49,957 nucleotides of DNA from an uncultured Saprospiraceae bacterium (GTDB lineage: Bacteria; Bacteroidota; Bacteroidia; Chitinophagales; Saprospiraceae), in the NCBI GenBank assembly GCA_937930025.1, contig CALGJW010000044.1, positions 1 to 49,957 of the forward strand, written 5' to 3'. The notes under the pieces are model-generated. The model was not told the DNA's origin. It ran no database searches and saw only the letters and a program-made list of their open reading frames with translations. Shown here in pieces: positions 1-49,957 of this stretch. Each line of letters opens with the position of its first letter. The first letter of the stretch is position 1. The position numbers were made by a program, and so were the translations under genes.

Positions 1-537
1 TTAGTGCTAGCCACACAGAACCCTATTGAACAAGAAGGAACCTATCCTTTGCCAGAAGCACAGGTCGATCGATTTATGTTAAAGGTAAAAATCGGTTATC
101 CTAACCAAGAAGAAGAAAGAGAAATTATTCGTAGAAATTTAGGAGTGAGTGAATTTGGAAAAGTAGAGCAGGTAGTTTCCACAGCCGAAATAATAAAGGC
201 TCGAAAAACTGTCCGCAAAGTTTACATGGACGAAAAAATAGAGCAATACATATTGGATATCGTTTTTGCAACTCGTGATCCGAAAGCTTATGGTATGGAA
301 GACTTGGCTCCGCTTATTGAATTTGGAGGATCGCCTAGAGCAAGTATAAACCTTGCATTAGCTTCAAAAGCCAAAGCTTTTATCGAAAGAAGAGGATTCG
401 TAATTCCTGAGGATGTAAGAAATATCTGTTATGATGTTTTGAGACATAGAATTGGATTGTCTTACGAAGCCGAAGCAGAAGAAATTACCCAAGAAGATAT
501 CATCAGACAAATCTTAGACACTGTAGAAGTTCCGTAA
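1..537 (+). CDS. moxR: MoxR-family AAA+ ATPase, C-terminal part (5' end outside window)
   Basis: This is the last ~178 codons of a MoxR AAA+ ATPase; the reading frame is open to the first base, so the true start lies upstream. The fragment begins at the sensor-1/pore region with [18 protein letters not shown] and the following VDRFMLKV, which are hallmarks of MoxR proteins. It continues into the C-terminal lid, where FGGSPRAS is the sensor-2 arginine motif. MoxR ATPases are chaperone-like proteins that act with von Willebrand factor A (VWA) proteins. This fits its place at the head of the Bat operon, with the next gene 3 bases downstream. The Walker A motif is not in the window, so the activity of this copy is inferred from the family. 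Confidence 0.95.
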
Positions 538-540
538 ATC

Positions 541-1857
541 ATGCGAACAATAATTTGGCTACTATTTTTTATTGGAGTGATCCAATCCTCCTTAGCTCAA
601 TCAGACATAGAACTTAAAGTTCATGCACTGTTTGAGGAGGATCAACCTACCCTGGAAGTTCAATATTTCCATGGAAGAATGGATGCCATGCAAGAGGTTG
701 GAATGGCCTTGGGTTGTATTGACAAAGATTGCCGAGGCGTACTCAGGTATATTAGATCCAAAGAGGAATTATTACTCAAAGGGACAATTAAAAAAGAAGA
801 ATTGACCTTAGAGGAGATTAATAATTTTGGGAAAAAAAGTGGAAATCTTTCGGCTACTTTGACTAATAATTCCATCGAGGGTTGGTGGACCGACCCCGCC
901 GAAGAGAACTATTCACCTTTTAAATTGCTAGCAGTAAACAAAATTCCTTTAAAAGCGACACCCTGCGGAAAAGAAAAGTGGATAAGATATTTTTCTTCTC
1001 CAGATAATAAAGCACATATATTTTTGCAAAAATCTGGTGATAGTGTTGTAGAAGGATGGATGTTTCTTCCGGAACGAAATAAGAATCTAATTTTAGAAGG
1101 AGGAACTGCGGGGGATGGATATTATGAGTTGCAGGTTTTCGAAGATCATAATGTTGTTGGAAGTCTAATCGGCAGCTTTAAAGCGCAAGGAGCGCAAAAT
1201 GTACTTTTCGAATGGGAAGGGGGTGAAAAAAACCAAATGCAATTTATCTCTTCTGAGAAATTGATTTATGGCTGCATTGAGTACGGAGATTTTCTTAGTT
1301 ATTTTTCAATGACGTATCCACTAACTAGGCATCAGTCATTTAATACTTGGATGGAGAAAAAAGTCTCAGCCTTTGCTTCAGAAAGCAAGAAATATGGAGC
1401 AGATGTTCGAAAAGAAAATCCTGAATTAAATCCAGCAATGCGTTCTTCCATACATGCTAACGCATGGACCGAGATTAATTATTACAATAAAGGCTTCATC
1501 AGTGGAATTCTTAATTTTTCTAACAACTGGAAAGAACAGGAATCAGATGAATCATTTATTTTCAATTTCAAAGACGGAAAATTGCTAACCAAAAAAGAAT
1601 TATTTAAAATTTCTAGTGAAGTTGAAAAATTGGTGAACAATCGAAAATTAGGGTTGATAGAAATTAAAAATGGGGATGAAAATTATAATGCATGGATAGC
1701 CGCAGACGAATTTGAATTAATCAATATTCAATACAATGGCTTATCATTTGCATCAGCGTTTCATCCCATATTTGGAAGAGAAAAAATTGTTTTAACATTT
1801 GAAGAGCTTTCCCCATACTTGAATACAAATGGAGGTATTTCAGCTCTAGTAAAATAA
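541..1857 (+). CDS. Secreted protein with DUF3298-like C-terminal domain, inserted in Bat operon
   Basis: This 438-residue protein has a clear signal peptide (hydrophobic core to residue ~18, then SLAQ). The N-terminal ~240 residues appear to hold two copies of a beta-rich module: each has a YF start, an acidic Leu/Glu-rich middle, and an I/V-EGW(W/M) turn followed by a hydrophobic strand. The C-terminal ~190 residues (from about YGCIEYGDF) look like the DUF3298/RsiV-type domain, including the FNFKDGKLLTKKELF stretch that matches the usual FxxxdGkxltlxdLF pattern. It is exported, so it probably acts in the periplasm. It sits 3 bases after moxR and 2 bases before the DUF58 gene, so it must be co-transcribed. 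The usual moxR-DUF58 junction in Bacteroidota Bat operons has no such gene that I recall. Its function is unknown. Confidence 0.8.
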   Translation: MRTIIWLLFFIGVIQSSLAQSDIELKVHALFEEDQPTLEVQYFHGRMDAMQEVGMALGCIDKDCRGVLRYIRSKEELLLKGTIKKEELTLEEINNFGKKSGNLSATLTNNSIEGWWTDPAEENYSPFKLLAVNKIPLKATPCGKEKWIRYFSSPDNKAHIFLQKSGDSVVEGWMFLPERNKNLILEGGTAGDGYYELQVFEDHNVVGSLIGSFKAQGAQNVLFEWEGGEKNQMQFISSEKLIYGCIEYGDFLSYFSMTYPLTRHQSFNTWMEKKVSAFASESKKYGADVRKENPELNPAMRSSIHANAWTEINYYNKGFISGILNFSNNWKEQESDESFIFNFKDGKLLTKKELFKISSEVEKLVNNRKLGLIEIKNGDENYNAWIAADEFELINIQYNGLSFASAFHPIFGREKIVLTFEELSPYLNTNGGISALVK

Positions 1858-1859
1858 TC

Positions 1860-2729
1860 ATGGATACTAAGGAGTTACTCAAAAAAGTAAGAAGAATTGA
1901 GATTAAGACAAAAGGCTTGAGTAGCCATCTTGTCTCCGGTGAGTACCACTCTGCATTCAAAGGACAAGGGATGTCCTTCTCGGAAGTTCGAAGTTACCAA
2001 TACGGGGATGACATCAGAAATATTGATTGGAATGTAACAGCAAGAACGGGGGAACCTTTCACCAAAAGATTTGAAGAAGAACGAGAGCTAACGGTAATGC
2101 TGGCGGTAGACCTTAGTGGTTCTGCATTTTTTGGATCTCGGCAACAATTCAAACAAGAATTGATGACAGAGTTGTCAGCAGTTATTGCTTTCTCTGCAAT
2201 CAATAATCAGGATAAAGTGGGAGTAGTTTTATTTTCGGACAAAGTGGAAAAATACATTCCACCCAAAAAAGGGAAAAAACATATCCTGCTAATCATTCGA
2301 GAGCTCTTAAATTTTGAACCTACAGGAACTGGTTCAGAAATAGGAGTTGGTTTAGAATATCTAAACAACATTATCCGAAAGCGTTGTATATGTTTTGTCT
2401 TGAGTGATTTTATGTCCAGAAATTATGAAGCTCCTTTGAGAGTAGTGGCGAGAAGGCATGACTTGATTGGGGTTCAAATTTTTGATCCACTAGAAAAGGA
2501 ATTGCCAAACGTGGGTTTGGTTCGTGTCTGTGATGCAGAAACCGGCGATTTTCAATGGCTAGATACCGCTTCATCAAACACTAGAACCAAGTATAAACAA
2601 TGGTATATTGCCAATGTTAATTATATGCAAGAGAGTTTTAGAAAAGCGGGAGTGGCACATTTGTCGCTAGCAACGAACGAACCTTATCTAAACGAATTGG
2701 TACAATTTTTTAAAAGAAGAGCGCGCTAG
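1860..2729 (+). CDS. DUF58 domain protein of the Bat operon
   Basis: This 289-residue cytoplasmic protein is a typical DUF58 member. It carries the signature around residues 38-60 (FSEVRSYQYGDDIRNIDW, then TARTGEPFTKRFEEE). A VWA-like Rossmann core follows, starting MLAVDLSGS, where the DxSGS metal-site-like motif is intact. The family is nearly always encoded next to MoxR ATPases, and is thought to work with them in assembling or activating envelope complexes. It lies 2 bases after the secreted DUF3298-like gene and 3 bases before the next membrane protein. The length is normal for the family, and there is no transmembrane segment. Confidence 0.93.
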   Translation: MDTKELLKKVRRIEIKTKGLSSHLVSGEYHSAFKGQGMSFSEVRSYQYGDDIRNIDWNVTARTGEPFTKRFEEERELTVMLAVDLSGSAFFGSRQQFKQELMTELSAVIAFSAINNQDKVGVVLFSDKVEKYIPPKKGKKHILLIIRELLNFEPTGTGSEIGVGLEYLNNIIRKRCICFVLSDFMSRNYEAPLRVVARRHDLIGVQIFDPLEKELPNVGLVRVCDAETGDFQWLDTASSNTRTKYKQWYIANVNYMQESFRKAGVAHLSLATNEPYLNELVQFFKRRAR

Positions 2730-2732
2730 TTA

Positions 2733-3803
2733 ATGGAGAAAATATTTTCGCGACTTACGATAATGAAATATGGCTTTACGCTCGCAATTTTTCTATGCTT
2801 TGGCTTAGGGAATAATTTGAACGCACAGCTTAATGCAGATTTAAAATTAATACCAAGAACTGATAGTGTTCAGGTTGGTCAACCGCTGCATTTAAAAATT
2901 CAGCTAACCTTGCCGGCAAACGGACAATGTAATGCGGTCCAACTATTTCCTGATTCAATTCGCGTAATGGTCAAAGCAATTGATCCACAGGATTCTTCCG
3001 CTGTGAGTTATGAAGTACTAGACTACGGCCAGTGGGACAGAGCCGGGGACTTTAATTTTTTACCAAGACATTTAAATTGGGTTCCTCAAAAAAATGCTTC
3101 CACCCAGCTATTTCAAAATGAAATCAAAATCGTCATTTGGGAACCAGGGGTTTTTGTATTCCCAGCTGTTAAGGCGGACATTACACTGTCAAGTGGAAAC
3201 TATGAGGTGTTCTCCAACGAATTCCCCTTTGCCATCGGGGTTCCAGATCAAGCGAATATTACCAATGTTGATTCTACAGGTTTAGCACCTATTAAATCAA
3301 TCGAAAGAGAAGGAGCGAAAAATTATGCTTGGCTCATCGCAGGAATATTGACTGGAGCAGCTTTATTATTTGGATTAATTTATTTACTGGCCAACCGCAA
3401 AAAGAAACCAGTTGATATATATATTCCCCCAGCCTTGGCGCATGAAACAGCTTTTAAGGCGCTAGCAGATTTAGAAAAAAGAAAAGATTGGGAGAAAAAT
3501 TTATTAAAAAAATATTATGATGAATTGACGCTCATCATTAGAAAATATTTAGAAGATAGGTATGAAATAAAAGCATTGGAGTCTACCACAGATGAAATTT
3601 TTAGAGACTTAACAAAAATAAATCTATCCGCTGATTTACAGACTGAGTTAAAGAAATTATTGCCGATGACAGATATGGTGAAGTTCGCGAAAGCTGACCC
3701 TAGCGGAGAGTCGCATGTTAACTGGTTGAATTGGGCCAAAAATATGGTGGAGCAAACTAAAGAAGAACCAAATTTAGAAATTGAAAACAATAAGAATTCT
3801 TGA
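2733..3803 (+). CDS. Bat-operon membrane protein: BatD-like beta domain, TM and cytoplasmic helical tail
   Basis: This 356-residue protein has an N-terminal signal sequence that ends at NLNAQ. An extracytoplasmic beta-sandwich follows, starting LNADLKLIPRTDSVQVGQPL, similar in layout to BatD domains. One transmembrane helix lies at about residues 199-219 (AWLIAGILTGAALLFGLIYL). The helical cytoplasmic tail contains KKYYDELTLIIRKYLEDRY, typical of the DUF4381-like partners in bat operons. An internal ATG at residue 11 gives a more ordinary signal peptide and may be the real start. The stop overlaps the next start (TTGA). The likely role is linking MoxR/DUF58 in the cytoplasm to BatA and BatB in the membrane; this is inferred from position. 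Confidence 0.85.
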   Translation: MEKIFSRLTIMKYGFTLAIFLCFGLGNNLNAQLNADLKLIPRTDSVQVGQPLHLKIQLTLPANGQCNAVQLFPDSIRVMVKAIDPQDSSAVSYEVLDYGQWDRAGDFNFLPRHLNWVPQKNASTQLFQNEIKIVIWEPGVFVFPAVKADITLSSGNYEVFSNEFPFAIGVPDQANITNVDSTGLAPIKSIEREGAKNYAWLIAGILTGAALLFGLIYLLANRKKKPVDIYIPPALAHETAFKALADLEKRKDWEKNLLKKYYDELTLIIRKYLEDRYEIKALESTTDEIFRDLTKINLSADLQTELKKLLPMTDMVKFAKADPSGESHVNWLNWAKNMVEQTKEEPNLEIENNKNS

Positions 3804-4735
3804 GAACAATATTTGAAAATATAGAATTTGTAAATCCTTGGATGTTTAGCCTACTGCTATTGCTTCCGTTGTTTATATTTTTTTACATCAAAAATATTCG
3901 CAAAAAAGGAAGCTATGTTCGTTTTTCAAACTTAGAAGGCGTTAGAGGAATCGCAAGCTGGAGAGGACAGCTAAGAAAGTTATTGCCTTGGCTTAGAGTA
4001 TTGGCCTATTGTTCAATTGTCGTCGCATTGGCAAGGCCACAAAAGGCATTGCAAGAGGAGAAAGTGGAGGCAGAAGGAATTGACATCATGCTTGTGATGG
4101 ATGTGTCGAAGTCTATGGCGGATCCAGACCTCAGACCGAATCGACTGGAAGTGGCAAAGCAAGCGGCTTTGCAATTCGTCGAAGGAAGAAAATACGATAG
4201 AATTGGGTTATCCATTTTTGCAGGAGAGGCTTTAACCTTAAGTCCACTTACTTCAGATCATTCGGTCGTAAATCACTTTATAAGGAATTTGCAATTTGGT
4301 ATGTTACCCGGATTAACGGCAGTAGGCGATGGTTTGATCTCTGGGTTGAATAGACTTGAGCAAAGCCAAGGAATAAGTAAGGTGATTATTTTATTGACTG
4401 ACGGAGAGAACAATGCTGGGTATGTTCAACCACTTACTGCGGGCGAAGCTGCTGAAAGTTTAGGAGCTAAAGTTTATACTATTGGTTTGAAAATTCGCTC
4501 TCCCATTTTGCAGAAAATTTCCGCCATTAGCGGAGGAAAATCATTCTATGCTGGATCACAAAGTGCATTGGCTACGATCTACCAAGAAATAGATCAATTA
4601 GAAAAGACAAAAGTTGAAATAGCAGTCGTGAAAAGATATATAGAGCGCTTTCATATTTTTGCGTTAATAGGTATTCTTTTAATTCTGCTAGAATTATTTC
4701 TGAACCAAACAATTTTAAGGACGCTTCCTGCTTGA
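3800..4735 (+). CDS. batA: BatA: membrane-anchored VWA protein
   Basis: This 311-residue protein has two N-terminal transmembrane helices (MFSLLLLLPLFIFFYI and a second around residues 64-80). A VWA domain with an intact MIDAS site follows: LVMDVSKSM gives the DxSxS part, LPGLTAVGD the threonine loop, and LLTDGENN the distal Asp. A C-terminal transmembrane helix completes it (FALIGILLILLELFL). This is the standard BatA plan. The start used here is a TTG that overlaps the preceding stop by 4 bases; no ATG lies nearby before the first membrane helix except M15. BatA and BatB are thought to form a periplasmic-facing or membrane complex needed for oxygen and stress tolerance. Confidence 0.92.
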   Translation: MRTIFENIEFVNPWMFSLLLLLPLFIFFYIKNIRKKGSYVRFSNLEGVRGIASWRGQLRKLLPWLRVLAYCSIVVALARPQKALQEEKVEAEGIDIMLVMDVSKSMADPDLRPNRLEVAKQAALQFVEGRKYDRIGLSIFAGEALTLSPLTSDHSVVNHFIRNLQFGMLPGLTAVGDGLISGLNRLEQSQGISKVIILLTDGENNAGYVQPLTAGEAAESLGAKVYTIGLKIRSPILQKISAISGGKSFYAGSQSALATIYQEIDQLEKTKVEIAVVKRYIERFHIFALIGILLILLELFLNQTILRTLPA

Positions 4736-4736
4736 T

Positions 4737-5795
4737 ATGTTTAGATTTGAACACATCGAATATTTATGGGCTTTGGCGAGCTTACCCCTATTGGGAATAT
4801 TTATCTATTTGACTATTCGCTTTCGTAAAAAATCCTTGACGAAATTGGCAGACCTTGATTTGATTGAAAGATTGGGACCAAAACTTTCAAGAAGAAAAAT
4901 TAACCTGCGTTTTGTTTTTTTATTCATTGGGCTAATTTTATTGATAGTTGGTTGGGCCAATCCACAATGGGGTTCTCGTCAACAAAAGGTTAAGCGTGAA
5001 AGTGCGGATCTATTTTTTGCTTTAGATATTTCCAAGTCGATGCTTGCGGAAGATACGCGACCCAGTAGATTAGAACGTGCCAAACAAATGATCATAAAAA
5101 TGGCAGATGGGTTTAAAGGTGAGCGACAAGGTCTTATCATTTTTGCCGCGGAAGCCTACTTAGCACTGCCTCTTACTTTTGACTATGCTGCCGTAGAATT
5201 ATTAGCAAGTAGTGCCAACACAAACCAAGCAGGTACCCAAGGGACTTCTTTAAAAGCCGTCATTGAAAAAGCAGAAGAATCTTTTCAAGAAGGAGACAAC
5301 CGCTCGCGGTTATTAATTATCCTTAGTGATGGAGAAGATCATGAGGAGCCAGCGCTGGAATTGGCCGCTGAGGCCCGAAATCGTGGGTTGACTATTTGTA
5401 CCATTGGAATTGGTACAGAACAAGGAGCTGCTGTTCCATTGCCAGATGCAGAGGGTGGTGGAGTACTAAAAGATAAGAGTAACGGACAACCAGTTTTTTC
5501 CAAGCTCAACATTGATATGATGAAGCAATTGGCTGAAACGGGGGGAGGAGTATATTTCCCCCTAGGCAGCGCAGACAATACAATAACGTTGTTAAAAAAA
5601 TTAATAGAACGATTAGAAAAACAAGAGTACGAAGAAGCAATTTTCACTGAATATGAAAGTTATTTTCAATACTTCTTGGCTTTAGGGCTGCTCTTTTTGA
5701 TTATTGAATTTTTTCTTGGCGATAGGGCAGATACCAGTTGGAGAGATATTGCGTTTAGAAAGAGAGATAATGTGTTGGATAAAACTAAGATGTAA
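4737..5795 (+). CDS. batB: BatB: membrane-anchored VWA protein
   Basis: This 352-residue paralogue of BatA begins one base after the batA stop. It has the same plan: membrane helices near residues 8-26 and 57-77, then a VWA domain with FALDISKSM (MIDAS DxSxS), TQGTSLKAV (Thr loop) and ILSDGEDHEE (distal Asp). A terminal membrane helix near residue 310 (YFLALGLLFLIIEFFL) completes it. The insert VPLPDAEGGGVLKD between core strands is typical of BatB rather than BatA. It works with BatA and the TPR protein BatC that follows. Confidence 0.92.
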   Translation: MFRFEHIEYLWALASLPLLGIFIYLTIRFRKKSLTKLADLDLIERLGPKLSRRKINLRFVFLFIGLILLIVGWANPQWGSRQQKVKRESADLFFALDISKSMLAEDTRPSRLERAKQMIIKMADGFKGERQGLIIFAAEAYLALPLTFDYAAVELLASSANTNQAGTQGTSLKAVIEKAEESFQEGDNRSRLLIILSDGEDHEEPALELAAEARNRGLTICTIGIGTEQGAAVPLPDAEGGGVLKDKSNGQPVFSKLNIDMMKQLAETGGGVYFPLGSADNTITLLKKLIERLEKQEYEEAIFTEYESYFQYFLALGLLFLIIEFFLGDRADTSWRDIAFRKRDNVLDKTKM

Positions 5796-5796
5796 T

Positions 5797-6591
5797 ATGA
5801 AGATTAAAATATTGACTTTAGTTTTGTTGTTCGGTGGATCATTGTATGCCCAAGAAGCTGCTGATCTTAGAAGAGCCGCTGATCGAGATTATGATAATAG
5901 GTCTTTTGACAAAGCAGAAGAAAATTATCGAGCGGCAGAATCAGAAGACCCTTCTTTTAAATCAACCTACAATCTTGGGAATAGTCTCTATGAACAGCAA
6001 AAACTAGAAGAAGCGGAGGAAAGATATCTTTCTGCTTTGTCAAAAGCTAGATCAGACAAGGAAAAATCTAAGGCTTATTATAACTTAGGAAATACCGCGG
6101 TGAAAAAAGGTGATCTTGAAACTGCGTTAAATGCTTATCGAAGTAGCCTTAAACATAACCCTGATGACAACGAAGCTAGTTATAATTATTCCAGAACTTT
6201 GATGCAGCAAAAAATGCAACAACAGCAACAGCAGCAGCAACAATCTGGAGGAGAAAACCAAGAAGGAGACAAGGAGCAGCAAGAACAAGAACAGCAAGAA
6301 AATCAAGAGCAACAAGAGCAACAGGAGAATCAAGATCAACAGGATCAAGAAAATCAGGACCAACAACAAGATCAACAAGACAGTCAGGACAATCAGGATT
6401 CCAACAGTCAAGATCAATCGCAAGAAGGGGAAGAACAGGAATCCGGTCAGGAAGCAGGAGCCGAAAACGGAAAAATGACAAAGGAAGAGGCGAAAAGATT
6501 GTTGGAAATAATGAAAGAACAAGAACAAAAAACACAAGAAAAATTGCAAAGAGGGTCGGGAAAAAGAATTCGACCTAAAAAAGATTGGTAA
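5797..6591 (+). CDS. batC: BatC: TPR protein with Gln-rich low-complexity tail
   Basis: This 264-residue protein starts at the ATG one base after the batB stop; this start gives a signal peptide (MKIKILTLVLLFGGSLYAQ). An in-frame ATG at 5704 inside batB would add 31 residues that bury the signal, so it is rejected. Three TPR units occupy about residues 25-135, including FKSTYNLGNSLYEQ and AYYNLGNTAVKKGDLETAL. Residues ~140-225 are a Gln/Glu/Asn/Asp-rich run dominated by CAA/CAG/GAA codons. The C-terminal KEEAKRLLEIMKEQEQKT is a helix seen in other BatC proteins. It is the exported scaffold of the Bat complex. The low-complexity stretch is longer than in most homologues I know, but still of a usual type. 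Confidence 0.88.
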   Translation: MKIKILTLVLLFGGSLYAQEAADLRRAADRDYDNRSFDKAEENYRAAESEDPSFKSTYNLGNSLYEQQKLEEAEERYLSALSKARSDKEKSKAYYNLGNTAVKKGDLETALNAYRSSLKHNPDDNEASYNYSRTLMQQKMQQQQQQQQQSGGENQEGDKEQQEQEQQENQEQQEQQENQDQQDQENQDQQQDQQDSQDNQDSNSQDQSQEGEEQESGQEAGAENGKMTKEEAKRLLEIMKEQEQKTQEKLQRGSGKRIRPKKDW

Positions 6592-6593
6592 TT

Positions 6594-7088
6594 ATGAAAA
6601 TTTGGTTTTTTATTTTTTCTGTTTTACTTAGCAGCCAGGTTTTTAGTCAAAAAAAGATTGCTTCCTGGAAGGTAACCGTGAGTACAGATTCATTGTTAAT
6701 CGGTAATCGATTGAAGGTAAATTTTACCCTTAAAAACGCAAAAGGAAGAAACTTTGTGCCACCTAATTTTTCTGGATTTAAAGTAGTTATGGGTCCAAAT
6801 CAAAGTTCTAGCATGTCCGTTATAAACGGAGTGGTATCTCAAGAAAGTTCTTTTTCATATGTTTTAGAACCCATTGAAGAAGGTTCGTATTATATAGAGC
6901 CAGCTAGCATTGAAGTAGGGGGAGATCCTTTGGAAACCGCACCTCTGGAAGTTATTGTCTTTCCCAATCCCGACGGAATTATCCAACAGGATTTAGAACC
7001 AGAGTTACGTTGGGATCAACTACCTTGGGATCCTCCAAAGGAAAAACCGCTTAAGGGTAAAAAGAAAAAAAAGATTTATAAAATCTAA
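6594..7088 (+). CDS. Stand-alone BatD N-terminal beta domain
   Basis: This short secreted protein (164 residues from the ATG at 6594; a TTG at 6585 would add MVI) has a signal peptide ending VFSQ. Its single beta-sandwich aligns by eye with the first domain of the following batD: both have ATxS/VTVS, then a V/L-IG, F-TLxNAKGxNFxPPxF, a VINGxVS core and a GxYxIxPxxIxxxG strand. The tail is basic (KPLKGKKKKKIYKI) and has no membrane helix. It lies 2 bases after batC and its stop abuts the batD start codon, so it is part of the operon. It is probably a partial duplication of batD kept as a separate soluble periplasmic partner. Confidence 0.82.
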   Translation: MKIWFFIFSVLLSSQVFSQKKIASWKVTVSTDSLLIGNRLKVNFTLKNAKGRNFVPPNFSGFKVVMGPNQSSSMSVINGVVSQESSFSYVLEPIEEGSYYIEPASIEVGGDPLETAPLEVIVFPNPDGIIQQDLEPELRWDQLPWDPPKEKPLKGKKKKKIYKI

Positions 7089-8846
7089 ATGGCAAAGTAC
7101 TTTTATACATTAGTTATAATTTTTCTACTAGGATTGACGGCACAAGGTCAAACCAACCCTCGTTGGAATGCTACAGCAAGTAGTACCAAGGTATCCATAG
7201 GAGAAGAATTTCAAGTAACTTTTACCCTAAGTAATGCAAAGGGAAGTAATTTTATTCCACCCGACTTTAAATATTTTAAAGTATTAGGCGTTCCGGCTCG
7301 CGGATCAAGTACAACTATAATTAATGGCGCTGTAAGTTCCTCTTCATCTTGGACATATAGAATTCGTCCAGAAAAAACAGGAATGTACTGGATTAAGCCT
7401 GGCGCAATTACGATTGACGGACATCAGTATTTTACCAAAAAGATAAAAATAGAATCGACCAAAGGGAAAGTGCGAAACGCAACGAGTGATGAAGAATTTA
7501 CCTCCGCTCTACAAGAACAAGTTTTTATCAAGGCCGAGCTCTCAGATACGGTAGCAGTAGTAGGTCAACCATTGGTTTTTGAACTTAAGTTGTATTGGAT
7601 TCCAAATGTGTTGAACCCAAGATTGATGGCGGAACCTAACCTCTCTGCATTTTATCATGAAAATAATCCTAGAGGAGCCTATAGAACTTCCAAAGAAACC
7701 ATAGACGGAAAGTCCTTCAATGTAAAAACCCTTTATCGAAGCATTATTTATCCCCAGCAAATTGGCCAAGCCACAATTGGGAGTTATCGAATCCTTGTAG
7801 ATGTTCAGGATCCAAATGGAAAACCCATCCAGCGAGGGTTTTTTACACAAGGATCTTACATTCGTATGGATCTTAGATCTAAGGACATTGATGTTCGAGT
7901 GCTAGAGTTACCAAAACCTGCCCCTCCAAGTTTCTCTGGTGCGGTAGGTCGGTTGGATTTGCAATGTAAAGTAGATCAAAGGGTCGTAACTACTGATGAT
8001 GCCGTTACTTTGACAATGACCATAGTAGGAGAGGGCGATACAAAACAGATGGAAGCCCCAGCTTTTAATTCTACTGATAGTTTGGAAGTTTATGCGCCAA
8101 GACTATTAGAGGAAACTTCTTTTCAAACTCCGCAAGGAATTATCAAAGAGAAATCTTTCGAGTATGTGTTGCTCCCAAAATATCCAGGCAAGTATAACAT
8201 CGTTCCTGAGTATTCCTATTTCGACTCAGATGAAATGATATATAAATTGCTTTCCTGTGAGGCCATCGAATTGCGTGTCAGCCAAGGATCGAATCCGATT
8301 GGAAAGGCCATTGAAAAAGCCCCAGTAATTGAGGACGGGCTCTCAGGCATATTACCTGTTTTTGACTACACTCCAATTGATCGAACTCCGATGAATCCTA
8401 TATTGCTTTGGTCTTTATTGGGCTTGCCAATTTTCAGCATGCTATCTATGATTTCCGTTTTTTACTATCGAAAAAATCAACCTGAAGTAGACCAAGAGTT
8501 TTTAAGACAATCCCGTGCTCGTCAAGTAGCATTAAGTAAATTGAAAATGGCGGAAAGCGCTATGGTTGCCAATGAACCTAGAAAATTTTATGACGAGCTT
8601 TCCAAAGCCATGCATGGTTACCTTGAGGACAAAATAGGAATACCCCTTTCTTCTTTAAATGCCTCCTTTATTCGGGAAAAATTGGTTGGCCTGCAAGTGG
8701 ATGACGCTTTAGTGCAGCGCTTTATGTTGATACTCGAAAATTGTCAAATGGCTTTATTCGCAGGGAAAACCGACCAAGGTGATCTAAGACAAAGCTATAC
8801 GGAAGCGGGCGATGTTATTGAAGCCTTGGAAGCCGTTTTAAGTTAA
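7089..8846 (+). CDS. batD: BatD: secreted/membrane-anchored oxygen-tolerance protein
   Basis: This 585-residue protein has a signal peptide (TAQGQ cleavage region). Three to four consecutive beta-sandwich domains lie at about 22-125, 135-280 and 285-400, and a transmembrane helix at about 436-456 (ILLWSLLGLPIFSMLSMISV). A cytoplasmic helical domain follows with RKFYDELSKAMHGYLEDKIG, the usual BatD C-terminal signature. The start directly abuts the preceding stop. In the Bat system BatD is the large periplasmic partner of BatA/B/C. No batE (TPR-SH3) follows; the operon ends here, followed by 157 bases with no gene. Confidence 0.92.
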   Translation: MAKYFYTLVIIFLLGLTAQGQTNPRWNATASSTKVSIGEEFQVTFTLSNAKGSNFIPPDFKYFKVLGVPARGSSTTIINGAVSSSSSWTYRIRPEKTGMYWIKPGAITIDGHQYFTKKIKIESTKGKVRNATSDEEFTSALQEQVFIKAELSDTVAVVGQPLVFELKLYWIPNVLNPRLMAEPNLSAFYHENNPRGAYRTSKETIDGKSFNVKTLYRSIIYPQQIGQATIGSYRILVDVQDPNGKPIQRGFFTQGSYIRMDLRSKDIDVRVLELPKPAPPSFSGAVGRLDLQCKVDQRVVTTDDAVTLTMTIVGEGDTKQMEAPAFNSTDSLEVYAPRLLEETSFQTPQGIIKEKSFEYVLLPKYPGKYNIVPEYSYFDSDEMIYKLLSCEAIELRVSQGSNPIGKAIEKAPVIEDGLSGILPVFDYTPIDRTPMNPILLWSLLGLPIFSMLSMISVFYYRKNQPEVDQEFLRQSRARQVALSKLKMAESAMVANEPRKFYDELSKAMHGYLEDKIGIPLSSLNASFIREKLVGLQVDDALVQRFMLILENCQMALFAGKTDQGDLRQSYTEAGDVIEALEAVLS

Positions 8847-9003
8847 ATTCTTGAAAATAATTGCTAAAAAACCAATCCTTCCCTCTTTTTCTCCGTTAAT
8901 ACAAGCCAGCAACACTCACTTTTGTCTGCTATCGCGTTGATTCTCATTGGTTTTCATAACGCAATATCTCAAAAAGGGGGATTAATAAGTAACCGATTTT
9001 ACC

Positions 9004-10551
9004 ATGAAAAAGAACCTAATGCTCTTGCTCGTTTCCGGGCTTTTACTACCAGTTTTTATCTCAGCACAAATGGATGCTCGTCTGGACTATATTGCTAACT
9101 ATAAGCAAATAGCCTTAGATGAAATGGAACGAGTTGGTATTCCCGCCAGTATCAAAATGGCTCAAGCTATTTTGGAATCTGGATCTGGAACATCTACGCT
9201 CGCGCTTCAAGCTAAAAATCATTTTGGAATCAAATGTGGAAATAACTGGGATGGTCAAACCATGTATCGCAAAGATGATGACTACAACAGCCAAGGAAAA
9301 CTGATTGCCTCCTGTTTTAGAAAGTATGATTCCGTCTCTTCTTCTTTTATCGCCCACTCCCAATTCTTATTAGCCAATAGACGCTATAGCTTTTTATTTG
9401 AATTGGACCCTACAGATTACAAAGGTTGGGCGAAGGGTTTGAAAAAAGCAGGCTACGCAACTTCCAGCACCTACGCAAATAAACTAATTCAAATCATCGA
9501 AGAATATGAATTGTATTTGTTTGATTTGGGAATCGATCCAACTACAAACGACCAAATTGTTATTGCAGAAGAGCCGACCATTAAGGAGGAAGCTGAACCA
9601 GTAGCTGTAAGTTATAAACCAAGACCTCAAGGTCCGACGACTGTAAATAGCCTGGCGATCATAACGATTAATGATGTTAAAAATGTAAAAGCTGAAGTTG
9701 GAGAAACGCCTGAGACAATTGCTGCAAGAACTAATGTCGAGGTCAAAAGATTAATTCGCTACAATGAATTTTTAAGTAGCCCTGATCAAATTATGAAGGG
9801 CGGGGAAAGAATTTATTTACAACCTAAACGAGCTAGTTATAGAGGAAAGAAAAAATATCACTTCGTGAAAGATGGGGAACAAATGATTGATATCGCTCAG
9901 CTTTATGGACTTAGACTTCAAAAGTTGTATGAAAAAAATCGTTTAGATCCAGGTTATGAACCGGCCAAAGGACAAAAGGTAAAAATCAGAGGAGGAAAAA
10001 TTCCAGTGAGCCAACGTCCTAAACAAAATTGGGTGGGTAACAATAATCCGATTAAAGTGGATGATTTTGAATGGCAGAATGAGGCTGATGACAACCTTGC
10101 AGTGGATAACGAAACGTATTTAGATGCAGTAGAAAGTCCTAAGAGAAATAATAAATCACGCAAAAATACGGAGATAGCTAAACCAATTTTTTCTCAACCA
10201 AAAAAAGAAATAGTAAAGGATACCCCAGTTGTTACGCAATCCGCAACTACAACAGTCAGAACTTCTCCTGATGAAATTGTTTGGGATAGACCTAACACTA
10301 AGCCGATGGTAGAGAAAGAAATTTTAGTGAAGGAATCTTTAAAAAGTATTGTTGAAAAGCCTAGAAAGGAAGTTCCTAATAGAACTATTCCTGTTGTCTC
10401 AAAGCCAGCGCCTAGGGTACATGTGGTATCTTCAGGTGAAACGCTATACAGAATTAGCAAATATTATGGTATTTCAGTTGCAGCATTGAAAGCTAAAAAC
10501 GATCTTAGCGAAAATACTATTAAAATCGGCCAGCGAATAATAGTAGATTAA
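9004..10551 (+). CDS. Secreted GH73 glucosaminidase with three LysM domains
   Basis: This 515-residue exported protein (signal peptide ending FISAQ) carries a GH73-type endo-beta-N-acetylglucosaminidase domain at about residues 27-175. The catalytic Glu58 is in AQAILESGSGTS, and the fold marker NHFGIKCG and an AxxLxxxGYATSxxYAxKL segment are present. LysM-like repeats follow at about 216-275, 279-331 and 469-515; the last is the clearest (HVVSSGETLYRISKYYGIS). The linker at ~340-465 is Lys/Pro/Thr-rich and probably disordered. It should cleave the peptidoglycan glycan strand during wall remodelling. The gene following at 12 bases, an outer-membrane barrel, is likely co-transcribed. Confidence 0.93.
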   Translation: MKKNLMLLLVSGLLLPVFISAQMDARLDYIANYKQIALDEMERVGIPASIKMAQAILESGSGTSTLALQAKNHFGIKCGNNWDGQTMYRKDDDYNSQGKLIASCFRKYDSVSSSFIAHSQFLLANRRYSFLFELDPTDYKGWAKGLKKAGYATSSTYANKLIQIIEEYELYLFDLGIDPTTNDQIVIAEEPTIKEEAEPVAVSYKPRPQGPTTVNSLAIITINDVKNVKAEVGETPETIAARTNVEVKRLIRYNEFLSSPDQIMKGGERIYLQPKRASYRGKKKYHFVKDGEQMIDIAQLYGLRLQKLYEKNRLDPGYEPAKGQKVKIRGGKIPVSQRPKQNWVGNNNPIKVDDFEWQNEADDNLAVDNETYLDAVESPKRNNKSRKNTEIAKPIFSQPKKEIVKDTPVVTQSATTTVRTSPDEIVWDRPNTKPMVEKEILVKESLKSIVEKPRKEVPNRTIPVVSKPAPRVHVVSSGETLYRISKYYGISVAALKAKNDLSENTIKIGQRIIVD

Positions 10552-10563
10552 ATCGCTTATCAA

Positions 10564-11304
10564 ATGAAAAGACTATTAGCATTAACCACTTTCTTAGCAT
10601 TTTCCTTGGTTGGTTTCTCACAAGGAATGGCATTTGGATTTAAGGGTGGACCATCTCTTGGTTTTCAAAAATGGGATCAGGGTGCTCAAAGGGATGCCCT
10701 AATTGCTTACCATGGAATTGCATTTATAGAATCATTAGCAGGCCAAGATGAATTCGCGATTTTCGCACAGCTCGGTTATCATGTTAGAGGTGGTGCAGTT
10801 CGAACCAGAAGGTTTACCTATCTAGATCCAGTTACCTCTACAATTAGAGATTTTGCCGGACGAACGAATAGGTATGAATTTAACAATGTTTCTTTAACCC
10901 TAGGCGGAAAGCAAAAATTCGGAAAAGAATCATTTTCCTATTACTACTTGTTTGGAATTAGAGGTGATTTCACAATCAATACAAATTTGAATAGCTACGA
11001 TGAGCTATTTTCAAACCCATCCACCAGATTGTATTTTCCATCTGATGATAATGTTCGAAGATTTAATTACGGAGTTACCGTGGGAGGTGGATTAGAATTT
11101 GGTTTTGGTGAATTTGCTGCAGGAATTATTGAGTTTACAGTGAATCCCGATTTTTCAAAACAATATCGCAGATTTCCTATCAATAATGTTTATAATCCTT
11201 ATACGATGCAAACGGGCACGGTTCCAGAATTGCAGTTGGCAAATAATACAATCGAATTATCTTTAGGCGTACGACTACTTCGAAAAGTGGAGTACGTGGA
11301 ATAA
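10564..11304 (+). CDS. Outer-membrane beta-barrel protein
   Basis: This 246-residue protein has a signal peptide (LVGFSQ) and a succession of amphipathic strands with glycine and aromatic residues, such as GMAFGFKGGPSLGFQKW, FAIFAQLGYHVRGG and YGVTVGGGLEFGFGEF. It ends in a final barrel strand, ELSLGVRLLRKVEY. The size and pattern fit the eight-stranded PorT/OmpW-like barrels common in Bacteroidota. Whether it is PorT itself cannot be told by eye. It follows the GH73 gene by 12 bases, and the pair ends in a clear terminator at 11330. Confidence 0.82.
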   Translation: MKRLLALTTFLAFSLVGFSQGMAFGFKGGPSLGFQKWDQGAQRDALIAYHGIAFIESLAGQDEFAIFAQLGYHVRGGAVRTRRFTYLDPVTSTIRDFAGRTNRYEFNNVSLTLGGKQKFGKESFSYYYLFGIRGDFTINTNLNSYDELFSNPSTRLYFPSDDNVRRFNYGVTVGGGLEFGFGEFAAGIIEFTVNPDFSKQYRRFPINNVYNPYTMQTGTVPELQLANNTIELSLGVRLLRKVEYVE

Positions 11305-11329
11305 TGAAATTTTGTAAATGAAACTTAAA

Positions 11330-11362
11330 AAGGGCCGATGTATAACATCGACCCTTTTTTTT
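11330..11362 (+). terminator. Intrinsic terminator of GH73/barrel operon
   Basis: An 11-bp stem, AAGGGCCGATG paired with CATCGACCCTT (one C-A mismatch), with loop TATAA is followed by a run of T. It lies 26 bases after the barrel gene stop. Confidence 0.9.
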
Positions 11363-11491
11363 GTCTGTAGCTTTAATACTTACTTGTGTAATAGCTTTGA
11401 TTAGCCACAGCATACCTAGTTACTTGAGTAAACTTATTAGTAAAAAGTGTAGTCCTATCCTAGCACCTTTTACCAATCTCTTTTCTCGGTG

Positions 11492-11530
11492 ATTTAGCGG
11501 AGGCACCTTTCTAGTGCCTCCGTGCTAAAT
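11492..11530. repeat. Long imperfect palindrome (hairpin)
   Basis: ATTTAGC plus GGAGGCAC pair with GTGCCTCC plus GCTAAAT. This gives 15 paired bases interrupted only by a two-base bulge (GT), with loop CTTTCTA. There is no T tract on either side, so it is not a standard intrinsic terminator. It could be a dispersed palindromic repeat or an RNA processing/folding site. Confidence 0.7.
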
Positions 11531-11696
11531 GTGTTTTAATTCATCGGATCATGTTGTGTGTTGTAAAACAAAATCCAAATTTCAAAAATAAAGCATTGCA
11601 CTTCTTCCTGAAATTATTGCAAGTTGAATAGAACTAATTTTCACTTCCGAAACTCGCAATTTTTAGTGTTGTGTTCGACGTTGTTTTATTTCGTCC

Positions 11697-11915
11697 CTAA
11701 AAAACATAAAAAGTTGGTGTGTTTATTTCGACACCATTATGCATCATTAATTTTTCCTGAAGTGTGGTTGCTTTTGTACAGTCATCATTAGTAAGATGGG
11801 AGCATCCATCTTGGGCACAAAAGTATTGGAGAGGCCTATCGCATTTGCGATAAGATACATTAGTGTAGTACTTGACATTGATATGCACTTCATTGGTTAC
11901 AGTAATTATTAACAT
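11697..11915 (-). CDS. Possible small four-cysteine protein (uncertain)
   Basis: This is a 72-codon frame with an ATG start. Cysteines at 25, 33, 38 and 46 give a symmetric spacing (C-x7-C-x4-C-x7-C), and the codon use is unremarkable. No signal peptide or known domain is visible. An inverted repeat lies across its start (11914-11927). It may be a genuine small protein, a decayed fragment, or chance; nothing in the neighbourhood supports a function. Confidence 0.3.
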   Translation of the reverse strand: MLIITVTNEVHINVKYYTNVSYRKCDRPLQYFCAQDGCSHLTNDDCTKATTLQEKLMMHNGVEINTPTFYVF

Positions 11916-11999
11916 GGCAACATTGCCAACTCAAATTAAATTGAGTAGTAGTCAATAGTTTTTTTGTTCTGAAGTGTTTTGTTTTTTGCAGATGCTATT

Positions 12000-12029
12000 T
12001 TTGGTAAATAGCTTTTGGTTGTAAGTTTG
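12000..12029 (+). promoter_or_regulatory. Orphan Bacteroidota-type promoter
   Basis: TTTG at 12000-12003 is followed after 18 bases by TAAGTTTG at 12022-12029. This matches the -33/-7 pattern TTTG-N17-23-TAnnTTTG. No coding gene lies downstream on this strand before the convergent terminator at 12293, so any transcript would be a short non-coding RNA containing the hairpins at 12116 and 12136. Confidence 0.4.
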
Positions 12030-12292
12030 ATTCTTTCCTAAGTCAGTGCGTATGTTCGGTGTGTTGTTGTTTGTAGAGCCCCTTTTGTTTGGCTTCAAAT
12101 ACAATACAAAGATATGCCCTCAGAGGGCTGAAGGCTATACCAGACTACAGGTATATTAAAAAGGTGGTTTTCGGCTAAGTGTAAATAGCTGGTAAACAGT
12201 AAACTACATTAGGTGTTTGTCTGTAATGTTGAGAATTGAGACCTAAATATTTATATCATTCCTTTCCTTCTAGCATTAATTCCTAATAAAAT

Positions 12293-12325
12293 AAGGCCCT
12301 TTCGTTTTTAAAACAAAAGGGCCTT
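12293..12325 (-). terminator. Intrinsic terminator of TPR-protein gene
   Basis: A ten-bp perfect stem (AAGGCCCTTT with AAAGGGCCTT), extended inward by GTTTT/AAAAC, is followed on the minus strand by ATTTTATT. It lies 23 bases beyond the minus-strand stop at 12349. Confidence 0.9.
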
Positions 12326-12348
12326 ATGGTATAAAAGAGGTCAATATA

Positions 12349-13785
12349 TTATTCAGTAACCATCTGTAGTACCTTGGAGTCTCTCATTATTTCAATGATA
12401 TGATCATAAGGAATTATCTCAGTGGTGAGATTATCCCCAAGCCCAACTGGATGTTCATTTAATCGCTCTATGTATTGGTCAGCCTTTTTTAGCAGCTTTG
12501 GAAAGTTGAAATCAGCCTGAGGAACTTTACACAATAGCCTAATAAACCACTTGGCCCTTTTTGAATTTTCATCCTTCAAATATCTATAGCTGTATTGGTT
12601 GATAGAATTGACTCGTTCAATAAATTTGCTTCTATTGGTAACCATATAGATTAATAACTCTCCAATTAAAATATTAACGTTGGCTCCTTTTTTATCATGA
12701 TGCACAACAGAAGTTTCGTTGAGGTACCTGCCTACCTTAAAACGCTCAAAAGGAGCCTTAAAGGCGCCAATCTCTCGAAGGAAATATAAATAAGCACCGA
12801 TTACTAACCAATATTCTTCTACGACTGCAAATTTGTTTTTGCGATACTCACGATATAGTTGATGCGCTTTTTTGTAATTTTTTGAATGTAGATAGTTAAT
12901 TGCTTTGGTGTATTGAATGACATGCCAGTTAAAACTCTTCTCGACACAATGTTCTTCTGATTTTTTAAGTGATTTGCTGGCCGCTTGATGTTCTTTTAGA
13001 GCAATTTGAGCCACAGCTTTGTTTCTATAAAATATTTGAAGGGCGGTGCCCGTAAGTCCTCGTCTTCCTTTGAGCGTCTGAATAGCACCTTCTGCAGATA
13101 GTTTGGCTAGTGCATATCTGCCTAACTGTAGATCAATTATTATTCTTAAATAATAGTATGAAAAAAGGAAATGAATTGAATCACATTTATATGAATTCAA
13201 TTCTTCTAAATCATTATATAATTCATTATATGGTATTTCTTTGTTTGAGTTGAATACTAAAGCTTGTCTATAGTATATCTCGTCAATCTTTAATTCTGCC
13301 TCAAGATCTTTATAATATTTGTATGCTTGATTTCTGTAATGATCGAAATCTTTTTGTTTTCGATTTAATCCACAACTTGTCATTAGTTTGTGAGCAGCTC
13401 CATAAGCGATTTCAGTATAAGAAGACTCAGTTGCGATTCGAAAGGCCTGAATTAAAGGCTTCCAAGCCAACTCTCGCTTCCCTACATCCAATAATCCTAA
13501 CCCAGCGTTATATTTCCTTCGACATACCCACTTTTCCTCCGATGTCTCTTTTCTATTCATTGGTGGATTAACCATGAACAACGATTGTAGAATTTTTAAA
13601 GTTCGCTGTTTGGTATTGAGGTAATACTGATGACCTTTTTCTTTTGCAAAATCTCTTGAAAGAAGACTTTCGTCTTCATCGTATTTGCCAGATTTCAACA
13701 TGGAAATCAGCTTTCCATTAAGTCCTGTTACGCAATTCAACAAGTTACCATCGATGGTCTTTATATAAAATTTCATCTGATCCAT
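12349..13785 (-). CDS. TPR/helical-repeat protein, divergent from a GG-leader peptide gene
   Basis: This 478-residue protein has no signal peptide and no membrane segment, and is almost entirely alpha-helical. Several segments look like degenerate TPR units: KYNAGLGLLDVGKRELAWKP, YYYLRIIIDLQLGRYALAKL, FYRNKAVAQIALKEHQAASK and TKAINYLHSKNYKKAHQLY. The N-terminal ~100 residues (MKFYIKTIDGN...) are not obviously TPR. No helix-turn-helix or enzyme motif is visible. It is transcribed away from a 39-residue peptide gene that starts 131 bases from its own start. The family is not recognised. By analogy with Gram-positive TPR receptors of secreted peptides it might sense or bind the peptide, but this is only an analogy. 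Confidence 0.85.
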   Translation of the reverse strand: MDQMKFYIKTIDGNLLNCVTGLNGKLISMLKSGKYDEDESLLSRDFAKEKGHQYYLNTKQRTLKILQSLFMVNPPMNRKETSEEKWVCRRKYNAGLGLLDVGKRELAWKPLIQAFRIATESSYTEIAYGAAHKLMTSCGLNRKQKDFDHYRNQAYKYYKDLEAELKIDEIYYRQALVFNSNKEIPYNELYNDLEELNSYKCDSIHFLFSYYYLRIIIDLQLGRYALAKLSAEGAIQTLKGRRGLTGTALQIFYRNKAVAQIALKEHQAASKSLKKSEEHCVEKSFNWHVIQYTKAINYLHSKNYKKAHQLYREYRKNKFAVVEEYWLVIGAYLYFLREIGAFKAPFERFKVGRYLNETSVVHHDKKGANVNILIGELLIYMVTNRSKFIERVNSINQYSYRYLKDENSKRAKWFIRLLCKVPQADFNFPKLLKKADQYIERLNEHPVGLGDNLTTEIIPYDHIIEIMRDSKVLQMVTE

Positions 13786-13847
13786 TCACAACTAATTTCT
13801 AATGTCAAAATATAACTAGATAATTTCTATGGTTTAAATATACGGAA

Positions 13848-13885
13848 TTTGATAAATAAACGCTGGAGCGTCGGGTCTAATTTTG
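13848..13885 (+). promoter_or_regulatory. Promoter of the small GG-leader peptide gene
   Basis: TAATTTTG at 13878-13885 fits the Bacteroidota -7 element TAnnTTTG exactly. The nearest TTTG (13848-13851) is 26 bases upstream, longer than the usual 17-23, so the -33 assignment is weak. Transcription would start near 13892, about 25 bases before the ATG at 13917. Confidence 0.55.
13860..13871. promoter_or_regulatory. Dyad-symmetric site in the divergent promoter region
   Basis: ACGCT-GG-AGCGT is a perfect 5-2-5 inverted repeat. It sits 6 bases upstream of the TAATTTTG -7 element of the small peptide gene, that is, between its -33 and -7 regions, where a bound protein would be expected to block RNA polymerase. 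It is a candidate operator only; no regulator gene is evident nearby. Confidence 0.4.
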
Positions 13886-13916
13886 AGCTATTATACTAAT
13901 TATTAAACGACTAACC

Positions 13917-14036
13917 ATGAAATTAAGCTCCACAAATTTAAAAAAACAGACTTTAACAACCTTTGAATTACTCAAAATAAAGGGAGGATCGGAATTAGAG
14001 GATATTATAATCTATGAGGATTCTCTTCCTGGATAA
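13917..14036 (+). CDS. 39-residue peptide with double-glycine (KGG) leader motif
   Basis: This is a tiny gene encoding 39 residues. The N-terminal 24 residues are a basic, Leu/Thr-rich leader that ends TTFELLKIKGG. This matches the double-glycine leader pattern (hydrophobic residues at -12, -7 and -4 relative to the cut, then GG) recognised by peptidase-containing ABC exporters. The predicted mature part, SELEDIIIYEDSLPG, is 15 residues, strongly acidic, with no Cys. The reality of the gene is supported by a TAnnTTTG element upstream, an ATG start and a 13-bp perfect terminator 24 bases after the stop, making a self-contained ~200-nt transcript. No exporter or modifying enzyme is adjacent; the divergent neighbour is a TPR protein. 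Confidence 0.7.
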   Translation: MKLSSTNLKKQTLTTFELLKIKGGSELEDIIIYEDSLPG

Positions 14037-14060
14037 TCCTAACGACTGCCCTATAAGCTA

Positions 14061-14090
14061 GCGCATCAACTTTTTTTAAAGTTGATGCGC
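14061..14090 (+). terminator. Strong terminator of the small peptide gene
   Basis: GCGCATCAACTTT pairs perfectly over 13 bp with AAAGTTGATGCGC around a four-T loop, followed by TTCTAGTTT. The T tract is modest but the stem is very stable. Nothing else in the region would need it, so it supports a short transcript over 13892-14090. Confidence 0.8.
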
Positions 14091-14323
14091 TTCTAGTTTA
14101 ATATTGACCTTATCTTGTTGATTATATATTTACATTGCACATCTACGTGTTTTCCCTTGTTTTCGGATTCTCCATTTTTGATTTAACAAGGCCCATTCAA
14201 TTCCCTCAAAAAATTGATATTAACCTGACAATTAATAACCACACTTTTTGATAAAGCAACCCCTCAAAATTATCTGTGTCTATTAGGTTGTATTTGATTA
14301 TATAACTTAAAAAATCACGCATC

Positions 14324-15049
14324 ATGAGAGCATTCGCAATTTTATTAGTATCCATATTTTTATTCACTTCTTGTAGTGATGATGACAATTTTTGCATCAA
14401 AGGAAGTGGAGATATAGTCACTGAAGAAATATCATTGGCCGACATCCATAGTATCGATTTGGATATTTCAGTAGACATAGTAATTACTGAATCTACAAAT
14501 CAAAAAATTCAAATTTCCGGTCAACAGAATATTATAGATATTATTAAAAAGCATTCCACCGTCAATCAAGGCCTTTGGCGAGTAAAATGGGATAGAAATT
14601 GTGTGATTGCCGAAGACATTAGAATTTTTGCGGATATCAAATCTTTAGAGTCTTTAAGAGTCGATGGATCTGGTTCAATCAAAAGTGATGGAGTTTTTAA
14701 TGAGGTAACTGATTTGGATTTAGAAATAAATGGTTCTGGAAAAATAGATTTGGACTTAAACGAAGTTGATAATCTATTGACAATCGTAGATGGTTCTGGT
14801 TTTATCAATCTAGGAGATGGGACTGCAGACTTTTTGAAAGTAGATATTAATGGATCAGGCGATCTCGATGCTTTCCCTTTTGAAGCAACAGATTGCGAAG
14901 TAAATATTAAAGGATCTGGAGATGTAGAAGTTAATGTCACAAATGACTTGGTAGTAGACATTGATGGATCTGGAGATCTATGCTATCGTGGAAATCCATC
15001 GCTCTCTTTTGCAATCGATGGATCGGGATCAGTCAATGAATGCAACTAG
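14324..15049 (+). CDS. Head-GIN-domain (DUF2807) lipoprotein
   Basis: This 241-residue lipoprotein has a lipobox LFTSC with acylated Cys16, followed by an acidic SDDD stretch. The rest is a DUF2807 putative adhesin-head beta solenoid with eight GSG turns, for example VDGSGSIKSDG, INGSGKIDLDL and IDGSGDLCYRG, each capping a short strand pair. Two Cys near the C-terminus (DLCYRG and ECN) may form a disulphide. It is anchored in the outer membrane or periplasm. These proteins are very common in Bacteroidota and their function is mostly unknown. It is a single-gene unit; the next gene starts 98 bases downstream. Confidence 0.9.
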   Translation: MRAFAILLVSIFLFTSCSDDDNFCIKGSGDIVTEEISLADIHSIDLDISVDIVITESTNQKIQISGQQNIIDIIKKHSTVNQGLWRVKWDRNCVIAEDIRIFADIKSLESLRVDGSGSIKSDGVFNEVTDLDLEINGSGKIDLDLNEVDNLLTIVDGSGFINLGDGTADFLKVDINGSGDLDAFPFEATDCEVNIKGSGDVEVNVTNDLVVDIDGSGDLCYRGNPSLSFAIDGSGSVNECN

Positions 15050-15147
15050 GTAGTTTCATCGCAAGGAAATAAATCCCTTAGAGCCGCTTTCAAGTGAACG
15101 GAGTGCAAAGAGAATCGTAAATTTGAACAATTAACAAAATCAAATTT

Positions 15148-16485
15148 ATGTTTAGCGCTTCCACTTACCAAGAAAGAAGAAAGAAAATAGCGAGTTCTGT
15201 CGAAAATGGCTTTGTGCTGATAATGGGAAATGAAGAAAGTCCCAAAAATTATCATGACAATGTTTACAATTTTCGACAGGACTCGAATTTTTTATATTGC
15301 TGTGGGATTGACAAACCTGGACTCCATTTAGGCATAGATTTGAATTCAGGATTATCAACCTTATATGGTGCGGAAATTACCATCGACCATATAGTCTGGA
15401 TGGGTGAGCAGCCATCATTGAGAGAATTAGCCGATCAAGCTGGAATAGATCAAGTTGGAAGCCCAAAAGACTTAGTCAAAAAATTGAGGGAAACTGCTGT
15501 CGATCTCGTTCATTTTTTACCCCCTTACCGAAGTCTAAATGCGAACAAACTTAAAGAGTGGTTGCAACTGTCTGAGCTACAACCTTCAAATGAACTGATT
15601 AAAAGTGTGATCGCTTGTCGATCTTATAAAGAAGAGCAAGAATTTGTAGAAATGGAAAAAGCACTCGAGTTGACGCGCGAGATGCACCATTACGTGAGAG
15701 ACCATGCTAAACCCGGAATGAAGGAATCCGAACTAAGTGGAGTAGTAGCCGGCCTAGCACAAACCCAAGGGGGAGATTTAGCCTATCCAGTTATTCTCAC
15801 GGTGAATGGCCAAATTTTGCATAATCATTATCATGGAAATATTTTAAAATCCGGCCAACTTATCTTAGGAGACTTCGGTTGTGAATCAGCCATGCGCTAC
15901 GCAGCTGACATCACTCGAACTTGGCCAGTGGATGATTCTTTAACGTCACAACAAAAAGCAATCTATCAAATCGTTGGAGATGCACATACCGCTGCTGTCA
16001 ATGCGTTGGCACCCGGAAGAGCTTATCGAGATATTCATCTATTGTCCTCTTTGGTTATCGCAAATGGCTTAACCGAACTTGGACTTATGAAAGGGGATCC
16101 AGCTGAAGCAGTGAAAGCTGGGGCGCACGCGCTATTTTTCCCACATGGATTGGGGCATATGATTGGTTTGGATGTTCATGATATGGAAGATTTGGGAGAA
16201 GACTTAGTTGGCTACAATGATGAAATAAAACGTTCTGAACAATTCGGATTGAGATCATTGCGATTGGGTCGGAAATTGGAAACCGGAATGGCACTCACTG
16301 TTGAGCCTGGAATTTATTTTATTCCGCAATTGATGGACCAGTGGGAAACGGAAGGAAAGCATAAAGACTTTATTAATTATGCCGACTGCAAAGCTTTCAG
16401 AAATTTTTCTGGTATTCGTTTGGAAGACAATTATGCAATCACGGAAAAAGGAAGTCGATTATTAGGTCCAGTAATATCAAAATAG
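15148..16485 (+). CDS. pepP: Xaa-Pro aminopeptidase (M24B)
   Basis: This 445-residue protein has an AMP_N-type N-terminal domain (from ~2 to 135) and a pita-bread M24 domain. The five metal ligands are all visible: Asp242 (ILGDFGCES), Asp254 (ADITRTWPV), His337 (FPHGLGHMIG), Glu386 (LTVEPGIY) and Glu426 (IRLEDNY). It removes an N-terminal residue in front of proline using two Mn ions, in the cytoplasm (no signal peptide). The length matches the PepP family. It converges with an unrelated minus-strand gene, with only 7 bases between the stops and no separate terminator. Confidence 0.95.
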   Translation: MFSASTYQERRKKIASSVENGFVLIMGNEESPKNYHDNVYNFRQDSNFLYCCGIDKPGLHLGIDLNSGLSTLYGAEITIDHIVWMGEQPSLRELADQAGIDQVGSPKDLVKKLRETAVDLVHFLPPYRSLNANKLKEWLQLSELQPSNELIKSVIACRSYKEEQEFVEMEKALELTREMHHYVRDHAKPGMKESELSGVVAGLAQTQGGDLAYPVILTVNGQILHNHYHGNILKSGQLILGDFGCESAMRYAADITRTWPVDDSLTSQQKAIYQIVGDAHTAAVNALAPGRAYRDIHLLSSLVIANGLTELGLMKGDPAEAVKAGAHALFFPHGLGHMIGLDVHDMEDLGEDLVGYNDEIKRSEQFGLRSLRLGRKLETGMALTVEPGIYFIPQLMDQWETEGKHKDFINYADCKAFRNFSGIRLEDNYAITEKGSRLLGPVISK

Positions 16486-16492
16486 ATAAAGC

Positions 16493-17638
16493 TTAATATA
16501 GTTGCGTTTTTATCTCTTCGAGAAAGCTTTCCTTGTGCGCTTCAAGAAATTGCAGCTTACTTTTTAGTAAAGATTTTTCTGTACTTGCTTGTTGGTAGAT
16601 AGCATCCACAGAGCTAAAGAAATCTACGTCCTCTTGGGTTGCCTGCTCTGGATAGATATAAGAACGAAAGGCCCTTCGAACAATATCGGCTAACTTTTTT
16701 GCCCCAATGGCGTCCATTATTTTTATATGTTGGATGATATCAATGCGCTCGCTATTATAGATGTAATTTTGTACCGTTTGCATTTTCAAGGCTTTTTCTA
16801 CAGCTGGAACGCTTAAGAAAACTTTTAACATCGAACTTGTTTCAGAAAATGAAATTAATTCAGGTTCAAGTTTTTCAATAATATTTGCCAAATCTTCCAA
16901 TGATTTTTCCTGCAATAAATTTGGATCGGTAGGAAGGGCTGGATGGGCATATATTTCTTCTAAGTTTTGAATATTATCTATCAACACGTTTCCTGGTTTT
17001 GGTGAAACAGTTCCTTCTGGATAACTGACGACAATACATACATCATTTATTTGCATTGGTACAGTTAAAATCAGGGAATAAGTTTTCCAATCAGTATGAT
17101 TTAAAGTCGCCGTGACAGCTAGTAAGCTATCGAGTTCTTGACTACGATTGTACCCCCAGATTTCAAGGCGAGCAGGATTAGTAAATTTTGCTAGGGTATC
17201 ATTTTTCAACCTACTTTGAAAGTCATTTGATGTAGAGAGATCCATCATTAAGCGGTACTTTCCATTTGTTAACATGGGTGTTTCGATGAACTGACAAATA
17301 CCTTCTGTGCTCCAATCATTTCTTGTCACCATTGAAAGGAATCGATCGCCGTCACTCGGAAGCTGGGTAACATCAAAATAAGTATAGTACCTGCTGTGAA
17401 TATCCGGACTGCTGGTTTTGGGATCTCCATATGGATACCAGCCAAAAGGTGTTTGACTTGCCTTGTGCCTATCCTTCTCAAATGAGCCATTGAATATGGG
17501 TATTATGGATTGTGCATTTAAGGATAAATTCGATGAAATTAATAACCCAAGTAGTATACTGCTTCGAAAAACAGTAGTGAATTTAAAAGATTTATTAAGT
17601 ATAAAGTACAGATATTCAGATAGTTGTGATTTTTTCAA
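16493..17638 (-). CDS. Secreted protein with jelly-roll-like domain and helical C-terminus
   Basis: This 381-residue protein has a TTG start and a late signal peptide (SSILLGLLISSNLSLNAQ at residues 26-43). No ATG or GTG lies before the signal, so either the 25-residue extension is real or translation begins at an unusual codon. Residues ~45-210 are beta-rich and start IPIFNGSFEKDRHK, a pattern seen in carbohydrate-binding-like jelly rolls (GSFE, then GW and a late GNVLIDNI strand). The C-terminal half is helical; IMDAIGAKKLADIVRRAF resembles the DMP19/DUF4375 type, but only loosely. Substrate and role are unknown. It lies tail-to-tail with pepP. Confidence 0.75.
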   Translation of the reverse strand: MKKSQLSEYLYFILNKSFKFTTVFRSSILLGLLISSNLSLNAQSIIPIFNGSFEKDRHKASQTPFGWYPYGDPKTSSPDIHSRYYTYFDVTQLPSDGDRFLSMVTRNDWSTEGICQFIETPMLTNGKYRLMMDLSTSNDFQSRLKNDTLAKFTNPARLEIWGYNRSQELDSLLAVTATLNHTDWKTYSLILTVPMQINDVCIVVSYPEGTVSPKPGNVLIDNIQNLEEIYAHPALPTDPNLLQEKSLEDLANIIEKLEPELISFSETSSMLKVFLSVPAVEKALKMQTVQNYIYNSERIDIIQHIKIMDAIGAKKLADIVRRAFRSYIYPEQATQEDVDFFSSVDAIYQQASTEKSLLKSKLQFLEAHKESFLEEIKTQLY

Positions 17639-17853
17639 TTTTTTCTTACAATTTTTTTCTGTGAATGTGACTTGCTAAAGTCGACGGCGTCTTAAAGGTA
17701 CCCTCGTAAAAACAGATTTAGATATATACCTGTATTGCCTTAAAGCTTACCGTCTAGGAAAGTAACCAAAAGTTTAGAATACCCCAAAAAAGCCTGACTC
17801 AAATTATTTAGATTGTTACACATGTAATAGTCTATTTAAAGTAAAAACGAAAA

Positions 17854-17880
17854 ATACACCTTTATTGGTGTATGTTTTTT
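17854..17880. terminator. Bidirectional terminator hairpin
   Basis: ATACACC pairs with GGTGTAT over a six-base loop, with GTTTTTT on the plus strand and TTTTCGTTTTT on the minus strand. It could end readthrough from the minus-strand esterase gene, or a plus-strand RNA. Confidence 0.65.
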
Positions 17881-17934
17881 GTGCTAAAAATTTCGTTTTT
17901 AATTTTTTAAGAAGGATACCATAATCATCTATAA

Positions 17935-18118
17935 ATGAAAATTGGTGCCGCCCAACAAATTATGTCTTTAAAACTGAACACTAGTAATTTTCAGTGAGGA
18001 AATCTACTAGAAGAATTCAACCCAAGCAATACTACCTCGTGTAGTGAAAGTAAACACAGCCGATAAACCCTGTCCTCTGTGGGACACATTACTCCGACTT
18101 CGGTCGGAGTATTTTTTT
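17935..18118 (+). ncRNA. Candidate structured small RNA with intrinsic terminator
   Basis: Three hairpins in a row precede a textbook plus-strand terminator: ACTGAA/TTCAGT at 17973-17995, ACTAC-CTCGT-GTAGT at 18031-18045, and TGTCC-TCTGTG-GGACA at 18071-18086. There is no plus-strand gene upstream that the terminator could serve, because the genes on both sides are on the minus strand. The 5' end is not defined and no clear promoter is seen. A 20-codon frame (17935-17997) is present but probably accidental. It does not match tmRNA, RNase P or SRP RNA signatures; 6S RNA cannot be excluded. Confidence 0.4.
18091..18118 (+). terminator. Plus-strand intrinsic terminator (TTCG tetraloop)
   Basis: ACTCCGAC-TTCG-GTCGGAGT is a perfect 8-bp stem with an extra-stable UUCG loop, followed by ATTTTTTT. 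The T tract is only on the plus strand, yet the adjacent gene ends here on the minus strand. Confidence 0.9.
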
Positions 18119-18126
18119 GGAAAATT

Positions 18127-18987
18127 TTATCCAAACCCCCATTCCAAAAATCCAGGGAGTTCTTTACTCCAAGTCGCTGGCTCATGCCTTCCGTTTTCAA
18201 CCTCTACATATTTTAAATGATGATCGTCATTTGGAATTTTTCTTTTTAGTATTTCAATCAAATCCAAGCTGTCATCGATCGCGTCGATTACACCATTATT
18301 GTTGCGATCTTCCTGCTCGTCTTCGGTCCCGGCTTGAAACCAAAAACGCTGTTCTTCCGCACCTTGGTTCTGTTCCATGTCAGGTATTTGATTTGCCATA
18401 GCATGAATAATTCTATTCGCATCAGGCTTGTCTTTTTCAAATGCTTTTGACCTCCACCAAAGTGCTCCGGAAAAAACTCCAGACATTCCGAAATGATTTG
18501 AGTTATTCAATGCAATCGCGATCGCACTCAATCCCCCAAGCGAAAAACCTGCTATTCCAATTTTATTCGGCGTCGAAGCTAATGGATAACTACTTTTTAG
18601 TTTTGGCAGCAATTCATCAACTATAAATTGTTGGTAGGCAGCTGACTTTTGACCACGACCTTTACAGTCTAGAATATCCGGAGTACCGTATTCAGCCAAT
18701 CGATCAAATGCATGAATGGCAGCAATCAAAAGGGGTCTTTTTTCACAATATGTTTGATGAATAGTCGATAAATTTAATGCTGCTGCATCCTGCCCATCAT
18801 TCAAAATAAGCAGTGGCCAGTCTATCTTTTTGGTTTCGGGAAGATACAGTTCGATAAAAACTTTTCTTTTCAAATGCTTAGAATTAATCTCAAGCAATTT
18901 TTTTTTCGAATAGTTCGGTAGAATCGAAAATATTTCCGAAAAGAATCCAATTATCTTATCCCAAATCTTCATAGGAATCTTTGTCAT
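18127..18987 (-). CDS. Enterochelin-esterase-like alpha/beta hydrolase
   Basis: This 286-residue protein belongs to the putative esterase (Fes/esterase D-like) family. The nucleophile is Ser149 in IAGFSLGGLSA. The acid is probably Asp223 (AGTEDEQED) and the base His268 (ENGRHEPATW). The early strand LLILNDGQDAAAL is also typical. Directly after the acid is DRNNNGVIDAIDDS (227-240), which has the spacing of a calcium-binding EF-hand/dockerin loop and is not usual in this family. No signal peptide is clear; the N-terminal IIGFFSEIFSIL is only weakly hydrophobic. The natural ester is unknown. Confidence 0.85.
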   Translation of the reverse strand: MTKIPMKIWDKIIGFFSEIFSILPNYSKKKLLEINSKHLKRKVFIELYLPETKKIDWPLLILNDGQDAAALNLSTIHQTYCEKRPLLIAAIHAFDRLAEYGTPDILDCKGRGQKSAAYQQFIVDELLPKLKSSYPLASTPNKIGIAGFSLGGLSAIAIALNNSNHFGMSGVFSGALWWRSKAFEKDKPDANRIIHAMANQIPDMEQNQGAEEQRFWFQAGTEDEQEDRNNNGVIDAIDDSLDLIEILKRKIPNDDHHLKYVEVENGRHEPATWSKELPGFLEWGFG

Positions 18988-19107
18988 TTACCTAATTGTG
19001 ATGTGTAAAAGTAAGCAGCCAAAGAATGAAATTCTGAATTTAATAAAATACCAAACAATTCTTTTTTTAGCATTTCCATAAATTACTGATTATCAAATGG
19101 ATGCCCC

Positions 19108-19138
19108 TTTATTATGAGTTTTAATTGGGGTATCTTTG
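19108..19138 (+). promoter_or_regulatory. Promoter of the ATP-grasp/amidotransferase operon
   Basis: TTTA at 19108-19111 is followed, after exactly 19 bases, by TATCTTTG at 19131-19138, a perfect TAnnTTTG element. The leader to the first start codon would be about 107 nt. Confidence 0.5.
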
Positions 19139-19251
19139 TTTTTATTATTCCCCACTAATTTTCCTTTCCTATTGAAACTCAAAATGTCTTGGACATATAG
19201 ATAGGTAATATTATTTTTTAATCCTACATTCATAAAAAGAAAACACCCCAT

Positions 19252-20211
19252 ATGAAAAAAATAGGTATTCTCTACGGGCAGGAAAATAGTTTTCCCCAGG
19301 CTTTTGTGGAGCGAATAAATTCCAAAAAAGTTAAAGGAATAACTGCTGAGTTATGCAGTATTACCGAGGCTCGTCAAAATATTCCAAATGACTATGCAGT
19401 AATCATTGATCGTATTTCTCAAGACGTACCCTTTTATCGCGCTTACTTAAAAAACGCGGCAATTACTGGAACAGCAGTAATCAATAATCCATTTTGGTGG
19501 TCAGCTGATGAAAAATTTTTCAACAACGCATTGGCAGAACAAGTTGGTGTTCCCGTTCCTAAAACAGCTTTACTTCCATCTAAGAATAAACCAGACGATA
19601 CGACTGATCAGTCATTTAGAAATTTGCAACTCCTAAAGTGGAATGAAATCTATGACTATCTCAAAGGATTTCCACTTTACATGAAACCGCATTCAGGCGG
19701 TGGATGGAAGTCGGTATACAAAGTTGAAAATGAAGCGGAATTGTTCAAAGCATATGACGAGACCGATCAGTTAGTTATGATGCTCCAAGAAACAGTGGAT
19801 TTTGATTCCTATTGGAGGTGCTACTGTATCGGTCAAAAGTATGTGAAGATTATGCCATATGAGCCACGTAATCCACATCACCTGCGCTATCAAGCAGACT
19901 TCAAGGTTTCCAAAAAATTAATGGATACCATGCATGACTATGTACTTCGCTTGAACAAGTCTTTGGGATATGATTTTAATACGGTAGAGTTTGCAGTGAG
20001 AGACGGAATTCCTTTAGCAATAGATTTTTGCAATCCAGCTCCAGATGCGGAAGCAAGTTCTGTTGGACCAGAAAACTTTGAATGGGTAGTAGAGCATGCC
20101 GCTCTATACGCTATAGAAAGAGCGAAAGCTCAAAAGGCAAATAAAACAAATTTAAGCTGGGGTAGCTTTGTGCAAGGTAGCGTCAAAGAGCGCGTCAAAG
20201 TCAAAGCATAA
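19252..20211 (+). CDS. ATP-grasp ligase (glutathione-synthetase/RimK-like fold)
   Basis: This 319-residue cytoplasmic protein is read as an ATP-grasp enzyme. A pre-ATP-grasp domain (~1-95) is followed by NNALAEQVGVPVPKT, the usual entry to the grasp domain. Then comes Lys145 with a glycine-rich loop (YMKPHSGGGWKSVYKV), the hinge LQETVDFDSYWRCYCIG, and the metal-binding end Glu246 (NTVEFAVRDG), Asp258 and Asn261 (IDFCNPAPDAE). Such enzymes couple a carboxylate to an amine through an acyl phosphate. It is the first gene of a three-gene operon. I do not recognise a characterised subfamily; the substrates are unknown. Confidence 0.85.
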   Translation: MKKIGILYGQENSFPQAFVERINSKKVKGITAELCSITEARQNIPNDYAVIIDRISQDVPFYRAYLKNAAITGTAVINNPFWWSADEKFFNNALAEQVGVPVPKTALLPSKNKPDDTTDQSFRNLQLLKWNEIYDYLKGFPLYMKPHSGGGWKSVYKVENEAELFKAYDETDQLVMMLQETVDFDSYWRCYCIGQKYVKIMPYEPRNPHHLRYQADFKVSKKLMDTMHDYVLRLNKSLGYDFNTVEFAVRDGIPLAIDFCNPAPDAEASSVGPENFEWVVEHAALYAIERAKAQKANKTNLSWGSFVQGSVKERVKVKA

Positions 20212-20240
20212 CACGGCAGAATAATTGAATACTATAAGTA

Positions 20241-21074
20241 ATGGAATATAAGATGCATAAGGTAGCGATTCTAGATATGTACGATGGTACACCCAATCAA
20301 GGGATGCGTGCAATAACGGAGATCTTGGATCAATACCAAGGGGTGCTTCAATACACGATCTTCAATGTTCGTGGAGCAAATGAATTGCCGGGCATAGAGT
20401 ACGATATTTTTATCAGCACAGGTGGACCAGGAGATCCTTTAGAAGGAGATGGAATTTGGGATAAAAATTATTTTAAACTGATCGATCGCATCTTCGCTTT
20501 CAACAAAAATTCTGAAGTACATAAAAAATACCTTTTTATTATTTGTCACTCCTTCCAGATGATCGCGAATCACATGGGAATTGGAAAAATCACCAAGCGA
20601 AATTCAATGTCCTTTGGAACTTTTCCAGCTCATCTTACAGAGGCAGGTAAGAAAGATATATTATTAAAAAACATGGTGGACCCACTTTGGGTGGCGGACT
20701 TCAGGTATTATCAACTAGTGGAGCCCAACATGGCTAAATTAGCAGAATTAGGTGCTGAAATATTAGCCACGGAAAAAATTCGCCCGCATATAGATTTGGA
20801 AAGAGCCGTGATGATGATTCGTTACTCCAACGAAATTATCGCAACTCAATTTCATCCTGAAGGGGATGCCAAAGGAATGTTGGAACACTTTCAAGTCGAA
20901 GAACGTAAAGCTCAAATTATTAAAGAACATGGAGAAGAGAAGTATGCTCAAATGATTGAAGACTTGAACCATCCAGAAAAAATTCAAAAAACCCACGATG
21001 AATTAATCCCAGGGTTTTTAAATCGCGCTGTAGATGCTTTAATTGAACAAGAAACAAGTACTCAGGAATCTTAA
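20241..21074 (+). CDS. Class I glutamine amidotransferase-like protein
   Basis: This 277-residue protein has the class I glutaminase triad: Cys102 in LFIICHSFQMI, and His205 and Glu207 in ATQFHPEGDAKG. The oxyanion/turn motif ISTGGPGDP lies at residues 59-66. The nucleophile elbow is C-H-S instead of the usual C-x-G-x-Q, so it may be a glutaminase with an altered elbow, or a hydrolase of another gamma-glutamyl compound. The C-terminal ~65 residues are a charged helical extension. An internal ATG at residue 5 is an alternative start. It lies 29 bases after the ATP-grasp gene and 28 bases before the next gene. Confidence 0.85.
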   Translation: MEYKMHKVAILDMYDGTPNQGMRAITEILDQYQGVLQYTIFNVRGANELPGIEYDIFISTGGPGDPLEGDGIWDKNYFKLIDRIFAFNKNSEVHKKYLFIICHSFQMIANHMGIGKITKRNSMSFGTFPAHLTEAGKKDILLKNMVDPLWVADFRYYQLVEPNMAKLAELGAEILATEKIRPHIDLERAVMMIRYSNEIIATQFHPEGDAKGMLEHFQVEERKAQIIKEHGEEKYAQMIEDLNHPEKIQKTHDELIPGFLNRAVDALIEQETSTQES

Positions 21075-21102
21075 TTTATTTTCTTAAATAAAATATACAA
21101 AT

Positions 21103-22296
21103 ATGGTCGCCCCCCTGCGCCGAACATTCAATAGTCAATTTACCGACGAGAAGTATCAGCAGTTGCTTGACTATGTAGAAAAGCAGTACGACCATAAACC
21201 GATCTTTAGAATTGCAGAGACCCCTATCTTCATTCCTGATGATCTAAAAATCAAACTAAAGGATGCCTGTGAAAAGATTACTGATGTCATCGTAGCGCCA
21301 GACTTTAAAGAAAAAAGTAAAGGAGCAATGATTCCAGGCCAAATCGTGCCTAACGAAGATGACCACACCATTTTTCTGCAAATGGATTTCGGAATTTGTA
21401 AAAACGAAGATGGAAGTTTACACCCTCAACTAATTGAAGTACAAGGATTCCCATCCCTTTATTTCTTTCAGGATCTAGTCGCCGACGCTTACCAAAAAAT
21501 TTATAATATTCCTGAAGATTATACACACCTATTTGAAGGAAGGAATAGTGAAGAATATATTGAACTACTCCGAAAAGTAATCGTAGGAGACTCTAAGCCT
21601 GAACAGGTAATTCTATTAGAAGTCGAACCAAGCAAGCAAGCTACGCAAATAGATTTTTGGGTAGCAGAAGGCCTATTGGGAATCAAAACCATTTGTGTAT
21701 CGGAGGTACTCAAAGAAGGACGGCAATTGTTTTATCTAAATAATTCAGGACAAAAAATCCGCATTGAAAAAATTGTCAATCGCGTCATCTTCGATGAACT
21801 TTTGGGACGGAAGGACTTGAAAAGAAATTTTTCTTTCGAAGATGATTTAGACGTAAAATGGATTGGACACCCCAATTGGTTTTACAGAATAAGTAAACAT
21901 ACATTGCCGTATTTGAAAAACGAATATGTCCCAGAATCATTTTTCCTAAATGAATTAAAGCAAATTCCTGAGGACTTATATAATTACGTGTTAAAGCCAT
22001 TGTATAGCTTCGCAGGAACGGGGGTAATCATCAATCTGAATAAATACGATATTGATGCGATTAAAAATCCTGAGAATTTTATCCTACAGAAAAAAGTAGA
22101 ATATGCTCCAGTAATCGAAACACCTTCAGGTCCTGCCAAATGCGAGATTCGTATGTTGATGATCTGGGAAGAAGGAGCAGCTAGGCCAAGGATTATTAAC
22201 AACCTGGCTAGAATCTCTAAAGGAGAAATGGTTGGCGTTCGTTATAATATGGATAAAGATTGGGTGGGCGGATCTGTTGGGCTTTTCAAAAAATAA
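21103..22296 (+). CDS. ATP-grasp-like protein of unknown family
   Basis: This 397-residue cytoplasmic protein is not a standard annotated family to me. The C-terminal third looks like an ATP-grasp core: Lys298 with a small-residue loop (YVLKPLYSFAGTGVII), the hinge-like FILQKKVEYAPV, then CEIRMLMIW and NLARISKGEMVGV, similar to the end of glutathionylspermidine-synthase or circularly permuted grasp proteins. Residues 93-116 (QMDFGICKNEDG, then PQLIEVQGFPS) may supply another part of the site. Conserved operon position behind an ATP-grasp and an amidotransferase suggests a joint pathway. Confidence 0.7.
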   Translation: MVAPLRRTFNSQFTDEKYQQLLDYVEKQYDHKPIFRIAETPIFIPDDLKIKLKDACEKITDVIVAPDFKEKSKGAMIPGQIVPNEDDHTIFLQMDFGICKNEDGSLHPQLIEVQGFPSLYFFQDLVADAYQKIYNIPEDYTHLFEGRNSEEYIELLRKVIVGDSKPEQVILLEVEPSKQATQIDFWVAEGLLGIKTICVSEVLKEGRQLFYLNNSGQKIRIEKIVNRVIFDELLGRKDLKRNFSFEDDLDVKWIGHPNWFYRISKHTLPYLKNEYVPESFFLNELKQIPEDLYNYVLKPLYSFAGTGVIINLNKYDIDAIKNPENFILQKKVEYAPVIETPSGPAKCEIRMLMIWEEGAARPRIINNLARISKGEMVGVRYNMDKDWVGGSVGLFKK

Positions 22297-22394
22297 AATT
22301 CATCGAATTTTCCTAAATGGATGTCGAACTTTTCAACAGTAGGTTTTAGTTCCTTTGTTTTTTGTTGTATTATAGTAGCCATAAACTAAATATT

Positions 22395-22880
22395 ATGGCC
22401 AATCCAATTCTTCAAATTAACAAAGAACCAATAGACTCCATTATTGAGGTGATAGGTTGGATAGGCTTAGTACTTCTAATTGGATTGCCTGCATACTATT
22501 ATGGCCAACTTCCAGATCTAATTCCCAGTCATTTTAATTTCAGCGGAAAGGTAGATGCCACCAGCGGAAAAGGAAGTATTTGGGTGTTGCCAATTATTGG
22601 AATCGGGTTGTTCGCCTTGTTAAGTCGAATGAAAAAGATTCCGCATAAATTCAACTATCTTCAAAAAATAACAGAAGCAAACGCAGCTGATCAATACAAA
22701 ATAGCCACTCGATCTATTCGTTTGTTGAATGCAATTGTCATTTGGTTTTTAGCGTACATTGTTTACTCCGCTATTCAAACGGCCTTAGGAAATCAAGCAG
22801 GAATGAATGTGTATATCTCTAGTTGCTTTGTGGTTTTGATTTTGGTTTGTGCGGTGTATCCTTTGTTTAAGAAATTTTAG
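22395..22880 (+). CDS. DUF1648 membrane protein
   Basis: This 161-residue protein (from the ATG at 22395; an upstream ATG at 22362 adds 11 hydrophilic residues without purpose) has four predicted membrane helices. It carries the DUF1648 signature LPDLIPSHFNFSGKVD, followed by a helix at the position of WVLPIIGIGLFALL. DUF1648 occurs in SdpI-like immunity proteins, but here it stands alone between the ATP-grasp operon and a T9SS gene. Its function is unknown. Confidence 0.85.
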   Translation: MANPILQINKEPIDSIIEVIGWIGLVLLIGLPAYYYGQLPDLIPSHFNFSGKVDATSGKGSIWVLPIIGIGLFALLSRMKKIPHKFNYLQKITEANAADQYKIATRSIRLLNAIVIWFLAYIVYSAIQTALGNQAGMNVYISSCFVVLILVCAVYPLFKKF

Positions 22881-22905
22881 CAATGAGATAAACTATTTGA
22901 GATAA

Positions 22906-24450
22906 ATGCCAAACTGCCATATTCTGCTAACAATTTTTCTTATCGGAATGAGCATCAGCTCAAAGGCCCAAACGTATTATTCCAGTATCCATGATATTGA
23001 AAATCATTCAACCGAGGTGGGATTTGATATTATTGAATACCAAGGAAGAACATTTGTGGCAATGGGCGCGCGTTGTGATAGTTTTACAGTTAATTGTTCT
23101 GTAGTTTCCGAAATAGATAATCAAGGAGAAATTCTTTGGAGCCGACGAATTCCATTTATGGAGATATTTTCCCAGAACCCTTTACTGGTTCAGGACGATA
23201 CACTCTATGTGGGAGGTTTTCATGTAAGAAATGATGATCTTTTTTTTAAAAAAAATTATCTATTGAAATTAAATTTAGATGGAGATTCCTTGGGAGTCGT
23301 AGAATATTTTCCTGAAGGGGAGGTGGAAAATATGGTGCCTTATGGTATTGCTGGGATTGAACCAGATGGGTCTCTACTAACTTATGGGGAAGTAGTTTCT
23401 TTAGTGGATGAGGAGATAATCGCCTTTTTTATGAAGACCGATGCAACAGGGACTTTAGATACACTCCTTTTATTTAATGAAGGGGATATTTTTAATCGAA
23501 TGAAAGATTGTCGAAAAGATGCTTCGGGGAATATATGGTTGATGAATGAAGTGAGAGAATGGTTTGTGGCCGGAGGTGGAACTTTTAGACGCCGTAGATT
23601 GGTGATTTATAAAATGGATGCTGATTTTAAAATAGTCAAGTCCTTTACGACTCACAAGCTCTCTTCATCTGGTTTCATGGGACTTGGTATTGAGCCCACT
23701 GCGGATGGAGGATTAGCCATGATTTGTGAAGAAGAATGGTCGGCTGATAAACCCGAGGTATGGAAACTCAATTCGGAAATGCAAATAGAGTGGAAGCTGG
23801 AATTGTTTACCTTTCCCAAACCGTATCCAAGACTTTTTGACTTAAAGCTCACCGAGGACGGGGATATTTTGGTTTGCGGATACATAAGAGGGTTGTCTAT
23901 CATTTTTGATGGGGCTAATAATTTTGGTTATGTCGGAAAAATTTCATCGGAGGGAGAATTACTATGGGATAGGTATTTTGAATACGATCCTTTTTTAGAC
24001 TATGACATGGATGGCGTATTTTATAAAATGCATGTGTTGGATGATGCTTCTATTTTAGCAGTGGGTACAGCAGATCGATATTTTATTCAAGATGATGGGA
24101 CGGAAAGAAAGGACGTAGATGTTTGGGTGGCTAAGATGGATGAGGATGGTTGTGTTTATGATGACTGTGCTTACGTCTCTGATTTGTATACCTCGGTGGA
24201 TGCACCATTAGAGGCGGAACTAAATGTCCTCATTTATCCCAATCCCACAAATGCTACCATCACCATTTCAGGTATTGATGAATCTGTTTTTGAAAATTAC
24301 AGTCTCTTTGGTGCGTTAGGAAATCAAGTTTATTTCTCGACTGAATTTCAGCAGAACTTGGATCTTTCTCATTTATCTAAAGGAATTTATTATCTGCAGA
24401 TTGGTTTGGAGGAGGGGAGAACTAGCGCACAGAAGATCGTAGTTCAATAG
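22906..24450 (+). CDS. T9SS cargo protein with beta-propeller-like repeats
   Basis: This 514-residue protein has a signal peptide (ISSKAQ) and a body of repeated short beta units with GDxxW/GxILWxR elements (GEILWSRRIPF, GELLWDRYFEYD), as in the delta-60/PQQ-like propellers of Bacteroidota. The last ~75 residues are a T9SS type A sorting domain: NVLIYPNPTNATITISG, then a beta core and YLQIGLEEGRTSAQKIVVQ. It should be exported by the T9SS and anchored to or released from the cell surface. It converges with the minus-strand gene beyond the terminator at 24493. Confidence 0.9.
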   Translation: MPNCHILLTIFLIGMSISSKAQTYYSSIHDIENHSTEVGFDIIEYQGRTFVAMGARCDSFTVNCSVVSEIDNQGEILWSRRIPFMEIFSQNPLLVQDDTLYVGGFHVRNDDLFFKKNYLLKLNLDGDSLGVVEYFPEGEVENMVPYGIAGIEPDGSLLTYGEVVSLVDEEIIAFFMKTDATGTLDTLLLFNEGDIFNRMKDCRKDASGNIWLMNEVREWFVAGGGTFRRRRLVIYKMDADFKIVKSFTTHKLSSSGFMGLGIEPTADGGLAMICEEEWSADKPEVWKLNSEMQIEWKLELFTFPKPYPRLFDLKLTEDGDILVCGYIRGLSIIFDGANNFGYVGKISSEGELLWDRYFEYDPFLDYDMDGVFYKMHVLDDASILAVGTADRYFIQDDGTERKDVDVWVAKMDEDGCVYDDCAYVSDLYTSVDAPLEAELNVLIYPNPTNATITISGIDESVFENYSLFGALGNQVYFSTEFQQNLDLSHLSKGIYYLQIGLEEGRTSAQKIVVQ

Positions 24451-24492
24451 TATTTCTTTAAGAAAATTTCCCAATAAGAATTCTAATAAACA

Positions 24493-24527
24493 AAAAAGGC
24501 CTGTACTTAAATAGCACAGGCCTTTTT
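24493..24527. terminator. Bidirectional terminator between convergent genes
   Basis: AAAAAGGCCTGT pairs perfectly over 12 bp with ACAGGCCTTTTT around an 11-base loop. A/T runs flank both sides, and it serves the genes ending at 24450 (+) and 24545 (-). Confidence 0.9.
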
Positions 24528-24544
24528 ATTGCGATAGCTATTCC

Positions 24545-25024
24545 CTAGTATTGCTTAACTAAGTCATGAATTGCTTGAGCGTATTGTTGATCAAATGCCT
24601 TGCGGTCGTTTTGATATTTACCTTGTACTTGCTGAATTACCTCTCTTGGCAACCTGCTCACATCTAGATTATAATCTTGCACAATCTTTTTAATTCCTGA
24701 ACTTGATTGGCGCTGTGATGTAGCATTTACCTTTTTCATGATGTTATCAAAAACGGAACTAGGAGCTGTAGCTACATTTGGATCTTTCTTATTTACTCTT
24801 TTGGCGCCGTTAATCTCTTTTTTGATGAGATCCAAGATGCTAACCGGGGACTTTCCCTTTGCCTTTCTTTTCTCTAAACTATTCTGATCTAACTTTTGCA
24901 ACCCATTTCTCATCAAATCAAATACTGATTTATCAGCAGTCTCTTCGTTAGGATTAGCTTTGTTTTTTTGTTGTACTTCGTTGATCGTATTAAGGATCAT
25001 GCTGAAAATTTTGCCGTTGGCCAT
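24545..25024 (-). CDS. Small basic protein with an internal duplication
   Basis: This 159-residue protein has no signal peptide, is helical and Lys/Gln/Asn-rich. Two ~40-residue repeats are visible. The first (about 5-43) runs KIFSMILNTINEV, then NKANPNEETADKSVFD. The second (about 62-100) runs SILDLIKKEINGA, then NKKDPNVATAPSSVFD. The shared core is IN, a spacer, NKxxPNxxTAxxSVFDxxM. A helical tail (YNLDVSRLPREVIQQVQG) follows. I do not recognise it. It is a single gene with its own terminator. Confidence 0.75.
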   Translation of the reverse strand: MANGKIFSMILNTINEVQQKNKANPNEETADKSVFDLMRNGLQKLDQNSLEKRKAKGKSPVSILDLIKKEINGAKRVNKKDPNVATAPSSVFDNIMKKVNATSQRQSSSGIKKIVQDYNLDVSRLPREVIQQVQGKYQNDRKAFDQQYAQAIHDLVKQY

Positions 25025-25243
25025 GTGTTTATTTTTATAATGTGAGAGAGTATGTAATTAGGACGCAAAACTTTAAAATTGTCACAATCCCAGTTTAAAG
25101 TTGAAGTTACCCTTTTTATGACTTGAAAATTGAATTGATCGTTTTGTGAATCAGCTATAAAGTTTGATTCAAACTTAATATAAAATTTTCTGGCTTTCAC
25201 ATACGTTCTCCCTCAAATTCCTTTTCTTTAAGAAAAATTTCTA

Positions 25244-27286
25244 ATGAGAATTCTAACCATACTACTGTGCTTAGCATTTAGCCTACAAATCAACGCACAA
25301 CATTCCATTATTCCAGAGCCGGTCTCCTTCGAACAAAGTGAGGGTGTTTTTCAAACTGACGCAAACTTGAATTTTATTTTGGTCAATGCCGATGCCGCCA
25401 CTAAAGCAACGGTGGACCGATTTAGGAATGCCATGCAATCCAAAGGGTTTACCATCACTAAATCAGAAGGCCCGTGGAATACCGGAGCGCAAGGAAAAAA
25501 AGTCGGCTCATATGAAAAGAAAAAAGATAAGGACGGAGGACACTCCATTGAAATTGGTAAGGCCCCCTCAATAGCATCAAAAGTTTCTTCAGCATCTGGT
25601 GTTGAACGGAAAGCGATCTATTTTGGACTAAATGAAAAGGAAGTTGTTGCATTGGGCGACGAAGGATATTCGCTAGAAGTGAAACCAAACCGAATTGATG
25701 TTAAGGCAAACAAAGCAGCGGGAATATTATACGGTATTGAATCTTTGAAGCAACTTTTCCCAATGGCTTACTATAACTATACTGCCAAAAATAATGAGGG
25801 ATTAGAAATCAGCAGTTGTAAGATCACAGATTACCCGAGGTTTGGATGGAGAGGATTGATGTTCGATGTGAGTCGCCATTTTTTTACCGTTGAGGAAGTA
25901 AAAACTTTCATTGATATAATGCCGGAATATAAACTCAATACTTTCCACTGGCATTTAGTAGATGACAATGGCTGGAGAATCGAAATTAAATCCTTGCCTA
26001 AGTTAACTGAAGTGGGAGCCTGGCGAGTAGAGCGTTTTGGAACCTTCGGTCAAAGGGCTGATCCTAAACCCGGGGAACCTACGACCTATGGTGGATTCTA
26101 CACCCAAGAGCAGATTCGTGATGTGATTCAATACGCCGCAGATAGAAATATTAGCATTGTTCCAGAGATAGATGTGCCCGGTCATAGCATGGCCATGTTG
26201 GCAGCTTATCCAGAATTGTCTTGTAAGCAAGAACAAAAGATGGTAAACCCGGGAACAGAATTTGCCGAATGGTTCGCGGATCATACTTTTAAAATGCTCA
26301 TTGAAAACACTTTGGATCCTTCTAATGAAAAAGTATACGAAACCTTGGATAAAATCTTCGGAGAAATTGCACAACTTTTCCCGGGGGAATATATCCACAT
26401 GGGTGGGGATGAGTGTTACCATGGCTATTGGGAAGAAGATCCCGATTGTCAGGCTTTGATGAAAAAAGAAGGAATCACAACTGGCCTGGAATTGCAAAGT
26501 TATTTTGTAACGCGTGTAGGAAAGATCATCAACAAGCATGGTAAAAAGATGATTGGTTGGGATGAAATCTTGGATGGAGAATTGGATAAAAATTCTGCAA
26601 TAATGAGTTGGAGAGGAGTGTCTGGTGGGAAAAAAGCAGCAGCAGCGGGATATAACGTAGTCATGTCTCCAACCACACATGTTTATCTAGATTATTCTCA
26701 ATCAGATCATAGTTTAGAAATTCCAATCTACAATGACCTAAGATTAAATAAGACCTATTCCTTTGATCCAGTTCCTGAAGGCGTGAATGCAAAATACATT
26801 TTAGGTGCGCAAGGGAATCTTTGGACAGAACAAATTCCAACCTTGGATCATGCACTATACATGACCTACCCAAGGGCTATGGCTATTGCGGAATTTTCTT
26901 GGAGCCCAAAGGAGAAAAAGAATTGGATGGGTTTCGTAAATAAATTAGACAGTCATTTTGAAATGTTTGATAAAAAAAATCGAAATGTTTGTAGAGCAGT
27001 TTATGACCCAATCGTACATCAAAAAATGAAGGGGGAGCAGGTAATGGTGGATTTCACTTCCGAGATAGAAGGAGTTGATTTTTACTATACCATCGATCAT
27101 ACTTTTCCTAGCCATCGCTCGAATAAATATACCGGCACATTTGAGGTGCCAGCCGGACAGAATGTGGGAATGAAAGTTGTTGCCTACAGAAATGGAAAAC
27201 AAATTGGACGAATGATTTCTTTGCACCGAGACAAATTAATTGAAAGAGCAAAGAAGGGCGGACCAGTTGGTTTTGAAGAAGAATGA
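25244..27286 (+). CDS. Secreted beta-N-acetylhexosaminidase (GH20)
   Basis: This 680-residue protein has a signal peptide (LQINAQ). A GH20b N-terminal domain (~20-160) and the GH20 TIM barrel (~195-560) follow. Recognisable motifs are WRGLMFDVSRHFF, NTFHWHLVDDNGWR, VPEIDVPGHSMAML, and the catalytic pair Asp389-Glu390 in HMGGDECYHGYW. WTEQIP and WDEILDG in the barrel complete the sugar site. It removes terminal GlcNAc/GalNAc by substrate-assisted catalysis. The C-terminal ~100 residues are a chitobiase/FN3-like domain. It is secreted with no T9SS tail, so it is probably periplasmic. The length is normal. Confidence 0.95.
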   Translation: MRILTILLCLAFSLQINAQHSIIPEPVSFEQSEGVFQTDANLNFILVNADAATKATVDRFRNAMQSKGFTITKSEGPWNTGAQGKKVGSYEKKKDKDGGHSIEIGKAPSIASKVSSASGVERKAIYFGLNEKEVVALGDEGYSLEVKPNRIDVKANKAAGILYGIESLKQLFPMAYYNYTAKNNEGLEISSCKITDYPRFGWRGLMFDVSRHFFTVEEVKTFIDIMPEYKLNTFHWHLVDDNGWRIEIKSLPKLTEVGAWRVERFGTFGQRADPKPGEPTTYGGFYTQEQIRDVIQYAADRNISIVPEIDVPGHSMAMLAAYPELSCKQEQKMVNPGTEFAEWFADHTFKMLIENTLDPSNEKVYETLDKIFGEIAQLFPGEYIHMGGDECYHGYWEEDPDCQALMKKEGITTGLELQSYFVTRVGKIINKHGKKMIGWDEILDGELDKNSAIMSWRGVSGGKKAAAAGYNVVMSPTTHVYLDYSQSDHSLEIPIYNDLRLNKTYSFDPVPEGVNAKYILGAQGNLWTEQIPTLDHALYMTYPRAMAIAEFSWSPKEKKNWMGFVNKLDSHFEMFDKKNRNVCRAVYDPIVHQKMKGEQVMVDFTSEIEGVDFYYTIDHTFPSHRSNKYTGTFEVPAGQNVGMKVVAYRNGKQIGRMISLHRDKLIERAKKGGPVGFEEE

Positions 27287-27301
27287 TAATGCACTTGCAA
27301 T

Positions 27302-27340
27302 AAAAAAGCCCGACAAGAAAATTTCTTGCCGGGCTTTTTT
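27302..27340. terminator. Bidirectional terminator between GH20 and a T9SS gene
   Basis: AAAAAAGCCCG pairs with CGGGCTTTTTT, extended inward past one mismatch by CAAGA/TCTTG. It lies 16 bases from both convergent stop codons (27286 + and 27356 -). Confidence 0.95.
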
Positions 27341-27355
27341 ATACCCAAAGGATAC

Positions 27356-29692
27356 TTATCTCACCATCAATTTTCCAGTGCTTATTTTTTCCCCTGCTTC
27401 TCGAATGTCAAAGAAGTACATTCCAGCGGACAAGTCTTTTCGGTTAAACTCCACTTGGTTTCCATCAAAGCTATATTGATGAATCATTTGGCCTTGGAGA
27501 TTATACAGGGATAATAATCCTTCTTTTAAGTCAATTCCCGTTATACTAATCTTGGCATAATCTATCATTGGGTTCGGTGCCACATGCAATTGGAAATCTA
27601 ATCCCGGGTTAACAATGACGCTGTTAATGATTTCCAAGAAATCTTCTCCAACGGTATGGTTTACCACGTTAGTAATAACCGGATCATTAAAGTCAAAATA
27701 TATGCCCGCTTCATTTTCAATCACTGTTCCAATAGGATTGTCTTCCTTTTGCGCAATTTGGAAAGTTATAAACCCGTGGGACGCCGCTTCATTTACAAAG
27801 CTATCGGGAAGCATAATATTTGGAAAACTAAAGACTGCTACATTGTTGTCTTCAATGCTAAATCGATAGTCATGGGAAGCAGCCAGTGGCGTCAAAGTCA
27901 CTAGATCCAAATGTCTTGAAATCTCATCTCGGATTTCTACAGTGAAAGCCGTATCAGTTCCTGTATTTTGAAATCTAATTTTATATTCTAAATCTGTATT
28001 GACTTCAATATAATGTTCATCATGAGCACCGATCGGCGCAGCCGCTTTATCATTTGGATCGAATGCTCCACGCACTTCGCTACAATCCACAGACATGCCT
28101 GGACCGCTGCTTAAGAGTGGGAATTGATTGATAAAACCTAAGCTCACTGAACCATTAGCATCCTCCCCGCATCGTTCAATTGCCGTTGAAATTTTTTGTG
28201 AAAATGGATGATTGTCTGTTTGGTAAGCTTCCATTCTCCAGGTCGCTCCATTCGCTGGAACAGGAATTTCATGACTCTCCAATGTTCCCAGTGGATTTCC
28301 ATTAGGGTCCATCATCATGATCATGTCATCTTCGATAATCACGTAGTCTAAGGCCTCAGTCATCGGAGCCCCTGTATTAGTAATTGTAAATATTACTTCA
28401 TCGTTGTCATCGCAACTGGCAGTTAGTTCAAGATTCGCACCATCCCAAAGTGCCGGCCCAGAACAATCAGTTTCAGGCGTAATACTAGCAGTCGCGCATA
28501 GTGTCTGTTCTAATTCGGCATCACAACTAACATCGACTGTTAGGTGAATCGTTTGGCATTCACCGACGTCAACATCACCTACATCAAAAGTATAGGTATT
28601 TCCATTCTGACTACTGGCGGGAGTAGAACTACTGGTTAAGGTTGTCAAGCTATCTAAGGTTACTTCGACAACTGCATCTAATGCGGGGATGGTACCTTCA
28701 TTGCAATATTGAACCGCATAATAACTAGGAAAACATCTGCGTAAAAATCCATTGCTAATATCAACTGAAAGTAAGTGACAATTATTGACCGCCTGGGCCT
28801 CGAAGTGCTGGAATAAATTGTCACCAGGGCTGAGCGTTAATGAAACGTCATTGGTGCAAAAATCCCAAAGCGTGTTTTGGGGAGTGGCCGTTAGCGTGTA
28901 AGTGTCAGCAGGAAGATTGAAAGAATAACTTCCATTCATTCCAGTTGATGTAGTAAAGGTATCTGTTGCTGAAATGGCTTGAATGAACCAGCCGTCTAGC
29001 GCTAGTTCAAGAGTATCTATCAGGCAGTTTGAATTTTCATCAAAAGCAATCTGTCCGCTAATTTTAGCACAATCAATATTGCAAACATCAGCTTCAGGCC
29101 AGCATGGATTGCCACTGCCTGCAAGATCCCCTACTTTTATACCTATAAAATTTACATTAAATTGGCCAAATTGATCTGTGGTAAAAGAAATAGATGAATT
29201 CCAAGGTTCTGAAAAAGGATCAGGAGTTGGAAATGGAAAATCAGCATCTACAAATCTCCAAGATGTATTGTTCGGAAATTCACTTGTTTGAAAAAGTAGA
29301 AGGTTTTCTAAGTCAATTAAATCAAAAGCATCAATACTATTGTCGTTATTTATATCAGCAGCAATTCTCTCATAGGGAGAAACAAATAATTGAATGCCAT
29401 TGATGTGCCTATTGATGACAACGATATCCAAAGTGCTTAATCCACAATAGGTCACAGAATTGTTTTGTGGAGTGACGGTATAATTTCCAGGATCTATATC
29501 CGAGAATTCATAAAACCCACTTCCGTCAGTAAGCGTCACCAAAGAAGTATCTCCGGAAAGAACCACAGAAATATTGGCTAGTCCTATTGTGGTATCCCTG
29601 TAATTTATTGTACCACTGATCGTATTGGACAATTGTGAATAGGAAAAATTGAATGCGAAAAGCATCAATATCAAGAGGAGATATTGCTTCAT
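27356..29692 (-). CDS. T9SS surface protein: dockerin-like, CarboxypepD-reg-like and DUF7619-type domains (copy 1)
   Basis: This 778-residue protein is read from the ATG at 29692, which gives a clean signal peptide (MKQYLLLILMLFAFNFSYSQ); an upstream ATG at 29833 only adds 47 hydrophilic residues. Domains: a carboxypeptidase-regulatory-like fold (~22-80); a dockerin-like EF-hand region (~112-190; DINNDNSIDAFDLIDLE, then FPNNTSWRFVDADF); a second CarboxypepD-reg-like domain (~208-300); a long beta region (~304-700) starting LLSVDISNGFLRRCFPS, ending in the conserved FQNTGTDTAFTVEIRDE block (DUF11/DUF7619 type); and a T9SS sorting domain (VAPNPMIDYAKISI to the end). The ~304-700 part plus the tail is shared with the protein at 40961. 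It is divergent from the helical protein at 29946. Confidence 0.9.
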   Translation of the reverse strand: MKQYLLLILMLFAFNFSYSQLSNTISGTINYRDTTIGLANISVVLSGDTSLVTLTDGSGFYEFSDIDPGNYTVTPQNNSVTYCGLSTLDIVVINRHINGIQLFVSPYERIAADINNDNSIDAFDLIDLENLLLFQTSEFPNNTSWRFVDADFPFPTPDPFSEPWNSSISFTTDQFGQFNVNFIGIKVGDLAGSGNPCWPEADVCNIDCAKISGQIAFDENSNCLIDTLELALDGWFIQAISATDTFTTSTGMNGSYSFNLPADTYTLTATPQNTLWDFCTNDVSLTLSPGDNLFQHFEAQAVNNCHLLSVDISNGFLRRCFPSYYAVQYCNEGTIPALDAVVEVTLDSLTTLTSSSTPASSQNGNTYTFDVGDVDVGECQTIHLTVDVSCDAELEQTLCATASITPETDCSGPALWDGANLELTASCDDNDEVIFTITNTGAPMTEALDYVIIEDDMIMMMDPNGNPLGTLESHEIPVPANGATWRMEAYQTDNHPFSQKISTAIERCGEDANGSVSLGFINQFPLLSSGPGMSVDCSEVRGAFDPNDKAAAPIGAHDEHYIEVNTDLEYKIRFQNTGTDTAFTVEIRDEISRHLDLVTLTPLAASHDYRFSIEDNNVAVFSFPNIMLPDSFVNEAASHGFITFQIAQKEDNPIGTVIENEAGIYFDFNDPVITNVVNHTVGEDFLEIINSVIVNPGLDFQLHVAPNPMIDYAKISITGIDLKEGLLSLYNLQGQMIHQYSFDGNQVEFNRKDLSAGMYFFDIREAGEKISTGKLMVR

Positions 29693-29945
29693 TTTTGTTG
29701 TGATATGTTGCAGAGCATTATACATGGGGCTCGATTTTAAAGTTACAAATTTTGTTTTAGTCCTAGCAGGATCGGTGTCGACACTTCTTCCTAGTTCAAA
29801 GATGTGCATAACATAAGCTTTAGACAATGACAAAATATTTGATTTGTAAAATATTGGAGATGGAAATATTGATAAAATTCTTTTATTTTAAATGATTATT
29901 GGATAAAATTTGTAATAGAAAATGAAGCTAAAAGTGTGCATTTGA

Positions 29946-31346
29946 ATGGAAAATTCTCGATTATATACGCTTATCCGGGCCTTAAGCCGTAGAGAAATAC
30001 GCGAATTGCACACTTTTTTGGTCATTCCAGCGAATAATAAACGACAAGAAGTCAGCCGGTTGTTTGACATTTTAGCTGCTCAAATAGGTAAAAAGAAGCC
30101 TAAGGTTCAAAAAGAGCAGATTTTTCAAAAAATAAAAGGTCCTGATTATTCTTATGATGATCAGCAAGTTCGACTCTGGATGAGTTTTTTGCTCAAAGCC
30201 ATTGAGAAATACTTGCTGCAAGTGGCCTTCCTTAACGATCCAGTAAAATGCAAGATCAAATTAACAGAGATCTACCGAAAGAGAAATTTGCCCAAGCACC
30301 TTGAATATCACTATCGTGAATTAGAACAGTTACAAGAAAAACGCATTCATAGAAATGCCGATTATTACCAAGATGATTTCCAAATTCAGTTTGAACATAT
30401 CCGAGTGGCTTCTGCTCAATCGCGAAGTGCAACCTTGAATCTTCAAAGCATGTCCAACCATTTGGATATCGCATTCATCGCTCAAAAATTAAGACAATCT
30501 TGTTTGGCAATTTCGCATCAGTCTGTTTTTAAGATCGAATATGACTTTGGATTGTTAGAAATGATCATTCTTTATATTGAAAAAAGGGAACTTTTTAAAT
30601 TACCCACGATAGCCGTCTATTATTTTGGATACAAAATATTAACCCAGCCTGAGCAGACCGACTACTTTTTAAAATTTAAAACAGAATTGGTATCCCATAG
30701 TGAAAAATTTCCCGAGGACGAATTAGGCGACCTTTATATTCTCGGCATCAATTATTGTATTAAAAAATATAATGCGGGTGATCGACAATTTCTGGAAGAG
30801 GAGTTTGAATTGTACCAAGAAGGGTTGAAGCAAAATATTTTATTGAAGAATAATCAGCTGTCTCGATACACCTATAGAAACATTGTGACATTGGCCTTGG
30901 TGTTAGAAGCCTTCGGATGGGTGGAAAAATTTATTTATGAATATAAAGACAAGCTGGATGCTAAACACCAAGAAAGCACATTCAGTCTAAGCCTCGCACA
31001 ATTAGAATACTCTCGTAAAAACTATGACGCCGCTTTACAGCTGCTACAAAAGTCAAACTACAAAGAAGTGTTGCTTAACCTCGCAGCCAAAACTGTTATG
31101 CTTAAAATATTTTACGAGCTAGAAGAATTTGATTTATTAGATGCGCACCTTCGAGCCATGCGAATTTTTATTCGAAGAAAAAAGATGATCGCTTATCACG
31201 AAGAAAATTATGTGAATCTGATTCGATTCACTAGAAAGCTAATAGAAGGCAATGCTTTTGATAAAAAAGAAAGAGCAGCTTTGAAGCAAGAAATTCTAGA
31301 GACCAAGGTGGTCGCAGAAAAAGATTGGCTAACAGGGCGAATCTAG
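29946..31346 (+). CDS. Helical-repeat protein paired with a T9SS surface protein (copy 1)
   Basis: This 466-residue soluble protein is almost all helical, with no signal peptide or catalytic motif. Degenerate TPR-like pairs are seen, for example LSLAQLEYSRKNYDAALQLL and AAKTVMLKIFYELEEFDLL. It is clearly homologous, over the full length, to the protein at 44845: KLRQSCL, then a DFGLLE/DPGFLE segment; RYTYRNIVTLAL versus RFTYNNIISTAL; FIRRKKMIAYHEENY versus YIRRKKGLGYHRKNY; and the same EKDWL/ERDWL ending. Each lies head-to-head with a T9SS protein of the same family. It may act in the cytoplasm in regulating or assembling that surface protein, but this is inferred only from pairing. Confidence 0.85.
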   Translation: MENSRLYTLIRALSRREIRELHTFLVIPANNKRQEVSRLFDILAAQIGKKKPKVQKEQIFQKIKGPDYSYDDQQVRLWMSFLLKAIEKYLLQVAFLNDPVKCKIKLTEIYRKRNLPKHLEYHYRELEQLQEKRIHRNADYYQDDFQIQFEHIRVASAQSRSATLNLQSMSNHLDIAFIAQKLRQSCLAISHQSVFKIEYDFGLLEMIILYIEKRELFKLPTIAVYYFGYKILTQPEQTDYFLKFKTELVSHSEKFPEDELGDLYILGINYCIKKYNAGDRQFLEEEFELYQEGLKQNILLKNNQLSRYTYRNIVTLALVLEAFGWVEKFIYEYKDKLDAKHQESTFSLSLAQLEYSRKNYDAALQLLQKSNYKEVLLNLAAKTVMLKIFYELEEFDLLDAHLRAMRIFIRRKKMIAYHEENYVNLIRFTRKLIEGNAFDKKERAALKQEILETKVVAEKDWLTGRI

Positions 31347-31426
31347 CTATAGGGCACCTCCGGCAATTACATTCTTGTTCGATTTAAAAATTTGAAATTT
31401 TTATAAATGAAAAATAAGATTTTATA

Positions 31427-31515
31427 CCTGCCTTCCCAAAGGAACTGCAGGCAGGCTTCATTCTGCCTCAGTCGCGCCCGCCTGCCTTTTATGGCTCATT
31501 TGGTTGGCCGGCAGG
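31427..31515. repeat. Palindromic intergenic repeat (CCTGCC/GGCAGG type)
   Basis: CCTGCCT at 31427-31433 and AGGCAGG at 31449-31455 form one perfect 7-bp stem. CCTGCC at 31481-31486 and GGCAGG at 31510-31515 form a second. The GC content is well above the surrounding DNA. Two such units in tandem, in a 250-base gap between convergent genes, look like a dispersed intergenic palindromic element. A 111-codon frame (31407-31742) across it is not considered real. Confidence 0.55.
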
Positions 31516-31602
31516 TAGCTACGGCTATTCTCGTTCGTTGGGCTTCGTCTAAAATCATATTTTGTCATTTTCGATTCAAGAGACAATTTCCGGAGGTACC
31601 CT

Positions 31603-32484
31603 TTATTTTAAATCTAAAAATACACCCACGGAATAAGAAGGACTCGCCAAAATTATTTCTCCTGCCAAGGCGGTTGCCGCACCTACAGATATTCCCACTT
31701 TTTTCGTCACATAATAATTCACCTCGCCACCAAGACTTGTAAATTCCGTATTGTTTGCAAAGATACTGGTAGAGGTTGTCTCGGCGGCGGTTGCCCCGTT
31801 CTTAAGAGAATTTACCACATCCAAGCGCCCAATCACCCATAATTTTTTATCCAACAATCCCAATCCCGCTTCCAGACCAACTCTAAATTCATCCGAAAAA
31901 CCATTGGTGCGATTATTAAATCCAACATAGGCATTGGCATATGCATCTACCTTTTTACCCAAATTAATTCCGGTACCTGCATCTATCTGAAGCAATTGAT
32001 TAAACTCTCCGTCGCCGGTTTGCAGATTACCTTGAGTACCTCCAGCGGAATTCCCCAAAGGAAGCCCCAACTTCAATGTAGCGGCCAACGCAATCTTACT
32101 ACCGGGTTTATTCAATCCATACTTCAGTGCTATGTCTGCATCTCCAATGCTGTTCAATGCCTCGCCTGGAACAAGAATTTCTTTGGTTGTATTAGAAACA
32201 AGATTATTCGTATAGGTTCTACTAAACACAGGAAAATATAGTATCCCAGTTAATCGATCTGTAAATCCATACTCTGCATAAATACTTGTATTAAAAATGC
32301 CAATCGTAACATTAGGATCAATTAACCCTTGGCTGGTATAGTGCTGATCAGCAATGGTCCACCACTCTGATAATTTGAAATAGCCCTGTCCCTTTTTTTG
32401 TGGCCAACCTCCGCCTGCAAGCGCGCAAGCAGGAATAACCAAAGCAAAAAGAATAACTGCGAATTGTGTCAAATGCTTCTTCAT
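31603..32484 (-). CDS. Outer-membrane beta-barrel, last gene of lipoprotein operon
   Basis: This 293-residue protein has a signal peptide (MKKHLTQFAVILFALVIPACALA) and about 12 alternating amphipathic strands with Gly/aromatic residues (IYAEYGFTDRLTGILYFPVF, IALAATLKLGLPLGN, DAYANAYVGFNNR). It ends in a strand that finishes LDLK. It resembles transporter/porin-like barrels of the FadL/phenol-meta class, but no family can be named. Its start is 2 bases after the stop of the DM13 lipoprotein gene, so the two are certainly co-transcribed. Confidence 0.85.
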   Translation of the reverse strand: MKKHLTQFAVILFALVIPACALAGGGWPQKKGQGYFKLSEWWTIADQHYTSQGLIDPNVTIGIFNTSIYAEYGFTDRLTGILYFPVFSRTYTNNLVSNTTKEILVPGEALNSIGDADIALKYGLNKPGSKIALAATLKLGLPLGNSAGGTQGNLQTGDGEFNQLLQIDAGTGINLGKKVDAYANAYVGFNNRTNGFSDEFRVGLEAGLGLLDKKLWVIGRLDVVNSLKNGATAAETTSTSIFANNTEFTSLGGEVNYYVTKKVGISVGAATALAGEIILASPSYSVGVFLDLK

Positions 32485-32486
32485 AA

Positions 32487-33164
32487 TTATTGGATTTCAC
32501 CGTCGCCCACTTTGACATTAAAAGGTTTGCAGAAATATAAAATATGACTATAGCCATTTATTTCTAAATTTCCTGGAATAACATATTGATGTGCTCCTTC
32601 AAAAACATCGACGGCTCCAATTTCTAAGGCGCCGCTAATAGTTGCTGGGTTGTTTGTCAAATAGACATACAGTCCAGGAAGCCCTTGGTCAGCAATATAA
32701 TTATCAGCAAATTCGATCACTATGTTTTCATCTTCCTTTTTCATGGTAAAGTCTCCACTCAAATCATAAAAACTTGTTGCAGCTATACTACCCGAGCGTT
32801 CTGTAGTGGTAACTACAGTATTCATGCCTACCACTACCTCCTTTTCATCAGAATAGAAGATGCCGTCTACTTCGACACTTACATTTATAGTTGCTTCCCC
32901 AAGCGTCAAAGCATTTATCACTCCCATTTGGTCAACACTTAGTATTGATTCATCTGAGCTTTCCCATAAAAATGTAGCGGATTCCACTTGACCGATGTTA
33001 TTGGTAAACATGGCGACTAATTGAAATTCCTCTCCTTGTGCTATGGTGTCAACTGTCGAAGTAAGTCGTACTTCCGGTTCAATGGTATCGAAGACGATAT
33101 CATCTTTGATGCATCCCGATAATAGGAATAGACTTATAAGGGTGATGGAAAAAATTGTTTTCAT
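32487..33164 (-). CDS. Lipoprotein with Ig-like (Big2) and DM13 domains
   Basis: This 225-residue lipoprotein has a lipobox LLSGC (Cys18). A bacterial Ig-like domain follows at about 30-112 (VDTIAQGEEFQLVAMFTN, then WESSDESILSVDQMGVINAL). The C-terminal ~105 residues look like DM13: RSGSIAATSFYDLSGDFTM, GLYVYLTNNPATI, the QYVIPGN strand, and HILYFCKPFNVKVGDGEI, whose single Cys in the FC-x-PFNV position is the conserved DM13 cysteine thought to be involved in electron transfer. The middle gene of a three-gene operon, 56 bases after the propeller lipoprotein gene. Confidence 0.85.
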   Translation of the reverse strand: MKTIFSITLISLFLLSGCIKDDIVFDTIEPEVRLTSTVDTIAQGEEFQLVAMFTNNIGQVESATFLWESSDESILSVDQMGVINALTLGEATINVSVEVDGIFYSDEKEVVVGMNTVVTTTERSGSIAATSFYDLSGDFTMKKEDENIVIEFADNYIADQGLPGLYVYLTNNPATISGALEIGAVDVFEGAHQYVIPGNLEINGYSHILYFCKPFNVKVGDGEIQ

Positions 33165-33220
33165 TCTTTGGTAAGTTGATGCTAATTAAATGCTTTTAAG
33201 CCTTTCAAGGTTTAGCGGAG

Positions 33221-34489
33221 TTATTTAATAATTATTGTCTCCACGACAGTAGTTACTTCTTCCCCCTTTTCTTCAACCTTAGTATGTGCTAATAGATAGC
33301 CATTCTTAATTTTTTTTAAGATCGGGAAACCACTATTTCTACTAGCTGAAACGTCCATTATTTTTTGAGCTTTTCCTAAAGTTCCGTCCATGGCTACTCT
33401 GCGCAAATATATATTCCCTTTTTCCTTTTCTTTTTCGATCCAGGAAACAATCAGTTCATTTTTTTCATGTGCAAAAGTCAAATCAACTCTTCCTATTGGA
33501 TTCCCAAGATCTATTGGAATGACTTTTTGAAAGTTTGCACCATCGTTTGTGGATAAGGCCAACATAACTTTGGGAGTATCTTGCGCCATAGTAAACCAAG
33601 CCACTGCTACATTATTTCCTTGAGTTGCGATGGCGGGGCCATTTACCGGGCAACCAGCTATTTCCCAATTGTCGGAATGAATAACTTTGGGAAGTGTCCA
33701 TCCTGATTTTAGTTTTCTTACAACATAAATATCGCGTATTTCTCCAAGAGATCGATCTCTATAAACTACAATTGGACCTTCGGTTCCCATGGCCACATTC
33801 GTTTGGCAACAATCACATACGCTATTGTCTAATTCTACCTCTTCGCTAATTTTACCATTGTCGATATTTACTTGTGCGGCTCGAAGCGTCATTGGACCAG
33901 CCCCATGTCCGTGATGATCTTCTTTTTCCAAACTTGGTTCGTCCATTTTGGTAAAACGTCCATCGAGCCAAACCGCTAAAACATTTTGATCGTCTAGGGG
34001 AAGTAAGCTCACAAATCCATGTTCGGCCTGAACGGTGTCCTTGTGAAGTTTTATGGGAGCGGACCAAGTGGTTCCACCATTTTTACTACTACGCAATTTG
34101 ATATCATAATCATAAGTGCCTTCACCAGCATATTGCAAATAATGGGCAACTAAATTTTGATCATTATTTCCTAGGGCCACCATGCTTGGAAAGTCTGCCC
34201 AATTTGCAAACCAATCATTTCCACTTGCAATTGTTTTGGCGGCACCCCAAGTATTTTCCTTTAATGTTGAAAATTGCAATACATCAGTGCTGTCGTTGAT
34301 AAATGAAAGCCAAGAGAGTAAAACGTCTTGATTTTTATTCACGAAAAGATTGGGCATTCCACTTGGACCAACATCCAATGGGATACTTGTAATAGAAAAA
34401 TCACTAAGTTTTGCAGTAGGAATGTCTGAACTGCATTGACAAAGTAAAATTGTTAGGAGTAAATATAGCGGAGGGCGTAATGAAATCAA
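33221..34489 (-). CDS. BNR/sialidase-like beta-propeller lipoprotein with CDCC and His-rich motifs
   Basis: This 422-residue lipoprotein has a lipobox-like LLCQC (Cys19) after a signal helix. The body is a BNR-type propeller; Asp-box-like turns include SSKNGGTTWSAP and STNDGANFQKV. Two features are unusual: a histidine-rich loop EDHHGHGAGPM and a DNSVCDCCQTNVAMG motif with three cysteines in four positions. Another Cys is in EIAGCPVNGP. Such a pattern suggests metal binding or redox chemistry rather than sialidase activity, and the catalytic residues of sialidases are not seen. It is the first gene of the operon with the DM13 lipoprotein and a barrel. Confidence 0.8.
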   Translation of the reverse strand: MISLRPPLYLLLTILLCQCSSDIPTAKLSDFSITSIPLDVGPSGMPNLFVNKNQDVLLSWLSFINDSTDVLQFSTLKENTWGAAKTIASGNDWFANWADFPSMVALGNNDQNLVAHYLQYAGEGTYDYDIKLRSSKNGGTTWSAPIKLHKDTVQAEHGFVSLLPLDDQNVLAVWLDGRFTKMDEPSLEKEDHHGHGAGPMTLRAAQVNIDNGKISEEVELDNSVCDCCQTNVAMGTEGPIVVYRDRSLGEIRDIYVVRKLKSGWTLPKVIHSDNWEIAGCPVNGPAIATQGNNVAVAWFTMAQDTPKVMLALSTNDGANFQKVIPIDLGNPIGRVDLTFAHEKNELIVSWIEKEKEKGNIYLRRVAMDGTLGKAQKIMDVSASRNSGFPILKKIKNGYLLAHTKVEEKGEEVTTVVETIIIK

Positions 34490-34631
34490 GCTTTTGTTTG
34501 ATAGTGAAAATTAAAGATAGTTAAATCAAATAGAATATTAATTCAGGCTCATTGATAAAAGTCAATACAAATATGAAAACTTTTAAAATTCGAAATAGGT
34601 TTTATTATTGTAACTTACCATAGTGAAGAAT

Positions 34632-35012
34632 ATGGCCGTTCATAAAACAATCAATATCATAATTGCACTAGTTTGGCTTGTGAATGGACTGCTTTGTAAA
34701 ATATTAAATCTCGTTCCCAGACATCAAGAAATAGTCGGTCGAATTCTCAGCGATGATTACGCTATTATACTAACTAAATTAATTGGAATAGGGGAGGTGG
34801 CCATAGCGATCTGGATACTACTTGGAATATTTTCCAAGTTAAATTGTTGGGTGCAAATCATCTTAGTAGTAGTGATGAATATATTGGAATTTATTTTGGT
34901 TCCAGAATATCTTTTGTGGGGAAAAGGAAATTTACCTTTTGCTTTACTCTTTGCAGCATTGGTTTTTGTGAACTACTATTATTTAGGAAAAAACAAGGTG
35001 GGCCATGCGTAG
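34632..35012 (+). CDS. DoxX-like membrane protein
   Basis: This ~126-residue protein has four membrane helices (INIIIALVWLVNGLLCKI, then three more). The motif LVWLVNGLLCKILNLVPRHQEIVGRI is of the DoxX-like type. It could also start at a GTG at 34623. Its stop overlaps the start of the DUF2071 gene by 8 bases. DoxX-like proteins are often linked to quinone or redox functions, but for this subfamily the role is unknown. It is the first gene of a four-gene operon divergent from the propeller lipoprotein operon. Confidence 0.82.
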   Translation: MAVHKTINIIIALVWLVNGLLCKILNLVPRHQEIVGRILSDDYAIILTKLIGIGEVAIAIWILLGIFSKLNCWVQIILVVVMNILEFILVPEYLLWGKGNLPFALLFAALVFVNYYYLGKNKVGHA

Positions 35013-35742
35013 TTATTTAAAAAGTCACCCCTTTGCTGTTCAAGCGCATTTCGAGCATTCACTAGTGTTGACTTATGCGCTCCCCAAAGAACAATTGGAG
35101 CAATTCATTCCGGAATGTTTAAGCTTGGATACCTTTCAGGATAAATGGGCCTTTGTGGCAATTGCCATGGTCAAAACTTCCGCACTCCGCCCAAAAGGAT
35201 TTCCAAAACTTTTAGGTCAAGATTTCTTTTTGATTGGCTATCGAATCTTTGTGAGGTATATGGACAAAAGAGGAAAGCGCCTGCGTGGTTTATTTATTCT
35301 GCAGTCAGAAACGGATTCTTTGAGAATGAAGACGGCAGGAAATATTTTTACGCATTACAACTATGAACAAACAGATATTTCCTTCCAGGCTTCTGATGAT
35401 CGAATGACAGTTGAATCTAAGAAATCAAAATTTAAAGTAATTGCAAATTTAAGTGAAGATCCTCCTTTGCCCGATGGTTCTTGTTTTGACAATTGGGCAG
35501 AAGCTAGAAAGTTTGCAGGCCCATTGCCGCATACGTTCACCTATGATGCAGATAAGCAAGAAGTATTGATCATTAGAGGCTTGCGGCAAAATTGGAAACC
35601 ACGGCCTGTAGAAGTTGAAAAAGCGGCGCAAGCATTTTTTCAGCAACTGAATCTCCCTGATGCGCAGTTAGCTAATGCATTTTTAGTTAGCAATATTCCA
35701 TATGAATGGGGAAAAGGAAAAACAGAAAAATGGCAGGGGTAA
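35005..35742 (+). CDS. DUF2071 (YqjF-like) protein
   Basis: This 245-residue soluble protein fits the DUF2071 family: LSLDTFQDKWAFVAIAM near residues 40-56, GYRIFVRYMDKRGKRLRGLF in the middle, and the second half with FAGPLPHTFTYD. Structurally such proteins are acetoacetate-decarboxylase-like folds. No catalytic lysine can be assigned with certainty. It overlaps the DoxX-like gene by 8 bases and the methyltransferase gene by 13-37 bases, showing tight translational coupling. Confidence 0.85.
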   Translation: MRSYLKSHPFAVQAHFEHSLVLTYALPKEQLEQFIPECLSLDTFQDKWAFVAIAMVKTSALRPKGFPKLLGQDFFLIGYRIFVRYMDKRGKRLRGLFILQSETDSLRMKTAGNIFTHYNYEQTDISFQASDDRMTVESKKSKFKVIANLSEDPPLPDGSCFDNWAEARKFAGPLPHTFTYDADKQEVLIIRGLRQNWKPRPVEVEKAAQAFFQQLNLPDAQLANAFLVSNIPYEWGKGKTEKWQG

Positions 35743-36479
35743 GAACAAAATATCAAGGTGTATCAAACATCATTCGATTCAATTGGCATTTTTTCGCCTT
35801 TGGCTTACTCGCCTGCATAGGTTTTGTCGCCCTTTATTTTTCAATCAATGATAGTTGGAACTTTTATTTTTTACTCGTTGCGCTTGCTATATTTATGAGT
35901 ATTTCAATTTCTTTACTAACCTCTTGGTATATTTATGATAAAGCGGGTTTGTATGATTTGAAATGGTTGAAACTAAAAAGTAAATCCAATCTTCGAATTG
36001 CTAATATTAATGCTGGGTTCGATGAAACCACTTTGCTGCTGGAAGAGTTGTTTCCGAATGCTGAAATTATTCCCTATGACTTTTATGATGAGAATAGACA
36101 CACCGAAGTTTCTATTAAGCGAGCTCGAGCGGCTTACCCATCTCCAAGAAATACTGAAAATTTAGATTCCAAAAATCCTGATCTGCAGAAGAAATCCTTT
36201 AACATTATTTTACTTTTCATGTCCCTCCATGAGATTAGAGACAAAGAGGAACGTGTTCAATTTTTAAAAAGTATATCAGCTGGATTGAGCCCCAATGGAG
36301 AAATAATTGTTGTAGAGCATTTAAGAGATTGGAAAAATTTGCTCGCTTATAATATTGGCTTTTTACACTTTCATTCATTGGCTAACTGGCTGAGTAATTT
36401 TCAAGATGCAAATCTAGAAGTGGTTCACACAGAAAATTTCACTTCATTCATAAGGCTATTTAAATTAAAACGCAAATGA
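35730..36479 (+). CDS. Class I SAM-dependent methyltransferase with N-terminal membrane helices
   Basis: This is ~249 residues from the ATG at 35730, which overlaps the DUF2071 stop by 13 bases; an earlier ATG at 35706 adds eight basic residues. Two membrane helices at ~20-65 are followed by a Rossmann methyltransferase domain: LRIANINAGFDETTLLLEEL as the SAM-binding strand with a rather degenerate glycine loop, IILLFMSLHEI as motif IV, and SPNGEIIVVEH as motif V/VI. It is anchored in the inner membrane. The substrate is unknown. Third gene of the DoxX/DUF2071 operon. Confidence 0.82.
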   Translation: MAGVRTKYQGVSNIIRFNWHFFAFGLLACIGFVALYFSINDSWNFYFLLVALAIFMSISISLLTSWYIYDKAGLYDLKWLKLKSKSNLRIANINAGFDETTLLLEELFPNAEIIPYDFYDENRHTEVSIKRARAAYPSPRNTENLDSKNPDLQKKSFNIILLFMSLHEIRDKEERVQFLKSISAGLSPNGEIIVVEHLRDWKNLLAYNIGFLHFHSLANWLSNFQDANLEVVHTENFTSFIRLFKLKRK

Positions 36480-36877
36480 TTATTCACTTAACAATCATTG
36501 GTTGGTCCTTCCTGTTTTTAGCACTGATGCATTTAGGTTTTCCTAAATACTTTAAATGGAAAGAAGAACTTGTGCGACTCAGTTTGATTAATAAGCAGAT
36601 GATGCAAATTCATACCTACTTCATTGGCTTGACCGTATTTTTGATGGGATTACTTTGTGTGACTAGCGCAGAGGAATTGATTCATACAGCGCTTGGCAAC
36701 AAAATAACTATCGGATTTTTCATCTTTTGGTTTATCAGAATGCTGCTTCAGTTTTTCGGATATTCTTCCAAACTTTGGAAAGGGAAAAAATTTGAAACGG
36801 TTATGCATGTGCTGTTCTCAATATATTGGTTATATATTACAGCAGTATTTGGGTTTATTGCTTATTCGAATTTTTAA
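36476..36877 (+). CDS. Small four-helix membrane protein
   Basis: This 133-residue protein has four predicted membrane helices (HLTIIGWSFLFLALMHL, IGLTVFLMGLLCVT, IGFFIFWFIRMLLQFFG, VLFSIYWLYITAVFGFIAY). Its start overlaps the methyltransferase stop in an ATGA. No named family is recognised; it is the last gene of the four-gene operon and presumably acts with the methyltransferase. Confidence 0.8.
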   Translation: MIIHLTIIGWSFLFLALMHLGFPKYFKWKEELVRLSLINKQMMQIHTYFIGLTVFLMGLLCVTSAEELIHTALGNKITIGFFIFWFIRMLLQFFGYSSKLWKGKKFETVMHVLFSIYWLYITAVFGFIAYSNF

Positions 36878-36933
36878 TTTAAAGAAGGCCGAACTATTTT
36901 TCTTATTTTTCAGATTCATCACAGATAGTTATT

Positions 36934-37860
36934 ATGAATAATTTCCTTCCAATAGTTTTCTTGCTAGCAATACTTTTTTCTTGTCAATCTCAGGATGCCA
37001 ATAATACAAACGCATCCAAGGAGGCTGAACCTTTTGATGTTGTAAAAAAAGGAGCTACGCTTCAACTATTGGCAGATGATTTTGAGTTCACCGAGGGGCC
37101 AGCTATGGACCCTAATGGAAATATTTATTTTACCGATCAACCGAACGATAAAATTTGGAAGTGGGATTGGGCAACAAATCAACTTTCTGTTTTTATGGAT
37201 AAAACAGGTAGAGCAAACGGACTTTATTTTGATCATGACGGAAATCTATTAAGCTGCTCAGATGAAGGTTTTGCCATTTTGAGAATTAGTCCCGATAAGG
37301 AAATTCAGCAATTGACAAGCAGTTTTGAAGGGAAAAATTTTAATGGGCCAAACGACTTGTGGGTGGACCCGGCCGGAGGCATCTATTTCACTGATCCTTA
37401 TTACCAAAGACCATGGTGGACAAGGCAGGAAAAAGAAATCCCAGAGGAAAGGGTATACTATTTAGGACCTAAAATGACTGATCCTATTATGATTGCTGAT
37501 GGATTTGTTCAGCCGAACGGAATCATTGGCTCAGCAGATGGGAAAACTTTGTACATCGCTGATATTGGAGATAAAAAAACCTACCAATTTGATGTGACTG
37601 GTCCAGGTAAATTGACCAATAAGAAATTGTTTTGTGAACTAGGGTCAGATGGAATGACCTTAGATAATCTTGGAAATGTTTATCTAACTGGAAAAGGGGT
37701 TACTGTTTTCAATAAGGATGGAAAAAAGATTAAGCAAATCGATAATGATAAAAATTGGACTGCGAATGTCACCTTCGGTGGCAAAGATCAATCGACCTTG
37801 TTTATTACTGCGCAAACAGCTGTTTATACTTTAGAGATGAACGTCCATGGAGTCCGTTAA
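36934..37860 (+). CDS. SMP-30/gluconolactonase-like lipoprotein
   Basis: This 308-residue lipoprotein has the lipobox ILFSC (Cys17). A six-bladed SMP-30/gluconolactonase propeller follows: the metal ligand Glu in FTEGPAMDPNGNIYFTDQ, GPNDLWVDPAGGIYFTDPYY (Asn and Asp ligands), QPNGIIGSADGKTLYIAD, and GSDGMTLDNLGNVYLTG. All four metal-site segments are present, so it is probably an active lactonase or related hydrolase in the periplasm or outer membrane. It lies 56 bases after the membrane-protein operon. Confidence 0.92.
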   Translation: MNNFLPIVFLLAILFSCQSQDANNTNASKEAEPFDVVKKGATLQLLADDFEFTEGPAMDPNGNIYFTDQPNDKIWKWDWATNQLSVFMDKTGRANGLYFDHDGNLLSCSDEGFAILRISPDKEIQQLTSSFEGKNFNGPNDLWVDPAGGIYFTDPYYQRPWWTRQEKEIPEERVYYLGPKMTDPIMIADGFVQPNGIIGSADGKTLYIADIGDKKTYQFDVTGPGKLTNKKLFCELGSDGMTLDNLGNVYLTGKGVTVFNKDGKKIKQIDNDKNWTANVTFGGKDQSTLFITAQTAVYTLEMNVHGVR

Positions 37861-37868
37861 ATAAAAAA

Positions 37869-37893
37869 ATCCCGCAGGGACCACCTGCGGGAT
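37869..37893 (-). terminator. Intrinsic terminator of the beta-helix T9SS gene
   Basis: ATCCCGCAGG pairs perfectly with CCTGCGGGAT around GACCA. On the minus strand it is followed by TTTTTT, so it serves the gene ending at 37928; the plus-strand lactonase gene ends just before it. Confidence 0.9.
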
Positions 37894-37927
37894 GAGAAAA
37901 ATTTCATCTATAAAATTATTGTCTTAT

Positions 37928-39409
37928 TTAAAATACCATGATTTTTTGTGTAGCGATTGCACCATTTTGATTGATTTCTAAATGGTAAACACCTGTTGCT
38001 AATTGACTAACGGGGATCTCTATTGCGTCAGTTCCTAATTCGTAATGATTAATTAGTTCTCCCATTGTGTTAAAAAGTCTTACCGAAGCGCTTCCTTTTT
38101 CAAGTCCTGTCAATGTCAACGTTCCATTGTGTTTTTGGATTGGATTTGGAAATGCTATTGGCATATTGTTAATAGTAGAATTTACTTTTGATGCGTCTTG
38201 TATTACTGCAAAATTGTTTACTTGGATTGGAATCGCTGCCTTAGCAATTAGATTAACTTCTGTTTCTAAATATTCAATCGCCCAAACTAAATTGTTTGCA
38301 GAAATGTCAGGTAAAACTAAGTTGCTAAATTGACCACTCAAGGTCCCAACTTTACTAATTGTATAGGTGGTTCCGGGAATTTTAGGTACGTATCCATCAA
38401 ACAATTTGACTTCTAATGTTCCACCGAATGTTGCATCTCCAGTAATGTGTATTAAATCTATCTCCTTATCGCTGGCAATATCAACAAACATACTAGATCC
38501 GTCATCTTGAGTGTACGATCCGTTGATTACGAAATCACCAATGAAGTTATCTGATTCTGGACGTAATTGTCCACCGCTAGTTAATTCAAAGTCTCCATTG
38601 AAAGTTCCTGAAGCAATAAAATTATCATTACAAATGAAAATTGATTGAAGGAGGTTGTTGAAATTTGAATTTTTTTCGGCAATAAAGTTTCCTAAGCTCT
38701 GATTAAATATTGCACTTTCGTCATTGTTGAATGTAGCGCCAGACTGATTTTGAAAAGTTCCATCTATATTGATGAATGTTCCGTTTTGCTCGTTTTTAAA
38801 GATGCTTTTATTTACAATTTTCCCGTAATTATTTATTCTAGACTCATTGGAGAAAATATGGGTGTTACTGATTACTCCGCTTCCGTAATTCTGTAGAGCA
38901 TTAAAGTTGAAGAAAGCACCTTCGTTATTTATGAAACCAGAATTGTGTACTTCGAAATAGCTGTAGAAGTAATCCTTGACAAAAAAATTGGCGTTAGCAC
39001 TATTATAGAATCTATCGTAGTTGTGAAAAGTATTTGACACGGTAAATTCTGCGCCAGTTTGATTGTAAAAGAACAAGTGATTTCTAAAACTTGCAGAATT
39101 ATCCATAGTGACTACACCACCATTTTCATTGTAAAAATAGCCTTTGTTGTAAAAGTATGCATCGATAAATATTGTTCCATAATTTCGAAGCTCTCCATTT
39201 AAGTTTACATTTTGATCAAATGTACAGGTAGCGCCACTTTGGATAATTACTACGTCTCCACTGTTGATGTCTGCAGTAGGCTTTTCAGCATTAAGCCAAT
39301 TTGATGCAGTTGAATAATCTCCCAAGCCAGTAAACGTAAATGTTTTCGCTTGAACGGTAAGTGAAAGTGCTACAAAGAATAGTAACGTGCAGGTTTTTTG
39401 AAATAGCAT
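37928..39409 (-). CDS. T9SS surface protein with Asn-rich beta-helix
   Basis: This 493-residue protein has a signal peptide (MLFQKTCTLLFFVALSLTVQA). The entry strand TGLGDYSTASNWLNAEKP and the GDVVIIQSG element are typical of Bacteroidota beta-helix proteins. Residues ~70-265 form a solenoid of short (~10-13-residue) Asn/Phe/Gly-rich turns, for example NYGTIFIDAYFYNKG, NNEGAFFNFNALQNYGSG and NEQNGTFINIDGTFQNQSG. A DUF-like beta domain (~280-370) and a T9SS sorting domain (AFPNPIQKHNGTLTLTG to the end) follow. It is probably an adhesin or structural surface protein. Confidence 0.9.
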   Translation of the reverse strand: MLFQKTCTLLFFVALSLTVQAKTFTFTGLGDYSTASNWLNAEKPTADINSGDVVIIQSGATCTFDQNVNLNGELRNYGTIFIDAYFYNKGYFYNENGGVVTMDNSASFRNHLFFYNQTGAEFTVSNTFHNYDRFYNSANANFFVKDYFYSYFEVHNSGFINNEGAFFNFNALQNYGSGVISNTHIFSNESRINNYGKIVNKSIFKNEQNGTFINIDGTFQNQSGATFNNDESAIFNQSLGNFIAEKNSNFNNLLQSIFICNDNFIASGTFNGDFELTSGGQLRPESDNFIGDFVINGSYTQDDGSSMFVDIASDKEIDLIHITGDATFGGTLEVKLFDGYVPKIPGTTYTISKVGTLSGQFSNLVLPDISANNLVWAIEYLETEVNLIAKAAIPIQVNNFAVIQDASKVNSTINNMPIAFPNPIQKHNGTLTLTGLEKGSASVRLFNTMGELINHYELGTDAIEIPVSQLATGVYHLEINQNGAIATQKIMVF

Positions 39410-39678
39410 AAAAATGGTCGTTAATTATGAGATATTTTTCAGACATCAACTGGATGTCAAACTTTCTAAAACTTACAGGAAGAGTGTTTTTGATAGGTAG
39501 GAAAATTCGAAGGGTCGATTCGAATTGTACTTCAAAGTTAAGGGCAATTAAGCCTAGAAGCTATGCCCTAAAGTTGGTGGAATAGTAAAGGTGCTTTATT
39601 TTAATTTACTAGAGCGTGAACGTTAGATAGGTATGTATAAGGGTAAATTATAATTTTAATCGAGGAGCAGAAAAGTTA

Positions 39679-39699
39679 GCCCTTTCAGGGTAGAAGGGC
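39679..39699 (-). terminator. Probable terminator of the helicase gene
   Basis: GCCCTT pairs with AAGGGC around a nine-base loop just after the minus-strand helicase stop, followed on that strand by TAACTTTTC. The stem is short, so this is only moderately sure. Confidence 0.55.
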
Positions 39700-40833
39700 C
39701 TATACCATTTCCTTAATTTCAATTCCTAATATTCTTTCCAAATGCTTAATTTTTCGAAGTTCAATATTGTTAGTCATGCTAATGGATATGCCCTTTTTGC
39801 CTGCTCGGGCCGTTCTTCCTGCTCGATGAGTATAAAATTCATCTTTGTCTGGTAATTGAAAGTGAATCACATAAGCTAGATCATTGATATCTAATCCTCT
39901 GGCTGCGATGTCAGTGGCCACCAAGATTTGTACTCGATCTTTTTTAAAACCGCGCATTACTTTATCTCTTTCTTTTTGCAATAAATCTCCATGAATGGAA
40001 TCAACCGAAAGATTTTGAGCTGTCAATTGCTGCGTTAATAACTTTACGTTCTTTTTGGTATTACAAAAAATAATTCCTTTTTGATCTGGGAAGGTTGTGT
40101 TCAACAACTGTGTTAGCCTATAAAGTTTATCTCGATCATCCGATGGAATATATCGATGGTTGATGTTTTCGTTAACAACATTACGACCTGAGACCTGCAG
40201 CTGCACAGCATTTGATGATAAGTGTTCTCGAATGATTTGCTTAATACCTTGAGGCATAGTGGCAGAAAAAAGCCATTTTGATTTGGCCTTGGTGAGCAAG
40301 CCTAGGATTTTGTCTAATTCATCTTTAAACCCACGACTAAGCATTTCATCCGCTTCATCCAATACTATGGTCTTAACACCAGTTAGGTCTACCGCCTTTC
40401 TTTCCACTAGGTCAATTAATCTTCCAGGGGTTGCGACCACCACATGGGTTGGTCTTCTAAGCGCTGCAATTTGCTTATCTATGAAGCTTCCTCCATATAC
40501 GGCTTCAGCAAATATTTTCTCAGTGTATTTAGTATATCGGAACAACTGCTTTTGAACTTGCATGGCTAATTCGCGAGTTGGACAAAGTACCAGTGCTTGA
40601 ACCTCTTGTAAACTAGGGTCAATGTTCTGAAGCAATGGAAGGCCATAGGCTGCAGTCTTTCCGGTGCCAGTCTGTGCTTGGCCGATCAAATCAGTGGCCT
40701 TTCCCAGTAATACTGGTATCGCCTCAATTTGGATTTCTGTAGGGTTAATAATCCCCAATTCTGTAATCCCTTTTATCAAACCTTTTGAAACGCCTAGTTC
40801 TTTAAAATCTTTCACGCTGTTAATTTTGCGCAA
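39700..40833 (-). CDS. DEAD-box RNA helicase
   Basis: This 377-residue protein is a short DEAD-box helicase with no C-terminal extension. All motifs are present: Q motif (FKELG and NPTEIQ), motif I AQTGTGKT (53-60), Ia PTRELA, Ib TPGRL, II DEAD, III SAT, IV IIFCNT, V ATDIAARGLDI, and VI HRAGRTARAG. It unwinds or remodels RNA duplexes, probably in ribosome assembly or mRNA turnover at low temperature. It is a single gene read away from nothing obvious; upstream is the terminator of the large T9SS gene. Confidence 0.96.
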   Translation of the reverse strand: MRKINSVKDFKELGVSKGLIKGITELGIINPTEIQIEAIPVLLGKATDLIGQAQTGTGKTAAYGLPLLQNIDPSLQEVQALVLCPTRELAMQVQKQLFRYTKYTEKIFAEAVYGGSFIDKQIAALRRPTHVVVATPGRLIDLVERKAVDLTGVKTIVLDEADEMLSRGFKDELDKILGLLTKAKSKWLFSATMPQGIKQIIREHLSSNAVQLQVSGRNVVNENINHRYIPSDDRDKLYRLTQLLNTTFPDQKGIIFCNTKKNVKLLTQQLTAQNLSVDSIHGDLLQKERDKVMRGFKKDRVQILVATDIAARGLDINDLAYVIHFQLPDKDEFYTHRAGRTARAGKKGISISMTNNIELRKIKHLERILGIEIKEMV

Positions 40834-40863
40834 AGGTAGTTGTTTCTAGACAAGACAGAAAAA

Positions 40864-40890
40864 AGCCATCCCTTATTAAGAGATGGCTTA
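40864..40890 (-). terminator. Terminator of the large T9SS gene
   Basis: AAGCCATC pairs with GATGGCTT around an 11-base loop, followed on the minus strand by TTTTTCTGTCTT. It lies 70 bases beyond the stop at 40961. Confidence 0.8.
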
Positions 40891-40960
40891 TGAATTTTAT
40901 TAGGAATCGTTCTCAATGCTTTGGGAATTTGAACGAATCCCTCTAAGCTTAACAAAACTT

Positions 40961-43900
40961 CTATCTAAATATCAGCTTCCCATTGCCCAGAATTTGCGCT
41001 TCGCTTCTTATGCTAAACACATAACTGCCGGCAGGAAGATTATCTCGGTTCAGAATATATTGATTGTCTTCTAATTTTGCTACAAGAATTAACTGTCCGT
41101 AGAGATTATACAATTCAAAAGTGGCATCCATTACTGCTACATGGTTTATTTGAATTCTTGTAAACTGATTCGCAGGATTCGGAGCAACTAAGACTTCGTA
41201 CAATTCTTTGTTCACAACTGAAATTCCATTGATGACAAAATCCTCTCCGATTATGTGCTGGACAGTATTCGTTACAATGGCTTCATTGAAGTCAAAGTAA
41301 ATGTCAGCCGTATTATTAATTACTGTTCCAATTGGATTGTCTAAAAGCTGATTGACTCTGAACTGAACAAACCCATGAGATTCCGCTTCGTTGGCTGTGC
41401 TATCTGGTAAGTTGATGTTTTCAAAATGAAAAACTAATTTTCCGTTTTCTTGTACTTCCAATCGGTAAGGATGGCTAGAAGTTCCAGCTTGCACAGAAGA
41501 GAAATCTAAATTGGCATCCAATTGATCTTCAACTCTAACAGTAAAGGCTGTATCCGTTCCAGTATTCTGGAATCTGATATTATATTCTAAAGAGATATTT
41601 TGATCGATAAAATGTTCGGTTCCTACTCCTTCTGGGAATGCACGTTTGTCATTCGGATCGAAAGAACCTACAACTTCGTTGCAATCAATTGCCAAGAATA
41701 AATCTGCATCAGCCTGACTAAATTGATTGATGAAGCCCATGCTTCCGAATTCTACACATCCTTCGATTGCAGTAGAAACAGTACTTAAACTTGGGTGTCC
41801 TGCTGGTTGTGGAATTTCAATTCTCCAAGTAGATCCGTTGGCAGGTACAGTTACATCGACAGATTGTCCTGAGCCTAATTGAATTGGATTTTGCATATAC
41901 ATAATCACATCCTCGATCACGATATAATCCAAGGCTGACTGCATTCCGCTGGGCCCCTGGTTGGTAATAGTAAATCGAACTTCTTGATCGTTGTCGCTGC
42001 AAGCCGCCGTAACAGCTAGATCCGCTCCAGTATAGGATTGCAGTGGGTCGTCACAAGTAAATGGAGTGATTTCTGCTTGAACACATTTGGTCGCTCCAAG
42101 TGGCGTATTACAATCAAGTACTACTACGATTGAAAATAAATTACAATCTCCAGAAGTCACTGTACCGATTTCAAAAAGCAGTTGATTGTTTCCTATATCT
42201 GTGTATGGAAGGCCTGCTGATTGAACAACCATGGAAGGTGGTAAAGTCACCAAAATTTCTACGTCGTCAATATCGTAATCCGAGCCATTGCAATAGCTGA
42301 CGGAATAGGTGGATGGTAGACAGCGACGCAAAATAGCTGTTCCGATGTCTACAGTCATAAGGTCGCAATCGGACGCTAATTCCACTGGAAATTCTAAGTA
42401 CGGAATTCCGTTTACTGTAGTTAAGTCTATAGTGAATGTAGTTACACAGGAGCTACTTTGTCCAGTTGGAAGAATTAACTCGACTGTCATCTCAGATAAG
42501 CCAGGTGAACCAGGTAGTGCAATACCTGCCAAGCCATCCATGTTCGTTTGGACAGAAGAAACGCCTGGCCAGCCATCAGTTGTATATCTTAAGGTGTATC
42601 CACCTAAGCCTAAGCCTTGTTCTAAACTATCACTTACACAATTTGAATTTTGATCTCTAAAAACAAAAGCATTGAAAAAATAGTTGGTCTGAAAAAGTAC
42701 TTCGGTTGAACAAACGGAATAATTTCCGTTGTTGTCAACCACCCATAGATAAACTGTTATTTCTTCATTCGTTCCAGCAGGTATAGTTAATTCTGTTGTA
42801 TTCGGAGGCGAGGTAAGCGTGCTGTCAAGAGTGATAAAAAATTCTAATTCCCACGGTGCGGTACAATTATCTGTTGAACCATCATCTAGCCTTGAGGCCA
42901 CTAGTTGAAAATCGTCAAGCTGATTGTTTGCCATTGTAATATTTGACCTACATATTGCATTTGGAGCAATGGTATCAGCTGCGCAAGTGATGGAATCAGG
43001 TTCAAAATAAATGTTAGTTGTGCATATTGCGCTATTTCCATTATCATCCATTTCCATTATGGAAACGGGATACCAACCTGTAGTTCCTGCCGGGAAATTT
43101 AATGTTTCTTGTAAGGCTGGAAAATTAACATCGGTGGATATGTAATAATCGTACCATATCAATTCGCAAAATCCAATACTTTGACCGATCATTAAGGGAT
43201 CAATGACATAACCGCTATCAGAATAAGGAATATAAACCGATTGTTGACAACTTATTGATGGAACTGGTGGATCGCTCATACATGCTATATCGGATATAGA
43301 GAATGAGCTAATACAGAAACTACTATTGCCAGCTTCATCAACTACCCAAATCGCAACTGAATCCGTAAGTGTAGGATCATTAGGATAGATTAGTTCAGTT
43401 GTACTCGGTGGCGAAGTAGCACTTAAATCATTCGTGATAAAAAACTGTAGGTTCGGTGGGGTTGTACAGTTGTCTGAGGAGCCATTGTTAAATGCAATGG
43501 CTGGTATATTCACGTTTAAAGTAAAGTCGACAAATAAATTTAAATGTCCCGTGCAATTTGCTACTGGGGCTATAGTATCAGTTACACATAAAGCAGGATT
43601 TGTTTCTACTAAAGCTCGAGTGCTGCAAGAAGTAAAGTTTCCTGCTTGGTCCACAACCCAAACAGTCATCCATGTCCATCCAACTGTTCCTTCTGGAATG
43701 ATAACAGCGTCTGTCGTCGGTGGAGGTCCTGTACTGACGCCTTCCGCAATAAAGTAAATCAGCGAGTCATTAGGCGTGCAATTATCACTAACAGATTGGA
43801 AGTCATAAATTGATTGTCCAGAAGCTATATAGTCAAGACCTGTGTATGGAAGAATGATATCTCCTTGGCATTGCATTACAGGTGCAATACTGTCATTTAA

Positions 43901-44596
43901 GCAAGGATCTACCGTTTGAGTTATAGTAATAGAAACGATACAGTTTGATTCATTTCCTGCTTCATCAACGACAGTCAATATAGTTTCTACAGTTCCCGAA
44001 GTACCTGCTGGATAGGTTACAATATTTTGATAGGGGTTTGGATCCGAACCGTCACTGACAAATAATAGGAGATTGCTATTGGAAGTACAATTATCACTAG
44101 AACCATTATTTATGATATCAGCTGTGACACTAAAGTCGTCAGTCGGGCCTAAATTGATAAACAAAGGACCTTGGCAAATGGCGATTGGGGCAATTGAATC
44201 TTGAAGACAATTATTATTTGAGTTAGAAGTAATTATAACAATGCAGGAATTAGAATTCCCTAAGAGGTCAACCACCCAAAGCGCAACGGTATCATTAATA
44301 GCGGAATTCGCAGGATACGTTATTGCAGTAGTAGTAGGAGGGCTTGTTAAACTTAGATCGGTAGAAATAAAGAATTGCAAATCAAATGTATCTGTGCAAT
44401 TATCATTCGATCCATCGTCCAACGAAAACGCCGAAACTATTGTCGGTAAATCTGGTATGGTTGATATTTGTAAGTCAGTATCACAAATGGCAATTGGTGG
44501 AATTGAATCTGTGGTGCATTGAGCAAAAATATTTTGCTGAGTTCCGCTGATTAATAGTATCAGTAGGAGGTTTAATATTGTCTTTTTATAGTTCAT
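40961..44596 (-). CDS. T9SS surface protein: six HYR-like repeats plus DUF7619-type domain (copy 2)
   Basis: This 1211-residue protein has a signal peptide (SGTQQNIFAQ). Six ~100-residue HYR-like repeats follow, at about 27, 131, 233, 338, 440 and 539. Each begins with C-x-x-D-[ST]-I-[AP]-P-x-x-x-C, has a later NC (in NDNC, SDNC or TDNC) and a Cys near VxDxxGNxSxC. The fifth repeat (CMSDPPVPSISC) is degenerate and lacks the DNC motif. A SdrD-like/CarboxypepD-reg domain (~640-740) precedes the ~390-residue shared region (LMTVDIGTAILRRCLPS to FQNTGTDTAFTVRVEDQ) and the T9SS sorting tail. It matches the protein at 27356 over the C-terminal ~470 residues. It is divergent from the helical protein at 44845. 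Confidence 0.9.
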   Translation of the reverse strand: MNYKKTILNLLLILLISGTQQNIFAQCTTDSIPPIAICDTDLQISTIPDLPTIVSAFSLDDGSNDNCTDTFDLQFFISTDLSLTSPPTTTAITYPANSAINDTVALWVVDLLGNSNSCIVIITSNSNNNCLQDSIAPIAICQGPLFINLGPTDDFSVTADIINNGSSDNCTSNSNLLLFVSDGSDPNPYQNIVTYPAGTSGTVETILTVVDEAGNESNCIVSITITQTVDPCLNDSIAPVMQCQGDIILPYTGLDYIASGQSIYDFQSVSDNCTPNDSLIYFIAEGVSTGPPPTTDAVIIPEGTVGWTWMTVWVVDQAGNFTSCSTRALVETNPALCVTDTIAPVANCTGHLNLFVDFTLNVNIPAIAFNNGSSDNCTTPPNLQFFITNDLSATSPPSTTELIYPNDPTLTDSVAIWVVDEAGNSSFCISSFSISDIACMSDPPVPSISCQQSVYIPYSDSGYVIDPLMIGQSIGFCELIWYDYYISTDVNFPALQETLNFPAGTTGWYPVSIMEMDDNGNSAICTTNIYFEPDSITCAADTIAPNAICRSNITMANNQLDDFQLVASRLDDGSTDNCTAPWELEFFITLDSTLTSPPNTTELTIPAGTNEEITVYLWVVDNNGNYSVCSTEVLFQTNYFFNAFVFRDQNSNCVSDSLEQGLGLGGYTLRYTTDGWPGVSSVQTNMDGLAGIALPGSPGLSEMTVELILPTGQSSSCVTTFTIDLTTVNGIPYLEFPVELASDCDLMTVDIGTAILRRCLPSTYSVSYCNGSDYDIDDVEILVTLPPSMVVQSAGLPYTDIGNNQLLFEIGTVTSGDCNLFSIVVVLDCNTPLGATKCVQAEITPFTCDDPLQSYTGADLAVTAACSDNDQEVRFTITNQGPSGMQSALDYIVIEDVIMYMQNPIQLGSGQSVDVTVPANGSTWRIEIPQPAGHPSLSTVSTAIEGCVEFGSMGFINQFSQADADLFLAIDCNEVVGSFDPNDKRAFPEGVGTEHFIDQNISLEYNIRFQNTGTDTAFTVRVEDQLDANLDFSSVQAGTSSHPYRLEVQENGKLVFHFENINLPDSTANEAESHGFVQFRVNQLLDNPIGTVINNTADIYFDFNEAIVTNTVQHIIGEDFVINGISVVNKELYEVLVAPNPANQFTRIQINHVAVMDATFELYNLYGQLILVAKLEDNQYILNRDNLPAGSYVFSIRSEAQILGNGKLIFR

Positions 44597-44844
44597 CCTT
44601 TTTCAATTTAAGCTTTCCAAAATAAATGGACCGCTGATCATGGAAATTTTCGTTTTAGAATTCATGGTTTTTTAAAGCAAAATTCGCGAGGGAGCTTATT
44701 CCATATATCAAATATGCGAACGAAAAAGACCTAAGACAAAGACAAAAAATACTGTTTGTTGATGTAATTTGTGTATAGTTTATGCAAAAAGCACTATATT
44801 ATTAGCTTAATTGAACTGTCTAATTGATTTAATTTGATTTAAAG

Positions 44845-46248
44845 ATGTTTGAAAATCGATTTTTTAGGTGCTTAAAAGGGCTTTCAGCTACAGAATTGTC
44901 GGCTTTTAGACGTTTTTTATCCTCTCCCTACTTCAATTCACGAGGAGATCTACTCTTGGTTTTTGATCAAATGCAGTCAATAATCCAAGAGGATCAACAC
45001 CTTACCAAAGAAATGATGTGGCAAAGGGTGTTTCCGGCAAAACCTTTTGTTGAGAAAGAGCTGAGACTTTTGTTGACCTATCTTCAGCGACTATTCGAAA
45101 AATTCATTGCTGTTGAAAATTTGGTAGGAAACAAGATTGAAATCAAATTGCAAACCGCCTCCTGGTACCGCACCAAGGGTTTTGACAAATTGCACAAGTC
45201 CACCTTGAAGGATACACAGAAGCAATTGGACGGACAATCTTTACGCAACGGAGAATACTTCTATTTCAGTTTTCAAAAGGAATTTGAAAATTACAGAATG
45301 TCTTCTCGATCCAAACCAGACTCCACGACCGATTTTCAAAAAGTGGTAGATAATTTCGATTTGGCTTTTTTAAGCATGAAACTTAGACAGTCTTGTTTAA
45401 TGATGCTCCATGATTCCGTTTACAAATGGGGATTTGACCCAGGCTTTCTAGAACAGGTGTTTGAGTTTTTACAACAAAAAAAATTGATCGATATCCCAGC
45501 AATCAATATTTACTATTGTTGCTATCACATGATCAAATTTCCCAAAGAAGAAGTTTGGTTTCAAAAATTCAAAAAATCATTAGTCGATCATGGGCACTTA
45601 TTTAAGAAATCAGAGATCCAAGATTTGTTTTTGCTTGCCGTCAATTATGGTATCCGAAAAGTAAATGACGGCCATCGAAATTATTTTCATGATATCATGG
45701 ACTTCTATCGCATAGGGTTGAAGAATGAATATCTTATTCAAGAGGATGGATTCCTATCTCGATTCACCTATAATAATATTATCTCCACTGCATTGCAAAT
45801 TGATCAAATAGATTGGGCGGAACAATTTATAGAAGATTGGACGCCAAGATTAGAAAAGCGTTTTCGAGAAAGAATGTATAGTTTTAATATGGCAAAAATA
45901 GCCTACGCTAGAAAGGACTATGATGCGGCCATTCCATTTCTGCAAAGATCAAACTATCATGACCTATTGCTTAATCTTGGAGCTCGAACTTTGTTGTTGA
46001 AAATTTATCATGAACTTGGGGAGTACGATCTTTTGCATTCTCATCTCGATGCATTTAATAGTTATATCCGGAGGAAAAAAGGATTGGGGTATCATCGTAA
46101 GAATTATCGAAATTTGATAAAATACACCAATCGGCTGTTGGCATTAAACCTTGGTGATCGAAAAATGGTCGGTAACCTCAAAGAGGCGATTAACAAGGAA
46201 GAAATATTAACGGAACGAGATTGGTTATTGAGTCGCTTGGCTGGATGA
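44845..46248 (+). CDS. Helical-repeat protein paired with a T9SS surface protein (copy 2)
   Basis: This 467-residue soluble helical protein is a full-length paralogue of that at 29946 (see there for matching blocks). The N-terminus MFENRFFRCLKGLSATELSAFRRFLSSPYFN is another variant of the paralogue's RLYTLIRALSRREIRELHTF. The C-terminal end EKRFRERMYSFNMAKIAYAR and the RRKKGLGYHRKNY block are also shared. No catalytic residues are evident. It is head-to-head with the T9SS protein at 40961, with 248 bases between the starts, the same arrangement as copy 1. Confidence 0.85.
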   Translation: MFENRFFRCLKGLSATELSAFRRFLSSPYFNSRGDLLLVFDQMQSIIQEDQHLTKEMMWQRVFPAKPFVEKELRLLLTYLQRLFEKFIAVENLVGNKIEIKLQTASWYRTKGFDKLHKSTLKDTQKQLDGQSLRNGEYFYFSFQKEFENYRMSSRSKPDSTTDFQKVVDNFDLAFLSMKLRQSCLMMLHDSVYKWGFDPGFLEQVFEFLQQKKLIDIPAINIYYCCYHMIKFPKEEVWFQKFKKSLVDHGHLFKKSEIQDLFLLAVNYGIRKVNDGHRNYFHDIMDFYRIGLKNEYLIQEDGFLSRFTYNNIISTALQIDQIDWAEQFIEDWTPRLEKRFRERMYSFNMAKIAYARKDYDAAIPFLQRSNYHDLLLNLGARTLLLKIYHELGEYDLLHSHLDAFNSYIRRKKGLGYHRKNYRNLIKYTNRLLALNLGDRKMVGNLKEAINKEEILTERDWLLSRLAG

Positions 46249-46677
46249 CAGGTAAGTTGATTGATGTGCCGTTAGTATTTAATGTTAGCATTCAAATGGG
46301 CGTACATTAACACGCTACTGGATCCTTGATTTTCGTTAGATTTAATCTACAAACATAATTGCTCTTCTGGCGCTTTAGTACAATTTAAATGGTGTGCTGT
46401 TAGATACACCTTGTGATTCGCAAGATTTAATAACCTTTGTAGTTTAATGAAATAATCAAAGTCGGGTTCCTTGAACCGTGCCTTGTTTTTCCCATAACCA
46501 ACTTTCCTACGCCAATTCTACATTTTAACGCATCTAAATGATAAGCTAAAGTCTCCTAACTAGTTGTTAATGATGAGTTTCCTACCAATTTCTCGACTAC
46601 ATTTGAAAAGACAATCGACTTATGGCCAATTTAAGTTTGTTTTTTAAAACCTATTCACTAACCTAAATTACTGTCTT
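46249..46677. other. Intergenic region
   Basis: About 430 bases separate the helical gene and the DUF1573 gene. It contains no convincing frame. A small hairpin GGTTC-CTT-GAACC lies at 46465-46477, a weaker GGTGT/ACACC pair at 46391-46410, and a -7 element near the right end. Confidence 0.6.
46632..46639 (+). promoter_or_regulatory. Probable -7 element of the DUF1573-T9SS gene
   Basis: TAAGTTTG fits TAnnTTTG and lies 38 bases before the ATG at 46678. The TTTG 26 bases upstream is rather far for a -33 element, so only the -7 part is marked. Confidence 0.4.
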
Positions 46678-47403
46678 ATGAATTTAAGAGTATTTCTTAC
46701 CACACTTTTTACTTGTTCCGTAATCGGGATATTTTTCGGACAATCCACTCCAATTTTGCAGGAAGATGGCAAAGTTGCCGAAATGACTTTTGAAGAAGTA
46801 ACTTTCGAATATGGTCAACTGCTGCAAGGCGAAAAAATTAATAATGTTTTTGAATTTACCAATACGGGAGAAGTTCCTCTACTAATTACGGCTGCAAAAG
46901 GAAGTTGTGGATGTACTGTACCAGAGTGGCCCAATACGCCAATTCAGCCCGGGGAAACAGGGGAGATTAGGGTAGTCTTCGATTCGAAAGGAAAAAAAGG
47001 AAAGCAATCGAAAAGAGTGACACTCACTGCAAACACGAATCCCGCTCAAACATTCCTTACAATTAAAGGAGAGGTAATGATAGAGGAAGAAAAGGAATTG
47101 GTAAAAAATGAAAACAATCCGGCGCCTATCATTAAGAACGAGAAAGTAAACGTAGAGGACTATTTGGTGTATCCTAATCCTACGGAAGACGAGTTAAGAA
47201 TTGCTTTGAAAAATGTAAATGGTCAATCCACACAAATTCAAATATTTGATCAACTCGGTGCTTTGAAAGCACTTAAAGTATTAACTCCGACGGAAGGAGA
47301 AAATATTCTTTTTGATGTGAGTGATTACCCTCCTGGAAAATACGCTGTATCCATAAAAGTGGAAGGAAAAATGAGAGTAGCTAAACAAGTAACAATTCTT
47401 TAA
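46678..47403 (+). CDS. DUF1573 protein with a T9SS sorting domain
   Basis: This 241-residue protein has a signal peptide (VIGIFFGQ). A DUF1573 (ASH/MSP-like beta-sandwich) domain follows at about 30-140, with the diagnostic FEFTNTGEVPLLIT, GSCGCTVPEWP, QPGETGEIRVVFDSKGKKG order. A charged linker leads to a T9SS type A sorting domain (YLVYPNPTEDELRIAL to KQVTIL). DUF1573 proteins in Bacteroidota are usually lipoproteins or periplasmic; this one is routed to the T9SS instead. The role is unknown. A clear terminator follows. Confidence 0.92.
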   Translation: MNLRVFLTTLFTCSVIGIFFGQSTPILQEDGKVAEMTFEEVTFEYGQLLQGEKINNVFEFTNTGEVPLLITAAKGSCGCTVPEWPNTPIQPGETGEIRVVFDSKGKKGKQSKRVTLTANTNPAQTFLTIKGEVMIEEEKELVKNENNPAPIIKNEKVNVEDYLVYPNPTEDELRIALKNVNGQSTQIQIFDQLGALKALKVLTPTEGENILFDVSDYPPGKYAVSIKVEGKMRVAKQVTIL

Positions 47404-47411
47404 ACACAAAG

Positions 47412-47456
47412 CTGCAAGTCGTGACCTAAATTAGGAATATGACTTGCAGTTTTTTC
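47412..47456 (+). terminator. Terminator of the DUF1573-T9SS gene
   Basis: CTGCAAGTC pairs perfectly with GACTTGCAG; the loop holds a second small stem (CCTAA/TTAGG). TTTTTTC follows. Confidence 0.9.
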
Positions 47457-47568
47457 TTGCGTTTGTGCAAATAGTCTCCAAAATCTGAAGGAGATAAACT
47501 TACTTGTCAAAAATGTAATGTCTCGGTGAAAAAAGGCGCTTAGAATTATCTGATAAAAAATATAAAAT

Positions 47569-49740
47569 TTATCGCTCGATCAATACCCGCTCAACAAAAG
47601 TTTCTTCTTCCGTATTAATGGTAATTAAATAAATGCCATTGACAAGACTTTCAGGTAAAGTAATTTGTGCGGAAGATGCGTTTATGATCTTCTTATACAC
47701 AAGCTGCCCTAATGTATTTATCAATTGAATATTTGTTAGCTCGAGAGCAGATTCGATATGGATACTATTTGAAGTTGGATTTGGGAAAATTCTCGGGCGA
47801 CTAGTTGGTTGAATTGTTTCGCTTAGGTCTGTTGTCAATTCGAAATCTTCATCGTAGATATTGCAATTGTTTGAAAGCCCCGGAAGATTATTATCTATCC
47901 AATTCGCTCTCTGTATTAGTCTAGTGCTCAAAGTATTAATCACCGAAGCATAAGTAGTGGCAGTTGCAAAATAATCAGGATTCGGCCAATTATATTGACC
48001 TAAGATTTGCCAGCGCTCGAAATTTCTAGCTGCCGGTTCTGCAAGAATCGTTGCCATGGAATCTATAGTCGTAGTGAGACTTTGATTACTCAAAAATGAT
48101 CCGCGCAATTCTTCCCAACGACAATTCAACGCTTCTATGAAAGTTGCGTCTCCAAGAAATCTATCCCACCAAAAAGGAGAGTTTCCTGGACATTGATAAT
48201 ACAACCAGCCAGCGATATCATCCCCGCTGCAATAATCTCCATTGCCAAAAGCTAGGTTGAAATCCCAGAATGGCCCGGCGTGTACTTTCCCATTTTTCTT
48301 CTTATGGAAATAAGTACTTAGTCGATAGGCATCTACATTTTTACTCAATTCATTCAATATAAATGCATCAATAAAAGAACGTAGATTTATATATTCAGAG
48401 TAATGTTTTCCATTAGGGTGTATTCCATTGTTCGCAATAATGGCTCGTTCAAAATCATCGAAATACTGCTGGATATATTCCTTTTGCTCAGGAAGGATAT
48501 CTTCTTGATTAGGATAGTAATATTGAAAGTAAAGTTTATTGGTATTGCTTTGAATGTTGTAATTCGAAAACCATCCGTCATAAACTCCTTTGTCAATTCT
48601 TACGATGTACCCACCGGTAAGATCTTCCCCACTGATATCGGCCGAGTCAAGTTTTGCAATATCCACTCGGTCATTATCTCTCTTTATTTTTTCCATCAAG
48701 ACATATACTCCTTGGTATGCATCGTTGATTGTTAATTCTACATATTCTGTCCTACTGGCGTACTGTCCCATTTGATTGCCAAATTTCATGGCCAAAACAT
48801 TGTTCATCAATGTCTTGTCAGAGTATGGACCATATAAAATGAAATCTTCTTCTTTTGGAAAATCTAAAAAGCTGGTGTCAATATCGTTTTGATTGCCATC
48901 CCACATTTCTATGGCGTAAGATTTTTTATCAAACTGCGAGGAAGATTCTCCTCGAATTTTTATCCCTACATTTCCCACATACTCATTGGGTATTCCAGTA
49001 AAACTATTTTCCATCCCTGGACCATTATTTACGATACCGAATTCAGCGTTGATTTTAAAACTGCCATTGATCGATTGCCCCAAAGTATTCACTTTGACTA
49101 CTGGAAGGTTTGAGCTACCAAAACTCACGGGTGCATTAAACCAAGATGGGGTAGGGCTGTAGTTCGATGAATTGTTATTTATACCTACTGATAAAACTGG
49201 GAGTGCAGAAAAATCTGAAGAACTGATGTTTTCATTATGCACTTGAACGGCCAAGATATTCGTACCCTCGTTCAATAAAGTTAGATTGACTGGATATCCG
49301 TCAGGTGTTCCTCCCGTGTATAAGACTGCTTCGTGAAAACCGCTGCTGGGTTGATTGTAAGCTGGTGGAATTCCATTCACAAAAGATCTAGCGATCTCTA
49401 CTCCGTTCAGATAGGCTACAAATCCATCGTCGAAGTCCATATTAAAATACACTTCTTCGATATCATCAAGCTCCACTACTTCAAAAGTAGTCCTTAAAAA
49501 AACAGAGATGGTGGTTGGGATGATAGTAGCATCATCGTCGTCATTATAGCCAAAGCCAGATGGTCCAGTGTTCCATCCTATCGAATTATAATTTAAGGTT
49601 TTCCAGGCGGATGGCAATTCGGTAGTTGGAAGCGAATATTGCCAATTGTGACCTGGTGGAATGATACTCTCCCAATGGTCAATCTGTGCATTAGCACCAA
49701 CCGAAATCAATAACCCCAAAATCACGATCAAACGACTCAT
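47569..49740 (-). CDS. Secreted CotH-like kinase with T9SS sorting domain
   Basis: This 723-residue protein has a signal peptide (SVGANAQ). A beta-sandwich (~20-190; GPSGFGYNDDDDATIIPTT, then VYFNMDFDDGFVAYLNGVEI, the usual jelly-roll before CotH domains) precedes the CotH kinase domain (~210-560). Motifs: GIKIRGESSSQFDKKSYAIE with the conserved RG-x-SS, YVLMEKIKRDNDRVDI, and the active-site HAGPFWDFNLAFGN, where the second metal Asp of the classical WDxD is Asn. A T9SS sorting domain (PRIFPNPTSNSIHIES to the end) follows. CotH proteins phosphorylate Ser residues of secreted proteins; a surface-exposed version is inferred here. Confidence 0.9.
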   Translation of the reverse strand: MSRLIVILGLLISVGANAQIDHWESIIPPGHNWQYSLPTTELPSAWKTLNYNSIGWNTGPSGFGYNDDDDATIIPTTISVFLRTTFEVVELDDIEEVYFNMDFDDGFVAYLNGVEIARSFVNGIPPAYNQPSSGFHEAVLYTGGTPDGYPVNLTLLNEGTNILAVQVHNENISSSDFSALPVLSVGINNNSSNYSPTPSWFNAPVSFGSSNLPVVKVNTLGQSINGSFKINAEFGIVNNGPGMENSFTGIPNEYVGNVGIKIRGESSSQFDKKSYAIEMWDGNQNDIDTSFLDFPKEEDFILYGPYSDKTLMNNVLAMKFGNQMGQYASRTEYVELTINDAYQGVYVLMEKIKRDNDRVDIAKLDSADISGEDLTGGYIVRIDKGVYDGWFSNYNIQSNTNKLYFQYYYPNQEDILPEQKEYIQQYFDDFERAIIANNGIHPNGKHYSEYINLRSFIDAFILNELSKNVDAYRLSTYFHKKKNGKVHAGPFWDFNLAFGNGDYCSGDDIAGWLYYQCPGNSPFWWDRFLGDATFIEALNCRWEELRGSFLSNQSLTTTIDSMATILAEPAARNFERWQILGQYNWPNPDYFATATTYASVINTLSTRLIQRANWIDNNLPGLSNNCNIYDEDFELTTDLSETIQPTSRPRIFPNPTSNSIHIESALELTNIQLINTLGQLVYKKIINASSAQITLPESLVNGIYLITINTEEETFVERVLIER

Positions 49741-49826
49741 AGTCCAAGTATAAATTTAATACTAGATTAAAACGGTGAAATAGCCCTGAAGTTTAGGAAT
49801 GTAGAGGTCAAAACGTAGTTTTTACG

Positions 49827-49957
49827 TTAAACAAATTCGCTATCATCCAGAAATTCGAAGTCCACGAGATTTAATGAATTGGTTCTAAGTATTGATTTGG
49901 ACTCGATTAGGCGATCTAATTCTAGTTGTCGACCTTCAAAATAGCCAATATCTATAC
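49827..49957 (-). CDS. 3' end of an unidentified minus-strand gene (runs off window)
   Basis: The last 42 codons of an open minus-strand frame enter from the right edge and stop at 49827. The tail is acidic and helical (IDIGYFEGRQLELDRLIESK, then LVDFEFLDDSEFV at the end). No family can be named from so little. It ends 86 bases before the start of the CotH gene on the same strand. The frame stays open from the edge, which supports a real gene, but this is not certain. Confidence 0.5.
   Translation of the reverse strand, partial: IDIGYFEGRQLELDRLIESKSILRTNSLNLVDFEFLDDSEFV

Follow-up and report, generated by a model that had tools for sequence, protein, structure and literature searches.

The peptide gene and its divergent neighbour

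The window analysed here, a 49,957 nt stretch of DNA from an uncultured Saprospiraceae bacterium, contains a short open reading frame (ORF) of 39 codons (positions 13917–14036, + strand) that is predicted to encode the 39 amino acid peptide MKLSSTNLKKQTLTTFELLKIKGG-SELEDIIIYEDSLPG. Its residues 1–24 (MKLSSTNLKKQTLTTFELLKIKGG; 13917–13988) have the features of a double-glycine leader: spaced hydrophobic positions, the ending FELLKIKGG with the glycine pair placed before the core, and sub-threshold matches to the Pfam ComC model (E 0.005, residues 11–30) and the NCBIfam BlpC model (E 0.01). The predicted mature peptide SELEDIIIYEDSLPG (residues 25–39; 13989–14036 with the stop codon) is 15 residues long, acidic and free of cysteine. 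Facing it on the opposite strand is a gene for a protein of 478 amino acids (12349–13785, - strand), a tetratricopeptide repeat (TPR)-like member of a family that we designate family a and a candidate receptor for the peptide; the two start codons are 131 nt apart and the genes diverge. A first-pass annotation of this DNA had described such a pair, and the locus is confirmed as real. The peptide is present in a single copy in its own genome, the assembly of which is rated 74% complete. The three large ORFs closest to the pair that were scanned encode a DUF2807 protein, an outer-membrane barrel and an M24 peptidase.

A candidate -7-like element of the peptide gene, TAATTTTG (13878–13885, + strand), conforms to TAnnTTTG, the Bacteroidota consensus, and this copy is retained in an alignment with a second genome of the same genus (G001); however, the window holds 69 matches to the consensus against 61 expected, which is chance level, and the consensus alone is no evidence. 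The peptide gene is followed by a strong intrinsic terminator (14060–14091, + strand), although its stem counts 14 pairs and not the 13 originally given; the stretch 14055–14100 folds at -23.4 kcal/mol (z -7.45).

Conservation and selection in a related genome

In G001 the TPR-like protein has an orthologue of 65% identity, the flanking genes on both sides are collinear with those of the window, and a divergent double-glycine peptide, also of 39 amino acids (MKNLSNKLNLEVLTKVELQSLKGG-SEKEDVVITEDLDLG), starts 116 nt from the TPR gene. The supposed conservation of the peptide alongside the TPR gene is thus borne out by a partner of the same length and design. The pair also survived a comparison by codon position, the two peptide ORFs differing at 15, 14 and 24 sites in positions 1, 2 and 3 respectively, with a pN of 0.36 and a saturated pS of 0.79 (pN/pS 0.46). 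Four other peptide pairs gave pN/pS values of about 0.24–0.51, and an excess of third-position differences was present in all five. Judged from these alignments, the pair is conserved under selection at the protein level, to an extent that is more than chance.

These same alignments bear on the proposal that the small ORFs are untranslated by-products of conserved promoter DNA. An intergenic block between the two genes (13811–13856, assigned to neither strand), a candidate shared regulatory region, agrees between the two genomes at 40 of its 46 positions (mismatches tallied by eye) and is better conserved than the peptide ORF itself, which is identical at 64 of 117 sites. The third-position excess in every pair and the pN/pS ratios below 1 speak against this proposal, as does an amino acid motif (below) that is retained although the DNA has diverged and that accompanies two receptor families, and we consider this proposal very improbable.

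A search with the peptide alone across 60 genomes returned two matches at E ≤ 0.001, the query's own copy and C7 in G001; the remaining two double-glycine homologues in G001 had E values of 0.004 and 0.14. Since the peptides diverge this fast, neighbourhood scanning was required. The expectation that homologues of the peptide would always lie beside a homologue of the TPR protein failed: this was the case for one of the three double-glycine homologues in G001, and the other two lie tail-to-tail with genes of a second helical-repeat family, designated family b.

Family a and its short upstream ORFs

Homologues of the TPR-like protein were found in 37 of the 60 genomes, including its own, with up to 11 copies per genome. 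A scan of named genomes, for which a tighter alignment (A2) was used, the 18-row alignment having proved too diverse, gave 548 family a relatives. Eighty loci were retained, of which 55 bear the title Saprospiraceae or Saprospirales, and the others include Lewinella, Phaeodactylibacter and Flavilitoribacter labels. In a phylum-wide draw, family a was detected in 20 of 296 genomes (E ≤ 1e-10), and 13 of these 20 were assigned to the 'same phylum', which in the tool's grouping means outside the class of the window. Two loci with the same match statistics, L146 and L147, carry the titles Saprospiraceae and Kordia, which points to mislabelling or contamination of a metagenome-assembled genome.

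Under a first, stricter filter, 16 of the 87 genes in the named-genome loci had a candidate peptide. Besides the double-glycine type, many family a genes have a divergent upstream ORF with a short hydrophobic leader, as in Flavilitoribacter nigricans (MVAVIAFLLSIGIISSPDQATPELIEQYETQVVGTDLDSM). All 36 matches of an HMM of this leader (E < 0.05, within 700 nt of family a genes) were upstream and divergent, the seeds of the model having been drawn from that position itself. A third type, ending in VIIIDITG[VA] or nearly so, lies on the same strand beside or between tandem receptors. No recognised peptide accompanies 90 of 154 family a genes. At three loci a divergent short ORF that by eye resembles a helix-turn-helix (HTH) protein occupies the place of the peptide upstream of a family a gene (L069, upstream of 1502; L093, 2947; L094, 6763). 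A 71 amino acid ORF at L053, roughly 519 nt upstream of 5612, combines a signal-peptide-like start with the segment VIIIIETDCC, and a second motif ORF (DLVIIEDIDM) lies nearby.

A common C-terminal motif

Although the leaders of these peptides differ (double-glycine, hydrophobic or other), their C-termini have a motif in common, I-[IV]-x-x-D-[ILM]. ORFs with this motif occurred upstream and divergent in 38 of 150 unique family a receptor regions, against 10 of 150 upstream on the same strand, 11 of 146 downstream on the same strand and 3 of 146 downstream and convergent. Dinucleotide shuffles gave means of 2.5–3.1 regions per position (2.6 for the upstream-divergent one), with a slightly different de-duplication that left 153 and 149 regions where 150 and 146 were observed; regions with less than 400 nt of flank were excluded throughout, and near-identical receptors were partly retained (e.g. 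L063, L168 and L169). The count for family a is partly circular because the pattern was derived from such peptides: it was built by eye from family a peptides and loosened once L214–L243 had been inspected. Loci L244–L303 (n = 60) were unseen during this tuning, and there the motif ORFs numbered 10 at the 3'-convergent position, two divergent upstream, one upstream on the same strand and none downstream on the same strand; two of the 10 (L285 and L294) look like chance.

A second helical-repeat family

That 3'-convergent position is the one favoured in family b, which was found in 51 of the 60 genomes and reaches 25 or more copies in one of them. Motif ORFs converge on the 3' end of 17 of 87 family b genes (shuffle mean 1.3) and occur at the other three positions in 3 of 88, 1 of 88 and 0 of 87 cases; 10 of the 17 fall in the 60 unseen loci. 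Selection by leader only gave the same picture, with nine ORFs 3'-convergent to family b genes against one, two and one elsewhere, and eight of the nine end, by eye, in an acidic stretch rich in isoleucine and valine. For family a, leader-only selection found four upstream-divergent ORFs (three with the motif) against one and two elsewhere. The scanned members of both families have no Pfam or NCBIfam match above cut-off. In a single hhalign comparison the two families scored a probability of 83% (E 8.5e-6), so they may be remotely related, bearing in mind that helical repeats can inflate such scores.

In the genome of the window a motif peptide was found at the 3' end of none of the 12 family b genes located; most copies of both families are thus without a recognised peptide. 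Two family b members lie in the window itself (29946–31346 and 44845–46248, + strand), and a 3' motif peptide was found at neither; a 20 amino acid motif match divergently upstream of the copy at 44845 looks like chance. The intergenic region at 31425–31520 contains repeated CTGCC/GCAGGC segments.

Short hydrophobic ORFs adjoining a larger gene might also suggest a toxin–antitoxin-like unit in which the TPR protein holds the peptide in check. The divergent or convergent orientation, the acidic C-termini, the double-glycine leaders and the large number of receptor paralogues for which no peptide was recognised all fit such a unit badly, and we give it very little credence.

Receptor phylogeny and a possible exchange of leaders

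On a FastTree phylogeny of 176 receptors, which came with long-branch warnings, the peptide labels required 39 changes compared with 62.8 after shuffling, and none of 200 shuffles was as low. In these labels, the 'GG' assignments of L110 and L322 are false and that of L066 holds only if an internal ATG is used; for L061 and L155 the peptide is 959 and 668 nt away, respectively, so that their receptors were scored 'none'; and chance will account for part of the 16 'MOT' labels. Peptide class thus follows the receptor tree. A starred clade of 14 rows is peptide-less and contains the second family a copy of the window's own genome. The three of its loci examined (L108, L054 and L083) lie between queA-like and cmk-like genes, with an additional ORF intervening at L083; in this conserved order the peptide-less copy looks as if it were a member of the core genome with a different role.

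Receptors with double-glycine peptides occupy no fewer than three distinct positions in the tree (the window with L049; L060; L066 with L067), two of which are close to receptors with hydrophobic-leader peptides, while the C-terminal motif persists. L060 groups with L140 and L141, both of the hydrophobic type, in a three-row set with a support of 85, and L066/L067 share a starred set of five rows with L056/L082, again hydrophobic. Given such differing leaders on close receptors and the persistence of the motif, our reading is that the export leader may be exchangeable on a functional C-terminus. At loci outside the class of the window, a hydrophobic N-terminus is encoded upstream of 6 of 17 family a genes, these six ORFs having also served as HMM seeds, and the C-terminal motif was found in none of the six. 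Exchange of leaders does not explain these differing C-termini well, and the C-terminus may therefore not be the sole functional part.

It could instead be that the peptide is never secreted, and that it stays in the cell or its membrane, where it tethers or inhibits the TPR protein through its C-terminus. Nearly all of the hydrophobic leaders listed lack the basic residues that normally mark a signal peptide, and the N-terminal segment is itself conserved, including in distant Bacteroidota with other C-termini, both of which favour an intracellular pair. Against this, some close relatives of these receptors have peptides with double-glycine leaders, the mark of export, at the same position. 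We regard a purely intracellular role as unlikely.

Candidate export machinery

Double-glycine leaders serve export by ABC transporters with a C39 peptidase domain. Two such transporters are encoded in the genome of the window and one in G001, and they were present in 25 of the 42 genomes searched. All eight genomes with an observed double-glycine motif peptide (G000, G001, G016, G017, G018, G025, G029 and G032) have one, compared with 17 of the 34 others, a co-occurrence that was tallied by hand afterwards and is to be read with the fact that larger genomes have more of both. No double-glycine peptide of this family was recognised adjoining a C39 transporter (L211–L213). In G001, the region L211:6708–12633 encodes a C39 transporter, an HlyD protein and an 802 amino acid protein with a lantibiotic-dehydratase domain, and no precursor was recognised there.

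The peptide could also be the precursor of a bacteriocin or other ribosomally synthesized and modified peptide (RiPP), with the TPR protein as its regulator or immunity factor: double-glycine leaders are typical of such precursors, and the transporter of G001 adjoins the lantibiotic-dehydratase-like gene. In line with a remark made at the first pass, however, no modifying enzyme is encoded by the three nearest large ORFs scanned and the core is without cysteine, so the peptide does not qualify as a lanthipeptide or RiPP precursor. The 20 cores of the double-glycine type that were collected are all cysteine-free, with net charges from -8 to 0, and each of numerous dissimilar peptides has a receptor-like gene as its neighbour. 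We hold a bacteriocin or RiPP to be distinctly unlikely.

Predicted fold of the candidate receptor

AlphaFold2 modelled the TPR-like protein of the window (pLDDT 89.2, pTM 0.86) as an all-helical superhelix and the protein of L140, a locus of Flavilitoribacter nigricans DSM 23189, likewise as a helical superhelix (pLDDT 90.0, pTM 0.83). The label 'TPR' given at the first pass agrees with this predicted fold, but the best Pfam TPR match had an E value of only 0.24. In VIA-align comparisons the best match of the window model was Rap Phi3T (Z 19.5, rmsd 4.3, 295 residues aligned), with NprR at Z 18.0 and AimR at up to 16.9; the unrelated LGN (17.9) and MalT (17.2) were close behind. The L140 model matched a Rap-CSF complex best (Z 18.6), with Rpn6 and LGN at 17.1. 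Among the matches listed, receptors of the RRNPP family took ranks 1–8 for the window model (Z 19.5–18.0) and ranks 1–10 for that of L140 (Z 18.6–17.2), a lead of only about 1.5 Z over other TPR folds (LGN, MalT and Rpn6). The models therefore predict a TPR superhelix of the Rap/NprR/AimR type, slightly ahead of other TPR folds, and the divergent, conserved 39 amino acid ORF would be the adjacent propeptide gene of 10–100 amino acids that is the second hallmark of an RRNPP pair.

Membership by sequence failed: RRNPP models were absent from the Pfam and NCBIfam profile matches. Foldseek gave no match for the window model at E ≤ 0.001, and the best match of the family a profile in the PDB was a weak one to kinesin light chain TPRs (E 0.0023). 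The N-terminus is helical in both models; a profile of the first 100 residues had one weak match among solved sequences, a kinetochore protein (E 0.97), and no DNA-binding domain could be named from this search. PHROGs gave no phage link (best E 0.51 for the window protein and 0.17 for that of L140), PADLOC gave at best HerA on L140 (E 0.035), and Rfam likewise nothing useful.

A proposed peptide–receptor module

Given that many paralogues have comparable short ORFs next to them and that Rap and NprR are the nearest solved folds, the earlier suggestion of an RRNPP-like pair, an exported peptide and its TPR receptor, is supported in two respects, the association of the genes and the resemblance to peptide receptors. 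That the genes for peptide and receptor belong together is close to certain; that they stand in a receptor–ligand relation is likely; and the pair may plausibly serve exported quorum signalling. Our main reading, to which we assign a probability of roughly 0.6, is that the locus is a self-contained peptide–receptor module that operates in an RRNPP-like manner in a Gram-negative bacterium. Counting against it, 90 of 154 family a receptors have no recognised peptide, the C-terminal motif is missing in distant Bacteroidota, sequence searches find no RRNPP relative and the lead in fold is small. What the sequences show directly is the conserved pair, the recurring association, the motif common to the C-termini, the differing leaders of related pairs and the C39 transporter genes. 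The steps that we infer, from export, cleavage and re-import to binding, output and density sensing, would run as follows. A C39-peptidase ABC transporter encoded at another place in the genome would export the 39 amino acid propeptide and cleave it behind the glycine pair, so that SELEDIIIYEDSLPG or a truncated C-terminal part of it is set free. Either this peptide or a fragment taken up again by the cell would lodge in the groove of the superhelix of the divergent TPR protein. The receptor would then change its output, by binding DNA through its N-terminal helices or, in the manner of Rap, by binding a partner protein. Paralogous modules with different C-terminal peptides would constitute separate channels. 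The pair is RRNPP-like in anatomy, and we do not file it as a member of the family, given the failed sequence membership and given that output and binding are only inferred.

A wider proposal, to which we give somewhat less than even odds, is that Saprospiria, and patchily other Bacteroidota, possess a peptide language read by intracellular receptors, with two expanded receptor families, interchangeable leaders, C-terminal signals of 8–10 residues and many parallel channels in one genome; if true, Gram-negative bacteria would have an RRNPP-like world of their own. The recurring pairs themselves suggest an undescribed peptide signalling system, which would extend TPR-receptor peptide signalling to Gram-negative bacteria. 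Candidate signals would follow for the Saprospiria, which are common in activated sludge and in the sea, as would a possible function for the two expanded helical-repeat families, whose scanned members have no Pfam or NCBIfam assignment above cut-off.

Comparison with known systems

In the accessible portions of the literature on peptide signalling via cytoplasmic TPR receptors, it is a Gram-positive trait wherever the host group is stated, and the available text on RRNPP_detector (PMC10075063) describes its application to Firmicutes and viruses. No description of pairs such as these was found in searches of open-access PMC papers. No paper among these contained both 'Saprospir' and 'double-glycine', and the combination of Saprospir-, quorum sensing and tetratricopeptide was met in one, which in its accessible part concerns marine blooms.

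With the double-glycine pheromones ComC and BlpC the peptide shares its type of leader, with a weak leader match; these pheromones act on membrane histidine kinases, whereas the neighbour of the peptide here is a helical-repeat protein. AimR of the arbitrium system (AimR-AimP) is among the best fold matches (Z up to 16.9), but PHROGs links none of the receptors searched here to phage. Rgg of the streptococcal Rgg-SHP system has an HTH domain. The likeness to that system lies in the peptides: in the accessible text of one study (PMC3150281), the activity of SHP resides in the C-terminus of the propeptide, DIIIIVGG, an aliphatic run with an acidic residue, and the C-termini here are similarly aliphatic and acidic (IIIYED, VVITED, IIIED), with the difference that aspartate precedes the run in SHP and the acidic residues follow it here. 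Rap-Phr and NprR-NprX of the Bacillota resemble the window pair in having the nearest TPR superhelix fold and an adjacent short propeptide. They differ from it in phylum and in the lack of any detectable sequence similarity; the gene order here is divergent or convergent and the leaders are double-glycine or short hydrophobic ones; and while RRNPP peptides are exported by Sec (or by PptAB for SHP), the double-glycine leader would imply a C39 transporter.
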